A stretch of 64,000 nt of DNA. It comes from Prochlorococcus marinus str. MIT 1013. Lineage in GTDB: Bacteria; Cyanobacteriota; Cyanobacteriia; PCC-6307; Cyanobiaceae. The notes below the pieces were generated by a model. It worked only from the letters and a program-made list of their open reading frames with translations. It was not told where the DNA came from and did no database searches. The position numbers and the translations under genes are program-made. This document shows positions 1 to 64,000 of the stretch, in pieces; the first letter of the stretch is position 1; every line of letters begins with the position of its first letter. The DNA lies in the NCBI RefSeq assembly GCF_027359395.1, contig NZ_CP114778.1, positions 1,116,001 through 1,180,000 of the forward strand, given 5' to 3'.

Positions 1-568
1 TGCTACAAGAGTTAGAGATCTCCTCAAAACTTTGTTGATTGACGTTGATAATGATCACAACACTCAAGAAACTGCAGAACGCGTTTCAAGAATGTATATC
101 AATGAAGTATTTAAAGGCAGGTATCACCCTCAACCGAAAGTTACTAATTTCCCTAACGATAGAAATTTAGATGAGATTTATACGCTTGGTCCAATAACTG
201 TTCGATCTGCATGTTCTCATCACTTTGTTCCAATCCTCGGAGATTGCTGGATAGGAATCAAACCTGGAGAAAAAGTTATTGGAATTTCTAAGTTTGCAAG
301 AGTAGCTGATTGGGTTTTTTCTAGGCCACATATTCAAGAAGAAGCTGTAATGATTCTTGCTGATGAGATAGAGCGCTTGTGCGAACCCAAAGGTCTTGCA
401 ATCCTCGTTAAAGCTCAACACTATTGCATGAAATGGAGAGGAGTAAAAGAACCAGAAACCAGCATGATCAATTCAATTGTTAGGGGTGACTTTCGCCATG
501 ATGCAAGCTTGAAGCAGGAGTTCTTCGAACTTGTTAAGCAACAATCCAATTTCGGTAAAAATTATTAG
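1..568 (+). CDS. folE: GTP cyclohydrolase I (5' end outside window)
   Basis: This enzyme converts GTP to dihydroneopterin triphosphate, the first step of folate/pterin synthesis. The frame is already open at base 2 (reads ATRVRDLLKT before the TTG at 32), so the gene begins upstream and only the C-terminal part, about 188 residues, is present. The zinc-binding signature is seen: CSHHF after ITVRSA and HYCM followed by KWRGV, matching the Cys/His/Cys ligands of classical type I FolE. The TTG at 32 is therefore not the real start. The gene ends at TAG 566-568 and faces the convergent porin gene. Confidence 0.95.
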   Translation, partial: ATRVRDLLKTLLIDVDNDHNTQETAERVSRMYINEVFKGRYHPQPKVTNFPNDRNLDEIYTLGPITVRSACSHHFVPILGDCWIGIKPGEKVIGISKFARVADWVFSRPHIQEEAVMILADEIERLCEPKGLAILVKAQHYCMKWRGVKEPETSMINSIVRGDFRHDASLKQEFFELVKQQSNFGKNY

Positions 569-587
569 AAAGTTTTAAAAAACTTTC
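568..587. terminator. Inverted repeat after folE, weak terminator candidate
   Basis: Perfect inverted repeat GAAAGTTTT / AAAACTTTC, starting on the folE stop codon. It has no clear T-tract, so termination is uncertain. A second weaker stem (604-610 with 620-626) could serve the convergent porin gene on the minus strand. Confidence 0.3.
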
Positions 588-631
588 AACTGATTTAAAA
601 GCAAACCCTCAATACTCACGAGGCTTTAGAT

Positions 632-1822
632 CTAGAAGTTAAAAGTGGTTTTCACCAAAGCCCCATTTACTTCCTCTTTACCATCTTTCTCGATAACAAA
701 GATAGCTGGGGTAACTGTGACACTATCGCTAACTTTAAAATCGTAAAAAGCTTCCCAAGCTAAAGGATCGTCATAACCACTGTCATCTCTATGAGTTTCT
801 GCTGTTCCAATACCAAAACCAAACTTATTGCCTTCAATCAAGGCGTTATTCCATAAAAATCCAATAGACCATGTATTTCCATCTTCAACTTTATTCATAG
901 AAGTATCAGGGCTATCATCGTTTTCAGGATTCTTCCATCCCAACCCTCCACTCAAGCTGTAGTCGTCTCCAAATTGATAGCTACCACTAATAGCAAAAGA
1001 GGAGTAGTCGTTAATATCAGGAGAATTATCAGTTCTTCCGTTGTCTGACTGTGTAAATGCAGCTGCAAGAGTATATCTCTCATCAACCCATGCCAACTGA
1101 GTGGTGATGTGGTCTTTGCCTTCATCAGCTAAAAAGCCAATCGAAGAAATTGATGCGTCTTCTGAAACGAAAAGTGCAGAAGCAACTAATTTTTCATTGG
1201 ACCAAGTAATTCCAGCGCCCGCGCCCATCTTCTTGGAATAAGTATCACTCGCACCTGCCTGATTCAAGACAAACAAAACTCCATCACTTGTGTAAGCACT
1301 AGGCCAAACTCCAAGCAAATCATCTTGGCGAAGCTTGGGACCAAAAGTTACTTGAATATCATCTCCAACAGGGAACTGATAATAAGCCTTATGAAGTGCT
1401 AACGAATCACTACTACTGAAAGCACTATCTAATCGTGCCTCACCCATCATTCCGAAGGGTTCCATCATTCCAAAGTTACCTACGCGAACAGCAGTTTTAA
1501 GCATGTCTTGACCTGTAAAACTGGTCATAAACATTAACTTTGTATCGTAATGAAAAACTGTTCCATCCTTTTCGTCAGCAGTAGACATTCCACCCATTCC
1601 ACCCATTCCACCCATTCCAGAATCGCTCACGCCATCTACTCCACCCAAAATAAAAGTCGTTTTACCCATAAACATTGTTGAGGGGTATGAATCTCCCATA
1701 TTCATATGACTACCATGGTGATCATGATGATCTTTGTGCTTTTCACCTCCTGCTTGAACAACCATTGGAGTCACGAAACCTAAGGCAGCAGGGATTGAGA
1801 TTAATCGAACAAAGAGTCTCAT
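632..1822 (-). CDS. Outer-membrane porin of the cyanobacterial non-SLH type, His/Met-rich N-terminus
   Basis: 396 residues with an N-terminal signal peptide (about residues 1-24, ending VVQA). The mature N-terminus is rich in histidine (HKDHHDHHGSHMNMG, about residues 29-44) and is followed by a Gly/Met repeat (GMGGMGGMGGM, about 70-80). The rest is a Gly/aromatic alternating sequence ending in phenylalanine (TTFNF), typical of beta-barrels. It is a paralogue of the porin at 25229-26239 (shared SFTG-DML, FPVGD, QDD and SAY motifs), but only this copy has the His segment. There is no SLH domain. It lies next to DUF3721 and zinc-uptake genes, so a role in zinc or other metal passage is likely, by inference. 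The 295-bp divergent region upstream shows no obvious Zur box. Confidence 0.8.
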   Translation of the reverse strand: MRLFVRLISIPAALGFVTPMVVQAGGEKHKDHHDHHGSHMNMGDSYPSTMFMGKTTFILGGVDGVSDSGMGGMGGMGGMSTADEKDGTVFHYDTKLMFMTSFTGQDMLKTAVRVGNFGMMEPFGMMGEARLDSAFSSSDSLALHKAYYQFPVGDDIQVTFGPKLRQDDLLGVWPSAYTSDGVLFVLNQAGASDTYSKKMGAGAGITWSNEKLVASALFVSEDASISSIGFLADEGKDHITTQLAWVDERYTLAAAFTQSDNGRTDNSPDINDYSSFAISGSYQFGDDYSLSGGLGWKNPENDDSPDTSMNKVEDGNTWSIGFLWNNALIEGNKFGFGIGTAETHRDDSGYDDPLAWEAFYDFKVSDSVTVTPAIFVIEKDGKEEVNGALVKTTFNF

Positions 1823-2117
1823 GGATCTAATAAAACTAGTAAAGCTAGTAAAACTATTTATATCTCACAAGGCTAGCTTCACAGTTTTGTTAATGGTATA
1901 GAATATGTGCTTTTAGATACTAAAAATCGTGTTTTTTAGTCTTTGCCAGGAAAAAACTGAGAACCAATTTCCATCAAAATCTAGTCTCAAAAAGAAGAGA
2001 TAAAGAATAGTTGGATTATTTAATTACTTATCTGTTCTAGATTGTGTGAAATATTCAATGACAAAGCGCTGGGCTTGATTAGTCTACAGACTAGGTTTAC
2101 TAGCCAAAAATAGACAA

Positions 2118-2375
2118 ATGAACAAATTCAAGCCTATTCTCTCTACAATTATTCTTTCTATATCATTTTCACTAATAGGATGTTCAGATAATTCTCAAAC
2201 AAAAGGTACTCCCTCTCTTTTTGAGACAAAAATAGAAGCCGAAAAAGCAGCCAAAGATTTCAATTGCACTGGAGCTCATAAAATGGGTGACAAATGGATG
2301 CCTTGTAAAAGTCATTCTGCTCATGAAGATAATGAACATAACAAGTCCAACAATGAACATCACCATCATCACTAG
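2118..2375 (+). CDS. Small lipoprotein with DUF3721 domain and C-terminal His tail
   Basis: 85 residues. The N-terminus is a lipoprotein signal (hydrophobic stretch then LIGC lipobox, Cys about residue 22). The body matches the DUF3721 pattern: A-x-A/E-A, FNCTGAHKMG, then WMPCKSH. The last residues are His-rich (NNEHHHHH). DUF3721 has no established function. The conserved Cys/His residues plus the His tail next to zinc-uptake genes suggest metal binding, which is inference. The gene diverges from the His-rich porin and is followed 15 bp later by a second DUF3721 gene, so the two are probably co-transcribed. Confidence 0.75.
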   Translation: MNKFKPILSTIILSISFSLIGCSDNSQTKGTPSLFETKIEAEKAAKDFNCTGAHKMGDKWMPCKSHSAHEDNEHNKSNNEHHHHH

Positions 2376-2390
2376 ATTTTCGAACAATAA

Positions 2391-2834
2391 ATGACAACCA
2401 AAAATAGTACAAATCAAAAAGATATCGAAGGGCCTTCGCATTGTGGAAGCAAACCAAAAAAAATTGCATTTGGCATAGCACCACTTGGATTCATTTCCAT
2501 TGGAATTGTTCCCATGGGTATTATTAGCATTGGAATTGTTCCCATGGGTGTCGTTTCTATTGGTGCTGTAGCCATGGGAGTAATAAATGCCTCAATAGTA
2601 GGAATGGGAATATTTTCTGCCGGAATAACAACCATGGGTCTAAAGGTATGGAGTCCAGAAAATAATGCTATTCAGGAGTCAATCAATCGCTCTAATTCTT
2701 CGTCTTCAAAAAATATATATGCATATCCAACTAAAGCTCAGGCAGAGAGCGAAGCCAAAAAGATCGGATGCAATGGTGTGCATAAGATGGGTAAATTATG
2801 GATGCCTTGTGCAATCCATATCAACCCTAACTAA
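2391..2834 (+). CDS. Decapeptide-repeat hydrophobic protein fused to a DUF3721 domain
   Basis: 147 residues in two parts. Residues 33-82 are five imperfect ten-residue repeats of the type G-x-x-S-I-G-I-V-P-M (GFISIGIVPM, GIISIGIVPM, GVVSIGAVAM, GVINASIVGM, GIFSAGITTM). They form a Gly/Met/Ile-rich hydrophobic block that is probably in or on a membrane. The C-terminal 40 residues form a DUF3721 domain (IGCNGVHKMG and LWMPCAIH). No signal peptide precedes the repeat, but CGSKPKK just before it could be a cytoplasmic cap. It lies 15 bp after the DUF3721 lipoprotein gene. Regular methionines could contact soft metals, but nothing proves this. Confidence 0.65.
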   Translation: MTTKNSTNQKDIEGPSHCGSKPKKIAFGIAPLGFISIGIVPMGIISIGIVPMGVVSIGAVAMGVINASIVGMGIFSAGITTMGLKVWSPENNAIQESINRSNSSSSKNIYAYPTKAQAESEAKKIGCNGVHKMGKLWMPCAIHINPN

Positions 2835-2966
2835 TCTTGAAATAATTAAGAATTTAAAGTTGCGGTTTAAAATCCTTGGCAATATATCTACAAACGACTC
2901 AATTCATCTCCCTGTTTTTTAACAAATTAGGATTTAATTAACTTTCGAAAAGTGATCTTAATTGGT

Positions 2967-3584
2967 CTAAGAATATATATCTTCAACTAAAATTGGCCCC
3001 TTTTCGCAAATTTGCTGCTGTGAAGGGAACTCTTTATCGGAGCAACAACATTCTCCTCTATCTGAATTGTTGATCCAATTAATAATCCCTGTTCGGATTG
3101 GTTGAGGACATACGTCTCCTTCTTTGAGGTGATTAATTTCTTCGCTTGTTAAAGGATCAGCATGTTCAATAAAAAGAGACTCTTTAAGTCTAAAAGAACA
3201 TGTCTCATCCCATTGTTCAAAACAATTTATATGGTTTATAAAATCATTCCATGCCTCTTTCATTGATCTATATCCCTTTCTTTTTAATTCTTTTCTAAAA
3301 ACAGCTTTGATAAATTCATTAAAATTTTCTAATTCTTGAGTTGTAAAAGGTTGAGTTCTTTGAGCTTTAAGTGCTGGCAATTGAAGATTATTTTCAATTG
3401 ATTGGAGCCTTTGTTCAATTGATTGAAATCTAGAATCTATCGATTCAACAGGAAGGTTCTCTATTTGATTAACAAAACAATCAGAGACAAAACCAACCAA
3501 TGATTTACCAGAAATCCTGGCACTCTCTTTAATCTTTTCTAAGAGTTTTGGATCAATACTGACATTAAGTTGCGTTCTCTTCAT
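2967..3584 (-). CDS. Ribbon-helix-helix-like protein with Cys-rich C-terminus, unknown function
   Basis: 205 residues. The start (KRTQLNVSIDPKLLEKIKESA, then SGKSLVGFVSDCF) looks like a ribbon-helix-helix DNA-binding fold: a short beta strand followed by two helices. The middle (about residues 60-75) is a predicted coil (RFQSIEQRLQSIENN). The C-terminal third holds several cysteines, including a GECCCSD cluster and VCPQP. I do not recognise the family beyond the RHH-like start. Position between DUF3721 genes and znuB makes a metal-responsive regulator conceivable, but this is speculation. Confidence 0.5.
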   Translation of the reverse strand: MKRTQLNVSIDPKLLEKIKESARISGKSLVGFVSDCFVNQIENLPVESIDSRFQSIEQRLQSIENNLQLPALKAQRTQPFTTQELENFNEFIKAVFRKELKRKGYRSMKEAWNDFINHINCFEQWDETCSFRLKESLFIEHADPLTSEEINHLKEGDVCPQPIRTGIINWINNSDRGECCCSDKEFPSQQQICEKGPILVEDIYS

Positions 3585-3741
3585 GATTCAATCAATAAAA
3601 GGACGAATTAGAAATCAACTTGTTCTATTTTATTCAAACTAAAATCAAATCGTTGTTATTTTCAGATTTCTTGATCTAATCCTAGATTCTTAGAGTCTCA
3701 TCAAATATAGTCAAAAAATTATGAAAATTTTGTATTAAATT

Positions 3742-4527
3742 CTAATTACTCCTTGGAAGCAAGATCAATGAAATTACACAAAGAACACTAATAAGTGGGC
3801 CTGGAGGCAAATTCATAAACATAGCGAACGAAAAACCAATGATCGATAAAACTAATCCAAATATGGAAGATCTAACCATCGCAACCCATAGAGAGCTAGC
3901 TTTCTGTAAACCCAACAAAGTTGGAGTTGAGAGTAACGCAATCACAAGGATGACCCCGACTGCTGACATTGAGCTCACAATGACAAGTGCAGTGGTAAAT
4001 CCCAGAGCTAAATTTAAAAAAGACACATTAACGCCACTTGAGGCAGCTCCTTCTGGGTCTAAACCAATATGAACAAGCTTGTCGTACCCAAAAAGCATTA
4101 GGCAAATGAATGCCGAGAACGCAATCAAAGTTCTTAATAAATCGCTCAAATTTGCAGTTAATAAATCTCCAAACAAAACAGCCTCTAAATCAATCCTGAT
4201 TCCAAGTAAAGGTATAAGCAAAACTCCAAGTCCCATCGAACCAGCAAGAATTGTATTCATTACAGCTTCATAATTTTGATTTTTCTTATTTGTCAAACTC
4301 TCTGCTGCAATAGCTCCCACTAATCCGCTTAAGACACCTCCAATAGATGGGTCAATCCCAAGCGCCATAGCCAAGGCAAGTCCTGGCAAAACACAATGTG
4401 AAATTAAATTGACTTGAAGAAGCCTTTTATGAGTTATCAATACAGTCCCCATGGCAGGGCAAAGCACTCCTGAAAAGGAAGTTATCAAAAGAGGAATTAT
4501 CCACCAATTTGTTTTGAAAAAAGACAT
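3742..4527 (-). CDS. znuB: Zinc ABC transporter, membrane permease
   Basis: 261-residue hydrophobic protein of the ABC-3 (ZnuB/MntB) permease family, with about seven to eight membrane segments. Typical features are the CPAMGTVLITHKRLL start, GLALAMALG, and the loop FGDLLTANLSDL. It would form the inner-membrane channel for zinc released by ZnuA and driven by ZnuC. It is on the same strand as znuC but is separated from it by zur on the opposite strand. Its ATG lies only 17 bp from the zur start codon, so its promoter must overlap zur, or it depends on read-through from znuC. Confidence 0.88.
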   Translation of the reverse strand: MSFFKTNWWIIPLLITSFSGVLCPAMGTVLITHKRLLQVNLISHCVLPGLALAMALGIDPSIGGVLSGLVGAIAAESLTNKKNQNYEAVMNTILAGSMGLGVLLIPLLGIRIDLEAVLFGDLLTANLSDLLRTLIAFSAFICLMLFGYDKLVHIGLDPEGAASSGVNVSFLNLALGFTTALVIVSSMSAVGVILVIALLSTPTLLGLQKASSLWVAMVRSSIFGLVLSIIGFSFAMFMNLPPGPLISVLCVISLILLPRSN

Positions 4528-4544
4528 TAAGCCAATGATTCAGT

Positions 4545-4985
4545 ATGGTCAGTAAGAGAGATCAAGTTAAGATCTTGCTAATGAGTACAAGCAAGCCTGA
4601 AATCACTAAACGACAACAACAACTGCTCAATGAACTCAAGAACTGTACTGATGAATTGAGCGGGCAAGAGCTGCATAGACAACTTCATAATGGTGAAAAG
4701 GCAATGGGACTGACCACGGTCTATCGAAACCTGCAAGCACTAGTAAAGCAAGGTTTGATTCGTTCCAGACATCTTCCCAACGGTGAGGTTCTTTATGCGC
4801 CCGTTGAAAGAGATATTCATCATTTAACTTGCGTAAGCTGTGGAGAAACCACACGCTTGAAGGGATGTCCTGTCAAAATGATGGATCTGTCGAAAAACAC
4901 CTCCAAAAACTTTGAGCTTTTGTTTCATACTCTTGAGTACTTTGGTCTCTGCCAAACTTGTTCTCAGCAATTGAATGCTGGATAA
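4545..4985 (+). CDS. zur: Fur-family zinc uptake regulator
   Basis: 146 residues. Winged-helix DNA-binding half with a Fur-type recognition helix (MGLTTVYRNLQALVKQG, residues 54-70). Dimerisation half with two CxxC pairs (CVSC at 96-99 and CQTC at 136-139), the structural zinc site of Fur proteins, and an HH pair at 92-93. Position among znuA, znuB and znuC makes Zur rather than iron Fur the best call. An in-frame ATG at 4581 (MSTSKPEITKRQ) is an alternative start that would leave more room for divergent promoters. The gene runs head-to-head with znuB and tail-to-tail with znuC (23-bp gap). Confidence 0.87.
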   Translation: MVSKRDQVKILLMSTSKPEITKRQQQLLNELKNCTDELSGQELHRQLHNGEKAMGLTTVYRNLQALVKQGLIRSRHLPNGEVLYAPVERDIHHLTCVSCGETTRLKGCPVKMMDLSKNTSKNFELLFHTLEYFGLCQTCSQQLNAG

Positions 4986-5008
4986 AAGTATTTGAATATG
5001 AATCAAAC

Positions 5009-5707
5009 CTATAACTTCCACCTCAAATAATTAATTGAACTAAGTTTTTCTTGAACTTCCTGAGGGCTACCAGAAGCCAAAATAATTTTATCTAAAGCAA
5101 CAACTTTGTCATAGGCATTTAAAGATGTTCCCCAGTCGTGACTACTAACAAAAACCGTGAACCCCGAATCGGCTAGCTGACGAATAATTAACAGGAAATC
5201 TTCTTTAGCCGGAGGATCAAAGGCGGAGCAAGGTTCATCAAGAAGAAAAATTTTGGCTGGATTCATTAATGTTTTTGCAAGTAATGCTCTTTGTTGCTGT
5301 CCACCAGACAAAGCATCAAGTCTCCTTTTTGCTAAATGAGATATTCCAACACGTTGAAGAGCCGCTTCTAATTCACAACAAGTCGATTTCGAATGATTGA
5401 CTCGGCCCAAAGAAACTAATCCTTCAACAGTAATTGGAAAATTCCAATTTAGCTTCCCCCTCTGAGGCATTAAAGCCACTTGAGATCGATTATTTCGCAA
5501 TGGTTTCCCATCAACAGTAATTTTCCCTTGATCCGGTTTACTACTCCCTTGCAGCAAGCTTAATAATGTGGACTTACCAGCACCATTCGGACCAACAAGA
5601 GCAGTCAAAGTACCTTGCTCAAGCTTTAGAGAAACCTTGCTTAAAGCAGGTTTAATTTTACTTGAATAAGAATATGTCAAATTTTCAGCAATCAAGCTAG
5701 GCATCAA
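5009..5707 (-). CDS. znuC: Zinc ABC transporter, ATP-binding subunit
   Basis: 232-residue ABC ATPase. Walker A GPNGAGKST (about 39-47), a Q-loop with MPQRG, signature LSGGQQQR, Walker B IFLLDEPCSAFDPP and switch histidine SSHD are all present, so it should be active. It energises zinc import with ZnuB and ZnuA. It diverges from znuA across an 86-bp region containing a Zur-like box. It is not adjacent to znuB, because zur sits between them in the opposite direction. Confidence 0.9.
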   Translation of the reverse strand: MMPSLIAENLTYSYSSKIKPALSKVSLKLEQGTLTALVGPNGAGKSTLLSLLQGSSKPDQGKITVDGKPLRNNRSQVALMPQRGKLNWNFPITVEGLVSLGRVNHSKSTCCELEAALQRVGISHLAKRRLDALSGGQQQRALLAKTLMNPAKIFLLDEPCSAFDPPAKEDFLLIIRQLADSGFTVFVSSHDWGTSLNAYDKVVALDKIILASGSPQEVQEKLSSINYLRWKL

Positions 5708-5754
5708 TTAGAGGATTTGCTGACAAGAAACATAATATACTTGCCAAGACCAAA

Positions 5755-5769
5755 TGAAAATGATTATCG
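5755..5769. promoter_or_regulatory. Putative Zur box between znuC and znuA
   Basis: The 15-mer TGAAAATGATTATCG is an imperfect 7-1-7 inverted repeat. It resembles the Fur/Zur consensus of bacteria (TGATAATNATTATCA type) with GA-AAT and ATT-TC retained. It lies 24 bp before the znuA ATG and 47 bp before the divergent znuC ATG, so one dimer site could repress both directions when zinc is sufficient. Assignment rests on position and pattern only. Confidence 0.65.
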
Positions 5770-5793
5770 TTTTAGATACGCTTTAAATTTTTA

Positions 5794-7281
5794 ATGTTGA
5801 ATTTTTCAAATCAGTCCAAAAAGGTTAAACCCATAATCAATAAAACAGTTCTCAAAAGTTCTCTTGTTGCTGGAGCATTTTTATTTTCTGGAATCAATCA
5901 GACAGCGCAAGCAAATACAAAATCAATTGTTGCTGTAGAGCCATTGGTTTGCGATGTTGTATCTGCTATTGCACCACCCTCTACGCCCGTAACCTGCTTA
6001 ATTGACAGAAAGCAAGATGTTCATGATGTCAAGATCACTCCAAGGCAAGCTCAAACACTAAAAAGTGCGAATCAAGTATTTACTCTTGGTTCAGAGATGA
6101 CCCCTGCAATTAAAAAATGGTTGGATAATCCCTTAACTGTTGTCGTTGGTGTAAGTGCAATAGAAATAGACGATCATGACGACCACGATGATCATGACGA
6201 TCATTCAGCTGCTAAGCATGATGATCATGACGACCACGATGATCATGGCGATGCCCATGGAGAGGGAGCTTTTGAATGGGCTGGTGTTTTTGATCTTTCC
6301 GCAGGAGTCTACAAATGGTCTTTCGCCAAAGTTGATGGAGACTATGCTGATCCTGCGATGAAAATGGTTATTCTTAAGTCTGGTGATATTGAAGCATCAG
6401 AAGAGCTTGCTAAAGAATTATTAGGATCCAAAAATTCAGAAGTTAAGCGCAATAATGACAAACTTATTGCGCAGGACAAAGCCTACCTTCTTACATTTAA
6501 TGAAAAGAAAGACATCACAACATTTACTGTAGAAATCAAAAAATCTGGTAAATACGCTTTCTTTACTGAGCATATGCCGTTTGAGTTTGAAGCCGATGAA
6601 CATTTCTTTAAAGATGTTTCAGGCGACGATGTTGAACCGATTACCCAAGTACCAGATGAAGGAGATCATCATCACCATGACCATGGAGGCTTAGATCCTC
6701 ATATTTGGCATGATCCACATAACATCATCAAGATGGGAAATGTAATTTCTAAAAATATCAACAAGAAGATTTCATTCTTTGATAGAGAAACTAAAAAAGT
6801 TTTAAAAGAAAGAACTCAATCTGTAAATTCCATTTTGGAAGATCTAGATCAATGGACTCAAGAACAAATAGCTACTATTCCTTCTGATCAAAGGACGATG
6901 GTTTCTAAGCACAAAGCCATGGAATATTATGGAGATGCATTTGGATTGAAGACCATGAGCCTACTATATTTTCTTGGTGATTCATCCAGCCTTAGGCCTC
7001 AAACTATTTCAACTGTATTAGCTGAGCTTAAAGAAGAAAACGTGAAAGTTTTATTCGCTGAGCAAAAGCCTCCTTCAAAGCTATTGAGAAACCTCAGTAG
7101 ACAAACTTCCACTCCTATCGCATCAAATCAAATCTATGTTGACGGTCTAATGCCAACAGGGAATACTGTTTCAGTTGCTGTACATAACACCTGCACAATT
7201 GTTAATTCACTTGGTGGAGAATGTGATGAGCAAGAGGGCAATGAACTTGAGGGGAAATGGAATTCTTTAATTAATCCTTAA
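5794..7281 (+). CDS. znuA: Zinc ABC transporter substrate-binding protein with His/Asp loop and an inserted extra domain
   Basis: 495 residues, far longer than the roughly 300 usual for ZnuA. A signal peptide is seen at about 1-40 (ending TAQA). The four canonical metal ligands can be placed: His77 (DVHDVK), His303 or His306 (DPHIWHDPH), His373 (SKHKAMEYYG) and Glu423 (FAEQKPP). Residues 127-155 are a repeated D/H loop (DDHDDHDDH type), the usual zinc-scavenging loop of ZnuA. Residues 158-285 are an additional domain (FEWAGVFDLSAGVYKWSF ... ADPAMKM ... FFTEHMPFEFEADEHFF), followed by a second His stretch (HHHHDH, 292-297). A related segment is inserted in the GTPase encoded downstream. A Zur-like box lies just upstream. 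Confidence 0.9.
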   Translation: MLNFSNQSKKVKPIINKTVLKSSLVAGAFLFSGINQTAQANTKSIVAVEPLVCDVVSAIAPPSTPVTCLIDRKQDVHDVKITPRQAQTLKSANQVFTLGSEMTPAIKKWLDNPLTVVVGVSAIEIDDHDDHDDHDDHSAAKHDDHDDHDDHGDAHGEGAFEWAGVFDLSAGVYKWSFAKVDGDYADPAMKMVILKSGDIEASEELAKELLGSKNSEVKRNNDKLIAQDKAYLLTFNEKKDITTFTVEIKKSGKYAFFTEHMPFEFEADEHFFKDVSGDDVEPITQVPDEGDHHHHDHGGLDPHIWHDPHNIIKMGNVISKNINKKISFFDRETKKVLKERTQSVNSILEDLDQWTQEQIATIPSDQRTMVSKHKAMEYYGDAFGLKTMSLLYFLGDSSSLRPQTISTVLAELKEENVKVLFAEQKPPSKLLRNLSRQTSTPIASNQIYVDGLMPTGNTVSVAVHNTCTIVNSLGGECDEQEGNELEGKWNSLINP

Positions 7282-7293
7282 CTGTTACAGATA

Positions 7294-7329
7294 CAATCCC
7301 GTCTACATTTTTAAATATAGACGGGATTG
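7294..7329 (+). promoter_or_regulatory. Strong hairpin over the translation-start region of the gene after znuA
   Basis: Perfect 12-bp arms (CAATCCCGTCTA 7294-7305 and TAGACGGGATTG 7318-7329) with a 12-nt loop. It ends six bases before the ATG at 7336 and is followed by A residues, not a T-tract, so it is not a typical intrinsic terminator. It would cover the ribosome-binding region of the next gene and could lower its translation, or protect the 3' end of znuA mRNA. There is no clear Shine-Dalgarno sequence outside it. Confidence 0.6.
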
Positions 7330-7335
7330 AAAAAA

Positions 7336-7653
7336 ATGTTTCCAACCAAAGGATATAAAGTTTACAAACAACACTGGGAAGACCAGGCAAGTTTCATGGA
7401 TAAACCACCATGGGATAAAGATAAGATATTAAAACTTACTGTCGCAACTGATTTTGATGACAATCTAAAAGAACTTCAATTTTCAAATCATTCGCTGAAA
7501 AAAGAGAATAGCACGCTTACAGTAAGACTAAAAGTTCCTTACAATTATCATGAGCTTGATGACTTTGAATTAAAATCACTTGAATTGTTGGGTATCCAAA
7601 AGAATTGGCTAACTGATATTTCTCTTGACAGCACTCATTGTTCCTATCGTTAA
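7336..7653 (+). CDS. Orphan small protein of the zinc operon
   Basis: 105 residues from the ATG at 7336. A TTG at 7327 would add three residues but lies inside the hairpin arm. Soluble and mixed charge, with no signal peptide, membrane segment or known motif. Notable residues include WEDQASFMDKPPWDKDK near the start and a C-terminal STHCSYR. It sits between znuA and the COG0523 GTPase, with only 9 bp to the latter, so it is probably co-translated with zinc genes. I do not recognise the family. A zinc-related accessory role is inferred from position only. Confidence 0.6.
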   Translation: MFPTKGYKVYKQHWEDQASFMDKPPWDKDKILKLTVATDFDDNLKELQFSNHSLKKENSTLTVRLKVPYNYHELDDFELKSLELLGIQKNWLTDISLDSTHCSYR

Positions 7654-7662
7654 TTAAAGAAA

Positions 7663-9045
7663 ATGAGCAACACGCAAAAAGTACCGGTTACAATATTGAC
7701 TGGTTTTCTAGGATCTGGCAAAACAACCCTACTCAATCGAATCCTGAGCGAAGAGCACGGTAAAAAAATAGCTGTTATTGAGAATGAATATGGTGAAGTT
7801 GGCATTGATCAAGGATTAGTCATCAATGCTGATGAAGAGGTCTTCGAGATGTCCAATGGTTGCATTTGCTGCACCGTTCGGGGTGATCTTATTCGTGTAC
7901 TTGGAAACCTCATGAAGAGGCGAGACAAATTTGACTATGTATTAGTTGAAACCACTGGCCTTGCTGATCCTGGTCCTGTAGCTCAGACATTCTTTATGGA
8001 CGATGAAATCCGTGAGGAGTTTTCACTTGATGGAATAGTCACACTTGTTGATGCAGCCCATATAGAGCAACAACTTGGTCGAAGTGATGAGAGTTCGGAG
8101 CAAGTTGCCTTTGCTGACGTCCTTGTCCTAAATAAAACCGATCTAGTTTCAGATGAATCACTCGACAACTTAGAATCACGGCTACGCGATATGAATCGTA
8201 TGGCTCGTGTCATACGCAGTAAACAAGCAGACGTCTCAATTGATACTGTGCTAAATCTAAGTGCTTTTGATCTAGATCAAGTACTTCAGCGTCGTCCAAC
8301 TTTTCTTGAACCAGAATACCCATTTGAGTGGACAGGTGTTTTTTCACTTGAAAAAGGTCGCTATGAACTTACGCTCGAAGAAGGTCCAGACCCCACAATG
8401 TCTCTCGTCCAGTTATTAGACCAAGGTAAAAACGAGACAGCTCTTAACACAGGTGCTGAATCATGCGTGAGACTGTACGCAGAACAAGAACAACTTATGA
8501 ATCCAGGGGATTTGGTTCCAGTCGGCAAGCATGTGAGCCTTCAACTTCAATCCGAAGGGACTAAGTCCTTCTTCATAGATGTTGATAAGGCAAGGGATAT
8601 AGGTCTATTCACGCAACATACAGCCGAAGAATTTAATATGAAATTAACGAAAGTAAATACTCCTTCTACAGACGAGATAGATAATGATCAGAACATCTCT
8701 ACAATTTCTCCAATAGCTGAGAGGGTTTGGGTAGCTGAACACGAACACGATGACGAAGTAGGTTCATTCGCTATCGAGCGAGAGGGTGATGTAGATCCTG
8801 AGAAACTCAATAGATGGCTAAGTCGACTTTTGTCTGAGAAAGGTGTGGATATATTTCGCACTAAAGGTTTCATTAGTTATGCGGGTGAATCCAGGCGAAT
8901 AGTTTTTCAAGGTGTACACATGCTCTTCACAGCTCAACCTGATAAAGAATGGGGCAATGAACCTCGCCGCAACCAACTCGTCTTTATCGGTAGAAATCTT
9001 GATAAAGCAGAAATGAGTAAAGAGTTTGATAAATGTCTGGTATAG
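7663..9045 (+). CDS. COG0523 (CobW/ZNG-type) GTPase with inserted domain, putative zinc metallochaperone
   Basis: 460 residues. The G domain has Walker A GFLGSGKT (14-21), the family metal motif CICC (67-70), Walker B/switch region ETTGLADP (96-103) and NKTD (157-160). The CobW C-terminal domain is at about 365-445 (SFAIEREG ... GFISYAGESRRIVFQGVH). Between them, residues 219-332, is an insertion starting PFEWTGVFSLEKGRYELTL and ending GLFTQHTAEEFNMKL, which matches the extra domain of ZnuA encoded upstream. A short acidic/His stretch (AEHEHDDEVG) follows. Family members deliver zinc or other metals to client enzymes. The zinc context favours zinc over cobalt. It overlaps the WD40 gene by 13 bp. 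Confidence 0.88.
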   Translation: MSNTQKVPVTILTGFLGSGKTTLLNRILSEEHGKKIAVIENEYGEVGIDQGLVINADEEVFEMSNGCICCTVRGDLIRVLGNLMKRRDKFDYVLVETTGLADPGPVAQTFFMDDEIREEFSLDGIVTLVDAAHIEQQLGRSDESSEQVAFADVLVLNKTDLVSDESLDNLESRLRDMNRMARVIRSKQADVSIDTVLNLSAFDLDQVLQRRPTFLEPEYPFEWTGVFSLEKGRYELTLEEGPDPTMSLVQLLDQGKNETALNTGAESCVRLYAEQEQLMNPGDLVPVGKHVSLQLQSEGTKSFFIDVDKARDIGLFTQHTAEEFNMKLTKVNTPSTDEIDNDQNISTISPIAERVWVAEHEHDDEVGSFAIEREGDVDPEKLNRWLSRLLSEKGVDIFRTKGFISYAGESRRIVFQGVHMLFTAQPDKEWGNEPRRNQLVFIGRNLDKAEMSKEFDKCLV

Positions 9046-10106
9046 AAGCATTTAGTCCAAAGGGAATGCTTCATGAAGGTTGGTCTGCTCAAGTTGATGA
9101 CTATGCGATTGTCTGCGGCTGGGCACTACAAGGTAAAACCTTTTTAGTAGGTGATGTTGCTGGAGGTCTTTCCGCATTTGAGGGGAAATCTGGGAAGCTT
9201 ATTTGGCAATCAAAAGACATACATAAAGGTGGCTTACTAGCAATGTCTATTCATCCAGATGGAAATACTTTTGCAACTGCTGGCCAGGATGGACATGTAT
9301 GTATATGGGAAAGCAAAGAAGGTAAGTCAACTAAAAATTTGGAACTAGGGAAAGGATGGGTTGAACATATCAAGTGGTCCCAAGACGGAAAATTTTTAGC
9401 AGTAGTTTTTACTAAATACGTCTATGTTTTTGATGAAAACGGTCAGGAACATTGGCGATCAGAGGAGCATCCCAGTACTGTCAGCGCGATTTCATGGTCT
9501 AATTCCAATGAATTAGCCACAGCATGCTACGGCCAAGTAACTTTTTTTGATGTAGTTAACGACAACATCAATCAAAAGTTGGAATGGCGAGGTTCACTGG
9601 TATCTATGGTGCTTAGTCCAAATGGAGACATAGTGGCATGCGGCAGTCAGGATAATTCTGTTCATTTCTGGCGTCGTTCAACTGATCAAGATTCAGAGAT
9701 GACAGGCTACCCAGGTAAACCAAGCCATCTAGCTTTTGATCAAACCGGCACAGTCCTTGCTACCGGGGGTAGTGATCGAGTGACGGTTTGGAGTTTTCAA
9801 GGCGATGGTCCTGAGGGGACTGTGCCAGGAGAGTTAATTCTTCATACGGAACCCATTTCATGCCTTGCTTTCTCACACAGCGGGATGCTTTTAGCTTCTG
9901 GTGCGCGAGATGGTTCAGTTTTTTCTTGGTTTCTCCAAAAAGATGGTCAGGGTGATCCAGTTGGTGGTGCATTTGCAGGTGACCTTGTAAGCCAAATCGC
10001 TTGGCATCCTGATGACACTGCCTTGGCTGCAATAAATGCAAATGGAGGAATTACGGTTTGGGAGTTTAAGGTTCGGACAAAAACGCCAGCTCAAGGATTC
10101 GGATAA
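9033..10106 (+). CDS. WD40-repeat beta-propeller protein, partner gene of the COG0523 GTPase
   Basis: 357 residues composed of about seven WD-type blades, with recurring endings such as CIWESK, VYVFDEN, HFWRRS, TVWSFQ, FSWFLQ and TVWEFK, each preceded by an LA/VA-x-G/C strand. There is no signal peptide, so it should be cytoplasmic. WD40 propellers act as interaction scaffolds. The start codon lies inside the end of the GTPase gene (13-bp overlap), indicating translational coupling and suggesting that the two proteins act together. I cannot assign a partner beyond that. Confidence 0.82.
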   Translation: MSGIEAFSPKGMLHEGWSAQVDDYAIVCGWALQGKTFLVGDVAGGLSAFEGKSGKLIWQSKDIHKGGLLAMSIHPDGNTFATAGQDGHVCIWESKEGKSTKNLELGKGWVEHIKWSQDGKFLAVVFTKYVYVFDENGQEHWRSEEHPSTVSAISWSNSNELATACYGQVTFFDVVNDNINQKLEWRGSLVSMVLSPNGDIVACGSQDNSVHFWRRSTDQDSEMTGYPGKPSHLAFDQTGTVLATGGSDRVTVWSFQGDGPEGTVPGELILHTEPISCLAFSHSGMLLASGARDGSVFSWFLQKDGQGDPVGGAFAGDLVSQIAWHPDDTALAAINANGGITVWEFKVRTKTPAQGFG

Positions 10107-10252
10107 GGTCAAAATTTCTTATTTCCAATAGATACTCGAGAGCGGCTCGATTGCTATTGCTTAGAAAATTAAAAATTCAACAAGAGGAGTTTTTACTGAT
10201 GTATAAATATTCCACATAACTTATATATGGTTATATCCCACCAGAGGACTCA

Positions 10253-10396
10253 ATGAAAAAAACAATTCTTTGGCTTCAAGAATTACTCATTTCAATGGGA
10301 AATGCTCTATTTCATCCTTATAAAGAGAACTCACCTCCAAGTTTTGAGGCGCAGCCTTTCAAAGATGACCCTTACAAGAATCGAGGAATTGCATAG
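10253..10396 (+). CDS. Small conserved-looking hypothetical protein
   Basis: 47 residues, starting MKKTILWLQELLISMG and ending DDPYKNRGIA, with an AGAGGA ribosome-binding site five bases before the ATG. There is an amphipathic N-terminal helix and a Pro/Asp-rich tail. It is followed by a clear intrinsic terminator at 10424-10452, which supports a real monocistronic gene. Function unknown. Confidence 0.6.
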   Translation: MKKTILWLQELLISMGNALFHPYKENSPPSFEAQPFKDDPYKNRGIA

Positions 10397-10423
10397 GTTA
10401 AGGTCAAAATTATTTTAAATTTC

Positions 10424-10452
10424 AAAGAGGGGTCCCAATGGGCCTCTTTTTT
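10424..10452 (+). terminator. Intrinsic terminator
   Basis: Stem AAAGAGG (10424-10430) with CCTCTTT (10443-10449), extended by GGTCCC/TGGG pairs in the loop, followed by a T run. It ends the 47-residue gene. Confidence 0.8.
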
Positions 10453-10523
10453 ATTAGCTACTCACGAAAAGAAAAAGTAACTACCGAACCATAAAGAATT
10501 AGAGAATGTGCTTTAATGGTCCC

Positions 10524-10679
10524 ATGAATACACAGATTAAGAAGAAGTTAAGCACTAGCAAACCTGGCGTTAACTTAAAAAAAGCCGGCAACAAAAAACC
10601 TACTTGGCATTTTGAAGTAGAAGGTAGCGGTCAAAGAAAGAGATATTTAAGATCTCTAAGAGACAAATCTGTAGCTTAA
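10524..10679 (+). CDS. Small basic hypothetical protein
   Basis: 51 residues, strongly basic (MNTQIKKKLSTSK ... GQRKRYLRSLRDKSVA) with a WHFEVEG core. An in-frame ATG at 10506 (MCFNGP-) would lengthen it by six residues. Basic composition could fit nucleic-acid or ribosome contact, but there is no recognisable domain. Function unknown. Confidence 0.45.
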   Translation: MNTQIKKKLSTSKPGVNLKKAGNKKPTWHFEVEGSGQRKRYLRSLRDKSVA

Positions 10680-10823
10680 TTGTTAGCCTTTTAATAAAAC
10701 AACTTCATCCAAATCAAACATAATTGATAGCCAATCATGAGACGAAAAGTCCTTCTCTAATTATTGAACTGGGACTTTTAAGCGATTTAAAGTATCTAGA
10801 CATCAAAAACCTTAAAAAATTCT

Positions 10824-11453
10824 ATGAATTTAATAGCTAGTTATAGAAATAAAGGTTTTGAATCTGTTGCAGATGGTGTGATGTCATTTTTCGATCGTCG
10901 CACAGACTTGCATCGCACTGGAATCGCTTTTAGTGATGGATCAAATAATGATTCAGATCCTGCAAAAATTTCTACTGACATCAGCCTTGTAGCTATAGAT
11001 CGAACTGATCCAGAATCATTTGCTTTGTCTGAAGTGATAATAAGAGGAGTCAATGCTGGTCTTCAAAAATACCTTCAAGAACGGCCACTTTTTAGCGAAT
11101 GTGCTCCAGACAAATCTCTATTTGTTAATCCCATTTTCAACTTACAACGTTATGCTCCCGGAGAAGGTTTTAAGAAATGGCATTGTGATTGGACTATTAG
11201 CGAAGAAGCGACCGAACCAATTCACAGAGTCCTAGCATGGATTTTATATTGCAATGATGTCGATTCAGGAGGAACAGAATTCCACTGGCAGGAATATCAT
11301 GAGAAAGCTGAACGAGGAAAGCTAGTTATTTTTCCCGCTGGTCTTACACATATTCATAGAGGCCGAGTCAACAAGACTCATCAAAAAACAATTGCGACCG
11401 GATGGATCAATGCCGGTTCAAGAGATTCATACATTTCTAGACTGGCTAGTTAA
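10824..11453 (+). CDS. 2-oxoglutarate/Fe(II)-dependent oxygenase (prolyl 4-hydroxylase-like)
   Basis: 209 residues with the double-stranded beta-helix iron site: HxD at His120-Asp122 (KWHCDW), a distal His at 176 or 178 (LTHIHRG), and a basic residue about ten positions later (HQKTIATGW, Lys188) for the 2-oxoglutarate carboxylate. GGTEFHWQ (149-156) is the typical central strand. Such enzymes hydroxylate proteins or small molecules using O2 and 2-oxoglutarate. The substrate is unknown, and the gene stands alone between small genes. Confidence 0.8.
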   Translation: MNLIASYRNKGFESVADGVMSFFDRRTDLHRTGIAFSDGSNNDSDPAKISTDISLVAIDRTDPESFALSEVIIRGVNAGLQKYLQERPLFSECAPDKSLFVNPIFNLQRYAPGEGFKKWHCDWTISEEATEPIHRVLAWILYCNDVDSGGTEFHWQEYHEKAERGKLVIFPAGLTHIHRGRVNKTHQKTIATGWINAGSRDSYISRLAS

Positions 11454-11668
11454 AAAATTACTGAATTTAGTCAAATCAAAAGATCTCTTATGGGAAATAT
11501 TCATTCTGATTCCTTTTAATTGTTGAATGAATAACTAATTCAGAAGTAGATTGATAATAATTTTTGAAGAAGCTTCAACAGATTGGGAATCTATTGTGTA
11601 TTATCAAACAACGTTCAGCTCAATCTGAGTCGCAATTAGATTCAAGCCATGGAACGGGGACTTGAACA

Positions 11669-11824
11669 ATGAAAATCACTTCAATGGCTGAGCTAACTTA
11701 CAGAGGACTCAAATACACACAAACCAAATCAGCCAAGGGGGCACATGAAGTGCACTTGCAATATTGCGGTCATGAAATTATGAGTAAGAGAATCCATGAA
11801 GCGATGAAAGCCGAAATGGGTTAA
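11669..11824 (+). CDS. DUF4278 small protein
   Basis: 51 residues with the DUF4278 signature near the start (LTYRGLKYT) followed by a His/Cys-containing tail (HLQYCGHEIM). DUF4278 proteins are small, frequent in cyanobacteria, and of unknown function. The 215 bp before it hold no convincing gene. Confidence 0.7.
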   Translation: MKITSMAELTYRGLKYTQTKSAKGAHEVHLQYCGHEIMSKRIHEAMKAEMG

Positions 11825-11988
11825 CAAACAATAAAAACTTATTTTTGATAGAAGTATCATTATAAATTATACTTTTTAAACTTATTATTTTTATAAATAA
11901 TTAATCAAATAAATCTGACTATTTGGAATCAATAAATACAGATTTAATTTATTGATTCCTTTATTTGTATATTCCTTTCAGCTTAAAC

Positions 11989-12198
11989 ATGCAATATGAG
12001 CCAGGGACAATAGATTGTCACGTCTTTTTAGAATGCAAAGAGCAAATAGAAAAAATGCTACTTAGATTACATAAAGTAGACAATACTGAGCATATTTGCG
12101 ACCAACTTCAAGCTGTCTATCAACAAATAGAAGGTATGCACGAATTGAAAAAATTGAAACGAAAAAAAATTCTATCTAATCAAGAACTGATTAGATAA
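11989..12198 (+). CDS. Small hypothetical protein
   Basis: 69 residues from ATG 11989 (MQYEPGTIDCHVFLECK). A TTG at 11965 would add eight residues. It is predicted to be helical with a lysine-rich C-terminus (HELKKLKRKKIL). It has two cysteines near the start and another in the middle (HICDQL). No family recognised. Confidence 0.5.
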   Translation: MQYEPGTIDCHVFLECKEQIEKMLLRLHKVDNTEHICDQLQAVYQQIEGMHELKKLKRKKILSNQELIR

Positions 12199-12317
12199 AT
12201 TCATAAGATATACAAATTCTTGGTAGATTTTTAATTTTGTATCAATTAAGTCTTAACTTTTTCAACTAGATTGCCTATAACTGTTTTATCAGAGAACCCG
12301 TTCCAAAGTTTTCTGTA

Positions 12318-12358
12318 GGGAGGTCACCGCTACTGGGAAGGGCATTGACCTCTCTCCC
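12318..12358. ncRNA. Strong hairpin, candidate small RNA or terminator
   Basis: Arms GGGAGGTCA (12318-12326) and TGACCTC followed by TCTCCC (12346-12358) pair over 9 or more positions with a GC-rich loop. This is unusual in the AT-rich surroundings. No T-tract follows on the plus strand and no ORF spans it, so a structured RNA element between 12240 and 12360 is plausible. Confidence 0.35.
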
Positions 12359-12396
12359 CAATCTTGAACAAAAGAATATTTAAATTATTTAAATAT

Positions 12397-12603
12397 CTAA
12401 TTAAATCCTAGTTTTAAAGTGCCCCAAAGATCAAATGCACTAAATAAAAAAGCTATAAAAACCAAGTCCCATGCCTTCTGCTTAATAGCCCAGGGAGCAA
12501 AAAAGACCTCACCGATCCCATGGAGAGCTGCCCCTACCCCTAGATGATCTAAAACCAAAAGGCCATGGGATAATAAAAATAATCCGCTAGCAAAGTATCT
12601 CAA
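12397..12603 (-). CDS. Small membrane protein, unknown function
   Basis: 68 residues, almost entirely hydrophobic: one segment at about 2-20 (FASGLFLLSHGLLVLDHL), a central amphipathic part (GIGEVFFAPWAIKQKAWD), and a second segment VFIAFLFSAFDLWGTL. Probably two membrane helices. No family recognised. Confidence 0.5.
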   Translation of the reverse strand: MRYFASGLFLLSHGLLVLDHLGVGAALHGIGEVFFAPWAIKQKAWDLVFIAFLFSAFDLWGTLKLGFN

Positions 12604-12625
12604 AAATGTATCGTAGCTTATGAGT

Positions 12626-12736
12626 TTAATTTTTTTTTATGTTCGAAAAACTTATCGCTGATGCAGGGATAGATTTAAAAGCTTTAACCATTTCATCAAC
12701 CAAAAGTTTTTTATTTTTAATGCTTGATTTAGACAT
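12626..12736 (-). CDS. Possible tiny basic protein
   Basis: 36 codons (MSKSSIKNKKLLVDEMVKAF..., ending FSNIKKN). Lysine-rich and helical in pattern. The only support is an open frame with ATG in a 350-bp region that is otherwise empty. It could be chance. Confidence 0.3.
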   Translation of the reverse strand: MSKSSIKNKKLLVDEMVKAFKSIPASAISFSNIKKN

Positions 12737-12956
12737 GTGTTAGCAATATTTTATATGAGATAACTTATTAATATTTTTTATAATCTAATGTATCAATAGT
12801 TGCTTTGTTAGCCAAATAAAACAAAACATATTACTACTTTTAAGTATATTTAAATACTTTATTTTTTACTAAAAGCGAATGATTCTCCAAAAATGAATTA
12901 ATTACTACAGTTAGGAATATATATTCAAGTAATGTCTGAAACGAATAAAATTTTTG

Positions 12957-13466
12957 ATGAAACTCAATTTTGTACCGGTTAATATTTTTCGAGAGACTCC
13001 TGAAGTAACTTTTTTAGATGCCAGTGTTGAAGGTTCAAATGGTAGTGATGTTGTTATTCATAGAGGAGGCGCAACTTCACCTCCTGATTTAAATGGCTTT
13101 GAGCAATATTATGTACACCATCATCAAACAGATAACAATCTTGTACTTGAGGGAGATAGAACTTTCACACTATTAAATCCTCTATGGGATGAACCCCATC
13201 ACATAATTTATCTTCATAGATTAATGGGTGCACTTCAAATACCTATCGGTACATTTCATAGATCAATATCTGGAAAGGATGGAAGCATTGTTATCAATCA
13301 GGCCATTAGAGATCAACAATTTGAAGCGAATACAGAATTTAATCCTATAAGTATTGAAAACAGAATTGATCTACAACAAGCAAAATCTACAGAGCCTATT
13401 ATCTGGTTATGGAAAGATGGAGAAATTAAGAGAATAAAAGATTCTCTATTTTTAAAGGTAGCTTAA
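12957..13466 (+). CDS. Cupin-like protein
   Basis: 169 residues from ATG 12957 (a TTG immediately before is in frame). A cupin-like motif 1 is visible: YVHHHQTDNNLVLEGDRTF (HxH, four residues, then a glutamate-containing strand), with a later GTFHRSISG that could supply the third histidine of motif 2. Cupins bind a metal in a beta-barrel and are functionally diverse. The specific reaction is not evident, and the gene stands alone. Confidence 0.55.
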   Translation: MKLNFVPVNIFRETPEVTFLDASVEGSNGSDVVIHRGGATSPPDLNGFEQYYVHHHQTDNNLVLEGDRTFTLLNPLWDEPHHIIYLHRLMGALQIPIGTFHRSISGKDGSIVINQAIRDQQFEANTEFNPISIENRIDLQQAKSTEPIIWLWKDGEIKRIKDSLFLKVA

Positions 13467-13513
13467 ATAATAGTATATTTTAATAAAGGCTAATTCATTT
13501 GATATAAGAACAA

Positions 13514-13624
13514 CTAAGCAATATTTATTTTAGATATAATTCCTAGGAATAAAACAATCAATACACCTGACATCGCTAATCTCCCATGAACTATCTCAGT
13601 TCTACTTAGTCTTTCAAAAGACAT
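13514..13624 (-). CDS. High-light-inducible (Hli/Scp)-like mini protein
   Basis: 36 residues (MSFERLSRTEIVHGRLAMSG then a hydrophobic helix VLIVLFLGII). E-I-V-H-G-R-L-A-M-S-G matches the chlorophyll-binding ExxNGRxAMxG signature of Hli proteins, with His in place of the Asn ligand. One membrane helix is predicted. Hli proteins bind chlorophyll/carotenoid and protect photosystems. At 36 residues this one is very short and begins just before the motif. Confidence 0.7.
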   Translation of the reverse strand: MSFERLSRTEIVHGRLAMSGVLIVLFLGIISKINIA

Positions 13625-13819
13625 ATACTAAAAATAGATTGTTCAATTTATAACAAACTAAATGAATAAAGAAAGTATCAAAAAATGCATCTTAATGTTA
13701 ACTAAATGAATGAGTATTATTCATGAAAACTCAAAGACTAGTGTCCAAAAGATCTTGTATCTATTACGACAGACTAAAAATAGTATGCTAAATAAATATA
13801 AAAATAAACAAAGCTATAA

Positions 13820-13963
13820 ATGAGTCCACTCTTTAAGTGTCTTGGTTGTGGACAAAACATCGAAAGGTCAACAAAGACTTTTTGGACAAAAAAAGGTCAT
13901 ATTCTTTGCTCTACTTGCCAAGACAAAATAGAGAAAGAAACTGCTTTTGCCGAAACAAAATAG
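13820..13963 (+). CDS. Small zinc-ribbon protein
   Basis: 47 residues with two CxxC pairs: CLGC (7-10) and CSTC (30-33), spaced as in a treble-clef or zinc-ribbon fold, then an acidic helical tail (QDKIEKETAFAETK). It should bind one structural zinc. It ends one base before the convergent urtE stop. Function unknown. Confidence 0.6.
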   Translation: MSPLFKCLGCGQNIERSTKTFWTKKGHILCSTCQDKIEKETAFAETK

Positions 13964-13964
13964 A

Positions 13965-14672
13965 CTAAACACTAAGGAATTTCTCTACCACCGCTTTACT
14001 TAATTCACTAGTTGGGCCATTTGCGACTATCCCTCCTCGTTGCATTGCATAGTACCGATCTGCTTGCCTTACAAAATGCAGATGTTGCTCTACCAATAAA
14101 ACTCCAACACCAGTCTCACTAATGATCCTTCTAACTGCTGACTCAATATCTTGAACAATATTCGGTTGTATTCCTTCGGTTGGTTCGTCAAGTAAAAGTA
14201 ACTTTGGTTTTCCAAGCAATGCTCGTGCAATCGCAAGTTGTTGCTGTTGCCCACCGCTTAAATCACCTCCTTTACGAGCTAGAAATTGTTTTAAGACAGG
14301 AAAAAGTTCATATACAAGTTCATCAATCTTTTTATGCTTTGACAAACCTCCAGGCAACGCTTCCAAGCCAAGTTGAAGATTTTCCTCAACAGTTAAATAA
14401 GGTATTATTTCTCGTCCTTGAGGAACATAAGCGATTCCTGAACGAGCCCTTTGATGAGGTGGCTTTCTATTTACCAAATCTCCATTAAAAATAATCTCTC
14501 CACGCCTTGGAGTTAATAATCCTATTAAAGATTTAAGCAAAGTTGTTTTACCTACTCCATTTCGACCTATAAGACAAATCATCTCACCCTGATTGATATT
14601 CATATCGACATCTCTAAGAATATGACTCTCGCCATAGTAGGTATTCAAGCTTTTTATCTGAAGCATAGTCAT
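13965..14672 (-). CDS. urtE: Urea ABC transporter, ATPase subunit UrtE
   Basis: 235 residues of the LivF/UrtE type. Walker A GRNGVGKTT (about 37-45), signature LSGGQQQQ, Walker B LLLLDEPTEG followed by IQPN, and switch His in VEQHLHF are present. Last gene of urtABCDE; its ATG overlaps the urtD stop by one base. With UrtD it powers urea import. Confidence 0.92.
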   Translation of the reverse strand: MTMLQIKSLNTYYGESHILRDVDMNINQGEMICLIGRNGVGKTTLLKSLIGLLTPRRGEIIFNGDLVNRKPPHQRARSGIAYVPQGREIIPYLTVEENLQLGLEALPGGLSKHKKIDELVYELFPVLKQFLARKGGDLSGGQQQQLAIARALLGKPKLLLLDEPTEGIQPNIVQDIESAVRRIISETGVGVLLVEQHLHFVRQADRYYAMQRGGIVANGPTSELSKAVVEKFLSV

Positions 14673-15424
14673 TATTCTTCCTCCTCAGATTTGCCTAGAT
14701 AAACCTCTATCACTAAAGGATCTTTTTGTATATCGCTCATTGAACCCTCTTTCAATACATGACCTTGGTGTAAAACACTAACAGGGCAATCAAGTCTACG
14801 AATAAATTCCATATCATGATCAATGACTAAAACAGTATGATCGCCCGCTAAAGATTTAAGAAGATCAGCAGTTAAATCTGTTTCTTCATCAGTCAAGCCA
14901 GCTACAGGTTCATCAACAAGTAAAAGATCAGGATCTTGTCCAACTAGCATCGCAATCTCAAGCCATTGTTTTTGACCATGAGAAAGCGCTCCAGCCCTGA
15001 TATTGGCTTTTGATTGAAGGTTAACAATACTCATTAAGCGTTGAATTTCATCTAAGTTCTGAACCTTTAAACTATTCATTAACAACGACAAAGGAGTTTT
15101 AGGTCTACTAACTGATAGAGCTAGGTTTTCTTGTACCGATAGGTTTTCAAAAATCCTTGGACTTTGAAACTTTCTCCCAATCCCTTTACGCGCAATACGA
15201 AACTCTTTTTGACCAATCAAAGATTTTTCTTTGAAAATTACATCACCCTTAGTAGGTGCTACTTTTCCAGTTATTACATCTAAAAATGTGGTTTTACCTG
15301 CTCCATTGGGACCAATAACTGCTCTAAGATCCCCTTGATTCAAAACCAGATCAAGATCTCTGAGAGCAAGAAATCCTTCAAAACTAACTGAAATTTGTTT
15401 TAGCTCTAGTAATGGAGAAGTCAT
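14672..15424 (-). CDS. urtD: Urea ABC transporter, ATPase subunit UrtD
   Basis: 250 residues of the LivG/UrtD type. Walker A GPNGAGKTT, a signature varied to LSHGQKQW as in the UrtD/LivG family, Walker B LLLVDEPVAG followed by LTDEE, and VIDHDMEF switch region. It overlaps urtC by 4 bp and urtE by 1 bp, indicating tight translational coupling. Confidence 0.92.
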   Translation of the reverse strand: MTSPLLELKQISVSFEGFLALRDLDLVLNQGDLRAVIGPNGAGKTTFLDVITGKVAPTKGDVIFKEKSLIGQKEFRIARKGIGRKFQSPRIFENLSVQENLALSVSRPKTPLSLLMNSLKVQNLDEIQRLMSIVNLQSKANIRAGALSHGQKQWLEIAMLVGQDPDLLLVDEPVAGLTDEETDLTADLLKSLAGDHTVLVIDHDMEFIRRLDCPVSVLHQGHVLKEGSMSDIQKDPLVIEVYLGKSEEEE

Positions 15425-16548
15425 GATTCCACCTCACCTTGTTCATTTACTTCAAGACTTGGATATGTCTCTAGTTTTTTATTAATCCCAAGCAAAAAAA
15501 GTAATTTCTTTGGACCGCCTTTGCTGATCCATCCTAATACTCCTTCTGGAAGAGCTGTTACAACAAGAATAAATAATCCACCTTGAATAAACATCCAACT
15601 TGCTGGTAATGCTTCACTCACCAAACTTTTTGCATAATTAATTAAAACAGCTCCAAGAATTGCGCCTAGCAAAGTTCCTCTACCTCCAACGGCAACCCAA
15701 ATGACCATTTCTATAGAGAAAGGGACAGTCATAAACTGCGGAGAAACTATTCCAGATTGAACTGTATACAAAGCCCCTGAAATACCAGCTAATCCTCCTG
15801 CAATTGAAAAAATTATTGTTTTAAAAATTACTGGATTATATCCAGTAAAACGAACTCGAGCTTCATCATCTCTAATACCAATAAGAATATTTCCAAATCT
15901 ATCTCGAACAATCCATCGCGAAAAAAACCATGCACATATCACTAAAATAGCTGTTATCCAAAAGAACCATCTTTGCATTATTTCTGAACCTACCATTTGT
16001 CCAAAAAGTTGAGTCACGTCTGTTTTTAAACCATTTGTTCCATTAATTAATTTCTGTTGTCCATTAAAGAAATTGAAAAAAACCAAAAGAGCCGCTTGTG
16101 TAAGAATTGAAAAATAAACACCCTTAATTCTATTTCTAAAAACTAAATACCCAAGAAGACCAGCAACTATAGCCGGTATGAACCAAATGGAAATCAGAGT
16201 AAAGATTGAACTTTTAAAAGGTTCCCAAAAAAATGGAAGTTTTTCTACTCCATATAAACCAAAAAACTCGGGAATGCCATTTGGGAATTCTCCAGCACTA
16301 TTCAATTGGAGAAACATCGCTGCACAATAACCACCAAGAGCAAAGAAAATTCCTTGACCTAAACTCAACATTCCTGTGAATCCCCAAATCAAATCAACTC
16401 CGAGCGCAACTATTGCAAGAGATAAATATCTTCCTAAAAGATTTAATCTAAAAACAGGGAGTACTGATGGAGCCGCAATAATTAAGGCAATGATTAACAC
16501 CCAAATAGTTAAGTTAATCCAACTTTTTTTTGTAGAAAAAATACTCAT
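15421..16548 (-). CDS. urtC: Urea ABC transporter, permease UrtC
   Basis: 375 residues, LivM-type permease with about ten membrane segments. The LivM-like motif GYNPVIFKTIIFSIAGGLAG and VAVGGRGTLLGAILGAVLIN are visible. It forms the inner-membrane channel with UrtB. Three bases separate it from urtB. Confidence 0.9.
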   Translation of the reverse strand: MSIFSTKKSWINLTIWVLIIALIIAAPSVLPVFRLNLLGRYLSLAIVALGVDLIWGFTGMLSLGQGIFFALGGYCAAMFLQLNSAGEFPNGIPEFFGLYGVEKLPFFWEPFKSSIFTLISIWFIPAIVAGLLGYLVFRNRIKGVYFSILTQAALLVFFNFFNGQQKLINGTNGLKTDVTQLFGQMVGSEIMQRWFFWITAILVICAWFFSRWIVRDRFGNILIGIRDDEARVRFTGYNPVIFKTIIFSIAGGLAGISGALYTVQSGIVSPQFMTVPFSIEMVIWVAVGGRGTLLGAILGAVLINYAKSLVSEALPASWMFIQGGLFILVVTALPEGVLGWISKGGPKKLLFLLGINKKLETYPSLEVNEQGEVES

Positions 16549-16551
16549 AAA

Positions 16552-17709
16552 TCAAGACTCCACCATTCTTCCTTTTTGAGGGAACATCCCTGTTGGTCTA
16601 AATTGAAGGAATATTACTATTAGAGCAAATATCATTACTCTAGCCATGCTTGTTGTCGCGAAAAAATCTACCGTTGAATAAAGAGGGGATGGCATATCTG
16701 GCCAAATGGTAAGTAGCCTTCCTGCTCCTATCAAATCGGTCATTATTCCAATAGAGAAAGAAGCAAGGATTGTGCCTAACAAATTGCCTACTCCACCAAG
16801 AACAACAACCATAAAACATCCCACAATATAATTGCCACCAACATTTGGTCCCACTGAGCCAAGGAGTGAAACAGCAACTCCTGCAACACCAGCCAGACCA
16901 GAACCTATTCCAAAAGTAATAATATCTACTGTTTGTGTTGATATACCTAAACAATCACTCATAGGTCTATTTTGAGTTACTGCTCTAATTCTTATTCCCC
17001 AAGCTGTTTTATCAAGAAAGAAAATCACTACTAAAACAGATATTAAGGTAATAAGGATTATTAAAAGACGAGTTTTAGGAAAAGTAATTCCAACAAAATC
17101 AATTCCACCTCTCATCCAAGAAGGAGCAGTAACATCAACATTCCTTGCACTAGCACGGCTAAGTTTACTTACTAAAGACGATAAAATACCTCCTGTTGCT
17201 ACACCTAATAACGCTGAGAGGCCCCAAGTAGACGCCCTTATTAATTTACCTTTTGCGCCATGAAGTAAGTCCTCCGAAATAAATAGCGGTGAAAACAAGC
17301 CAAAGAACAGAGCTATCACAAGTCCACTGCCATAGGCTAGTGGAACACTTCTCACGAATTGTTGCAGTATTAAGCTAACTCCCCATGTCGCTAAAAGTGT
17401 TTCCAGCGGACTTCCATAGAGACGTCTAATAACTGTTCGCTCTAAAAGAATGCCAACTGTTCCGCTAACTAAAAAAGCAATCCCAATAGCAACAATGACA
17501 TATGAATCATAAAAAGGTTTTAAAAAAGAAACTTGTTTGAAAATTAATTGGGTTATGTAAGTTGAATATGCTCCAAGCATCATCAATTCACCATGAGCAA
17601 GATTGATGACACCCATTAATCCAAAGACAATTGCAAGTCCCAGTGCTGCGACAAGCAAAACTGAGCCAATAGCAACGCCATTAAAAAGGCTTTCGAGAAT
17701 AAGTTGCAC
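16552..17709 (-). CDS. urtB: Urea ABC transporter, permease UrtB
   Basis: 385 residues, LivH-type permease. The start LFNGVAIGSVLLVAALGLAI and MGVINLAHGELMMLGAYSTY are diagnostic of the family. C-terminal GLAGVAGVAVSLLG and VVVLGGVGNLLGT are also typical. It is the second gene of the urt operon, preceded by a very stable hairpin after urtA. Confidence 0.92.
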   Translation of the reverse strand: MQLILESLFNGVAIGSVLLVAALGLAIVFGLMGVINLAHGELMMLGAYSTYITQLIFKQVSFLKPFYDSYVIVAIGIAFLVSGTVGILLERTVIRRLYGSPLETLLATWGVSLILQQFVRSVPLAYGSGLVIALFFGLFSPLFISEDLLHGAKGKLIRASTWGLSALLGVATGGILSSLVSKLSRASARNVDVTAPSWMRGGIDFVGITFPKTRLLIILITLISVLVVIFFLDKTAWGIRIRAVTQNRPMSDCLGISTQTVDIITFGIGSGLAGVAGVAVSLLGSVGPNVGGNYIVGCFMVVVLGGVGNLLGTILASFSIGIMTDLIGAGRLLTIWPDMPSPLYSTVDFFATTSMARVMIFALIVIFLQFRPTGMFPQKGRMVES

Positions 17710-17736
17710 TAACTTGGTTGATATTTTTAAAGAAAT

Positions 17737-17756
17737 AAGGAGCCCGAAGGCTCCTT
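17737..17756 (-). terminator. Intercistronic hairpin with UUCG loop between urtA and urtB
   Basis: On the minus-strand transcript the arms AAGGAGCC and GGCTCCTT close a TTCG tetraloop on a C-G pair, an exceptionally stable RNA hairpin. No long T-tract follows. It likely acts as an RNase barrier or partial terminator, making urtA more abundant than urtBCDE, as is common for binding-protein genes. Confidence 0.7.
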
Positions 17757-17786
17757 AATAGATTCTATTTATAACTCAAAAACGAA

Positions 17787-19064
17787 TCATAATCTGTATT
17801 TTTCACCTTTCTTAGGATCAGTCCAATCACAAGCGTACCCTTTAGAACTTGGATGTTTTTGGTTCCATGCTTGTGGCTCAACTACTCCTGTTTCTTCAAG
17901 AATTGTAAATCCACCCTCTGAGTTGATTTCACCGATTCTTACTGTTTGAGATAGATGATGATTAGGCATAACTTCTACAGGCCCTTGTGGAGCATCGAAT
18001 GTCTGACCAACCAATGCTTCTCTAACAGCATTGTCATCAAATGTGCCGGCATCTTCAACTGCCTGTTTCCATAGATAAACCATGTTATAAGCGGATTCTT
18101 GAGGATCAGCTACAACACGATCGCTACCCCATCTCTTCTTAAAGCTCTTGGCAAATTCCTTAGAAGCTGGTGTATCAATAGACATCATGTAGTTCCAAGC
18201 ACCATAATGGCCCTCAAGAAACTCAGGTCCAATCGTACTAATCTCTTCTTCCGCAATGGAGTAGTTCATTACGTAGTAACCATTAGAAGGAGTAATTCCT
18301 GCGTCCTGGATTTGCTTGAAAAAAGCAACATTTTGATCACCATTTAAGGTGTTAATAATTATTCCGCCATCAGGAAGAGCAACTTTGATCTTGGAGATAA
18401 TAGGTGCTACCTCTGTGTTACCCAAAGGAAGGTAATCTTCGCCAACAACTTTTCCTCCAAGTTGCTTAACTTGAGCTTTAGTAATTGTATTAGAAGTTCT
18501 TGGGAAAACATAATCAGAACCAACTAAGAAGAAATCTCCTCCAGCAGCTGGTGAGCGCTTGTACATGAAATCTGTAGCAGGCTCGGATTGCTGATTAGGA
18601 GTCGCTCCAGTGTAGAAAATGTTATTAGAGCACTCTTGGGCTTCATATTGAATTGGGTAGTAAAGGAATGCATCTTTAGATTCATAAACGGGAAGCATTG
18701 CCTTACGACTTGCAGATGTCCAGCCACCAAAAACAACTGGTACTCCATCCTGGTCAATTAACTTCTTAGACTTCTCAGCGAAGGTAGGCCAGTCTGAGGC
18801 ACCATCTTCAACAATGTACTCAATTTTATAGCTTTTACCGTCGATTGTTATACCACCTGATGCATTGATCTCCTCAATAGCCATTTTCTCTGTGTCAACA
18901 AGAGTTGATTCGGAGATTGCCATTGTCCCTGATAGAGAATGGAGAATTCCAACAGTTACGGTGTCATCAAAGTTGCCTGAAGAGTCTGATCCACCACAGG
19001 CAGTTACAGTAACAGCCAATGAGGCAGTAGCTAAACCTGCAAAAATACGCTTTGAAAGCTTCAT
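17787..19064 (-). CDS. urtA: Urea ABC transporter, periplasmic binding protein UrtA
   Basis: 425 residues. Lipoprotein signal with lipobox VTAC (Cys about 23) followed by GGSDSSG. The body is a LivJ-like ligand-binding protein: VGILHSLSGTMAISE, then GIIINTLNGDQNVAFF and ADPQESAYNMVYLWKQA, characteristic of UrtA. It captures urea for UrtBCDE. First gene of the operon, preceded by an NtcA-type promoter. Confidence 0.93.
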   Translation of the reverse strand: MKLSKRIFAGLATASLAVTVTACGGSDSSGNFDDTVTVGILHSLSGTMAISESTLVDTEKMAIEEINASGGITIDGKSYKIEYIVEDGASDWPTFAEKSKKLIDQDGVPVVFGGWTSASRKAMLPVYESKDAFLYYPIQYEAQECSNNIFYTGATPNQQSEPATDFMYKRSPAAGGDFFLVGSDYVFPRTSNTITKAQVKQLGGKVVGEDYLPLGNTEVAPIISKIKVALPDGGIIINTLNGDQNVAFFKQIQDAGITPSNGYYVMNYSIAEEEISTIGPEFLEGHYGAWNYMMSIDTPASKEFAKSFKKRWGSDRVVADPQESAYNMVYLWKQAVEDAGTFDDNAVREALVGQTFDAPQGPVEVMPNHHLSQTVRIGEINSEGGFTILEETGVVEPQAWNQKHPSSKGYACDWTDPKKGEKYRL

Positions 19065-19111
19065 GAATTACTAACTAAAGTAGTTGATTGCCCACCTTGG
19101 GGGGTCAACGG

Positions 19112-19154
19112 AAGGTATCCAACTGAACACCCATCTTTTTGTAGCTAATGTGAC
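19112..19154 (-). promoter_or_regulatory. NtcA-activated promoter of urtA
   Basis: On the minus strand, GTCACATTAGCTAC (19154-19141) fits the NtcA core GT-N10-AC (one mismatch to GTA-N8-TAC). Exactly 23 bases further is TACCTT (19117-19112), a -10 element of TA-N3-T form. This spacing is the classic layout of NtcA-activated class II promoters. It lies about 50 bp before the urtA ATG and implies nitrogen control of urea uptake. Confidence 0.7.
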
Positions 19155-19210
19155 CTTTTTTACTATTTCAGTGAACGAAAATATTTTTTCGTATTAACAA
19201 ATACATTTCT

Positions 19211-19816
19211 TCAAGGGTTTTGTATTTGATTACACAAAAAAGCTTCGATGGTGTTAAGTCCCTCCCCTGTCTTTGTATTTGTAAAGCACCATGGAAGATC
19301 TCCCCTCATTAACATGGTGTCTCTCTCCATCACTTCTAAACTTGCACCTACCATTTCAGCAAGATCAATCTTATTGATCACTAATAAATCTGAGCGTGTT
19401 ATTCCAGGTCCTCCTTTCCTTGGAATCTTATCTCCAGCTGCAACGTCAATTATATAAATACATAAATCTACCAACTCAGGACTAAAGCTTGCAGCAAGAT
19501 TATCACCACCACTTTCAACAAATACTAAATCTAGAGTTGCAAATCTCTGTTCTAACTCTTCAACAGCAATGCGATTTATAGAACAATCTTCTCTTATCGC
19601 TGTATGCGGGCATCCTCCAGTCTCAACTCCTTTGATACGTTCTGGTGCTAAAGCCTTTGAATTAGTCAAAAATTTTGCATCTTCTTGTGTATAAATATCA
19701 TTTGTTACTACGGCGATCTCTAATTGATCTTTAAGATTTTCGCATAGTCTCTGAATAATAGCCGTTTTGCCAGATCCTACTGGACCAGCTATTCCAACCC
19801 TTAATTTACTTTCCAT
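19211..19816 (-). CDS. ureG: Urease accessory GTPase UreG
   Basis: 201 residues from ATG 19816 ([18 protein letters not shown]). Longer upstream frames overlap ureF and are not needed. P-loop [17 protein letters not shown] (the Cys-x-His nickel/zinc site), ESGGDNLAA and NKIDLA are present. It drives GTP-dependent nickel insertion into urease. It overlaps the ureF stop by one base (TAATG). Confidence 0.94.
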
Positions 19817-20487
19817 TAGCTTCTGAATAATCTTGAATAAAGTTCTACATGTGACTGTTGAGCCATAATAGCGCCGATATCGCCAACCCAAATTTCTTTG
19901 GGATTCTGTTCCAATAAGTAACTTGCTTGAGACTTAATAAGTTTTAGAGATTTCTTTTGAAGCTGTTGAGCTTTTGTTGGTCCTAATGACAAAAGTCTTA
20001 GCGCTGCACTTAGCTGATTAGCCACCCAACTATATAAAAACCCCTCCACCAAATCAATTTGAGGTATATCCCAGCAGACTCCAGCCCAAGCCCAAGCTAT
20101 CGGCCATATAAATTTCTTTTCATTATTAGGAAGAGGGTGATCAAGATCAATGAGCAGCTGTAAAAGAGATTCGCCCATTTGTGTTTGTTGGGATCTAAGC
20201 TCTGGAGAATCTCTTAGCGAAGTAAGCCAAGAATTCCACTCTTCAATAAGTGACTTATATTGCTCATCTTTCTTATCCCTCCAATCCACTAAGTCTTCCA
20301 TGATGTGCGCAATTGAGCTTGCCTCAATTGTTATTTGACCTCGAGATAGTTCGCTTTCAAGCCAATTGAAAAGACTGATTTCGTCATGTACTTTTTTATT
20401 TTGGACAAGCCACTCCAATCCCTCTGAATAACTAAAAGCTCCAACTGGTAATGATGGGCTTATTAATTGTAAAAATTCAAGTTTCAT
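19816..20487 (-). CDS. ureF: Urease accessory protein UreF
   Basis: 223 residues. N-terminal [19 protein letters not shown] is the UreF family signature. The rest is all-helical. UreF bridges UreD and UreG and controls GTPase activity during urease activation. Middle gene of ureE-ureF-ureG on the minus strand. Confidence 0.93.
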
Positions 20488-20507
20488 AAATGGAGTTAAT
20501 CTAACCT

Positions 20508-20948
20508 CTACTCATAAGCTCCAATCTCGGGAGAAAAAGGTCTTTTGAAACTTTCTATTTCAAAACCTTGTCTCTCTAACATCTTTTTCATAACTACATC
20601 ATTGAGTAAATATAACTCTTTATTATGCAACTCAATCTCAACATGTCTATTACCTAAATGATAAGCAGCTTTTAACAATTTCAATCTATTTTCTGAGCTA
20701 ATTCTTATTACATCTTCTTGAGCAGCCTCGATGCTTACAAAAACTTTTGAATTTTCACTTTTCAATACCTCTCCAGGCATCAACCTACCTCCTCCTCTAG
20801 GCAAATTTAAAATAACATCGATCCCATCTTTAGTTAATCGCTTTCCCCGAAGCTGAGTCCTCTCTTTTGCAGACAAGGGAAGTAAAAGACAATGTTTTAT
20901 CCCTCGAGCACTAATTCTCTCAGTGAGATAGATTGATTCGTGTGACAA
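20508..20948 (-). CDS. ureE: Urease accessory nickel chaperone UreE
   Basis: 146 residues. Conserved RGKRLTKDG and, in the metal-binding domain, HLGNRHVEIE with the key histidine. Unlike many UreE proteins it lacks a C-terminal His-rich tail, as expected for organisms in nickel-poor ocean. First gene of ureEFG, divergent from ureD. Confidence 0.92.
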   Translation of the reverse strand: MSHESIYLTERISARGIKHCLLLPLSAKERTQLRGKRLTKDGIDVILNLPRGGGRLMPGEVLKSENSKVFVSIEAAQEDVIRISSENRLKLLKAAYHLGNRHVEIELHNKELYLLNDVVMKKMLERQGFEIESFKRPFSPEIGAYE

Positions 20949-20961
20949 GCTTCAATTCTTT

Positions 20962-20991
20962 GTAGATATAAATTTCAAAGATTATATCTAC
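20962..20991. repeat. Perfect inverted repeat between divergent ureE and ureD
   Basis: Arms GTAGATATAA (20962-20971) and TTATATCTAC (20982-20991) with a 10-bp spacer, in the 102-bp divergent promoter region. The outer bases are GTA and TAC, like NtcA half-sites but with the wrong spacing. Could be an operator or an RNA hairpin in the ureE leader. Confidence 0.5.
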
Positions 20992-21050
20992 CAGATAAGA
21001 CATTTATTATTTTCTCAATACTAAATGAGCAAAATCGATAAAACTATTCA

Positions 21051-21971
21051 ATGACATCTCAATGGCATGGAACTTGTGATCTAAGGCTTTTCAAGAAGTC
21101 AAGTGCTAAGAAGATCGATAGTCTCAAAACAATTCATCAAGCAAAATGCACTGCCCCATTGAAATTAATGAAAGTATTCAATGATAAAAAAGATGGAAGA
21201 TGTGAAATACCAATTCTCCATAGTGCTGGAGGCATTGTTGGCGGTGATCAACTGAAAATAAATGTAAATGCTGAAAAAGAAAGCAGGGCTATATGTTCTT
21301 CAGTAGCAGCTCAAAAAGTTTATGGAAGTAGAGGCAGATCAAAACTAAATCCTAAAGGGAGCTGGGCAAATCAAAAATGTTTTTTTCAAATTAAAAAAAA
21401 TTCTGACTTTGAGTGGATCCCTCAAGAATTAATTGTCTATCAGGGAGGTCTTTTCGAACAAAATATGACTGTTAATCTTGATCCTTCATCAAGCTTTTTA
21501 TGCGTTGATTTGGTTCGTTTGGGAAGGACTGCTGCAGGAGAAGAACTTGGTAGTGGAATATGGAGATCATCTTTGGAAATTTTCAGGGAGAATGCTCAAG
21601 GAAAACATTATGAGTTTAGTGATCGCTTAGAACTATCTGGAGAAGCTCTAAAGTCTATTCATGGATTAGAACAGAAACCCGTATTTGGATCCTTAACTTG
21701 GATAACACCCAAAGAAATAAAGCAAAAAGATTTGTCTGATTTATTAGTAAAATGCCGACAACATAGAGCTGGTCTTGAGGGATTTATGACTTGTAGTCTT
21801 CTTGAAAATGGCATATCAGCAAGATACACAGGCTCGTCAACACAATCAGCTCGATTTTGGTTTTATAGAATTTGGAGTCTTACTAGAATTTTAAGAAAAT
21901 TAAGCATGCCTGAATATATGAGGATTTGGCCATTGCAAGAAAATCCATCAACAGATACAAAATGTCCATAA
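21051..21971 (+). CDS. ureD: Urease accessory protein UreD
   Basis: 306 residues. HSAGGIVGGDQLKINV (about 62-77) is the UreD hallmark, followed by QKVYGS and the ELGSGIWRSSLEI region. It is the scaffold that binds the apo-urease and receives UreF/UreG. First gene of the plus-strand ureDABC transcript. Confidence 0.92.
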   Translation: MTSQWHGTCDLRLFKKSSAKKIDSLKTIHQAKCTAPLKLMKVFNDKKDGRCEIPILHSAGGIVGGDQLKINVNAEKESRAICSSVAAQKVYGSRGRSKLNPKGSWANQKCFFQIKKNSDFEWIPQELIVYQGGLFEQNMTVNLDPSSSFLCVDLVRLGRTAAGEELGSGIWRSSLEIFRENAQGKHYEFSDRLELSGEALKSIHGLEQKPVFGSLTWITPKEIKQKDLSDLLVKCRQHRAGLEGFMTCSLLENGISARYTGSSTQSARFWFYRIWSLTRILRKLSMPEYMRIWPLQENPSTDTKCP

Positions 21972-22023
21972 TGAACTTTTAAGCATTTTTTTGCTAGTAA
22001 AATGATTTCCTAAATATTAAAAA

Positions 22024-22326
22024 ATGTACTTAAGCCCTCAAGAAAAAGACAAATTACTTGTAGTTACCGCTGCTCTTTTGGCAGAGAGAAGATTAAATAG
22101 AGGTTTGAAATTAAATCATCCTGAAGCCGTTGCTTGGCTTAGCTTTCAAGTACTTGAAGGAGCTAGAGATGGAAAGAGTGTCTCAACCTTAATGAGCGAG
22201 GGGACCACATGGTTAACAAAAGAACAAGTCATGGAAGGTGTATCCGAACTCATCCATGAAGTTCAAATAGAAGCTGTTTTTCCAGATGGAACGAAGCTGG
22301 TAACACTTCACAACCCAATTAGCTAA
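22024..22326 (+). CDS. ureA: Urease gamma subunit
   Basis: 100 residues, the standard length for UreA. Conserved [13 protein letters not shown] start, [13 protein letters not shown] and [15 protein letters not shown] end. A structural subunit of the cytoplasmic urease (UreABC)3. It lies 8 bp before ureB. Confidence 0.97.
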
Positions 22327-22334
22327 CTAAAATT

Positions 22335-22655
22335 ATGTCTTATTTAATTCCTGGAGAAGTGATTCCCGAAGATGGTTTTATTGAACTCAACAAAGGAAGA
22401 GAAATTACAACTCTCAAAGTCGCTAACACTTCTGATCGACCAATACAAATTGGCTCTCATTATCATTTCTATGAGTCTAATAAAGGTCTAGAATTTGATC
22501 GTCACAAATCTCTCGGCAAAAGGTTAGACATCCCAGCTGGTACTGCTATCAGATTTGAGCCAGGTGACAAAAGAGACGTTAATCTTGTCCCTTATGCAGG
22601 AGAGCGTAAAATTTTTGGGTTTAACGGACTTATAAACGATTCACTTCAACAATAA
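22335..22655 (+). CDS. ureB: Urease beta subunit
   Basis: 106 residues. [19 protein letters not shown] and [19 protein letters not shown] are typical UreB. Its stop codon is adjacent to the ureC ATG (one base between). Confidence 0.97.
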
Positions 22656-22656
22656 A

Positions 22657-24366
22657 ATGTCTTTCAAGATTTCTCGCCAAGCATATGCAGAGACTTATGG
22701 TCCGACCAAAGGGGATCGTATTAGACTTGCGGATACAGACTTAATACTCGAAGTCGAATATGATCATACTCACTATGGAGATGAAGTCAAATTTGGTGGA
22801 GGTAAAGTGATTCGTGATGGGATGGGACAATCACAACAAAGTAGAGATAATGGAGTAGTAGATACAGTTATCACAAATGCACTAATTTTGGATTGGTGGG
22901 GAATTGTTAAAGCTGATATTGGCATTAAAGACGGGAAAATCTCAGGTATCGGAAAAGCTGGCAATCCTGATACTCAAGAAGGGGTCAACATTATTGTAGG
23001 AGCCAGTACAGAAGCAATTGCAGGAGAAGGAAACATTATTACTGCAGGAGCTATTGATAGTCATATTCATTTTATCTGTCCACAACAAATAGAAACTGCT
23101 TTAGCTAGTGGGGTTACCACAATGTTAGGAGGAGGGACAGGTCCAGCAACAGGTACTAATGCAACAACTTGTACACCAGGAGCATTTCATATATCAAGAA
23201 TGCTGCAATCAGCAGAGGGATTTCCTATGAATCTGGGATTCTTTGGAAAAGGCAATGCAACTAACAAAACAGCATTAGAGGAACAAGTTAGAGCAGGTGC
23301 TTGTGGCTTAAAACTTCATGAAGACTGGGGAACGACACCGGCATGTATTGATTCGTGCCTAAGTGTTGCAGATCAACTAGACGTACAAGTTTGTATTCAC
23401 ACAGATACCCTAAACGAAGCTGGTTTTGTTGAAGATACAATTCACGCAATAAAAGGAAGAACAATTCATACTTTCCATACTGAAGGAGCTGGAGGTGGAC
23501 ATGCACCCGACATTATAAAAATTTGTGGGGAATCTAATGTAATCCCCAGCAGCACTAATCCCACAAGGCCTTTCACTCTAAATACTCTCGAAGAGCATTT
23601 AGACATGTTGATGGTATGCCATCACTTGGATCCTAAAATCCCTGAGGATGTTGCATTTGCCGAGTCAAGAATACGTCGTGAAACTATTGCTGCCGAGGAC
23701 ATACTTCACGATTTAGGAGCCTTTTCTATTATTGCGAGTGACTCACAGGCTATGGGAAGAGTTGGAGAAGTTATTAGTCGAACTTTTCAAACTGCTCATA
23801 AAATGAAAGTTCAAAGAGGAGCCTTACCAGAAGATAATAGAAGGAATGATAATCATCGACTAAAAAGATATATCTCAAAGGTAACTATTAATCCCGCAAT
23901 AGCTCATGGAATCAGTGGTCATGTTGGATCAATAGAAGTTGGGAAACTAGCAGACTTAGTCCTTTGGAATCCGGGGTTTTTTGGAATCAAACCTGACTTA
24001 GTAATCAAAGGTGGATCTATCGCATGGGCTCAAATGGGAGATGCAAATGCCTCCATTCCTACTCCCCAACCAGTATATGGTCGTCCAATGTTTTCTTCCT
24101 TTGGAAAGGGAATGAATTCAACATGCCTTACTTTTTTAAGTGAGATCGCAATAGACGCTGGTATACCGGAGCAACTCAAATTGGAACGTTCTTATGCTGC
24201 CGTTAAAGACACAAGAAAGATATCTAAACAATCAATGAAACTAAATGATGCAAGACCAAAAATAGAAGTTGACCCTCAAACATATGAAGTTTTTGCAAAC
24301 GAAGAGCTTTTGACTTGTGAACCGGCGGAATCACTACCACTTGCACAAAGATATCTATTGCTTTGA
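22657..24366 (+). CDS. ureC: Urease alpha (catalytic) subunit
   Basis: 569 residues. Active-site features are complete: HIH in [12 protein letters not shown], the carbamylated lysine in LKLHEDWG, nickel-ligand histidines in [13 protein letters not shown] and [15 protein letters not shown], the flap [20 protein letters not shown], and the nickel-ligand aspartate in [10 protein letters not shown]. It hydrolyses urea to ammonia and carbon dioxide. Confidence 0.98.
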
Positions 24367-24386
24367 TTAATTAAGTCTTTAAGGGT

Positions 24387-24626
24387 CTAAGCTGCAACAA
24401 GGTCCTCTAAAGAAGAAGAAGAAGAAGAAGAAGATACTCTGAGTCGTTGCTCTAAATTTGGCCCATATGACTCAATACCCCAAATTTCTAGCTGAGAACC
24501 TTCTGGAGCCATAGATGAAAAGACTTCTTGAGGGAAGATAGCTCTTTCTAAAAAAAATCTATCCGGTCCAATGCATTTCAATATGACCATGCTTGAAGTG
24601 ATGTTTTTGTAAGAGAAATCGACCAT
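24387..24626 (-). CDS. DUF1830 small protein with poly-serine stretch
   Basis: 79 residues from ATG 24626 (MVDFSYKNITSSMVILKC). The frame upstream is open but AT-rich and unlikely coding. The GPDRFFLERAIFPQEVF and MAPEGSQLEIWG motifs fit DUF1830, a cyanobacterial family of unknown function. The C-terminus contains eight serines encoded by a trinucleotide repeat. Convergent with ureC, 20 bp apart. Confidence 0.72.
   Translation of the reverse strand: MVDFSYKNITSSMVILKCIGPDRFFLERAIFPQEVFSSMAPEGSQLEIWGIESYGPNLEQRLRVSSSSSSSSLEDLVAA
24411..24434. repeat. Trinucleotide microsatellite (AGA)8
   Basis: Eight AGA units on the plus strand, read as TCT serine codons in the DUF1830 gene. In-frame length changes would be tolerated. 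Confidence 0.9.
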
Positions 24627-24782
24627 CAACGTACAAATATTTTTTGAAATTAAAACAAATAAATAAAAAAGTATTTGTACTTTTTTATACAAAACATAAA
24701 GCTTCAAATATAGAAAAATTCTAAAAAAGTTCATCAAGAACAACTGCTTAAAGTCCGCTTAGTTAAAAATAAGCAAAAATTT

Positions 24783-24962
24783 ATGATTTCTACTACAACA
24801 AAAATTCGAGTACAAAATATACTTAGACGAATAGAAAATAATCAACTAGTTACACTAGAAGAGAGGATTTTTCTTAATAAATTATCTAGTGTTTCTAATG
24901 TTGTTTCTCAATGGCTTACTTCTTCCTTAGGGCCAGAAGCTAGCTCAATAGACAATGATTAA
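24783..24962 (+). CDS. Small hypothetical protein
   Basis: 59 residues (MISTTTKIRVQNILRRIENN ... WLTSSLGPEASSIDND). Predicted helical, no cysteine or membrane segment. Likely real because of its balanced codon use and clean start and stop in an otherwise AT-rich gap. Function unknown. The 266 bp after it hold the promoter and long leader of the porin gene. Confidence 0.55.
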   Translation: MISTTTKIRVQNILRRIENNQLVTLEERIFLNKLSSVSNVVSQWLTSSLGPEASSIDND

Positions 24963-25228
24963 TTTTTTTTATAATTACTTTGTTTTCAATTAGGCTCGTG
25001 AACTTTCAATAAAGCACTCCCGAATTTATTAGCTTTGATCCTTGAACGAACAAGAAATCTAATGGCCAAAAAATCGTAATCAATTAATTAACTTAAAATT
25101 GAGAAAAAACTCTGAATTTCAAAATGTAGCCATACTTACATATTGATATCTAATAATGTATTTTCCATTACATCGCACAAAATTGTTAACTAGGAAAATA
25201 AATTGTTTATATTTTGTGTGAGGACACA

Positions 25229-26239
25229 ATGAAACTTTTTCAGCGTTTGCTTGCAGCTCCTGCTGTATTGGGATTAATGGCTCCTGTTGCAGCTAATGCA
25301 GATACTGCCTTTTCATCAACCACAACTCTTTCTGGTGGTGCTGTTTTTACTATTGGTTCAGTGGCTGATGGTGGTACATCTGACACGGAAGAAGAGCTCT
25401 ATATGCAATACGGATATGGACTTGATGTAACTTCCAGTTTTACTGGTGAAGACATGCTCTACATGGGCATGGAAACTGGTAATGCTAGTGGCCCACTTGC
25501 AAGCATGGATAGCTCAGTCGGGGGCACTGGTGCTATTACTTTGCATTCTTTATATTATGCCTTCCCTGTTGGCGATCTTTCAGTAACTGCTGGACCTTTG
25601 GTTGATCAGGATGATGTTGTTGCTGCAACAACTTCTGCTTATTCAGACGCTTTCAGACTAGGCAGCATGCCTTATTCTTTGGCTGGTAACGAAACTGGTC
25701 CTGGAGTTGGTGTTGCTTACTCTAACGATAACGGTGTAGTTGCTTCTGTGAGTTTCGTTTCTGTTGGTGGTGCTGATTCAACAGTAGGTATTGGCGCTGA
25801 TGATGGTGATGATGTTTCAACTTTCACTCTTGGCTATGACGGCGACGGCTTTGGTGGCGGTCTGGTAATCGCTTCTAACGACGGTGAAGGCGGAACAACT
25901 GGATACGACACATTTGGTGGTGGTATCTACTACAGCCCAGAGTCAATTGATGCAACATTGAGCGTTGCTTATGACACAACAGATCCAGAAACAGGTGCTG
26001 ATGCAACTGACTTGTTCGTTGGTGTTGACTACGAAGTTGGTCCAGGAACATTAAGTGCTGCTTACAACTCAACTGATGTTGATGGTAGTGATTCTTTAGA
26101 TTCAACAGGATTTGAAGTTTCATACAGCTATGGACTTAATGACTATGTATCTGTAACAGCTGGATTTTTCACTGTAGAAGATACAAGTACTGGTGATGAC
26201 GACACTGGTGTAGTTGCTGAAACTTATTTTAGCTTCTAA
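25229..26239 (+). CDS. Outer-membrane porin, non-SLH cyanobacterial type
   Basis: 336 residues from ATG 25229, with GAGGA seven bases upstream. Signal peptide MKLFQRLLAAPAVLGLMAPVAANA. The body is Gly/Asp/Thr-rich with alternating aromatic strands and ends ETYFSF, typical of beta-barrel recognition by the BAM machinery. Very acidic. It is paralogous to the His-rich porin at 632-1822 but lacks its metal-like segment, and it has no SLH domain. Less AT-rich codons and a strong terminator suggest high expression. Substrate unknown. Confidence 0.83.
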   Translation: MKLFQRLLAAPAVLGLMAPVAANADTAFSSTTTLSGGAVFTIGSVADGGTSDTEEELYMQYGYGLDVTSSFTGEDMLYMGMETGNASGPLASMDSSVGGTGAITLHSLYYAFPVGDLSVTAGPLVDQDDVVAATTSAYSDAFRLGSMPYSLAGNETGPGVGVAYSNDNGVVASVSFVSVGGADSTVGIGADDGDDVSTFTLGYDGDGFGGGLVIASNDGEGGTTGYDTFGGGIYYSPESIDATLSVAYDTTDPETGADATDLFVGVDYEVGPGTLSAAYNSTDVDGSDSLDSTGFEVSYSYGLNDYVSVTAGFFTVEDTSTGDDDTGVVAETYFSF

Positions 26240-26270
26240 ATTTGTCTAAATTTGAAGTCAAAACCTAATA

Positions 26271-26303
26271 AAAAAGCCTCCTAATTAAACAGGAGGCTTT
26301 TTT
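26271..26303 (+). terminator. Intrinsic terminator of the porin gene
   Basis: AAAAAGCCTCCT (26271-26282) and AGGAGGCTTTTTT (26291-26303) pair around an 8-nt loop, with a T run. Symmetric, so it may also serve the minus-strand side. Confidence 0.9.
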
Positions 26304-26316
26304 ATAAATATAAAAA

Positions 26317-26490
26317 TCAATTTTTAAATTTTAGGCAATTACAATAATTGATATTATTCAATAGTTTTATTTTTTTTCTTAAAAACGACTTTGACTTAAT
26401 TAAAGCTTCATAAGGATCAAGTTGTTCTAATCTCACAATATCTTCATAGGGGTCAGGAATACCTTTATTGTTTCTTTTGATGTGCTTCAT
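26317..26490 (-). CDS. Small hypothetical protein
   Basis: 57 residues (MKHIKRNNKGIPDPYEDIVRL, then DPYEALIKSKSFLRKKI). A PDPYED/DPYEA repeat-like pattern is visible, and there are two cysteines near the end. It is convergent with the porin gene and shares its terminator region. No family recognised. Confidence 0.45.
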   Translation of the reverse strand: MKHIKRNNKGIPDPYEDIVRLEQLDPYEALIKSKSFLRKKIKLLNNINYCNCLKFKN

Positions 26491-26533
26491 TTATTTTTCA
26501 TAGATAAATAATTATTAAACATGATTGTCTTTA

Positions 26534-26719
26534 TCATAAAGAGATATCAGAATTGAACCCTTTATTTTTACTAACTTTAAACCATCTCATTTGATGAGTA
26601 ATACGATGCCCATTGGGATATAAGTAGTTATTATTTTCAATACTATCGTTTTGGATAATCATTTCAGTTCTATTAACTATCTTGTGAGAATTACCAGAGT
26701 TTTTACAATTTAATTTCAT
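26534..26719 (-). CDS. Small hypothetical protein
   Basis: 61 residues (MKLNCKNSGNSHKIVNR ... YLYPNGHRITHQMRWFKVS). Asn-rich, no membrane segment. NGHRITHQMRWFKV looks like a folded beta element. No family recognised. May be real but weakly supported. Confidence 0.4.
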   Translation of the reverse strand: MKLNCKNSGNSHKIVNRTEMIIQNDSIENNNYLYPNGHRITHQMRWFKVSKNKGFNSDISL

Positions 26720-26866
26720 AATAGATCAATTATATGAAATATTAAAGACATGAAATCGATAGTTTTATGTCCATCATGAACAAAGTTATGATTCTAAAAC
26801 GAAATAATCCAATCAAAAACATTAAATATTTTAAATTAGTTATTAATTTAAGTTAAATTTTTCATA

Positions 26867-26895
26867 AAAAAAGGCAGCCAGATTAGCTGCCTTTT
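26867..26895 (-). terminator. Intrinsic terminator of the small membrane protein gene
   Basis: AAAAGGCAGC (26869-26878) pairs with GCTGCCTTTT (26886-26895). On the minus strand the hairpin is followed by a run of T. It ends the gene at 26928-27200. Confidence 0.85.
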
Positions 26896-26927
26896 AAAAC
26901 TTAAGTTTAATTTAACTTAATTAGAGT

Positions 26928-27200
26928 CTAAAAATATTTAAAAGGGAAGAATATCTTATCAGGACCGGCAAGCATCACTGAAGCAGCAATTAGAGCAGTT
27001 ACTATTTGAACACCAATGAATTGTTTTTGAAGGTATCTATAAGAACCTGATTCAGAAAGTTCAACTGATGGTTCATTCTCAGGTAACCCATAATAATAAA
27101 TTTGAGAGATCTGAAAAAAGATAACTAAACCTGCAATTGCAGCCAAAGGATTAAATCCACCAAATGTGATTGTTGAGAAAGTGATTGCTGAGTAAACCAT
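26928..27200 (-). CDS. Small two-helix membrane protein
   Basis: 90 residues. Hydrophobic segments at about 14-34 (GGFNPLAAIAGLVIFFQISQ) and 62-80 (GVQIVTALIAASVMLAG). Between them is a soluble loop (LPENEPSVELSESGSYRY). It has a good terminator, so probably a real gene expressed alone. Family not recognised. Confidence 0.6.
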   Translation of the reverse strand: MVYSAITFSTITFGGFNPLAAIAGLVIFFQISQIYYYGLPENEPSVELSESGSYRYLQKQFIGVQIVTALIAASVMLAGPDKIFFPFKYF

Positions 27201-27360
27201 TAAAAAGGCATTGCTCTTAACTTCTTATTATTACAGCATTAATTTGAGAAAATGCTTAAAGAGCTAATAGACTGAAATCTAAAATTAATTAAAATTCAAA
27301 ATTAATTTGACTTCTGTCAGCTTCACCCGCAGACAAAAAAAAAATTTACTCATTATCTAA

Positions 27361-27609
27361 TTAATTGTTTTTAGGCCTTGCTTTTGTCACCCTTATAGCT
27401 CTGCCCATCCATTCAACATCTTGAAGATCATCAATTGCTTTTTGTTCTTGAGCATCGTCGCCCATATCAACAAAAGCAAAGCCTCTTTTTCTTCCTGTTT
27501 CCCTTTCTAACGGCAGCTTGCAATTGGTAACTTCACCATAACTGCTAAAAACCCCAACAATATCTTCGACTTCTGCATCAAACGAGAGATTCCCTATGTA
27601 AATAGTCAT
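27361..27609 (-). CDS. RNA-binding protein with one RRM domain
   Basis: 82 residues making a single RNA recognition motif: RNP2 IYIGNLSF (3-10) and RNP1 RGFAFVDM (about 43-50). Cyanobacterial Rbp proteins of this type are often cold-induced and bind mRNA or target it to membranes. It lacks the Gly-rich C-terminal tail of some homologues. Upstream, GGACC/GGTCC arms (27618-27645 region) can form a leader hairpin. Confidence 0.9.
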   Translation of the reverse strand: MTIYIGNLSFDAEVEDIVGVFSSYGEVTNCKLPLERETGRKRGFAFVDMGDDAQEQKAIDDLQDVEWMGRAIRVTKARPKNN

Positions 27610-27805
27610 TGGATAACGGACCTATGAAGTAATAATGAATGGTCCGAAAAGGGGAAAACCTCAAAAATTTGGCTAGTAAGCAAAACTTGAAGAAAGCTAT
27701 TTGGATAATTCAAAAAATATATTAGATCTTTTTCTCCCAAAAAGGTCAAAACAAAAATATGCTTTATCGTCCTGTAAAATTATCCAATAGAATTTTTTAT
27801 CTTTT

Positions 27806-27982
27806 TTGACTCAAGTAACTGTTGGAGAAAACGAAGGCATTGAATCAGCACTTCGCCGTTTTAAACGTCAAGTTTCCAAAGCCGGCATCTTTGGAGAATT
27901 AAAGCGATTGCGTCATCATGAGACCCCTGTTGAAAAATATAAGCGTAAATTGCAACAAAGACGTAGAAGCAGAAGAAGGTGA
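27806..27982 (+). CDS. rpsU: 30S ribosomal protein S21
   Basis: 58 residues starting at TTG 27806 (read as [11 protein letters not shown]). [20 protein letters not shown] and the basic tail [11 protein letters not shown] are typical S21. No ATG or GTG in frame gives a better start. Short and with a rare start, so it is easily missed in annotation. Confidence 0.93.
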
Positions 27983-28040
27983 ACAAAATCTTAAAAAAGT
28001 GCAAATATTTAAATATTTAGGCTCTTATTAGCTTTATCTA

Positions 28041-28265
28041 ATGGAAAAAGAAAATTGTTGGGTTTGGTTTAAAGGTTCGCTCAAAGAAGGAGGAGTCTGG
28101 AAGGGAGGATTTACCTATAAAAAAGATGAGAATTCAGGAGTACTTATTCAAAACCCAGCTTATGTGCAGTGTCGCGTTCCAGATTGGCGCATAAGTACTA
28201 CTGAGCCTTTGGATAAGTTTAAAGGACCTAAAATTCCTGAAAACTCTGTATGGAAAATTTTATAG
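28041..28265 (+). CDS. Small hypothetical protein
   Basis: 74 residues, rich in Trp and Gly (CWVWFKGSLKEGGVWKGGF ... YVQCRVPDWRISTTEP). Beta-rich pattern, no signal or membrane segment. It follows rpsU by 58 bp on the same strand. Function unknown. Confidence 0.6.
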   Translation: MEKENCWVWFKGSLKEGGVWKGGFTYKKDENSGVLIQNPAYVQCRVPDWRISTTEPLDKFKGPKIPENSVWKIL

Positions 28266-28316
28266 TATTTAAAAATACTATTCTAATAATATTGTTGGAT
28301 TTTTATTACTTAATCT

Positions 28317-28835
28317 CTAATTAACGTTCATATTAACAATAGGCGCTAAATACTTAACAACAGCTGGAGTAATCAATAAAACAGCTATCAATCTAAATGC
28401 ATGAATTGCCGCTACTGCAGCTCCTACACCAAGCTCAGCCCCTACAAGGCTCATACCAAGTGTTCCACCAGGCGCAGAACCTAACAAGGCTATTAAAGGG
28501 TCAACTCCAAACAAACGGACTACTAGAAATCCAACAAAGAGACCAGTAAGAATCAAAGTAATAGTAATTAAAATAGCTGGCTTCCATAACGTTTGTAACT
28601 CTGAAAGAGTATCTCGATTAATACCCGTCCCAATAACAGTACCTACGCCAATTCCAAGTAAAGTTTTGGTACCCATAGGCCATTGAGCAGGTTCAAATTG
28701 ACCACTGATACTTAAGCATCCTGCCGCTAAAATTGAACCTAGAAGAGGAGCCGCAGGGATACCACTAAGCAGCATCAAACTTCCTATAGCAGCACCGCTG
28801 AGAATGTATATGATCAAAGTCATTGTAGGATTCAT
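28317..28835 (-). CDS. AbrB-family membrane protein (single-repeat form)
   Basis: 172 residues, about five hydrophobic helices. GLPAAPLLG-like (SGIPAAPLLGSILAAG) and APGGTLGMSLVGAELG match the membrane AbrB duplication family (COG3180). Full-length members have two repeats over about 350 residues. This has one, so it probably dimerises. The COG3180 family is linked to transport, and its substrate is not established here. Confidence 0.7.
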   Translation of the reverse strand: MNPTMTLIIYILSGAAIGSLMLLSGIPAAPLLGSILAAGCLSISGQFEPAQWPMGTKTLLGIGVGTVIGTGINRDTLSELQTLWKPAILITITLILTGLFVGFLVVRLFGVDPLIALLGSAPGGTLGMSLVGAELGVGAAVAAIHAFRLIAVLLITPAVVKYLAPIVNMNVN

Positions 28836-29125
28836 AATCCAAGCATTAAATCTATATCCTTAGTCTGATCTAATTTTTGTTTTTTAAAGCAATTGATCAA
28901 TATCAATTAAAAAACCTATGAAAAAACTTTTCATTGCAATTAAATGATTATCTTACTGCTTGCAGAAAAATGTCAAAATGACTTCTACAACTATGTTTTA
29001 ACTAGATTTTGAATGAACTGGGATTTTTTGACTTTTTACCATTAATCTAATTTTCAATCAAAAAGGTCAACAAATTGTTAGTGTTTATTTCTAAATGATT
29101 ATTTTTGCTAACAATAGATGTTCTG

Positions 29126-30739
29126 ATGAAAGGAAATTTGACTTCAGAATTGAAAATTCATGGGCCTAAATCTGAGTTTAAGGTCTTGTATGTCAGATTA
29201 CCTTGTAATCCGATTTTCCCAATTGGACCAATTTATTTAGCTGATCATGTTCATAAATGTTTCCCAGAAATTCAACAATTAATCCTTGATTTAGCATCCT
29301 TACCCATATTAGATGTCGAGAGAATATTAATAAATAGTATTAAAAGTTTTCACCCAACATTAATTGTTTTTTCATGGAGAGACATACAAATTTATGCTCC
29401 TGTCGATGGAAGAGGAGGAAATCCTTTACAAAATTCATTTGAAGTTTTTTATGCTCGCAATCCACTCAAGAAAATTCGAGGTGCTTTCGGTGGTTTTCAA
29501 CTAATGAAAACTCATTATGGAGAAATATGGAGAAACCAAAGATTAATTAAAAATGGATTAAAACATGCAAAGAAATTCAATCCAAATGCATCTGCCATTT
29601 TAGGTGGAGGTGCTGTTAGTGTTTTTTATAATCAACTAAAAAAATCACTACCGAAGGGCACTATTATCTCTTTAGGAGAAGGAGAATTATTAATAGAGAA
29701 ATTAATAAGAAATCAATCAATTGCTGATGAGAGATGTTTTGTAGTTGGTGAATCACCGAGAAATAAACTTATTCATGAAAAACCAAATAATATAGTTAAA
29801 ACCGCATGTGATTATGGCTATATCAAATCTATTTGGCCTGAATTTAAATGGTATTTAGACGGTGGAGATTTCTATATTGGAGTACAAACCAAAAGAGGTT
29901 GTCCTCACAACTGTTGTTATTGCATTTATACTGTCATCGAAGGCAAGAAAGTAAGGATTAACCCTGTAAGTGAAGTTATTAAAGAAATAAAACAATTGTA
30001 TAAACTTGGTGTTCGTGGCTTTTGGTTTACTGATGCCCAATTCATCCCTTCCAGAGGTCACATTCAAAATGCTAAAGATATTCTTCAAGCTATCTATGAT
30101 GAAGGATTGCATGATATTCATTGGGCCGCATACATAAGAGCTGACAATTTAGATGAAGAATTGGCTGAATTAATGGTTCGAACAGGTATGAGCTATTTTG
30201 AAATTGGAATAACCTCTGGCTCCCAAGAACTTGTTAGAAAAATGAGAATGGGATACAACTTAAAAACAGTTTTAAAGAATTGCGAACTTCTAGCAAAAGC
30301 AGGTTTTAAAGCACAAGTTTCAGTAAATTATTCATTCAATGTTATTGATGAGCGTCCAGAAACAATAAAACAAACAGTTGCTTACCATAGAGAATTAGAG
30401 AAGATTTTTGGAGCTGATATTGTTGAACCTTCCATATTTTTTATAGGATTGCAACCTCACACATTACTAGAAGAGTATGGATTGAAAAATGGCTTATTAA
30501 AGCCTGGTTATAACCCTATGAGTTTAATGCCTTGGACTGCTAGAAAACTCCTCTGGAATCCAGAGCCAATGGGTAAAGAGTTTGGAAGGGTTTGTTTAGA
30601 GGCCTTTGACACAAATCCAAATGATTTCGGTAGAACAGTTATGAACTTATTAGAGAGAGATTATGGAGTTTCATCTTTAGATGAAGCATTAACTGTCGAG
30701 ACTAAAAATCGCCCTGTTCTTTCAAAAAGCCTTCGTTGA
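29126..30739 (+). CDS. Radical SAM protein with B12-binding-like N-terminal domain
   Basis: 537 residues from ATG 29126 (TTG at 29105 would add seven). The radical SAM cluster motif is CxxxCxxC in RGCPHNCCYCIY (about residue 270). The N-terminal 200 residues resemble a cobalamin-binding Rossmann-like domain (LPCNPIFPIGPIYLADHV start; AILGGGAVSVF). Class B radical SAM enzymes of this layout do methylations or ring chemistry, often on tetrapyrroles or lipids. The substrate is not evident here. Its last 79 bp overlap the convergent CPBP protease gene. Confidence 0.8.
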   Translation: MKGNLTSELKIHGPKSEFKVLYVRLPCNPIFPIGPIYLADHVHKCFPEIQQLILDLASLPILDVERILINSIKSFHPTLIVFSWRDIQIYAPVDGRGGNPLQNSFEVFYARNPLKKIRGAFGGFQLMKTHYGEIWRNQRLIKNGLKHAKKFNPNASAILGGGAVSVFYNQLKKSLPKGTIISLGEGELLIEKLIRNQSIADERCFVVGESPRNKLIHEKPNNIVKTACDYGYIKSIWPEFKWYLDGGDFYIGVQTKRGCPHNCCYCIYTVIEGKKVRINPVSEVIKEIKQLYKLGVRGFWFTDAQFIPSRGHIQNAKDILQAIYDEGLHDIHWAAYIRADNLDEELAELMVRTGMSYFEIGITSGSQELVRKMRMGYNLKTVLKNCELLAKAGFKAQVSVNYSFNVIDERPETIKQTVAYHRELEKIFGADIVEPSIFFIGLQPHTLLEEYGLKNGLLKPGYNPMSLMPWTARKLLWNPEPMGKEFGRVCLEAFDTNPNDFGRTVMNLLERDYGVSSLDEALTVETKNRPVLSKSLR

Positions 30740-31512
30740 AAAAATATAATGATTGATAAAATTGTTATCCCAATCACGCTCCCAATGGGATTTATCATAT
30801 CTTTGCTTGGTCCAAGTAAAAAATAAGGAGTCTCAATAGAAAAAACGACCATTCCCGAATCAAATATATGCCAAATTCCAACCAGTCCACCATGTAAACC
30901 TATACAACCCAATAATGATCCTTTATCAATAGTTCGTCTTAAAGTTAGAACTATTCCAAAAAGAAAAAGACCAGTTAGAAAAGGAATTAAAGCTAATAAA
31001 CCAATATCAGATCTATAGTGGGCGAGACTGAAAATTGCAGATTGGAAAATAATTCCTCTCCTCAAACCAAACAGAAAGACCATTTCCTCCAGCAACCATA
31101 CTCGAAAAACTATCTCTTCAGCAAAAACAATTCCAACTATCAATAATATTGCGTTGAGTAATGCACCAACTTTAATGTAGCCAATACTATCAACCCAACC
31201 GCATAAGAAAATAAATAGAGAAAAGATTAATAAAAGAAAAAATGAAAGTATAAATCCTCTAAAAAATATTTGTATTGCTCTAAATTTATTTTTATAATCT
31301 AATCCTATTGATAACCATAGATGCTTAGTTTTCCATCTAATTTTACCCCAACTAGGTAGAAGAATTAAAAACAAACTAAATGTTATTATAGTACCTATAA
31401 TACTTAAATCATTTGCACTAATATTCCGATTAATTAGGTAAAAAAAATGACTAATAAACCATCCTGCTGGATATAGAAATAAAAACAAACTAAATGTTGG
31501 AATCCATTGCAT
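30661..31512 (-). CDS. CPBP-family intramembrane metalloprotease
   Basis: 283 residues with about eight membrane helices. The CPBP (Abi) motifs are all visible: EExxxR in AEEIVFRVW, FSLAHY, and GLHGG. The two glutamates and histidines bind the catalytic metal. Members process membrane proteins or, in bacteriocin systems, give immunity. It shares 79 bp of its 3' end with the opposite-strand radical SAM gene. Confidence 0.82.
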   Translation of the reverse strand: MQWIPTFSLFLFLYPAGWFISHFFYLINRNISANDLSIIGTIITFSLFLILLPSWGKIRWKTKHLWLSIGLDYKNKFRAIQIFFRGFILSFFLLLIFSLFIFLCGWVDSIGYIKVGALLNAILLIVGIVFAEEIVFRVWLLEEMVFLFGLRRGIIFQSAIFSLAHYRSDIGLLALIPFLTGLFLFGIVLTLRRTIDKGSLLGCIGLHGGLVGIWHIFDSGMVVFSIETPYFLLGPSKDMINPIGSVIGITILSIIIFFQRRLFERTGRFLVSTVNASSKDETP

Positions 31513-31556
31513 TTTCTGATGCAGCCATCTATTCCAAAATATGTGAATTGGGAATT

Positions 31557-31868
31557 TCAGCTTTCTAATTCTATTGTGCTTGTTAGACCTTTTGCCTTTA
31601 AAGATTCAGAATAAAATTCAGCGGGTTCCAAGTCACAAACGATAACAAGTCCAATGCCATTATTATGTGTTTCCAACATAATATTCAGAGCATCCTGTTC
31701 GCTTAATTGAGGAACTACTTGTCTCAAAGTTTCAACTACATAATCCATTGTATTCACTGGATCATTATGAAGTAAAACCTTGTATTTAGGAGATACTTTT
31801 CGTACTCTCTGAACTTCGCGATCAATAACAGCAGTGTCTCCTTCAGTTTGATTTGCAGAGTCAACCAT
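31557..31868 (-). CDS. clpS: ClpS adaptor protein
   Basis: 103 residues from ATG 31868 (MVDSANQTEG); the longer upstream frame overlaps dapL. Motifs KVLLHNDPVNTMDYVVETL and HNNGIGLV match the ClpS core that binds N-degron peptides and delivers them to ClpA/C. Downstream of dapL on the same strand. Confidence 0.9.
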   Translation of the reverse strand: MVDSANQTEGDTAVIDREVQRVRKVSPKYKVLLHNDPVNTMDYVVETLRQVVPQLSEQDALNIMLETHNNGIGLVIVCDLEPAEFYSESLKAKGLTSTIELES

Positions 31869-31927
31869 AATTAAACTACCAACATGAATAGCTCTTTTCG
31901 CAAAGGAACTTACCATGAGAATATGCA

Positions 31928-33151
31928 TCACAATTTTACGATCCTATGCATGGCTTTTTCGACATTTTCTCTACTGTTAAATGCAGACAATCTAAAATAG
32001 CCTTCTCCCGCAGCTCCAAAGCCACTTCCAGGTGTTCCAACCACGTTTGCTTTTTCAAGTAAGAAATCAAAAAAATCCCAGGAACTCATGTTTTTTGGAG
32101 TTTTTATCCATGCATAAGGGGCATTAATCGCACCAAAAACTTCAAATCCAGCAGAAGTTAAATTTGCCTTGATAATTTGAGCATTATCCATATAAAAACT
32201 TACCAATCTTTTAATTTGGGCTTTCCCTTCTTTGGAGTAAACAGCTTCTGCCCCCCTCTGAACCATATAACTTACGCCATTGAATTTAGTACTTTGACGA
32301 CGACTCCATAAAGACCACAAGTCAACTTCCTGTTTACCTGCTTTACCTTTTAAAGACTTAGGAATAACTGTAAAGGCACATCTTGTTCCAGTGAAACCTG
32401 CATTCTTCGAAAAAGAACGAAACTCAATTGCACAATCTTTAGCACCTGGAATTTCATAAATCGAATGAGGAATTGAATCATCTTTAATGAAAGCCTCATA
32501 AGCCGCATCAAAAAGAATCAAAGAATTATTTTCTTTAGCATATTGAACCCAGGATGCTAATTGTTCTTTAGTGGCTACTGCCCCAGTTGGGTTATTAGGG
32601 AAACAAAGATAAATTAAATCAAATTTTGCTTTTGGTATTTCTGCCTCAAAACCATTTTCTGAATTAATCGGAATATAACTTAAACCATTATATTCACCTA
32701 ATGAGTTTGCCTCTCCTGTCCTCCCCGCCATCACATTAGTATCGACATATACTGGATACACAGGATCAGTAACTGCTATTTTATTGTCTTTGCCAAGAAT
32801 ATCTAAAATATTACTGCTGTCGCATTTTGACCCATCTGAAACAAAGATTTCTTCTGCTGTAATATCACAGCCACAAGATAAATAATCATTTTTCGAGATA
32901 GCTTCACGAAGCCATTGATACCCTTGCTCAGGACCATACCCCCTAAAACCCAGCTCTGTTCCCATCTCTTCAATAGCCACCTTCATTGCTTCTCGACAAG
33001 CCAAGGGCAGAGGTTCCGTGACATCACCAATTCCTAAGCGGATCAAATCAGCAGCTGGATTATTAGCGTTAAAATCCTTAATTCTTCTAGAAATCTCTGG
33101 AAAAAGGTAACCTGCTTTTAATTTCAGGTAATCAGCATTAACTTGAACCAC
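31928..33151 (-). CDS. dapL: LL-diaminopimelate aminotransferase
   Basis: 407 residues from GTG 33151 ([17 protein letters not shown]), the usual N-terminus of this family; a longer ATG frame adds 24 unrelated residues. PLP-lysine region [14 protein letters not shown] and FPNNPTGA are present. The enzyme converts tetrahydrodipicolinate to LL-DAP in one step for lysine and peptidoglycan synthesis. Confidence 0.92.
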
Positions 33152-33545
33152 GTGAAAAACATCCAGATTTATTTCAGGATAATCCCTTGCACACCTTCGT
33201 ATATTCAAAGAGAAAAGATTCAATAATTAAGAACAAATCATCTTATGGAAACCAAGACTGAAATCAATAATTTTAAAAAAGTGATCTTGTGTTAATATAT
33301 TTTTATAACTATGCAAAAGGTTTAAGTCCTTATTGTACTTAGTTAACGTCAGTTATTCTTAAAGAGCAACCTAGGTTAAATTTTGGCAACTCCGGAAATT
33401 TAAACCGGAATATATTTAATTCACAGTTCGAACAGTAATCAAAAATCTCTTTAAGTTTCTTTGGCGTTCAAAAATTTTAAACCTCTTTATTTGCAGTTTT
33501 CTGCCGATCAATTTTTTTATAGCTTGAAAAAGCTCAAAACTATAT
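33152..33545 (+). promoter_or_regulatory. Shared upstream region of dapL and long rne leader
   Basis: 394 bp without a supported gene between divergent dapL and rne. It includes a small stem TCCGG (33391-33395) with CCGGA (33405-33409) and a U/A-rich run just before the rne start. Cyanobacterial rne messages are known to have long 5' leaders used for feedback by RNase E, so such a role is plausible. Confidence 0.4.
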
Positions 33546-35465
33546 ATGCCCCAGCAAATTGTCATTGCTGAGCAATTACGCATTGCCGCTCTGCTCACTG
33601 AAGAGAGAATAGATGAATTAATCGTAGCTCAAGGTAGCTACCAGATAGGAGATGTTTTCTTGGGAACAGTTGAAAATGTTCTCCCAGGAATAGATGCAGC
33701 TTTTGTCAATATTGGAGAAAGTGAAAAAAATGGTTTTATTCATGTAAATGATCTTGGACCACTGAGATTAAAAAAAGCTACTGCAGCAATAACAGAGTTA
33801 CTAGAACCAAGGCAAAAGGTTTTAGTTCAAGTAATGAAAGAGCCCACTGGAACAAAAGGTCCTAGATTAACTGGTAACTTGGCTCTCCCAGGTAGATATC
33901 TTGTACTTCAACCCTATGGACAAGGTGTAAATATTTCGAGAAGAATTAACACCGAAAGCGAAAGGAATCGACTTAGAGCATTAGGAGTCCTGGTTAAGCC
34001 TCCAAGCACTGGCCTTCTCATAAGGACAGAAGCGCAAGATATTTCTGAAGAATTTTTAATAGATGACCTAGAAAATCTTCTTAAACAATGGGAGCTTATT
34101 CAACAAGCATCTGACAGTTGTACCCCTCCAATTCTTTTAAATAGAGATGAAGATTTTATTCATAGAATTCTTCGAGATCATATAGGCCAAAATGTGAACA
34201 ATATAGTCGTTGATAATCCTGAAGCAGTTGGTCGTATTAAAAATTTCCTTGGAAAAGATGCTAAGGAATTACTAATAGAATTACATAGTGAATCGCAAAA
34301 TATCTTAGAAAAGTATAGAGTAATCTCTGCAATTACTGATGCGTTAAAACCTAGAGTTGATCTTCCATCTGGTGGCTATATCATAATAGAACCAACCGAA
34401 GCTTTAACAGTTATTGATGTCAATTCAGGCTCATTTACTCGTTCTGCAAATTCCAGAGAAACAGTTTTATGGACGAATTGTGAAGCAGCAATTGAAATAG
34501 CAAGACAATTAAAATTAAGAAATATTGGTGGGGTAATTATCATTGATTTTATAGATATGGATACAAGAAGAGATCAACTTCAATTATTAGAACATTTCAC
34601 ATCTGCTATTAATGGAGACTCAGCTCGCCCTCAAATTGCTCAACTTACAGAACTTGGGCTTGTTGAGTTAACTAGAAAGAGACAAGGGCAAAATATATAT
34701 GAATTGTTTGGAAAAACTTGTCCTAACTGCCAGGGGCAAGGTCAACTTCCAAATACAATTATTCAAGAAAAAAACCTTACAAACTCTTCTGAAGTCGGAG
34801 TGATTAATTCAACTTTAATTGTAGGAAATGAAATACAGTCTTCACAAGAAAATAATATCAAAAAGAAGCGTGGAAATAAATCAAAGGAAATAGACACAAG
34901 CTTAACAAATGAAGAAAATAAATCAACCACTAATAGTTCAATACCTATCTCCTCAGATACAATTGAAGAAGATGCTTCTTTATACAATAACAACAAAAAA
35001 GAAAAGACTGTACTTCATATAAATATGAATAAAAACGAGGAGTTAGTATACAGTTTAATGGGATTAGATCCTATACTAATTTTAGATGAACCTCCCTTAA
35101 ATGAAAACTACACTGTTAAAGTAATTAGGCCTGGAGATGAGACAAGAGGAGAATCAGAAAATGAAGTTCATAAGGAAGGAAAACAAAATATAATTAATAA
35201 TTCCGATACTAAGTACAACAAAAATAGTAAGGATCTTGTTCGTCTTACAAGCAACAATTCTATTGAACAAAATTCAACCAATCCTGAAGAAACGGAAAAT
35301 GTCAAGAAAAGTGATATTAATGTAGGTTTAGATGAAGAAAGAAATGAATTAATTATTGCTGATAATATTTTACAAGATGAAAAGAATGAATTAAGTGCAA
35401 CCGATTCAAAAGAAGTTAATGAAGATCCAAGACGAAAAAGAAGAAGATCATCAGCGTCTTCTTAA
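33546..35465 (+). CDS. rne: Ribonuclease E/G
   Basis: 639 residues. S1 domain at about 35-120 ([20 protein letters not shown]). Catalytic core with [11 protein letters not shown] and [11 protein letters not shown] (metal-binding aspartates) and zinc-link CPNCQGQG. The C-terminal third is Asn/Ser/Glu-rich and probably disordered, ending in [11 protein letters not shown]. This Arg-rich tail is the site known in cyanobacteria to bind PNPase. It is followed two bases later by rnhB. Confidence 0.95.
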
Positions 35466-35467
35466 AC

Positions 35468-36055
35468 ATGGAAGCTCAGGAATCTCTGATTGCAGGAGTT
35501 GATGAAGTAGGGAAAGGTTGTTTATTTGGCCCTGTTTTTGCTGGAGCTGTAATATTGAGCAAAGCAAACGAAATAAAGCTATTAAGTCAAGGTTTAAGGG
35601 ACAGTAAAAAATTAAGTCCTCATCAAAGAAACAACTTAGTTCCTTTAATCAAAAAAAACTCAATAGCATGGTCGATAGGCCAGGCTTCAGCAAGAGAAAT
35701 TGATAATATCGGTATCCGAGGGGCTACTGAAAAAGCAATGCTAAGAGCATTAGAAAAATTCCCCTCTCCACCAGAATTAATTCTTGTAGATGGAATATTA
35801 CCTATTCGCTTATGGAAAGGAAAACAAAAAACACAAGTTCGAGGTGAAAGTCATTTCGCCTCAATTGCTGCTGCGAGTGTGTTAGCAAAAGAAACCAGAG
35901 ATGATTTAATTAAACGACTAGCCCTCAAATACAGTATTTATGGATTAGATAAAAACAAGGGTTATGGAACTGAGATTCATAGAACAAGCTTAATCAAAGC
36001 AGGTGCATCAACACTCCATCGAAAAAGTTTTCTCTCAAGATTCGAAATCGATTGA
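35468..36055 (+). CDS. rnhB: Ribonuclease HII
   Basis: 195 residues. N-terminal [15 protein letters not shown] gives the catalytic Asp-Glu, with the GR(K)G motif in its GKG form. [14 protein letters not shown] and [16 protein letters not shown] complete the active site. It removes ribonucleotides from DNA. It starts two bases after rne, so probably in the same transcript. Confidence 0.94.
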
Positions 36056-36069
36056 TATTAATTTTGTAA

Positions 36070-36582
36070 CTAATTTTCTTTACACCAATTATTGAAATCG
36101 ACAATTAGCTGCTTCTCAACCCTTGCCTTTATTCCTAACAAAATTCCATTTAATATTGATTGCCCAGTTTTCTCAAGCATTTTGGGAGGAATTAATCTCA
36201 ATAGTGGAGGCTGACTGACTGTTACACCCAAAAGCGCCTCGCCTTCAAGAGCTGATGGCTTTGCCTCTAAAATTGCATCTAAAGTTAAATCAAAATCATC
36301 AACTATTCCCAAGCCATCCAAGTGGCTTTCAGTGACATACATTCTGATTTTCCTCTCAGAATTCTCCACTTCTATTGATACGACTGGATTTATTTGAAGT
36401 TGAAAAACCTTAAAACTTGTGACTTCGTACTTAAATTTTCCTGGCCCCAAAGGGGTCAATTTTTTAGGATCAAGCATTGCTCCTACAACTCTTTCCTGTT
36501 GTAGGAGATAATCAGGTAGTTGCTCCTGATTATCTTGAACAACTAGATCAATTTTTTGTCGTGCTGTAAAGGCAAGAGACAT
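36070..36582 (-). CDS. DUF1997 family protein
   Basis: 170 residues from ATG 36582 (MSLAFTARQKIDLVV). A longer frame starts at 36645 but would overlap pheA. PDYLLQQERVVGAMLDP, KYEVTSF and the C-terminal VEKQLIVDFNNWCKEN fit DUF1997, a cyanobacterial/plastid family of START-like proteins of unknown function. Convergent with rnhB and divergent from pheA. Confidence 0.75.
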   Translation of the reverse strand: MSLAFTARQKIDLVVQDNQEQLPDYLLQQERVVGAMLDPKKLTPLGPGKFKYEVTSFKVFQLQINPVVSIEVENSERKIRMYVTESHLDGLGIVDDFDLTLDAILEAKPSALEGEALLGVTVSQPPLLRLIPPKMLEKTGQSILNGILLGIKARVEKQLIVDFNNWCKEN

Positions 36583-36638
36583 TATCAAAAGCTTGCTCAG
36601 TTTGATCTTATCGGCATTTACCCCATTTTTTTCATCTA

Positions 36639-37469
36639 ATGTCAACTCGAGTGGCCTACCTAGGGCCTAAAGGAACATACGCTGAGAAGGCTGCAAAAGC
36701 ACTAGCAGAGCTAGAAAAGCTTGAATCGCCAGAGTTTTCTCCGTGCAAAGGATTAAGGTCTGTAGTAGATAATCTTGCAAACAATCTTTGTGAAGCAGCC
36801 GTCGTACCAATTGAAAATTCAGTAGAAGGTGGGGTTACCACAACACTAGATTCTCTATGGAGACATAAAAATATATTTATTCACAGAGCCCTGGTACTGC
36901 CTATTAAACACTCATTAATGAGCAGCGGATCTATATCAACGATTTCAGAGGTCCTTTCCCATCCTCAGGCTATAGCTCAATGCAGCCAATGGTTAAGCGA
37001 TAATATTCCAAATGCAGTTCATTTACCAACCAATTCAACTGCAGAAGCAATAAGAATGGTAAAAGGAAGCTCGTTTAGAGCAGCTATAGGGTCAAAAGAG
37101 GCAAGTGATGAACTAAATATTCTGGCTTATCCTATTAATGATATTGAAGGTAATTGCACTAGGTTCGTTCTTCTTAGCAAGAACAATATTAAAACAGATG
37201 GTAATAAAGCAAGTATGGCTTTTTCTCTTAAGTCAAATAGTCCGGGGGCATTACTAAAAGCATTAAATTGCATAGCAAGTCTTGGCCTGAATATGAGTAG
37301 AATTGAATCTCGCCCCTCTAAAAGAGAACTAGGCGAATATGTCTTTTTCATAGATCTTGATTTAAAAAATAATAATCAAAAAGACTTTGAAAAAATTACT
37401 AAAGAGTTATCTCCACTGTGCAATCAAATAATTAATTTTGGATGTTATTTCGGATCAGAAGTTGAGTAA
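36639..37469 (+). CDS. pheA: Prephenate dehydratase
   Basis: 276 residues. VAYLGPKGTYAEKAA start, SVEGGVTTTLD, NCTRFVLL (catalytic TRF) and an ACT domain with RIESRPSKRELGEYVFFIDL. It converts prephenate to phenylpyruvate for phenylalanine synthesis, and the ESRP motif suggests feedback by phenylalanine. No fused chorismate mutase. Confidence 0.94.
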   Translation: MSTRVAYLGPKGTYAEKAAKALAELEKLESPEFSPCKGLRSVVDNLANNLCEAAVVPIENSVEGGVTTTLDSLWRHKNIFIHRALVLPIKHSLMSSGSISTISEVLSHPQAIAQCSQWLSDNIPNAVHLPTNSTAEAIRMVKGSSFRAAIGSKEASDELNILAYPINDIEGNCTRFVLLSKNNIKTDGNKASMAFSLKSNSPGALLKALNCIASLGLNMSRIESRPSKRELGEYVFFIDLDLKNNNQKDFEKITKELSPLCNQIINFGCYFGSEVE

Positions 37470-37470
37470 T

Positions 37471-38403
37471 TTATCCTCTTGATTTGAATACTCCGAATTT
37501 CATTAAACCTCTTGAAAAAGACCATCTCATCATTAATATGGTCGGGATTTCTCTAAATGCCTTTAGTAGTGATCTAAAGCCTAATCTTACGATAGATGAA
37601 GGTCTTCTAAACCCTTCGTATATAGATTCATTCCAAGATTGAATTGTGTATTTTGTCCAATTTGAAGTCTCTACAGAACTTCCAAAATAGGGACTGTTTA
37701 ATAAGTTGTTTTTAAATCCTTCAATACTTGAAAATTCAGGATGTGTCCATTGTATTAGTAATTGATTCATAATGAACTTTTCCAATAAATTTAAGGGATG
37801 CTTTTTTGAGTCTCTTTGATTCCAATCTGCAACTGCCAAAACCCCACCGGGTCTAAGAACTCTTAGCATCTCATCTGCAAACGTTTGCTTATCAGAGATA
37901 TGAGGCCCCGCTTCAACACTCCAAACCCCATCAAAGCTTCCTTTTTCAAACTTCAAGTCAAGTGCATTCATTACCTCAAAACGACATAAATCCTTATTAG
38001 ATGTTAATTCATTCGCTCTTTTAATTTGTTCTTGACTTATGGAAATACCAATGACATCAAATCCATAATAATCAGATAATATTCTTGAACTTCCGCCTAT
38101 TCCACAGCCTACATCTAGCACCCTTGAGCCTCTCGGTAGTTTATTTAAACCGCTCCAACGAACTAATTCATGAACAAAATCAACTTTAGCTTTCCTAAAG
38201 TCTTTTTTTATTCTTGGTTTTTCGTAAAAGCCAAGATGAATATGTTCACCCCAGAGGTTTTCTAATAAACGGTCATTAGTCCATGAATCATATGAGGATG
38301 CAACGCTATTAACAGACTCATATTTGCGACTTTTCATGAGCCACTGAGTAGTTAAAGTGAACAAAAAGAAAGCACTAAAGATACAAATTAATATCCATTG
38401 CAT
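37471..38403 (-). CDS. MPBQ/MSBQ-type SAM methyltransferase (tocopherol/quinone pathway)
   Basis: 310 residues. An N-terminal membrane anchor (WILICIFSAFFLFTLTTQW) is followed by YDSWTNDRLLENLWGEHIHLGF and SAM motif I VLDVGCGIGGSSRIL; motif III is VLRPGGVLAVADW. This combination fits the cyanobacterial 2-methyl-6-phytyl-1,4-benzoquinone methyltransferase (Slr0418 type). Gamma-tocopherol methyltransferase is the main alternative. Two bases from the LON-domain gene. Confidence 0.75.
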   Translation of the reverse strand: MQWILICIFSAFFLFTLTTQWLMKSRKYESVNSVASSYDSWTNDRLLENLWGEHIHLGFYEKPRIKKDFRKAKVDFVHELVRWSGLNKLPRGSRVLDVGCGIGGSSRILSDYYGFDVIGISISQEQIKRANELTSNKDLCRFEVMNALDLKFEKGSFDGVWSVEAGPHISDKQTFADEMLRVLRPGGVLAVADWNQRDSKKHPLNLLEKFIMNQLLIQWTHPEFSSIEGFKNNLLNSPYFGSSVETSNWTKYTIQSWNESIYEGFRRPSSIVRLGFRSLLKAFREIPTILMMRWSFSRGLMKFGVFKSRG

Positions 38404-38405
38404 AA

Positions 38406-39068
38406 TTAATTGTTTGCTGGATCAGCATTTGAGAAAGTATCTTTCAAAGCAGTTCTAGCAGCCAGTTGTCTTCTTGTGTGATCAAGAAGTTCATATTCTC
38501 TTTCCAAGCGGTGGAAAGTATTTGTTAATTCTAATAAATTTTGCTGCTCACTTGCTACTGGACCTCCTAGATGAGCCGCTATCCAAAAAGACAATTCTCT
38601 GGGTATATCAGGCAAAGAATCAGGGAGTGTCTTCTCAGATTCAGTTAATTTTGAGGTAAGTGAAACTACATCCCTAAGAGCAATGGAAACTGAGTCTTTT
38701 AGCTCCAATAGTTTTGTTTGATCTGAAATTTGTTCATCATCAACCCAACTAACTAGTGCGTTGACAAATGGTGTTTCACTAATAATTTCTAGGATTCGAA
38801 ATCTTTGCTGTCCAATGGTAACAATATTACTTCTACCATCTTGTGAAGTTTGATGCTTAATAATCTCAGCACAACAACCAACATCTGCCAATTTTTTTTC
38901 GATTGGATCCCATCGAACAACCCCGAAACGACTATCCGATTTCAAAACGGATTGAAGCATCACTCTGTAACGAGTCTCAAAAATATGCAGAGGCAAGTAC
39001 TCTTGAGGAAAAAGCACAACCTCAGGTAATGGGAAAAGTGGTAACTCCCTAACTGAAAGTTCGCTCAA
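38406..39068 (-). CDS. LON substrate-binding domain protein
   Basis: 220 residues. PLFPLPEVVLFPQEYLPLHI and FETRYRVML are the LON N-terminal domain; the protease and ATPase parts of Lon are absent. C-terminal helices (LLELTNTFHRLEREYELLD) follow. Stand-alone LON proteins are widespread with uncertain roles. It is downstream of rpsJ on the same strand. Confidence 0.88.
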   Translation of the reverse strand: MSELSVRELPLFPLPEVVLFPQEYLPLHIFETRYRVMLQSVLKSDSRFGVVRWDPIEKKLADVGCCAEIIKHQTSQDGRSNIVTIGQQRFRILEIISETPFVNALVSWVDDEQISDQTKLLELKDSVSIALRDVVSLTSKLTESEKTLPDSLPDIPRELSFWIAAHLGGPVASEQQNLLELTNTFHRLEREYELLDHTRRQLAARTALKDTFSNADPANN

Positions 39069-39128
39069 ATGGGTATTCCTAATTAAGCATATCCTAGATA
39101 ATCAATCTCATATTTGAGAGAAAAAGAC

Positions 39129-39449
39129 CTAGAGCTTAACTTCTATATCAACTCCACTAGGTAGGTCCAACTTCATTAAAGCGTCAATAGTCTTTGCTGA
39201 AGGGCTGTAAATATCAATAATTCTTCTATGTGTTCTTGTTTCAAAATGCTCTCTTGAATCCTTATCAACATGAGGCGAACGAAGAACACAATAAATTTTC
39301 CTTTTTGTAGGAAGAGGAATAGGCCCTATTGCTGAAGCAGCTGTTGTGTCTGCAGTCTCAATTATTTTATCGCAAGATAAATCGAGCATTCTTCTATCAA
39401 AAGCCTTCAGACGTATACGTATTTTTTGCTGTGCAATTGCAGTAGACAT
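39129..39449 (-). CDS. rpsJ: 30S ribosomal protein S10
   Basis: 106 residues. [32 protein letters not shown] and [20 protein letters not shown] are diagnostic for S10. Last of the str-operon cluster, as usual in cyanobacteria, where it follows tuf. Confidence 0.97.
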
Positions 39450-39489
39450 AATGGAATTACCAAAAACTAATTAAATTTTCGAGGTTCTT

Positions 39490-39564
39490 TTAACAAATGA
39501 ACTAATTTAGTCCATTTGTTAATTTAATTTAGAGGATGACCTGAATAAATTACAAGTCATCCTC
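39490..39564 (-). other. Two perfect inverted repeats between tuf and rpsJ
   Basis: Repeat A: TTAACAAATG (39490-39499) with CATTTGTTAA (39513-39522). Repeat B: GAGGATGAC (39532-39540) with GTCATCCTC (39556-39564). Read on the minus strand, B comes 9 bases after the tuf stop. Neither has a strong T-tract, so attenuation or RNA processing is as likely as full termination. Confidence 0.6.
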
Positions 39565-39572
39565 AGAATCAA

Positions 39573-40772
39573 TTACTCAATAATTTTTGAAACCACTCCG
39601 GCTCCAATAGTACGACCCCCTTCTCGAATTGCGAATCTCATTCCTTGCTCAATAGCAACAGGAGCTATTAATTCTCCGGTCATTTTTATTCTGTCACCGG
39701 GCATAACCATTTCAACATTACTGCCATCGTCAGATGTGAAAGCTGTAATTTGACCTGTTACATCAGTAGTACGAATGTAAAACTGAGGACGATATCCAGC
39801 AAAGAAAGGAGTATGTCTACCACCTTCTTCTTTTTTCAATACATAAACCTCACCTTCAAATTTAGTGTGTGGAGTAATAGATCCTTTTTTAACAAGCACC
39901 ATCCCTCTTTCAATATCTTCTTTTTGAATACCTCTCAAAAGAAGTCCAACATTATCTCCAGCCATACCTTCATCGAGAAGCTTTCTAAACATCTCTACTC
40001 CGGTAACAGTTGTAAGTCTCGTATCTCTGATACCTACAATTTCTACCTCCTCTCCAACCGTTACTTTTCCTCTTTCAATTCGCCCAGTTGCAACTGTTCC
40101 ACGACCAGTAATTGAAAAAACATCTTCAATAGCCATTAAGAAAGGCTTATCAATTTCTCTTTCTGGTTCTGGAATTGAAGAATCTACAGCAGTCATCAAA
40201 TCATCTATTTTTGTCTCCCAATCTGCGTCTCCTTCAATAGCTTTTAATCCTGAAACTTGAACAACAGGGATGTCATCACCAGGAAAGTCATAACTTGTGA
40301 GAAGTTCACGAATCTCCATTTCTACAAGTTCTATCATTTCTTCATCATCAACCATGTCACATTTGTTTAGTGCAACAACCAATGCAGGTACACCAACCTG
40401 CTTGGCCAAAAGAATATGTTCTTTTGTTTGTGCCATTGCTCCATCGGTGGCTGCTACGACAAGAATTGCACCGTCCATCTGAGCAGCACCAGTGATCATG
40501 TTTTTTACATAATCAGCATGGCCTGGGCAATCAACATGAGCGTAATGCCTACCATCAGTTTCATATTCAACGTGAGCAGTGTTGATTGTTATACCGCGTT
40601 CACGCTCTTCTGGAGCTCCATCAATTTCAGCGTAATCTTGCGCTTCGGCTTGACCTTTTTTGGCTAAAACCTTTGTGATTGCAGCAGTAAGTGTTGTTTT
40701 GCCATGGTCAACGTGGCCAATAGTACCTATGTTGACGTGAGGTTTGTTCCTCTCAAACTTCTCGCGAGCCAT
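39573..40772 (-). CDS. tuf: Translation elongation factor Tu
   Basis: 399 residues. [10 protein letters not shown]-loop, [12 protein letters not shown] and NKCDMVDD G motifs; domains 2 and 3 complete ([25 protein letters not shown] at the C-terminus). Delivers aminoacyl-tRNA to the ribosome. Downstream of fusA in the str operon. Confidence 0.98.
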
Positions 40773-40813
40773 TTTTTTTAAAGAATCGGGGATTGGTTAG
40801 TAAATTTTAGAGA

Positions 40814-42889
40814 TCAGGAATTGCCCTGATTCTTGGAGATAATTGCTTCAGCAACATTACGAGGAACTTCCTCGTAGGTGCTGAACTCCATTGAGAAAAT
40901 ACCCCGACCTTGAGTCATTGATCGGAGTTGAGTGGCATAGCCAAACATTTCGGCTAATGGCACTTTTGCCTGGACTTTGGATTGTCCATCTTCGATGGAT
41001 TGACCTTCAACCTGACCTCGTCTAGAGGACAGATCTCCAATTATAGAGCCTAGGAAGTCCTCAGGCACTTCTACCTCAACTTTCATCATAGGTTCTAGAA
41101 GGACAGGATTGCACTTCTTGATTCCATCTTTGAAAGCCATTGAGCCAGCAATCTTAAAAGCCATCTCTGATGAGTCAACATCATGATAAGAGCCATCAAC
41201 CAATGTAACTTTTACATCAATTAAAGGGTAGCCAGCAATCACACCAGACTCACATGTTTCTTTCATTCCTGATTCAGCAGGTTTTATATATTCTTTTGGA
41301 ACAGACCCACCAACAATTTTATTGACAAACTCAAAACCAGTTCCTGGTTCACCTGGCTCAACTTCAATAACAACATGACCATACTGACCTTTACCACCTG
41401 TTTGTCTTGCAAACTTTCCTTCGCCTGAAGAGCTTGCTCTAATCGTTTCTCTATAAGAAACTTGAGGTGCTCCAATATTTGCCTCCACCTTAAATTCTCT
41501 CAACATACGATCCACTAAAATCTCTAGGTGAAGTTCGCCCATGCCTGCAATTACAGTTTGATTTGTCTCTTGATCAGTACTGACTCTGAATGTTGGATCT
41601 TCCTCAGATAGAGATGTCAACGCTTTCCCTAACTTTTCCATGTCACTTTTAGTCTTGGGCTCTACCGCAACTGAAATAACTGGCTCAGGGATATAAAGGG
41701 TTTCTAGAACAATTGCCTCTTCGGAAGCGCATAAGGTATCTCCGGTTGTTGTATTTTTCAGGCCAAGCACAGCACCAAGATCCCCAGCTCTTAATTCATC
41801 GACTTCCTCACGGTCATCAGCTTTCAAAATTATCAACCTAGATATTCTCTCTTTTGCATCCTTAGTTGAGTTAAGAACATAACTACCTTTTTCAAGGACA
41901 CCTGAATACATACGCACAAAAGTCAATTTGCCATATGGATCAGCCATTACCTTAAATGCAAGCGCACTAAATGGAGCAGCATCATCGGAAGGCCTAACAG
42001 CTTCTTTTCCGTTCGGAAGCAAGCCCTGAATAGGAGGGACATCAACAGGAGCAGGAAGATAATTAACTACTGCATCTAGTAATAACTGAACTCCTTTATT
42101 TTTAAAAGCTGAACCACATAACATTGGAACCAAACCATGTTTAAGAACTCCTTCCCTAATCCCAGTTTTAAGTTGGTCAATTGTTAACTCACCATTTTCT
42201 AGAAACGCTTCAAGCAATTCTTCTTCAGTTTCTGCTATTGATTCCATTAATTTTGATCGCCAATCAGATACTAGATCAACCATGTCTGATGGAACATCAG
42301 TCTGCTCAATATCTTTTCCCAGGTCGTCTTTATAAATGTATGCTTTATTTTCTACAAGATCAATAATACCCTTCAAGTCATTTTCGGCTCCAATAGGTAA
42401 TTGAATTGGAACTGCATTAGCTTTTAATCTATCTTTGATTTGGCCATGGACTTTGAGGAAATCTGCTCCAGTTCTATCCATTTTATTTACAAATACCATC
42501 CTCGGTACTGAATACCTATCGGCTTGACGCCAAACCGTCTCAGATTGAGGCTGTACTCCCCCAACTGCGCAAAAGACAGCAATTACACCATCAAGAACTC
42601 TCATCGAGCGCTCAACTTCAATGGTGAAATCAACGTGTCCAGGGGTATCGATGATGTTAATACGGTGATCGTCCCATGTAGTTGAAATCGCTGCAGCGGT
42701 AATTGTGATTCCTCTCTCTCTCTCTTGGGCCATCCAATCAGTGACAGCTGCACCATCATGGACCTCTCCCATCTTATGAACGACACCTGAATAGAAGAGA
42801 ATTCTTTCAGTACAAGTCGTTTTACCAGCATCGATATGTGCAGCAATCCCGATATTTCTTACTCGTTCCAAAGGAAAGGCGCGTGCCAC
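40814..42889 (-). CDS. fusA: Translation elongation factor G
   Basis: 691 residues, full length. [16 protein letters not shown]-loop, [27 protein letters not shown]-terminal domains with [13 protein letters not shown] and [10 protein letters not shown]. Catalyses translocation. Between rpsG and tuf. Confidence 0.98.
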
Positions 42890-43003
42890 AGAAAATACTC
42901 CGACTAAAGGGCTTTAAAATGAGCATGGACTCTACAACTAAGCATGCTAAAAAAGAAATATTTTGTGGATTTAAATAGAAAAATTAGAAAAATTTGACCT
43001 AAA

Positions 43004-43474
43004 TCAATATCGATAATGAGCAAAAGCTTTATTTGCTTCGGCCATCTTATGGGTCTCTTCCCTCTTCCTCACTGCATTTCCAGCTTCATTAGCTGCATCC
43101 ATAAGCTCCCCAGCAAGTTTTTGAGCCATGCTTCTACCATTTCTTGATCTTGAAAAATTTACCAACCATCTGAGTGCCATTGCAGTTCCTCTTTCCTGAC
43201 GGACTTCCATTGGAACCTGATATGTAGCCCCACCAACTCTTCTCGCTCTCACCTCAACAAGAGGTGTGACATTTTTCACTGCTGTTTCAAATAATTCAAT
43301 CGGGTCTGAACCAGTTCGTTCATTAATCAAACCAAAGGCATCAGAAAGAATTTTTTGAGCTGTTGATTTCTTTCCATGCTTCATCAATCGATGAACCATC
43401 ATACTTGCCAAACGATTATTGAATTGAGGATCAGGGAGAACAGGTCTTTTTTCTGCTGCGTTTCTTCTTGACAT
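43004..43474 (-). CDS. rpsG: 30S ribosomal protein S7
   Basis: 156 residues. [37 protein letters not shown] and C-terminal [14 protein letters not shown]. Binds the 16S 3' domain. Follows rpsL. Confidence 0.98.
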
Positions 43475-43522
43475 GAAATTGGATTTGTATAAGGGGGAAA
43501 TTCAATGAATCAAAATAAGTTT

Positions 43523-43897
43523 TTATTCCTTAGGAGATTTAGCTCCATATTTTGATCTTGATTGTCTTCGATCTTTAACCCCAGCGGTATCAAGAGTACC
43601 TCTGACTATGTGATATCTCACTCCTGGTAGATCCTTAACTCTTCCGCCTCTGAGCAAAACCACAGAGTGCTCTTGAAGGTTGTGACCGATCCCGCCAATA
43701 TAAGCAGTAACTTCAAAACCTGAGGTTAATCTGACACGAGCTACTTTTCTTAGAGCAGAGTTAGGTTTTTTGGGAGTCGAGGTGTAAACCCTTGTACAGA
43801 CTCCTCTCCTTTCTGGACAACCTCGCAAAGCAGGAGATTTTGTCTTTGTTTTAAGAGTCTTTCGCTCTGTTCTTATCAACTGTTGAATGGTTGGCAT
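43523..43897 (-). CDS. rpsL: 30S ribosomal protein S12
   Basis: 124 residues from ATG 43897 ([13 protein letters not shown]); an upstream in-frame start adds 13 non-conserved residues. [20 protein letters not shown] and [10 protein letters not shown] are the conserved decoding-site regions; the Lys residues changed in streptomycin resistance are wild-type (TPKKPNS). First gene of the str operon. Confidence 0.98.
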
Positions 43898-44041
43898 TAA
43901 TTTTATATTTGGTCTAGGTTCGACCAGATTCAACAATTCTCCAGATTACTTGGTCAAGCACCCAAATTAGTATTTTTTTTCAATTAATATTTTATTTTTA
44001 TTCCGGTTTAAGCATAAGAAACAAATATTTTAAAGAAAGTA

Positions 44042-44170
44042 TTGAATAGAAAACTAGATGGTAGACAAAAATGTTTAAGATGTAACTCTAGGAACTATCA
44101 AATTAATCTAGTCACCTATTTCAAAGCTTACCGATGGCACTTTTGTAAGAAAAGAAAAATAGTAAGTTAA
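44042..44170 (+). CDS. Possible small Cys-containing protein in the gltB leader
   Basis: 42 codons from TTG 44042 (MNRKLDGRQKCLRCNSRNYQ, ending HFCKKRKIVS). Very basic, with CLRC and HFC that could bind a metal. It stops four bases before gltB. Only ORF pattern supports it; the surrounding region would otherwise be the gltB promoter and leader. Confidence 0.25.
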   Translation: MNRKLDGRQKCLRCNSRNYQINLVTYFKAYRWHFCKKRKIVS

Positions 44171-44174
44171 AAAC

Positions 44175-47100
44175 ATGCATCAACGACCCTCAAGATCAAA
44201 TTGGCCATACTGCGATAGCACTTATCCAGATGCCTTTTCTGGGGAAAGAGATTCTTGTGGAGTTGGTTTTATAGCTAGCGTTGAAGGCAAACAAAATCAT
44301 TGGGTCTTATCTCAGGCATTACGTGGCCTCGGCTGTATGGAACATAGAGGAGGCTGTGGAGCAGATAGTGACTCAGGTGATGGTGCTGGAATTTTGTGTG
44401 AAATACCATGGTCATATTTAAAGAAAGTTTGGGAAACCGCTAAAGAATGCGAGCCTCAATCATCAGGAATAGGCATGATTTTCATGCCTAAAGATCCAAA
44501 GAATAGAGAAATAGCAAAGAACATATGCGAGCAGGAAGCCGAGTCTTTAGGGTTAACTTCTAATGGATGGAGAGATGTTCCTGTAAATCAAAATGTATTA
44601 GGCAAACTTGCTAGAGACAATGCCCCTTTTATTACTCAATGGATAGTTAATATTAAAGATAAAGAAATTAATCTTGAGGCTTTACTTTACAGATTAAGAC
44701 AAAGGATTTCTAATCGAGCAAATATAGAATTAAAGGAAGATGAATTAGGTCTCTATATTTGCTCTTTAAGTAGCAAAACCATTGTTTATAAAGGAATGGT
44801 TAGATCTGAAATATTGGCTCCTTTTTATAATGATTTAAAGGACTATAGATTTGAAGTTTCATATGCGGTTTACCATAGAAGATTTAGTACAAATACATTA
44901 CCTAAATGGCCTTTAGCTCAACCAATGAGACTTTTAGGTCACAATGGAGAAATAAATACATTACTTGGAAATATAAATTGGGCTAAAGCAACAGAAACAG
45001 ATATAAGTTCAGTTTGGCAAGAAAATGCAAATGATCTAAAACCTATCGTCAATAATTTATATAGTGATTCAGCAAATCTCGATTTAAATCTTGAACTATT
45101 AGTCCGAAGTGGAAGGCCAATAACTGATAGTTTATTAACACTTATACCTGAAGCTTTTAGAGACCAACCAGAATTAATAAATAAACCTGAAATAACTGCT
45201 TTTTATGAATATGCTGCAGGAACCCAAGAACCTTGGGATGGACCAGCTTTAATAGTCTTTACTGATGGAAGAAATATAGGCGCAACTCTTGATAGAAATG
45301 GTTTAAGACCAGCTCGCTATTGCATCACTAAAAATGGATATGTTGTTATGGGATCTGAAACAGGTGTTGTTGAATTAGAGGAAAATCAAATCCAAGAGAA
45401 GGGTCGCCTAGGGCCTGGTCAAATGCTTGCAGTAGATTTAGAAAGCAAAAGAATTTTACGAAACTGGGATGTTAAAGAACAGTCAGCAAATAGATATCCA
45501 TACTTAGATTGGTTAAAAGCAAATCGTATAAACCTTAACAACCAAAGTTGGGAAATAAATAATAAATTTGATAAGGAAGGATTGCTTCAGCAACAAATTG
45601 CATTTGGTTTTAGTGCAGAAGATTTTGATTACATAATTAATAGCATGGCATCAAATGCAAAAGAACCAACTTATTGCATGGGAGACGATATACCACTAGC
45701 AATACTTTCTAAGAAATCACATATTCTTTACGACTATTTCAAACAGAGATTTGCACAAGTTACCAATCCACCAATTGATCCTCTTAGAGAAAAGCTAGTT
45801 ACTAGCCTAGAGATGCATCTTGGTGTTAGAAAAGCACCGTTAAGACCTCATGCAGAATCTGCAAGACTAATTCATATTAAATCACCAATACTTAATGAAA
45901 AAGAATTAACTTCAATAACAAAATCAGAACTTTCATGCAAGAAAATATCGACTTTAATTCCTATTAATGATGATAAATTGAACCTCGAAAAAGGTCTCAA
46001 AAATCTATGTCAAGAAGCTGAAAATAGTGTAATTAACGGTGGAGAAATACTTATACTCACAGATAGAAATATTAATCGAGAAAATTCCTATATTCCTCCT
46101 CTTCTTGCAATTGGCGCAGTTCATCATCATCTACTCAAAAAGGGACTAAGGCTAAAAACCTCGATAATTATAGAAACAGCTCAATGCTGGAGTACGCATC
46201 ACATAGCCTGTCTGATTGGATTCGGAGCAAGTGCAATTTGTCCTTGGTTGACATGGGAAACCACTCGCCATTGGTGGCAACTACCTAAAACTCAAAAACT
46301 TATTTCCGATGGGAAGTTGTCTGGTTTATCCATAGAAATTGCTCAAGAAAATGTTAAGAAAGCAATGGAAGATGGATTAAGAAAAATACTTTCAAAAATA
46401 GGAATCTCAGTTCTGGCAAGTTATCACGGAGCGCAAATTTTTGAGGCTATTGGTATTGGTGCAGATTTAATTGATTTAGCTTTCAAAGGAACTACAAGTC
46501 GCATAGCGGGACTAACTTTAAAAGAATTATCGCTCGAGACAATTTCATTTCATAAAAAAGCTTTCCCAGAGCTAGATCAAAAAAAACTTGACTTTAATGG
46601 ATTTGTTCAATATCGCAATAGTGGTGAATTTCATTTAAATAATCCAGAAATGTCAAAAATTCTTCATTCTGCAGTGAAAGCTGGGCCTGGATATGACCAC
46701 TTCAAAACTTATCAACAACTTCTAGAAAGTCGACCCGCTACTACCCTCAGAGATCTTCTTACATTTAAAACAGCTCCTCAGCCTTTGCCTCTTGAGCAAA
46801 TAGAGAGTGTTGAGAGTATTTGTCAAAGATTTTGCACCGGTGGAATGAGTCTAGGTGCCCTATCAAGGGAAGCGCATGAGGTTCTTGCAATAGCAATGAA
46901 TAGAATTGGAGGCAAAAGTAACAGTGGTGAAGGAGGTGAAGATCCTGCAAGATTCAATGTTCTCCAAGATGTTGATGCAAATAATCAATCAAAAACATTA
47001 CCCAACCTCAAAGGACTTTTAAATGGAGATACAGCCTGTTCTGCAATTAAACAAATTGCTTCTGGCCGATTTGGTGTAACCCCTGAATATATAACCAGCG

Positions 47101-48764
47101 GAAAGCAATTAGAAATAAAAGTAGCTCAAGGTGCAAAGCCAGGAGAGGGAGGCCAATTACCAGGTCCAAAGGTTGATGAATATATAGCCAAGCTTCGTAA
47201 TAGCAAGCCAGGTGTAGCTCTTATTTCTCCTCCCCCTCATCATGATATCTACTCCATCGAAGACCTTGCTCAGCTTATTCACGACCTTCATCAAATAAAT
47301 CCAACGGCAAAAGTCAGTGTGAAATTAGTTGCTGAAATAGGTATTGGCACAATTGCAGGGGGCGTGGCAAAAGCAAATGCTGATGTCATTCAAATTTCAG
47401 GACATGATGGAGGAACGGGAGCATCTCCACTTAGTTCAATTAAACATGCTGGTTTGCCATGGGAACTTGGATTAACCGAAGTTCATCGCTCTTTATTAGA
47501 AAATGGCCTTCGCAAAAGGGTTTTATTAAGAGCAGATGGAGGTTTAAAGACAGGTTGGGATGTGCTGATTGCAGCTTTACTTGGAGCTGAAGAATATGGT
47601 TTTGGAACAATCGCAATGATTGCCGAGGGTTGTATCATGGCGAGGATTTGCCATACAAATAAGTGTCCAGTCGGTGTAGCAACTCAACAAGAAGGCTTAA
47701 GAAAAAGATTCCCAGGTCTTCCTGAACATGTTGTTAACTTTTTTATCTTCGTAGCTGAGGAAGTCAGACAATTGCTGAGTCAGGTAGGAGTAACAAAAGT
47801 CGAAGATCTTATTGGAAGAACAGATCTATTAATTCCAAGGAATCTAGATTTGACAAAAACAAAAGAAGTGGACTTATCTAGCCTGCTCAAACCTTTGGAA
47901 AACTCAACAGATCGTTCATGGTTGAACCACGAAATACAAGCTCATACAAATGGAGAAGTTCTTGAGAATTCTCTACTAAAAGATGAAGAAATTTCTAATG
48001 CAATTAAGAATCAGAGAAGCATAACTAAAGAAATTTCAATTGTTAATACAGATAGAAGTGTTTGTGCACGAATCTCCGGGGTGATAGCCAAAAAATATGG
48101 AAATAAAGGTTTTAGTGGAAATTTAAATTTGATATTTAAAGGTCCAGCTGGGCAAAGTTTTGGTGCATTTATTTTGGAAGGAATGAATATTTCTTTGATA
48201 GGAGAAGCTAATGACTATGTAGGCAAAGGAATTAACGGAGGTTCCATTTCGATTGTCCCCGAAATTATTAATGAAACATCTAGCACTCAGGTAATTCTTG
48301 GCAATACATGTCTATATGGAGCAACTGGTGGAAAATTATTCGCCCTTGGAATAGCAGGGGAACGTTTTGGTGTTCGCAATAGTGGAGCTCATGCTGTTAT
48401 TGAAGGAGCGGGAGACCATTGCTGCGAATATATGACTGGAGGAGTTGTTGTTGTACTCGGAAAAACTGGAAGAAATATTGGAGCAGGAATGACTGGAGGC
48501 ATAGCATTTATTCTTGACCAAAAAAATGAACTTGACTTAAGAATGAATAAAGAAATTGTTGAAGTGCATGATTTGACTGCAACTAACCAAGAACAATTCT
48601 TAAAGGACTTAATTATTGAATATCATCAGAAAACCAAAAGTCCTACAGCAAACAAGATTCTCTCAGATTGGTCTTCGTGGAAAAAATTATTTAAAATAGT
48701 AGTTCCCCCAAGCGAAAAAAATAAATTAGGCATTGAAGAAGCTCTTGAAAAAGCAACAATATAG
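44175..48764 (+). CDS. gltB: Ferredoxin-dependent glutamate synthase (Fd-GOGAT)
   Basis: 1529 residues. Class II amidotransferase domain whose nucleophile is Cys28 (RDSCGVGF); the preceding 27 residues are the expected propeptide. Synthase domain with GGMSLGALSREAHE, QISGHDGGTGASPLSS and 3Fe-4S cysteines in CHTNKCPVG. C-terminal beta-helix with GANDYVGKGI-like repeats. It makes glutamate from glutamine and 2-oxoglutarate. No clear NtcA box was found upstream. Often named glsF in cyanobacteria. Confidence 0.95.
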   Translation: MHQRPSRSNWPYCDSTYPDAFSGERDSCGVGFIASVEGKQNHWVLSQALRGLGCMEHRGGCGADSDSGDGAGILCEIPWSYLKKVWETAKECEPQSSGIGMIFMPKDPKNREIAKNICEQEAESLGLTSNGWRDVPVNQNVLGKLARDNAPFITQWIVNIKDKEINLEALLYRLRQRISNRANIELKEDELGLYICSLSSKTIVYKGMVRSEILAPFYNDLKDYRFEVSYAVYHRRFSTNTLPKWPLAQPMRLLGHNGEINTLLGNINWAKATETDISSVWQENANDLKPIVNNLYSDSANLDLNLELLVRSGRPITDSLLTLIPEAFRDQPELINKPEITAFYEYAAGTQEPWDGPALIVFTDGRNIGATLDRNGLRPARYCITKNGYVVMGSETGVVELEENQIQEKGRLGPGQMLAVDLESKRILRNWDVKEQSANRYPYLDWLKANRINLNNQSWEINNKFDKEGLLQQQIAFGFSAEDFDYIINSMASNAKEPTYCMGDDIPLAILSKKSHILYDYFKQRFAQVTNPPIDPLREKLVTSLEMHLGVRKAPLRPHAESARLIHIKSPILNEKELTSITKSELSCKKISTLIPINDDKLNLEKGLKNLCQEAENSVINGGEILILTDRNINRENSYIPPLLAIGAVHHHLLKKGLRLKTSIIIETAQCWSTHHIACLIGFGASAICPWLTWETTRHWWQLPKTQKLISDGKLSGLSIEIAQENVKKAMEDGLRKILSKIGISVLASYHGAQIFEAIGIGADLIDLAFKGTTSRIAGLTLKELSLETISFHKKAFPELDQKKLDFNGFVQYRNSGEFHLNNPEMSKILHSAVKAGPGYDHFKTYQQLLESRPATTLRDLLTFKTAPQPLPLEQIESVESICQRFCTGGMSLGALSREAHEVLAIAMNRIGGKSNSGEGGEDPARFNVLQDVDANNQSKTLPNLKGLLNGDTACSAIKQIASGRFGVTPEYITSGKQLEIKVAQGAKPGEGGQLPGPKVDEYIAKLRNSKPGVALISPPPHHDIYSIEDLAQLIHDLHQINPTAKVSVKLVAEIGIGTIAGGVAKANADVIQISGHDGGTGASPLSSIKHAGLPWELGLTEVHRSLLENGLRKRVLLRADGGLKTGWDVLIAALLGAEEYGFGTIAMIAEGCIMARICHTNKCPVGVATQQEGLRKRFPGLPEHVVNFFIFVAEEVRQLLSQVGVTKVEDLIGRTDLLIPRNLDLTKTKEVDLSSLLKPLENSTDRSWLNHEIQAHTNGEVLENSLLKDEEISNAIKNQRSITKEISIVNTDRSVCARISGVIAKKYGNKGFSGNLNLIFKGPAGQSFGAFILEGMNISLIGEANDYVGKGINGGSISIVPEIINETSSTQVILGNTCLYGATGGKLFALGIAGERFGVRNSGAHAVIEGAGDHCCEYMTGGVVVVLGKTGRNIGAGMTGGIAFILDQKNELDLRMNKEIVEVHDLTATNQEQFLKDLIIEYHQKTKSPTANKILSDWSSWKKLFKIVVPPSEKNKLGIEEALEKATI

Positions 48765-48774
48765 AAAGACAAGA

Positions 48775-49101
48775 ATGCCTATATTTATTAAGACAGAGAA
48801 GTTCAAAGAAAAAACCTTAGGATTATCAATTAGTGAAAGAAAAAAATTCTTATTAATGCATAAAAAATGGGTCATAGATATTAGTAAATCTGGACATTAC
48901 ATACATAGTGGATATTTAATAAATGAACAAAAAAAGCCAGGTGGAGGTGGTTTATTAATTTTTGAAGCGAAGAATTATTTAACAGCAAAAAAATTAATAG
49001 AAAATGATCCCATGATTAAGCATGAATTAGTTGTTTGGGATCTTCAAGAATGGATATCTATTGATGGGAGTCAACCAAAGTTTTCAAATCATCTTGGATG
49101 A
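48775..49101 (+). CDS. YciI-like protein
   Basis: 108 residues from ATG 48775 ([14 protein letters not shown]). The pattern R-x9-[13 protein letters not shown] and [10 protein letters not shown]...VVWDLQEW fits the YciI/dimeric alpha-beta barrel fold. Catalytic role unknown. It follows gltB by 10 bp, probably in the same transcript, and overlaps lipA by 13 bp at the 3' end. Confidence 0.75.
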
Positions 49102-49958
49102 GAGATCATTAATTTTTTAACTTCTCCTGCGTGATAACTACTTCTAGTTAATGGTGAGCTAATAACCTGTAAAAATCCTAATTTATTTTCTCCTTCAATA
49201 CGGTAAACATCAAATTGCGAAGGAGATACAAATCTATTAACGGGCAAATGATTGGGTCCTGGTGATAAATATTGGCCAATAGTTACTATATCAACTTTAT
49301 TTAAATGAAGATCTTTTAGGACACTCAAAATCTCATTATCTGTTTCCCCTAATCCAGCCATTAGGCCCGATTTTGTATAAACTTTTGGCCAACCTTCACG
49401 AACTCTTTTTAATAATTCCAAAGACCTTTCATATTTTCCTTGAGGTCTGACTCTTGGATATAGCCTTGGAACTGTCTCGATATTGTGATTTAGTACATTT
49501 GGAGCAGCATCCAAAATAACTTTCAAAGCGTCCCAATTACCACAAAGATCTGGAATTAAGACTTCAATAGAGGTAAAAGGAGATTTGCTTTGAACAGCCT
49601 TGATACATTTCAAAAATTGACTAGCACCACCATCTTCTAAATCATCACGATTTACAGAAGTTATCACAACATGAGTTAAGCCCATCCTATAAACAGCCTC
49701 ACCTAAGCGATCAGGTTCTGATGGGTCTAAAAGCCTTTTCGAATTATCAAACGATATATCACAATAAGGGCATTTCCTAGTGCAAGCAGGGCCCATTATT
49801 AAAAAAGTCGCAGTACCTCCTGCAAAACATTCTCCAATATTTGGACAACTTGCTTCCTGACAAACTGTATTGAGTTTTAAATCAACTAATAGATCAGCAA
49901 CATTGCCAATCCTCTCTTGCTGTGGTGCCTTAACACGTAACCAGTCTGGTTTAAGCAA
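49089..49958 (-). CDS. lipA: Lipoyl synthase
   Basis: 289 residues. Auxiliary cluster [12 protein letters not shown], radical [12 protein letters not shown], and C-terminal [13 protein letters not shown] with the conserved serine ligand. It inserts sulfur at C6 and C8 of octanoyl groups. All cluster ligands are present. Confidence 0.95.
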
Positions 49959-50097
49959 AGCTCTTTTGATAACAAACTAACTTTAGAAAGAATTTCCAGA
50001 TTGACTTGATTTTTTTACCTTCTTCTAAACTTAATTACCAAAAAATAATCTTAAAACTAAATATATAATTTCTAATTAATAGAAATAATCAAAAAAT

Positions 50098-51879
50098 TTA
50101 ATTAGAAAAATAGCCTCTTGGTGTTAAAAATCTATTATTTTTAATAACACTCTGGCTATTACCAATAACCAAAATAGTAAGCATATCGACCTTATTAAAT
50201 GGCAAAGTTTCTAGAGTATGAATTTCTATACTCTCATCTGGCCTGCCAAGCTCTCGAGCGATAGCAACAGGTGTGCCTGGTTTACGAAATTCAAGTAATA
50301 AATCAACAGTCTTTTTTAACTGCCAATCACGCTTGATTGATTTTGGATTAAATATTGCAATAACAAAGTCACCTATGGCTGCGCTTTTTATTCTCTTCTC
50401 AATTTGATGCCATGGAGTCAAAAGATCACTTAATGAGATAGAACAAAAATCATGCATAAAAGGAGCCCCCAGTTTTGCAGCAGCCATCTGAAAAGAGCTA
50501 ATGCCCGGATGAACTTGAAATAAAGGCCTTGACTGAACCGTTTCATTTAGCCAAAGTTCGAGAGCCAACCCTGCCATTCCATAAATTCCACTATCGCCAG
50601 ATGAAATAAGAGCAACTCTTACTCCCTCTTTTGCAAGATCAAGTGCGTATTTACATCGATCTTTTTCAAAAGTTAATTCTGAATCAATGCGAACCTGATC
50701 ATGGCGCCGAATTGAATCCAAATAATTTAAGTAAGGTGTATAACCGATCCAAGCAGCGCATCTAGTTAAGGCTCGGCGTGAGTCAGAAGTAAGCATTTCC
50801 AAATCTCCAGGCCCACTACCTATTAAATGCAATTCACCTTTATGAGGAGCAAAAGGAGTTGAAATCTCGACCAATGCAATTGTTACGGCCCCACATTCAT
50901 CTTCGTTGGAAGAATAGATTTGTTTTTCTTGTATTAATCTTCCACCCTTTGCTCCTAATAAAATTGCTGCAGCTTCAGCCACAGAGGCAGTTCCCATTTC
51001 ATTCAAAACTACATTTGAAGGAGTAGGTACTTTGACTTGTGAAAGTTCAAGAGCACTAAAGAAATAAATTGGCCATTCATTATTTTTTGACAAATTCAAT
51101 AATCCTATTTCATCATTTTTTTTATCAATAGTTGCTAAACCACAGATTGAAAGAAGTGATAAACCATTTTTTAAAAAAGAATCCTCTATGGCTCGTTGAA
51201 TCAATTTCTCACTAGTATTTCGCTCGCATCCAATTCCAATGATTATTAGGGGTGGATGCCATGAACATAAATTCGTATTTTCTTGACCTATATACAAGTC
51301 GATATTTTCAAAAGATATTGGGTCATTTTTCTCTAAAAAAGAAAAAGTGGAACAGGCTTTTAATTTCTGCCACAATATTGATCCTTTGGATTGAAAAACA
51401 ATATTTTTTTGCTGTTTAGATTGTCTAATCATTAATTTTCGCCAATCAACATTATCCCCTCCCCTTTTCCAACCCCATTGTTCACCAAAACAATCCAACG
51501 GAATTCTTCTTTCTGTGAATGAATCTGAAGTGCAAATCACTTCTGCTGCTATAGCAGCTGCCAGTTCTCTAGCAAACCTGTCTCCCCCTTGCTTATGACC
51601 TCCTAATAGAGTAATAACATTTTTTGCTTTTGAATCCATTACCAGTATTGCTGGATCATTTTCTTTAGATCTAACAAAAGGAGATATAAGCCTAACTACA
51701 GCACCGATTGAACCTATAAAAATTAATTTATTATTGTTGCCCCAATGATCTTTTAAAAAATCAATTGGCGAGGATTCAACTAAACCTTCAATTTTTTTTT
51801 CTAAAGAAAGAGTTGAACCATCAGATATAAAAATTTGATCTATATGTTTGCTTGCTTGTAATCTCTCAAGCAAAGGCAA
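50098..51879 (-). CDS. cobJ: Fused CbiG / precorrin-3B C17-methyltransferase (CbiGH)
   Basis: 593 residues from TTG 51879. N-terminal CbiG region with GSIGAVVRLISPF and LLGGHKQGGDRFARELAAAI; the CbiG C-terminal (CobE-like) domain from IIIGIGCERNTSEKLIQ; then the CobJ/CbiH methyltransferase from HLIGSGPGDLEMLT and SGDSGIYGMA. Makes the ring-contracted corrin in pseudocobalamin synthesis. The frame stays open upstream (IAFGFSLSALPLLERLQ-like), so the N-terminus probably starts earlier, perhaps at CTG 51939. Confidence 0.88.
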   Translation of the reverse strand: MPLLERLQASKHIDQIFISDGSTLSLEKKIEGLVESSPIDFLKDHWGNNNKLIFIGSIGAVVRLISPFVRSKENDPAILVMDSKAKNVITLLGGHKQGGDRFARELAAAIAAEVICTSDSFTERRIPLDCFGEQWGWKRGGDNVDWRKLMIRQSKQQKNIVFQSKGSILWQKLKACSTFSFLEKNDPISFENIDLYIGQENTNLCSWHPPLIIIGIGCERNTSEKLIQRAIEDSFLKNGLSLLSICGLATIDKKNDEIGLLNLSKNNEWPIYFFSALELSQVKVPTPSNVVLNEMGTASVAEAAAILLGAKGGRLIQEKQIYSSNEDECGAVTIALVEISTPFAPHKGELHLIGSGPGDLEMLTSDSRRALTRCAAWIGYTPYLNYLDSIRRHDQVRIDSELTFEKDRCKYALDLAKEGVRVALISSGDSGIYGMAGLALELWLNETVQSRPLFQVHPGISSFQMAAAKLGAPFMHDFCSISLSDLLTPWHQIEKRIKSAAIGDFVIAIFNPKSIKRDWQLKKTVDLLLEFRKPGTPVAIARELGRPDESIEIHTLETLPFNKVDMLTILVIGNSQSVIKNNRFLTPRGYFSN

Positions 51880-51939
51880 AGCGCTTAAAGAAAATCCAAA
51901 TGCAATCTTTTTTGGAGTGTTAACTAATGTTTTTTCCAG

Positions 51940-52512
51940 AACGAGAGATAAAATAAACTTTTGATTTATTTATACAAGGTAGCCTCTTGAAGAAAACTTT
52001 AGTAAATGAAAAATCAAAATCAGTAAAATAGTCTTTAAATAAATTTATTCAAATCAACAAACAGCTCGTAACAAGAAATTCACTAGTATTTTTACCTAAC
52101 GATAAGCCTATGAATAAACCTATCGAAGTCAAAAACTCTTGCTATAACTCAATTACTAACTAATTAATATTTACAATAAATAAAGCTACTAGACCTAAAT
52201 TATTTTTTTTTCTGACCTCAACCACAAGCAACGATTTACTAATTAAGAAAAACCATGGATTCACTGACCAATTAGGAATAAAAGTGTAGAACATTTGTTA
52301 CATGCTTCCGTAGTAACTGACTGTCTACTTTATGCTTATGACATAACCCCTATATAGGTTTTCAAGTAACTTCAAAGGTAGGTCTTGAATTCCTAAAATC
52401 TTTAATAAAGCAATCCCGCCTCATAAGTAGAATTGCTTACCAAAGATTTAATCCTAGTTTTTCCTAGACTAGGGCCCCCAAACCTCGATCACATTCCTGA
52501 AGGAATCACTCG
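51940..52512 (+). promoter_or_regulatory. Long upstream region and leader of psaA
   Basis: 573 bp with no supported gene. Includes the small stem AACC/GGTT around 52346-52361 and a GA-rich site AAGGAATC just before the psaA ATG. Long leaders are common for psaAB, and light-responsive control is expected, but no specific element was identified. Confidence 0.4.
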
Positions 52513-54819
52513 ATGACCATTAGCCCACCAGAAAGAGAACAAAAAAAAGAACCAGTTCTCGATAAACCTATCGAAACTGATGCAATCCCTGTAGATTTTT
52601 CCAAGCTTGATAAGCCTGGTTTTTGGTCAAAGTCCCTAGCAAAGGGTCCAAAGACTACTACATGGATATGGAATCTTCATGCTGACGCGCATGATTTTGA
52701 CACCCATGTTGGAGATCTCCAAGAAACCAGTAGAAAAGTATTTTCTGCTCATTTTGGCCATCTAGCAGTCATCTTTATTTGGATGAGTGCAGCTTTTTTC
52801 CATGGAGCTCGCTTTTCTAATTATTCTGGATGGCTTGCTGATCCAACTCATGTCAAACCAGGAGCTCAAGTCGTTTGGCCAATAGTTGGGCAAGAAATGC
52901 TCAATGCAGATTTAGGCGGTAATTATCACGGCATTCAGATCACATCAGGAATTTTTCAGATGTGGAGAGGCTGGGGTATTACCAATGAAACAGAGCTTAT
53001 GGCTTTAGCTATTGGTGCATTACTAATGGCAGCGATAATGTTGCATGGTGGTATATATCACTATCACAAAGCTGCTCCAAAGCTTGATTGGTTCAGAAAT
53101 CTTGAATCTATGCTCAATCACCACATAGCTGGTCTAGTGGGATTGGGTTCAATTGCATGGGCAGGACACTGCATTCACATTGGAGCACCAACTGCAGCCC
53201 TTATGGATGCTATTGATGCAGGCAAGCCACTAATTATTGATGGAATTCCAATAGCTTCAATTGCGGACATGCCATTGCCACATGAGCTTTGCAATCCAGC
53301 TATCGCTAGTCAGATATTCCCTGGACTTGCAGGGAGAACAGTAGAAAATTTCTTTACAACCAATTGGTGGGCATTTAGTGATTTTCTTACTTTCAAAGGA
53401 GGTCTGAATCCGGTTACTGGAAGTTTGTGGATGACAGATATTTCACATCATCATTTAGCTTTTGGAGTTCTAGCTGTATTTGGTGGACACCTATATAGAA
53501 CAATGTTTGGAATAGGCCACAGCTTAAAAGAAATACTTGATAATCACGCTGGAGATCCAATTCTTTTCCCTGCTCCAAATGGACATAAGGGAATATATGA
53601 GTTTTTAGCTAATAGTTGGCATGCTCAACTTGGCTTAAATCTTGCAATGATCGGCTCCCTCAGCATCATTATTTCTCATCACATGTATGCGATGCCTCCA
53701 TATCCATACTTGTCAATTGATTATCCAACTGTTTTGGGTCTATTTACCCATCACATGTGGATAGGGGGATTGTTCATTGTTGGTGCAGCAGCTCATGCTG
53801 GCATAGCAATGATTAGAGACTATGACCCAGCTGTTCATATTGATAATGTTCTAGACAGAATCTTGAAAGCAAGGGATGCATTGATTAGTCATTTAAACTG
53901 GGCATGTATGTTCTTAGGTTTCCATAGTTTCGGTCTCTATATTCATAACGATGTAATGCGTGCGTTAGGAAGACCTGCCGATATGTTTAGTGATACAGGC
54001 ATCCAACTTCAACCTGTTTTCGCTCAATGGATTCAAAATATTCATCATTCAGCAGCTGGCTCTACCACTCTTGCTGGTGCGAACGTAAACCTTCAAAGTG
54101 GCTTAGTTAGCGAGGTCTTTAATGGTTCAGTAAGTCAAGTTGGTGGGAAAATTGGAATCGCTCCTATACCTCTAGGAACTGCTGATTTCATGATTCACCA
54201 TATCCATGCTTTTACTATCCACGTAACCCTTCTAATTCTTCTAAAAGGAGTTTTATTTGCAAGAAGCTCTCGACTAATTCCCGACAAAGCGAATCTTGGA
54301 TTTAGATTCCCATGTGATGGCCCAGGAAGAGGAGGTACATGCCAAGTTTCATCTTGGGATCATGTTTTCCTTGGTTTGTTCTGGATGTATAACGGCTTAT
54401 CAGTAGTTATATTCCACTTCTCATGGAAAATGCAAAGTGATGTATGGGGCCTTACAGGAGGAAACTTTGCTCAAAGCTCCATCACTATTAACGGATGGCT
54501 TAGAGATTTCCTCTGGGCCCAGTCATCACAGGTCCTTACAAGTTATGGTCAACCCATAAGTATGTACGGTTTGATGTTCTTGGGAGCACATTTCGTTTGG
54601 GCATTTAGTCTTATGTTCCTATTCAGTGGCCGTGGTTACTGGCAAGAATTATTTGAGTCAATTATTTGGGCTCATAATAAACTTAAGTTGGCTCCAACTA
54701 TTCAACCAAGAGCTCTATCTATTACTCAAGGTCGTGCAGTAGGAGCAGCTCATTTCCTTCTAGGAGGAATTGCTACAACTTGGGCCTTCTTCCACGCTCG
54801 CTTAATCGGTCTCGGCTGA
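52513..54819 (+). CDS. psaA: Photosystem I P700 apoprotein A1
   Basis: 768 residues, eleven membrane helices. [12 protein letters not shown] (about 594-605) supplies two cysteines of the FX 4Fe-4S cluster shared with PsaB. Many histidines for chlorophyll, e.g. HHHLAFGVL-type motifs. First gene of psaAB. Confidence 0.98.
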
Positions 54820-54840
54820 CCCTCTCTGATCTTTTATAAA

Positions 54841-57069
54841 ATGGCAACTAAATTCCCATCTTTTAGTCAGGGTCTTGCTCAAGACCCTACAACCAGAAGA
54901 ATCTGGTACGGCATAGCTACCGCTCATGACTTCGAAAGTCATGACGGTATGACAGAGGAGCAGTTATATCAAAAACTCTTCTCTACTCATTTTGGTCACT
55001 TAGCCATAATTGGTCTTTGGGTGGCAGGAAATCTTTTTCACATTGCTTGGCAAGGTAACTTTGAGCAATGGGTTCTAGATCCAACTCATACTCGTCCAAT
55101 TGCTCATGCAATTTGGGATCCTCATTTTGGACAAGGTCTTACTGATGCTCTGACTCAGGCAGGAGCAACTTCTCCAGTTAATATTGCTTACTCAGGCTTA
55201 TACCACTGGTGGTACACAATTGGTATGAGAACTAATGAGCAGCTTTTTCAAGGTGCAATATTTATAAATATTCTTGTTTGCTGGTTATTGTTTGCTGGAT
55301 GGCTTCATCTTCAACCCAAATACAGGCCATCATTAGCGTGGTTTAAAAATGCAGAATCCCAGTTAAATCATCACTTGGCTGTTCTTTTTGGATTCAGTAG
55401 TATTGCTTGGACTGGTCATTTAATTCATGTAGCCATTCCTGAATCAAGAGGAATTCATGTTGGCTGGGAAAACTGGTTAACTGTTATGCCTCATCCAGAA
55501 GGTCTAACTCCATTTTTCTCCGGTAATTGGGGAGCATATGCTCAAAACCCTGATTCACTTGATGCAGTTTTTGGAACTACCCAAGGAGCTGGTACAGCTA
55601 TTTTTACATTCTTAGGTGGACTACACCCTCAAAGTGAATCACTTTGGCTAACAGATATTGCTCACCATCATTTGGCTATAGGAGTTGTATTTATAATTGC
55701 AGGTCATATGTATAGGACTAACTTTGGTATTGGCCATAGCCTTAAAGAAATTGTTGAAGCGCATAATACAAGTCACCCAAAAGATCCACATAGAGGTTAT
55801 TTCGGGATAAAGCATAACGGTCTTTTCGAGACAGTTAACAATTCACTGCATTTTCAGCTTGGTCTTGCACTTGCTTCTCTAGGAGTGGCTTGCAGCTTAG
55901 TTGCTCAGCATATGGGTGCATTACCTTCATATGCATTTATCGCAAGGGATTACACTACTCAATCGGCCCTATATACCCATCATCAATACATAGCAATGTT
56001 CTTGATGGTTGGAGCTTTTTCTCACGGAGCTATTTTCTTTGTTAGAGACTATGATCCAGAGCTAAATAAAGATAATGTACTAGCAAGAATTCTAAGTACT
56101 AAAGAAGCTTTAATTAGTCACCTCAGTTGGGTAACAATGCTTTTAGGCTTTCATACACTTGGAATTTATGTTCACAATGATGTTGTTGTAGCTTTTGGAA
56201 CACCAGAAAAACAAATTCTGATTGAGCCTGTTTTTGCACAATTCGCTCAGGCTGCAAGTGGAAAAATGATGTATGGATTTAATGCGTTGCTAGCAAATGC
56301 ATCAAGTTCTGCATCTATAGCTGCGAATTCCATGCCAGGTAATCACTACTGGATGGACATGATAAATAGACCAGATGCACTTACCAATTTCTTACCAATT
56401 GGACCTGCGGATTTCTTAGTTCATCATGCAATTGCCCTAGGACTTCATACAACTGCTTTGATTCTTATAAAAGGTGCTCTTGATGCTAGAGGAACAAAAC
56501 TAATTCCAGATAAAAAAGACTTAGGTTTTGCTTTCCCTTGTGATGGACCTGGTCGTGGAGGTACTTGTGATAGTTCCTCTTGGGACGCTACTTATTTGGC
56601 AATGTTCTGGGCTTTAAATACTATTGCTTGGATTACCTTCTATTGGCATTGGAAACATTTGGCAATTTGGATGGGCAATACGGCTCAATTCAATGAATCT
56701 GGCACCTATTTGATGGGTTGGTTCAGAGACTACCTATGGCTTAATAGCTCTCAGTTAATTAACGGCTATAACCCGTTTGGTGTAAACGCTTTATCTCCAT
56801 GGGCTTGGATGTTCTTATTTGGTCATCTAATATGGGCAACTGGATTTATGTTCCTGATCTCTTGGAGAGGATATTGGCAAGAACTTATTGAAACTCTTGT
56901 TTGGGCTCATCAAAGAACACCAATAGCTAATTTAGTTGGTTGGAGGGATAAGCCTGTTGCATTATCAATTGTTCAAGCTAGATTAGTTGGTTTAACTCAT
57001 TTTACCGTTGGAAACTTTGTAACCTTCGGAGCTTTTGTAATAGCCTCTACGTCAGGTAAGTTCGGATAA
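54841..57069 (+). CDS. psaB: Photosystem I P700 apoprotein A2
   Basis: 742 residues. [12 protein letters not shown] again provides the FX ligands; the C-terminal quinone/chlorophyll helices end with [15 protein letters not shown]. 21 bp after psaA, so co-transcribed, and followed by a terminator. Confidence 0.98.
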
Positions 57070-57097
57070 ATCCGTAACAAGCAAGCTTACGAAACAT

Positions 57098-57130
57098 AAA
57101 ACACTGTCTTCTTAGGCGGTGTTTTTTTTT
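57098..57130 (+). terminator. Intrinsic terminator of psaAB
   Basis: ACACTGTC (57101-57108) pairs with GGCGGTGT (57115-57122), with two G-U pairs, followed by about eight T. It ends the psaAB message. Confidence 0.75.
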
Positions 57131-57287
57131 GAGAACTAATATTAATTCGGATGGTCAATTGATATTTATATATAAGGAAAATAGATCAATTTGATATAAA
57201 GAATTAGGCACTGAACTATAAACAAAGCAAACTAAAATAATCTAAGTTAAAGCTTTTGAAAATCATCAGTCAATAATTTAGAAAATT

Positions 57288-57315
57288 AAAAAGCCCCTTA
57301 TTCAAGGGGCTTTTT
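57288..57315 (-). terminator. Terminator of psaL, symmetric
   Basis: AAAAAGCCCCTT (57288-57299) with AAGGGGCTTTTT (57304-57315), four-base loop. Works on the minus strand for psaL and possibly on the plus strand as a back-up after psaB. Confidence 0.88.
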
Positions 57316-57343
57316 AATTAAAATTCTCTTAGAAAAGATTATT

Positions 57344-57871
57344 TTAAGCTCCAAGTAAATGATATTCCTTAATCAAAGGGAGAACAGTATCTAAATGCAA
57401 AGTACCTATTAGCAACCAAGCAAAAACTACACCTCCTGTACCTCCTAACCAAAAACCATTTGTAAAATCACTCCATCCTGCTCTAGTAAATAAATCAGAA
57501 GGAGGATTAGCTACTGTTGCATCAGGAGGTTGCACATTAGGCGCCTTACCTGCAGCATTGTAAAGAATAAAAAGAGCAGTCAATATTTGAATGGCTCCAA
57601 CTCCGCCAAGCAATCCTGCCGTTAAGGCAAAATCAGTATTTCTCAGAGGCCCTGTCATAGAAAAAGGACCAAAAAGTAAATAACCAAAAATTGCACCTGT
57701 TTCTAGACCTCTGAAGTTTGGCGATAAGCCTTCTCGATAAACAGGGAGATTATTTATAACCATCTTAGTAAACCAACCACTGTTAACTGGAGTTTGAAGA
57801 TTGCCAACAGTTGGGTCTGAGACTGTTTTCACAGCCCACTTTTGCAAAAGTGTTTCTTGAGATTTAGTCAT
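57344..57871 (-). CDS. psaL: Photosystem I reaction-centre subunit XI
   Basis: 175 residues from ATG 57871. [20 protein letters not shown] and [15 protein letters not shown] are PsaL hallmarks; two to three membrane helices. PsaL holds the PSI trimer/tetramer interface. Downstream of psaI in one transcript. Confidence 0.96.
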
Positions 57872-57908
57872 GGGCAAAAAGATTTGGTAGAAAATTAATT
57901 TTTTGAAA

Positions 57909-58025
57909 TTACTCAGTAGCGGTTATGTACCTACCAATCAAAACAATGAAAACTGCTGGGCCCATTATTCCAACTAAGGGAATCAGAATAGCGGGAAGCA
58001 AAGTTGAAGCTAGTTCACTAGTCAT
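57909..58025 (-). CDS. psaI: Photosystem I subunit VIII
   Basis: 38 residues ([19 protein letters not shown] then [19 protein letters not shown]), one membrane helix with the P-L-V-G-I-M-P-like motif of PsaI. It lies 37 bp upstream of psaL, the usual order. Too short for most ORF cut-offs. Confidence 0.9.
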
Positions 58026-58158
58026 TACTTATTTCTATAAATCCACTTTTATTTTATAGAATTATGATCTAATCAAACCAAATTCAACCCATTGATGACA
58101 TAAAAGTTCAATCCGTATATCTTCTTTAAAGATGCATTACTAAACAAATTTTCTCATC

Positions 58159-58641
58159 ATGAATCAAGTTTTTGCTGGTAGTTTAGCTCTAATTATTGCA
58201 TTAATCCTTTGGAGTTCAAAAAAACAATCCAAGGCATCAGTTTTTTTCAAATATAAAAAGGATTCCTTATCGAAAGCTCAGGTAACATCATCCGAACTGA
58301 TAATCGATAAGAATTTACAAGATCAAAAATCAAATAAACTGAATAATAAAAAATCAAATCCTTTTTCACAGTCAACTTCACTTAATTCAATACAGACAAA
58401 AAAACAATTAACTAAATTAATCTCTAGCAACCCAAGTGATCGTCTATTAGCTATTCAAATTGCTAGTAAATGGGAGAACAAAAAAGCATTACCTTTTTTA
58501 AAAAGAGGATTGAAGGATTCTGACAGTAGAGTTGTTATTGCTTCTGCTGCTGCCATTGCAACTTATAAAGGGACAACTATTAATTTAAATAAAAAATCTC
58601 AAGCTTCTCGTCCTCCTCGAAATGTATCTCTAATGCGATAA
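58159..58641 (+). CDS. Membrane-anchored HEAT-like small protein
   Basis: 160 residues. One N-terminal membrane helix (VFAGSLALIIALILWSS), a Lys/Asn/Ser-rich linker, and two HEAT-like helical pairs at about 90-140 (SDRLLAIQIASKWENKKALP; SDSRVVIASAAAIATYKG). Role unknown; HEAT units usually bind other proteins. Its last 43 bp overlap the convergent glycosyltransferase gene. Confidence 0.7.
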   Translation: MNQVFAGSLALIIALILWSSKKQSKASVFFKYKKDSLSKAQVTSSELIIDKNLQDQKSNKLNNKKSNPFSQSTSLNSIQTKKQLTKLISSNPSDRLLAIQIASKWENKKALPFLKRGLKDSDSRVVIASAAAIATYKGTTINLNKKSQASRPPRNVSLMR

Positions 58642-59561
58642 ATTGGTCTATTTTGACTTTCATGATAAGTGCGGATTTGCAGCTCTCCAAGCAATCCAAA
58701 CCCAAAAAGTTGAACTCCAGTCACTGCAAGAAGTAAAGCAAAAATAAGTAAAGGTCTATTACCTATATCTTCGCCTAAAAGTTTTATGGTTAATAAGTAA
58801 AAGCTTGTTATGAAGCTCCCAATAATTGCAAGAATTCCACCAAAACCAAAAACATACATAGGTCTTGTTAAAAATCTATTCATAAACCAAACAGTCAACA
58901 AGTCCATCAAGACTCTAAATGTTCTATCTATTCCATACTTACTAGATCCAAATTGACGGGCCCTATGATTAACTTTAACTTCCGTAATTCTAGCTCCTTC
59001 AATATTTGCAAGAACAGGCAAAAATCTATGCAATTCACCATATAATCTCATATCTGTAAGCACTTCTTTCCTATAAGCCTTTAAAGAACATCCATAATCA
59101 TTAAGTCGAACACCAGTAACCTTCCCAATCAATCGGTTAGCAATTTTTGATGGAAGCTTTCTACTTATCGCAGCATCTTGCCTTCGATATCTCCATCCAC
59201 TCACGAGATCAAATCCATCCCTGATCTTATTAACTAATAAAGGAATATCTGCAGGATCATTTTGCAAATCACCATCAAGTGTGACAACTACCTCCCCAGA
59301 AGACATATCAAATCCTGCTGCCATAGCAGCCGTCTGTCCATAGTTTTTACGTAGAAGAACTCCAACTAATTCTGGTATATCAAAGCTTAGTTTTCTAATT
59401 ACCTCTGCGCTGTTATCTGATGACCCATCATTAACTAAAACTAATTCAAAAGTTTCCTCCATAGGCTGTAAAACTTCTAATAACTGATTCACCAAAAAAG
59501 GAAGACTTTCTTCTTCGTTATAGATAGGAACAACTATTGATAGGGCAACATTAGAATTCAT
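58599..59561 (-). CDS. Family 2 glycosyltransferase, dolichol-phosphate mannosyltransferase/GtrB-like
   Basis: 320 residues. SIVVPIYNEEESLP start, ND and DGDLQNDP (DXD-type) motifs, and two C-terminal membrane helices (FGGILAIIGSFITSFYLLT; ALLLAVTGVQLFGFGLLG). It should transfer a sugar to a polyprenyl-phosphate carrier. Starts directly after the NlpC/P60 stop (TGAATG) in one operon. Confidence 0.88.
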   Translation of the reverse strand: MNSNVALSIVVPIYNEEESLPFLVNQLLEVLQPMEETFELVLVNDGSSDNSAEVIRKLSFDIPELVGVLLRKNYGQTAAMAAGFDMSSGEVVVTLDGDLQNDPADIPLLVNKIRDGFDLVSGWRYRRQDAAISRKLPSKIANRLIGKVTGVRLNDYGCSLKAYRKEVLTDMRLYGELHRFLPVLANIEGARITEVKVNHRARQFGSSKYGIDRTFRVLMDLLTVWFMNRFLTRPMYVFGFGGILAIIGSFITSFYLLTIKLLGEDIGNRPLLIFALLLAVTGVQLFGFGLLGELQIRTYHESQNRPIYRIRDTFRGGREA

Positions 59562-60347
59562 TCAATACTCCTCGTAAGGGTCAATTAATCTTCTTGAGAG
59601 TTTTTCACTCTGATAACAAGAGATCACTCTTCCAGCAGATCTAAATTTAGATCTGTAAAAAGAAGCAATTTTTCCAGGGTTGGGTTGAAATAAACTATCA
59701 ATCTCTATCCCATTATGCCCATCAGTTACCCCAGAACTATGAATATAAAAACCATTCTCAATATGCAATCCAACGTGAGTACATTTTTCAGATGATCCAA
59801 AGAAAAGTAAATCACCAGGTATTAATTCTTCACCTAAAGCTTCAATATCAAATGCAATATTTTTGCAGAATTTTTCCTGCTGATAAGCATCTCTGGGTAT
59901 CCAAATGCCTGAACTTGCAAAAGCAGATTGAACCAAACCAGAGCAATCAAAATTTGGACCAATAGTTCCGCCCCACAAATATTGATTACTAATTTTTTTC
60001 GCAACCTTAGTCCAAGACAATATTTTAGGAATCCTAGAAATAATTTTCTCTACAGTAAAAAATTCGGGTTCCCATGATTCTATTTTTGAAGCTTGATGAA
60101 TTAATTCAGAAAATCTAAACCAACAAATATAGTCATCTTCCAAAAGACGTACTTTAACTCTATCGATAATTTTAGTATTTTTAAAATTAGATTTTGAACA
60201 GTCAATTAATTCAAACCTCCTACCAATACTTGCTTGTGTAACCAATTCTTCACTATTTTCACTTTTAAATCCATCAATATTTATTCGCAGTTTCCATAAA
60301 CTTCCCAAAACAAATGAAGCTTTAGTTAGCAAAACCTCTAAGGTCAT
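59562..60347 (-). CDS. NlpC/P60-family peptidoglycan hydrolase
   Basis: 261 residues from ATG 60347 (MTLEVLLTKASF); an earlier start at 60386 would overlap the divergent gene. N-terminal SH3-like part, then YLWGGTIGPNFDCSGLVQSAF (catalytic Cys), CTHVGLHIENGFYIHSSG (His) and a later Asn/His. It would cut peptide stems of peptidoglycan. Lies divergent from the beta-lactamase-like gene. Confidence 0.85.
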   Translation of the reverse strand: MTLEVLLTKASFVLGSLWKLRINIDGFKSENSEELVTQASIGRRFELIDCSKSNFKNTKIIDRVKVRLLEDDYICWFRFSELIHQASKIESWEPEFFTVEKIISRIPKILSWTKVAKKISNQYLWGGTIGPNFDCSGLVQSAFASSGIWIPRDAYQQEKFCKNIAFDIEALGEELIPGDLLFFGSSEKCTHVGLHIENGFYIHSSGVTDGHNGIEIDSLFQPNPGKIASFYRSKFRSAGRVISCYQSEKLSRRLIDPYEEY

Positions 60348-60368
60348 ATTGAATTCGTCTCGAGCGCT

Positions 60369-61262
60369 ATGGCGTTCTACCGACAAGACTCTGAGATGGC
60401 ATATTGCCTAAAAGGTCTCCTCGATAGATTTGAAAAAGAAGGTCGTCCAAACCTTCAAGAAAATATTGCAATAACTTGCATACGTTATGACAAGCAAAGT
60501 CCATCGACATCCAGTGGATATGGGACAGGGTGGAATTCAAACAGAAATTTTTATCCTGCAAGCATAGTAAAAATAGTTTATGCATTAGCGACTCAGGTAT
60601 GGCTAAAACAAGACTTAATTGTTGACTCAGAAGAACTTAGAAGAGCATTACATGAAATGATCGCAAACTCCAATAATGACGCTACAAGTTATATTTTAGA
60701 TCTTTTAACAGGTACTACAAGTGGTCCATCTCTTAATGAGTCAAACTATCAAGCATGGAAAATCCAAAGGCAATTAATTAACCACTGGCTAAATGATCTT
60801 AGGTGGCCTGAAATAAAAAATTGGAACTGCAGTCAAAAGACTTGGAATGAAGGACCTTTTGGAAGGGAAAAAGATTTTTATGGAAAAAAAAATGAGAATC
60901 GAAACAGTATGACAACCGATGGGAGTGCAAGAATCTTTGAATCATTAATGACACTTGAAATCCTCCCAAAAGTAGCAAGTGAGCATTTAATAAAAGTTTT
61001 TCAACGCTCACTCGATCCAGTTAGTCGCAAGCAAGATTTAGAGAATCAAGTAGATGGTTTTTTAGGCGCAGGACTTCCTTTGGGTTCTAAACTTTGGAGC
61101 AAAGCAGGTCTCATGAGTGAAGTTCGCCATGATGTCGCATGGTGGGAAGCGCCCAATCAGAATCCTATGCTTGCAGTCGTTTTTACAACTGGCAAAGAAT
61201 TAGTAAAAGATCAATTCTTACTTCCTGCGATTAGCAGTGAGTTAAACAAATTAGCTATTTAG
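60369..61262 (+). CDS. Beta-lactamase-like serine hydrolase
   Basis: 297 residues. SxxK motif in PASIVKIVYAL, an SDN-like site in NSNNDATSYILD and a KTG-like KAG in LWSKAGLMSEVRHDVAWW fit the class A beta-lactamase/PBP-like fold. There is no signal peptide, so a periplasmic role is uncertain. Neighbouring NlpC/P60 suggests peptidoglycan chemistry. In-frame ATG at 60396 is an alternative start. Confidence 0.8.
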   Translation: MAFYRQDSEMAYCLKGLLDRFEKEGRPNLQENIAITCIRYDKQSPSTSSGYGTGWNSNRNFYPASIVKIVYALATQVWLKQDLIVDSEELRRALHEMIANSNNDATSYILDLLTGTTSGPSLNESNYQAWKIQRQLINHWLNDLRWPEIKNWNCSQKTWNEGPFGREKDFYGKKNENRNSMTTDGSARIFESLMTLEILPKVASEHLIKVFQRSLDPVSRKQDLENQVDGFLGAGLPLGSKLWSKAGLMSEVRHDVAWWEAPNQNPMLAVVFTTGKELVKDQFLLPAISSELNKLAI

Positions 61263-61389
61263 CAATAAGTAAAATTCCAGCAAATAAAATAGATCCCAAA
61301 AGAAATCCAACAGCCAAAAGCACAGCTATTATTGGTGTATTTAAATAAACAGATATAGTTGCGAGTTGATTACCCTTTGCTTCAGACAC
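61255..61389 (-). CDS. Small single-helix membrane protein
   Basis: 44 residues from GTG 61389 (MSEAKGNQLATISVYLNTP then IIAVLLAVGFLLGSILFAGI). One membrane helix. It overlaps the convergent hydrolase by 8 bp. Family unknown. Confidence 0.5.
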   Translation of the reverse strand: MSEAKGNQLATISVYLNTPIIAVLLAVGFLLGSILFAGILLIAK

Positions 61390-61511
61390 CTTTAAAACTC
61401 ATAAAAACCACATTGATTAAAGCATCTAACTCTGCCAAAAAACAACAAAAGTTGAACTGATAAAACAATTTTTAAAAAACAAAGAATTTTTTTTGACATC
61501 CAAAAAATAAT

Positions 61512-62075
61512 TCAAATAAAATTTGATTTTGGTTTCTTATTTTGTAAAATTTTAATATCTTTATTACTTTCAATTTCTTTTATTGAAGTCTCTTGTTTAT
61601 ATATTTTTTTATTTATTATTTTATCATCCGCTTTTTTTAAATCATCATTTAATGATTTGATTTTATTTATTTTTTCTAAGTCTTTTGTCTCAACATTTTG
61701 ATCGATTTTGTAATTCGTTGAATCTATATCCTTTAATCTACTTTTATTTACAGCTATATTTTTTTCAACATTTACAATATCGTTAATTGCAGAATTATTA
61801 AATAAATTAAAATCAAATCTACCTTTTGCAAAAGATATAGAGGTAAATACAAGTATTGAACCTAGAATAATAATCAAAAATATATTCGATAATAAACTAT
61901 TTATTGGAGTCCAAAATAATGTGACTTTAGCATCTTCATTTTTTTGTTTAAATGTATCAGCAGAGGGACTTAAATCTAAAAATATATCTTGATTAATCCA
62001 ACCTTTATTAGCTTTCCTATAGGGAGACTCACTTTTAGTGAACTCAAAAACCTCCTGGATTCTTTCTTTAAGCAC
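61512..62075 (-). CDS. Membrane-anchored Lys/Asn-rich hypothetical protein
   Basis: 187 residues. One membrane helix at about 65-83 (LSNIFLIIILGSILVFTSI), then a charged Asn/Lys/Asp-rich, probably disordered or coiled C-terminal part (KSRLKDIDSTNYKIDQNVE...). N-terminus about 60 residues cytoplasmic. No family recognised. Confidence 0.55.
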   Translation of the reverse strand: MLKERIQEVFEFTKSESPYRKANKGWINQDIFLDLSPSADTFKQKNEDAKVTLFWTPINSLLSNIFLIIILGSILVFTSISFAKGRFDFNLFNNSAINDIVNVEKNIAVNKSRLKDIDSTNYKIDQNVETKDLEKINKIKSLNDDLKKADDKIINKKIYKQETSIKEIESNKDIKILQNKKPKSNFI

Positions 62076-62166
62076 AGCTTAGATTTATCTAAAACTACAA
62101 GAACGAAAACATAGCAGAAAGTCAGAATAAAAAAGTTGCTTTCTCATAGTTATTCGTGAAATTGAA

Positions 62167-63192
62167 TTACCCAGCAATAAATACCATCGCAGAAATAAGA
62201 ATAGCCGAAGCCAAAATCCCTATAGAAGCTATTGACACAATCTTTCCAGTGTTTAAGGAGACTGAAACCGATAACAATTCTGTTCTTGAGTCTCGTTTCT
62301 GTTGTGAATCAATTTGAGTTCGAGAATTAACAGTTTTGCTGGCTTGTGCTTTCTTGTCTGCTGCGGCTTTTTTATCTGCTGCAGCCTTCCTCTCCGCTTG
62401 AGCTTTCTTCTCTGCTAAGGCTTTTTTATCTGCTAAGGCTTTTTTATCTGCTAAGGCTTTCTTCTCTTCTGCAGCCTTCCTCTCCGCTTGAGCTTTCTTC
62501 TCTGCTAAGGCTTTTTTATCTGCTAAGGCTTTTTTATCTGCTAAGGCTTTCTTCTCTTCTGCAGCCTTCCTCTCCGCTTGAGCTTTCTTCTCTGCTAAGG
62601 CTTTTTTATCTGCTAAGGCTTTCTTCTCTTCTGCAGCCTTCCTCTCCGCTTGAGCTTTCTTCTCTGCTAAGGCTTTTTTATCTGCTAAGGCTTTCTTCTC
62701 TTCTGCAGCCTTCCTCTCCGCTTGAGCTTTCTTCTCTGCTAAGGCTTTTTTATCTGCTAAGGCTTTCTTCTCTGCTGCAGCCTTCCTCTCCGCTTGAGCT
62801 TTCTTCTCTGCTAAGGCTTTTTTATCTGCTAAGGCTTTCTTCTCTGCTGCAGCCTTCCTCTCCGCTTGAGCTTTCTTCTCTGCTAAGGCTTTTTTATCTG
62901 CTAAGGCTTTCTTCTCTGCTGCAGTCTTCCTCTCCGCTTGAGCTTTCTTCTCTGCTAAGGCTTTTTTATCTGCTAAGGCTTTCTTCTCTTCTGCAGCCTT
63001 CCTCTCCGCTTGAGCTTTCTTCTCTGCTAAGGCTTTTTTATCTGCTAAGGCTTTCTTCTCTGCTGCAGTCTTCCTCTCCGCTTGAGCTTTCTTCTCTGCT
63101 AAGGCTTTTTTATCTGCTAAGGCTTTCTTCTCTTCTGCAGCCTTCCTCTCCGCTTGAGCTTTCTTCTCTGCTTGAGCTGTTTTCGCTTGCAC
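62167..63192 (-). CDS. Tail-anchored Ala/Lys/Glu hexad-repeat protein
   Basis: 341 residues from GTG 63192. Most of the protein is tandem hexads (ALADKK, ALAEKK, AQAERK, AAEEKK) that usually combine into a 24-residue unit; eleven KAQAERK elements are seen. This should form a very long charged single helix or coiled coil, like TolA domain II. After a Ser/Gln linker the C-terminus is one membrane helix (IVSIASIGILASAILISAMV). Role unknown; a periplasm- or cytoplasm-spanning structural rod is one idea. Confidence 0.75.
   Translation of the reverse strand: MQAKTAQAEKKAQAERKAAEEKKALADKKALAEKKAQAERKTAAEKKALADKKALAEKKAQAERKAAEEKKALADKKALAEKKAQAERKTAAEKKALADKKALAEKKAQAERKAAAEKKALADKKALAEKKAQAERKAAAEKKALADKKALAEKKAQAERKAAEEKKALADKKALAEKKAQAERKAAEEKKALADKKALAEKKAQAERKAAEEKKALADKKALADKKALAEKKAQAERKAAEEKKALADKKALADKKALAEKKAQAERKAAADKKAAADKKAQASKTVNSRTQIDSQQKRDSRTELLSVSVSLNTGKIVSIASIGILASAILISAMVFIAG
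62357..63184. repeat. 18-bp/72-bp tandem repeat array
   Basis: 828 bp, exactly 46 units of 18 bp, most grouped four at a time into a 72-bp higher-order repeat. Near 62411-62530 extra ALADKK units show that single 18-bp units are gained or lost. Both strands are open because every unit is a multiple of three. Confidence 0.95.
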
Positions 63193-63542
63193 TTTAAATC
63201 CAAAAATTTGCCTTATTCAAGCATCCAGATCACAATGATTTAAAAAAAATAACTAGTTGCAACGAAGTAATGCAATAGAATTTATTTTCTTTTAACCCAT
63301 TTAGATCTTTTGCACTTAATTAAATAGGAGATGAACTTCATTAGTAGCGCCGTAAATAAACGGCATAGGAAGGAAATGAACTAAATCAACTAAAAAATGG
63401 GAATATTGCTACCAATTATTTAAATATTAATTAAGAGCAATAAATAATTAATCTAAATCTATTAATTATTTACACGTATTCTTCTAAAGAGTTTCAAGTA
63501 GTTAGTAGTAGAATTAATACCATCAGAAGTTCTCAAAAGATT
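63193..63542. other. Non-coding stretch before the TPR gene
   Basis: 350 AT-rich bp with no supported gene. One small hairpin GCCGT (63349-63353) with ACGGC (63360-63364) lies in the middle. Confidence 0.5.
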
Positions 63543-64000
63543 TTGGAATCTAGCGATAAAAATCAAGGGAGAAAAAGATTCACTGAAATCAAAACATTCC
63601 CCATTCCTTTTACTTTAGAAGAAGGTAAAGACCTTATTTCAATTTCTAATAATCAACCTAATAAAACTTCTAAAGAAACACTAATTAATCAAGCACTAAA
63701 ATTTCATCTGAAAGGTAATCTTTCAGAGGCAATAAGATATTATAAATACTGTATTAGTCATGGTTTTAATGATCACAAGATTTTTTCTAATTATGGAGGA
63801 ATTCTAAAAGATCTTGGTAAACTAAAAGAAGCAGAGCTATATACCCGCAAAGCAATTCAACTTAAACCTAACTATGCGATAGCATATTCTAATCTCGGAA
63901 TCATATTGGCAGATCTTTGTAAACTAAAAGAAGCAGAACTATATACCCGCAAAGCAATTCAACTTAAGCCTGACTTCGCAGAAGCGCATTCCAATCTGGG
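63543..64000 (+). CDS. TPR-repeat protein (3' end outside window)
   Basis: About 152 residues are visible from TTG 63543 (the frame is open further upstream without a better start). TPR units from about residue 47: LKFHLKGNLSEAIRYYKYCI, then two almost identical repeats containing GKLKEAELYTRKAIQLKP and CKLKEAELYTRKAIQLKP. In Prochlorococcus such proteins often continue into a glycosyltransferase or sulfotransferase domain, which cannot be checked here. Confidence 0.75.
   Translation, partial: MESSDKNQGRKRFTEIKTFPIPFTLEEGKDLISISNNQPNKTSKETLINQALKFHLKGNLSEAIRYYKYCISHGFNDHKIFSNYGGILKDLGKLKEAELYTRKAIQLKPNYAIAYSNLGIILADLCKLKEAELYTRKAIQLKPDFAEAHSNL

Follow-up and report, generated by a model that had tools for sequence, protein, structure and literature searches.

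In the window, a 64,000-nucleotide stretch of Prochlorococcus marinus str. MIT 1013, znuA (5794–7281, + strand) is preceded by genes for a znuB-like permease (3742–4527, −) and a znuC-like ABC ATPase (5009–5707, −), both named from their sequence and gene order, and by a gene for a Fur-family regulator, probably zur (4545–4985, +; PF01475, 64.5 bits). Between the divergent znuC and znuA genes lies TGAAAATGATTATCG (5755–5769, +), which we take to be a candidate Zur box from a by-eye reading against a consensus. A search for inverted repeats of at least 7 bases returned none. The genes surrounding znuA in strain WH8102 are described as Zur-repressed (PMC9337993).

znuA encodes a 495-aa cluster A-I zinc-binding protein with an N-terminal signal (assigned by eye); a His-rich loop and an insert separate its two halves. 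PF01297 matched it at 163.8 bits (cut-off 29) in two pieces that flank the insert, the best stretch covering residues 278–470. The loop is itself divided into a His/Asp-rich first half, read from the sequence (residues 126–157; 6169–6264, +), and a second half with the sequence GDHHHHDHGG (residues 290–299; 6661–6690, +), and between them lies the segment under study (residues 159–281 by profile extent; 6268–6636, +). Downstream of znuA, and kept there in relatives, is a small ORF of 108 aa (7327–7653, +) with no family match above cut-off. It is followed by a 460-aa COG0523-type GTPase (7663–9045, +) with matches above cut-off to both PF02492 (207.7 bits) and PF07683 (92.6 bits) and with the CxCC motif present as CICC. 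The order in this protein is cobW GTPase domain, insert (residues 220–336 by profile extent; 8320–8670, +) and CobW_C domain, and an HEHDD motif (residues 360–364; 8740–8754, +) follows the insert at a short distance, where the CobW_C region starts. The next gene encodes a 357-aa WD40 beta-propeller protein (9033–10106, +; PF00400, 102.2 bits); its start overlaps the end of the GTPase gene by 13 bases, and its relatives adjoin GTPases both with and without the insert.

An earlier note on this DNA had claimed, from FEW, DP and FT-x-H motifs compared by eye, that the same extra domain is present in ZnuA and in the GTPase. The motifs were found where it had placed them, and the claim was borne out by BLASTP (E = 5e-8, 27% identity over 112 aa) and by profile–profile alignment of 22 ZnuA-type with 33 GTPase-type domains (hhalign probability 97.1, E = 6.8e-11, 105 columns; reversed control, probability 0.1). 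The Smith–Waterman score of the two segments was 82, a value reached by none of 2000 shuffles (mean 27.5, s.d. 4.8, maximum 60). At the level of sequence, these comparisons establish ZnuA residues 159–281 and GTPase residues 220–336 as homologous. The modest pairwise identity would suit a chance or convergent likeness of motifs in unrelated inserts; that reading is nevertheless extremely improbable in view of the profile match and its reversed control, of the strand order, which agrees in separate models (the alignment behind the ZnuA-copy model included both types), and of the plasmid searches, in which overlapping sets of matches were retrieved whether the domain query came from a ZnuA, a GTPase, a membrane protein or a lipoprotein (one query gave 8 records and four gave 11 each). 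When the source genome was searched with the ZnuA segment at E ≤10, the only matches were the segment itself and the GTPase of the operon. The view that one copy arose recently by duplicating the other inside the operon was unsupported, as ZnuA-type and GTPase-type domains were split by a branch with support values of 95/87.

The note had also proposed that neither core fold needs the segment, and relatives of both hosts agree with this. E. coli YjiA aligned to GTPase residues 7–214 and 363–454 and has just 6 residues between its two aligned parts. Eight of eight short GTPase loci, probable orthologues with a GTPase part 51–60% identical, read without the insert, and seven of these eight adjoin a WD40 gene. 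Likewise, all seven short ZnuA paralogues that were read lack the insert and have an unbroken His loop, and their C-terminal core is 53–80% identical to that of the window ZnuA. Because YjiA, the probable GTPase orthologues and the close ZnuA paralogues do without it, the segment is not the normal CobW linker, a reading that the note had named as one that would speak against its claim. The domain is thus, by sequence, a true insert in both hosts. In the exported ZnuA it interrupts the His-rich loop close to the zinc site, and in the GTPase it sits between the GTPase and CobW_C domains, just ahead of the HxHDD motif.

The inserted domain comprises approximately 120 residues and is predicted to be a beta-sandwich with one helix. 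The model of the ZnuA copy, a beta-sandwich, had a pLDDT of 89.6 and a pTM of 0.84. In the model of the GTPase copy, built from GTPase-only rows, the block of residues 221–330 reached a pLDDT of 72–92 within a poor whole model (53.8), and its predicted strands and helix follow the order of the ZnuA copy, showing a predicted topology common to both. Conservation was scored over 55 sequences less than 85% identical (ZnuA numbering): E161 was kept in 53, W162 in 52, G164 in 52, D186 in 53, P187 in 53, H260 in 54, E264 in 54 and F265 in 53. The conserved set includes no Cys and a single near-invariant His. Two GTPases with a degenerate domain (L143 and L144) have a His/Asp tract immediately before the Asp186 position.

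Scans of 15 domain members gave no Pfam-A match above the curated cut-off (best E 0.032) and no NCBIfam match above cut-off (best PRK07906, E 3.1e-4, 19.5 bits where the cut-off is 382). By these scans the domain is uncatalogued, in line with the suggestion that it might be undescribed. A structural search of the PDB with the domain model gave no significant match (lowest Foldseek E 0.072; highest VIA-align Z 4.8), and viral structure predictions searched by fold likewise held no significant match to the domain. The weak likenesses (Z ≤4.8) were to SEC14-like GOLD, Eph ligand-binding and CBM beta-sandwiches and concern general form alone. No ZinT, SBP or COG0523 chain was prominent in the VIA-align list, an absence that excludes nothing.

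Other hosts of the domain are haloarchaeal ZnuA, GTPases of other bacteria, probable lipoproteins whose tails are His-rich and one membrane protein within a metal island. Most domain hosts show a metal-gene context, and one is located among NRAMP-, CDF- and CsoR/RcnR-type genes. Stand-alone copies, which the note had recommended searching for, do exist: one adjoins urease (nickel) genes. Of the three that are archaeal, two have no obvious metal gene close by in the stretches shown. Some Prochlorococcus ZnuAs carry tandem double copies; the 873-aa ZnuA frame of G223, which includes a stretch of X as well as an exact repeat, was taken as an assembly artefact. One further candidate (G594; E 6.6e-4, 238 aa) was unconvincing as a relative, its match ending at model position 94, before the end that carries His260 and Glu264. 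Phage records searched with the GTPase domain gave no match, and two scans of viral contigs gave no confirmed relative of the domain.

In the ZnuA proteins of SAR11 and three other proteobacterial genomes, the domain was 61–77% identical to that of the window while the ZnuA cores were 17–34% identical; therefore, as judged from these identities, it is the domain that has passed from one zinc-binding protein to another, independently of the host scaffold. Misbinning is unlikely to explain the proteobacterial copies, because the ZnuA cores that carry them do not resemble those of cyanobacteria. The contigs that bear the copies in L050, L055 and L059 measure 58–423 kb, the copies in L050, L055 and L086 adjoin znuB- and znuC-type genes, and seven more genomes from the order of L050's genome carry the domain. 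The contig of L086 is just 5 kb long, so its label Rhizobiaceae is unsure.

The two copies of the window operon do not always occur together. In one family sample, ZnuA with the domain was accompanied by a GTPase with the domain in 26 of 26 cases; elsewhere this rule fails. Some genomes had a ZnuA copy and no GTPase copy among the matches (these are single matches, in genomes of which some may be incomplete). The GTPase copy alone was present in four cyanobacterial genomes that are near-complete (G219, G221, G257 and G291). The ZnuA and GTPase copies are also separated by the inner membrane. Because ZnuA copies occur without GTPase copies, contact between ZnuA and the GTPase is unlikely as the general role of the domain. 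The note had offered a zinc-sensing or zinc-handing module or a shared contact surface; a shared domain, metal genes around most hosts and the existence of stand-alone copies are borne out, and a contact surface or direct ZnuA–GTPase link is weakened. Zinc alone is too narrow a role, given the urease, NRAMP, CDF and CsoR/RcnR neighbours.

The most likely reading, to which we give about even chances, is that the domain is a mobile accessory module that captures a divalent metal, usually zinc, and feeds it to the adjoining His stretch. In its metal-handling hosts it adjoins flexible, His/Asp-rich stretches that bind metal, and it would bind the metal through candidate ligands among Glu161, Asp186, His260 and Glu264, which could serve as such by their conservation; the conserved Glu-Trp-Gly and Asp-Pro could be structural instead. 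The metal would then pass via the His stretch to the main site of the host, and this hand-over would raise capture at very low free zinc. An HxH motif was found within 60 aa downstream of the domain in 51 of 55 cases; of 765 control windows taken from these hosts, 35 had one. The hosts have HxH motifs even without the insert, however; therefore this nearness shows the place of insertion and not the function.

A docking role for the beta-sandwich, with a protein partner or a surface polymer as its target and the His-rich loop simply tolerant of insertion, as exposed loops are, seems rather unlikely. It would fit the weak resemblance to ligand- and carbohydrate-binding sandwiches, the two stand-alone copies without metal neighbours and the coupling of the GTPase to a WD40 propeller, a kind of protein that typically binds partners. 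What most hosts have in common, however, is metals and His-rich flanks, not an evident partner or compartment; we know of no single partner that could reach the exported ZnuA, the cytoplasmic GTPase and archaeal lipoproteins alike; and Glu, Asp, His and Glu are among the near-invariant positions. These residues would also be needless in a spacer or lid that positions the His-rich loop or gates the metal site and has no metal site of its own. Such a part would suit the position in mid-loop in ZnuA and between two domains in the GTPase, and the tandem double copies; the stand-alone copies have nothing to space, and we regard this reading as improbable.

The broader form of the metal-capture reading falls slightly short of even chances: an undescribed, mobile metal-relay domain that in Bacteria and Archaea alike sits in His-rich stretches of unrelated metal proteins, whether inside or outside the membrane, and that has been swapped among the zinc-binding proteins of Prochlorococcus, SAR11 and other bacteria, retuning zinc capture. 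If it is true, zinc capture is retuned in this way in some of the most abundant cells of the zinc-poor ocean. How oceanic picocyanobacteria thrive at ultra-low zinc is called unknown in PMC9337993, and the domain supplies one tangible component, absent from the family catalogues scanned, of the zinc importers encoded by many Prochlorococcus genomes and by some of SAR11. One small domain serves metal proteins in two compartments and moves between scaffolds independently of the host. It offers candidate ligands that can be mutated, with domain-less paralogues as natural controls.

A close parallel is streptococcal AdcA, in which a ZinT domain, believed to collect zinc, is fused to a cluster A-I binding protein and a His-rich loop lies at the domain interface; loss of both accessory domain and loop harmed low-zinc growth, removal of either alone left growth unharmed, and zinc hand-over through the loop is the authors' speculation (PMC7858048). 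The ZinT of AdcA is lipocalin-like and C-terminal with three zinc-binding His (PMC7858048), whereas the window domain lies inside the loop, occurs also in a cytoplasmic GTPase and has one conserved His. ZinT (PF09223) had no match in the source genome at E ≤10, while 5 of 14 control genomes were detected, three over the cut-off. ZepA, set beside the domain by description (PMC10957091), and ZrgA (PMC9820375) are zinc-uptake proteins in which a beta-rich fold is linked to His-rich stretches. ZrgA differs in being ferredoxin-like, and its Pfam match in ZnuA, below cut-off, covers only the His-rich residues 123–160. AztD is an accessory beta protein that gathers zinc for the cluster A-I protein AztC, often with CobW genes nearby, and is a separate periplasmic eight-bladed propeller (PMC6689063), in contrast to a small sandwich built into its host. 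Compared by gene context alone, the window GTPase resembles prokaryotic COG0523 subfamily 5, described with GTPase and CobW_C domains and an adjoining WD40 gene and znuABC (PMC2770081), and it differs from YjiA and the short probable orthologues in the approximately 120-aa domain ahead of HxHDD.

The genome that contains the window is a single contig of 2.05 Mb. Its zinc genes are ordered znuB, zur and znuC, followed by znuA (5794–7281), a 108-aa ORF, a COG0523-type GTPase gene (7663–9045) and a WD40 gene; znuB and znuC lie on the minus strand, and znuA and the three genes after it on the plus strand. An earlier note had claimed, from comparison by eye, that ZnuA and the GTPase of this operon share an inserted domain, and alignment confirmed this. 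The domain spans residues 159–281 of ZnuA (window 6268–6636) and residues 220–336 of the GTPase (window 8320–8670). The two segments matched in BLASTP with an E-value of 5e-8 and 27% identity across 112 aa, and their Smith–Waterman score of 82 was reached in none of 2000 shuffles (maximum 60). When 22 ZnuA-type domains were aligned with 33 GTPase-type domains in hhalign, the probability was 97.1 (E 6.8e-11), versus 0.1 for the reversed control. Searched against its own genome, the ZnuA segment had two matches, itself and this GTPase, and no others. A 147-aa ORF with GLTT repeats and a DUF3721 C-terminus (window 2391–2834) lies upstream of these genes.

Neither core needs the segment, as had also been proposed. 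Escherichia coli YjiA lacks it and aligns with GTPase residues 7–214 and 363–454, with 6 residues between. Among 121 genomes sampled from the family and searched at E 1e-60 or below, 34 encode the long GTPase and 13 a probable orthologue that matches only to residue 218 or 219, with 57–62% identity; long and short forms occurred together in none of the genomes listed. The domain was absent from all eight of the 13 short loci that were read, seven of which have the WD40 gene adjoining, and in the three short GTPases inspected in sequence the GTPase domain passes directly into an H-x-H motif. A family search with the ZnuA C-terminal core found a long frame in 26 genomes (domain confirmed in 24, and separately in G161; G1174 counted on frame length alone), together with eight shorter copies of 54–80% identity. 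The seven shorter copies that were read (L215–L221) lack the domain, and their His-rich loop is continuous at the site that it occupies in long forms. The domain is a true insertion in ZnuA and in the GTPase alike. Some Prochlorococcus ZnuAs (L061, L079, L081 and L129; frames of 587–624 aa) have two tandem copies.

The domain travels separately from the proteins that carry it. The ZnuA domains of a Pelagibacteraceae genome (SAR11; L050), two gammaproteobacterial MAGs and a MAG labelled Rhizobiaceae (L086) are 73–77% identical to the window's, with cores of 20–32% identity, and another seven genomes of the SAR11 order gave 61–68% for the domain and 17–34% for the core. Inside a lineage, domain and core diverge to a similar degree: 71–73% and 63–66% for Prochlorococcus L061, and 65–74% and 54–83% for the seven SAR11 genomes against L050. 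The hosts differed in their top curated model, which was ZnuA for two of them (L050 and L055) and AztC for two others (L086 and L097); every score was below cut-off. In the domain tree, a branch with support 100/99 sets the 15 bacterial ZnuA copies apart, those of proteobacteria and Prochlorococcus being intermixed. A grouping of the domain-bearing bacterial ZnuA cores was rejected with a p-AU of 0.0001, a value in which long branches are in play.

The domain was found in 23 of 292 cyanobacterial genomes. Nineteen belong to the window's family: 15 of them gave two or three matches, and four gave a single match, each time in a GTPase. The four genomes outside the family also carry the domain in GTPases. 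With centre genomes counted, it occurred in 3/398 genomes of the phylum of the gammaproteobacterial MAG G292 (a doubtful 238-aa match among these was dropped) and in 6/385 of the class to which the Rhizobiaceae MAG belongs (five GTPases and one ZnuA). It was also present in GTPases of 4/145 genomes of the order of G593, in ZnuA of 2/2 genomes of the order of the two gammaproteobacterial MAGs, and in ZnuA-type proteins of 8/297 genomes of the SAR11 order, one frame being short (301 aa). Among plasmid records, the ZnuA query matched 8 and each of four other queries matched 11; the hosts were haloarchaeal ZnuA, Paraburkholderia and Pantoea GTPases, an Alicyclobacillus membrane protein and three small haloarchaeal proteins that combine a lipobox, identified by eye, with a His-rich tail, the last being the stand-alone copies that the earlier note had proposed to seek. 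Phage records gave no domain match with one query. Many Prochlorococcus records were 86–100% identical to the window's ZnuA domain among the best 80 of 268 relatives in the genome-contig scan; other hosts may therefore exist. Two insert-bearing GTPases (L137 and L138) come from 1.4-Mb genomes of the Rhizobiaceae MAG's class. In the domain tree the L137 copy nests within the GTPase copies of Prochlorococcus, which suggests that the domain or the GTPase gene passed between lineages.

In the window's family sample, all 26 genomes with a long ZnuA also have a long GTPase; no long ZnuA was seen in 8 of the 34 long-GTPase genomes, six of which are 65–90% complete. This family-level pairing may reflect shared ancestry.

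An AlphaFold2 model of the ZnuA copy (57 rows: 23 ZnuA-type and 34 GTPase-type) had a pLDDT of 89.6 and a pTM of 0.84, with strands 6–12, 15–22 and 32–39, helix 43–55, and strands 59–62, 67–69, 74–78, 85–92 and 96–102. A model of the whole GTPase, built on 26 rows from GTPases alone, was poor in general (pLDDT 53.8), with block means of 72–92 for residues 221–330; strands 223–229, 232–238 and 245–252, helix 258–273, and strands 277–279, 290–294, 301–307 and 311–317 were predicted. The order of elements agrees between the two copies, except that strand 67–69 has no counterpart in the GTPase. The domain model had no significant PDB match (best Foldseek E-value 0.072; best VIA-align Z 4.8), and the best BFVD match had an E-value of 0.028. 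None of the Pfam or NCBIfam models reached its own cut-off with 15 domain members; the top matches were DUF4369 (E 0.032) and PRK07906 (E 3.1e-4; 19.5 bits, cut-off 382). No published description of the domain turned up among the papers listed by open-licence literature searches. The older survey of most relevance, Barnett 2012, may mention the longer ZnuA.

Conservation was assessed in 55 sequences below 85% identity, drawn from 355 matches and each occupying 95 or more of the 120 columns. Near-invariant positions (ZnuA numbering) were E161 (53), W162 (52), G164 (52), G171 (51), D186 (53), P187 (53), H260 (54), E264 (54) and F265 (53). An HxH motif lay within 60 residues downstream of the domain in 51/55 sequences and in 35/765 control windows taken from other parts of those hosts; the four misses were three first copies of tandems and one truncated Pantoea frame. 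Hosts without the insert also have these motifs. Degenerate GTPase copies at L143 and L144 have gained a His/Asp tract just before the Asp186 position and have partly lost the conserved set.

The metal context is broad, with zinc importers, COG0523 GTPases, a urease cluster in Natrinema, and NRAMP-, CDF-, ArsR- and CsoR/RcnR-type genes in Alicyclobacillus. For two of the three stand-alone archaeal copies, no evident metal gene lay nearby in the stretch inspected. The Alicyclobacillus protein (L010:4788–5696), encoded within an island of the metal genes just named, holds the domain between hydrophobic segments and matched neither a Pfam nor an NCBIfam model above cut-off. We infer that the domain would bind metal, with Glu161, Asp186, His260 and Glu264 as candidate ligands, and hand it over. 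AdcA is the closest working precedent: growth is unharmed by loss of its ZinT domain or His-rich loop singly and harmed under zinc restriction when both are lost, hand-over via the loop being speculation there (PMC7858048). In Synechococcus WH8102, synw0968–synw0973 is described as Zur-repressed, a set with znuABC plus two genes beyond znuA that are uncharacterized (PMC9337993); these are presumably the same genes as the window's zinc genes. The picocyanobacterial cluster annotated ZnuA is described as almost absent from Prochlorococcus (PMC8786288), and the Prochlorococcus ZnuAs here therefore presumably belong to another cluster.

The 108-aa ORF (window 7327–7653), between znuA and the GTPase gene, had no family match above cut-off; its relatives occur in 45 of 98 loci examined, also beside domain-less ZnuA copies, and it is an unnamed member of this zinc operon. 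At L215 it follows the short znuA and is itself followed by a truncated GTPase remnant (92-aa frame; L215:4561–4836); another remnant (134-aa frame; G1214 C1:32608–32949) lies downstream of a long znuA. Five loci of the window's family (L215, L216, L217, L218 and L221) place zur between znuB and znuC and encode a ZnuA that lacks the domain. Four of the genomes with these loci (G1174, G1250, G1205 and G1229) encode, in addition, another ZnuA that bears the domain, which suggests two zinc importers of different kind.
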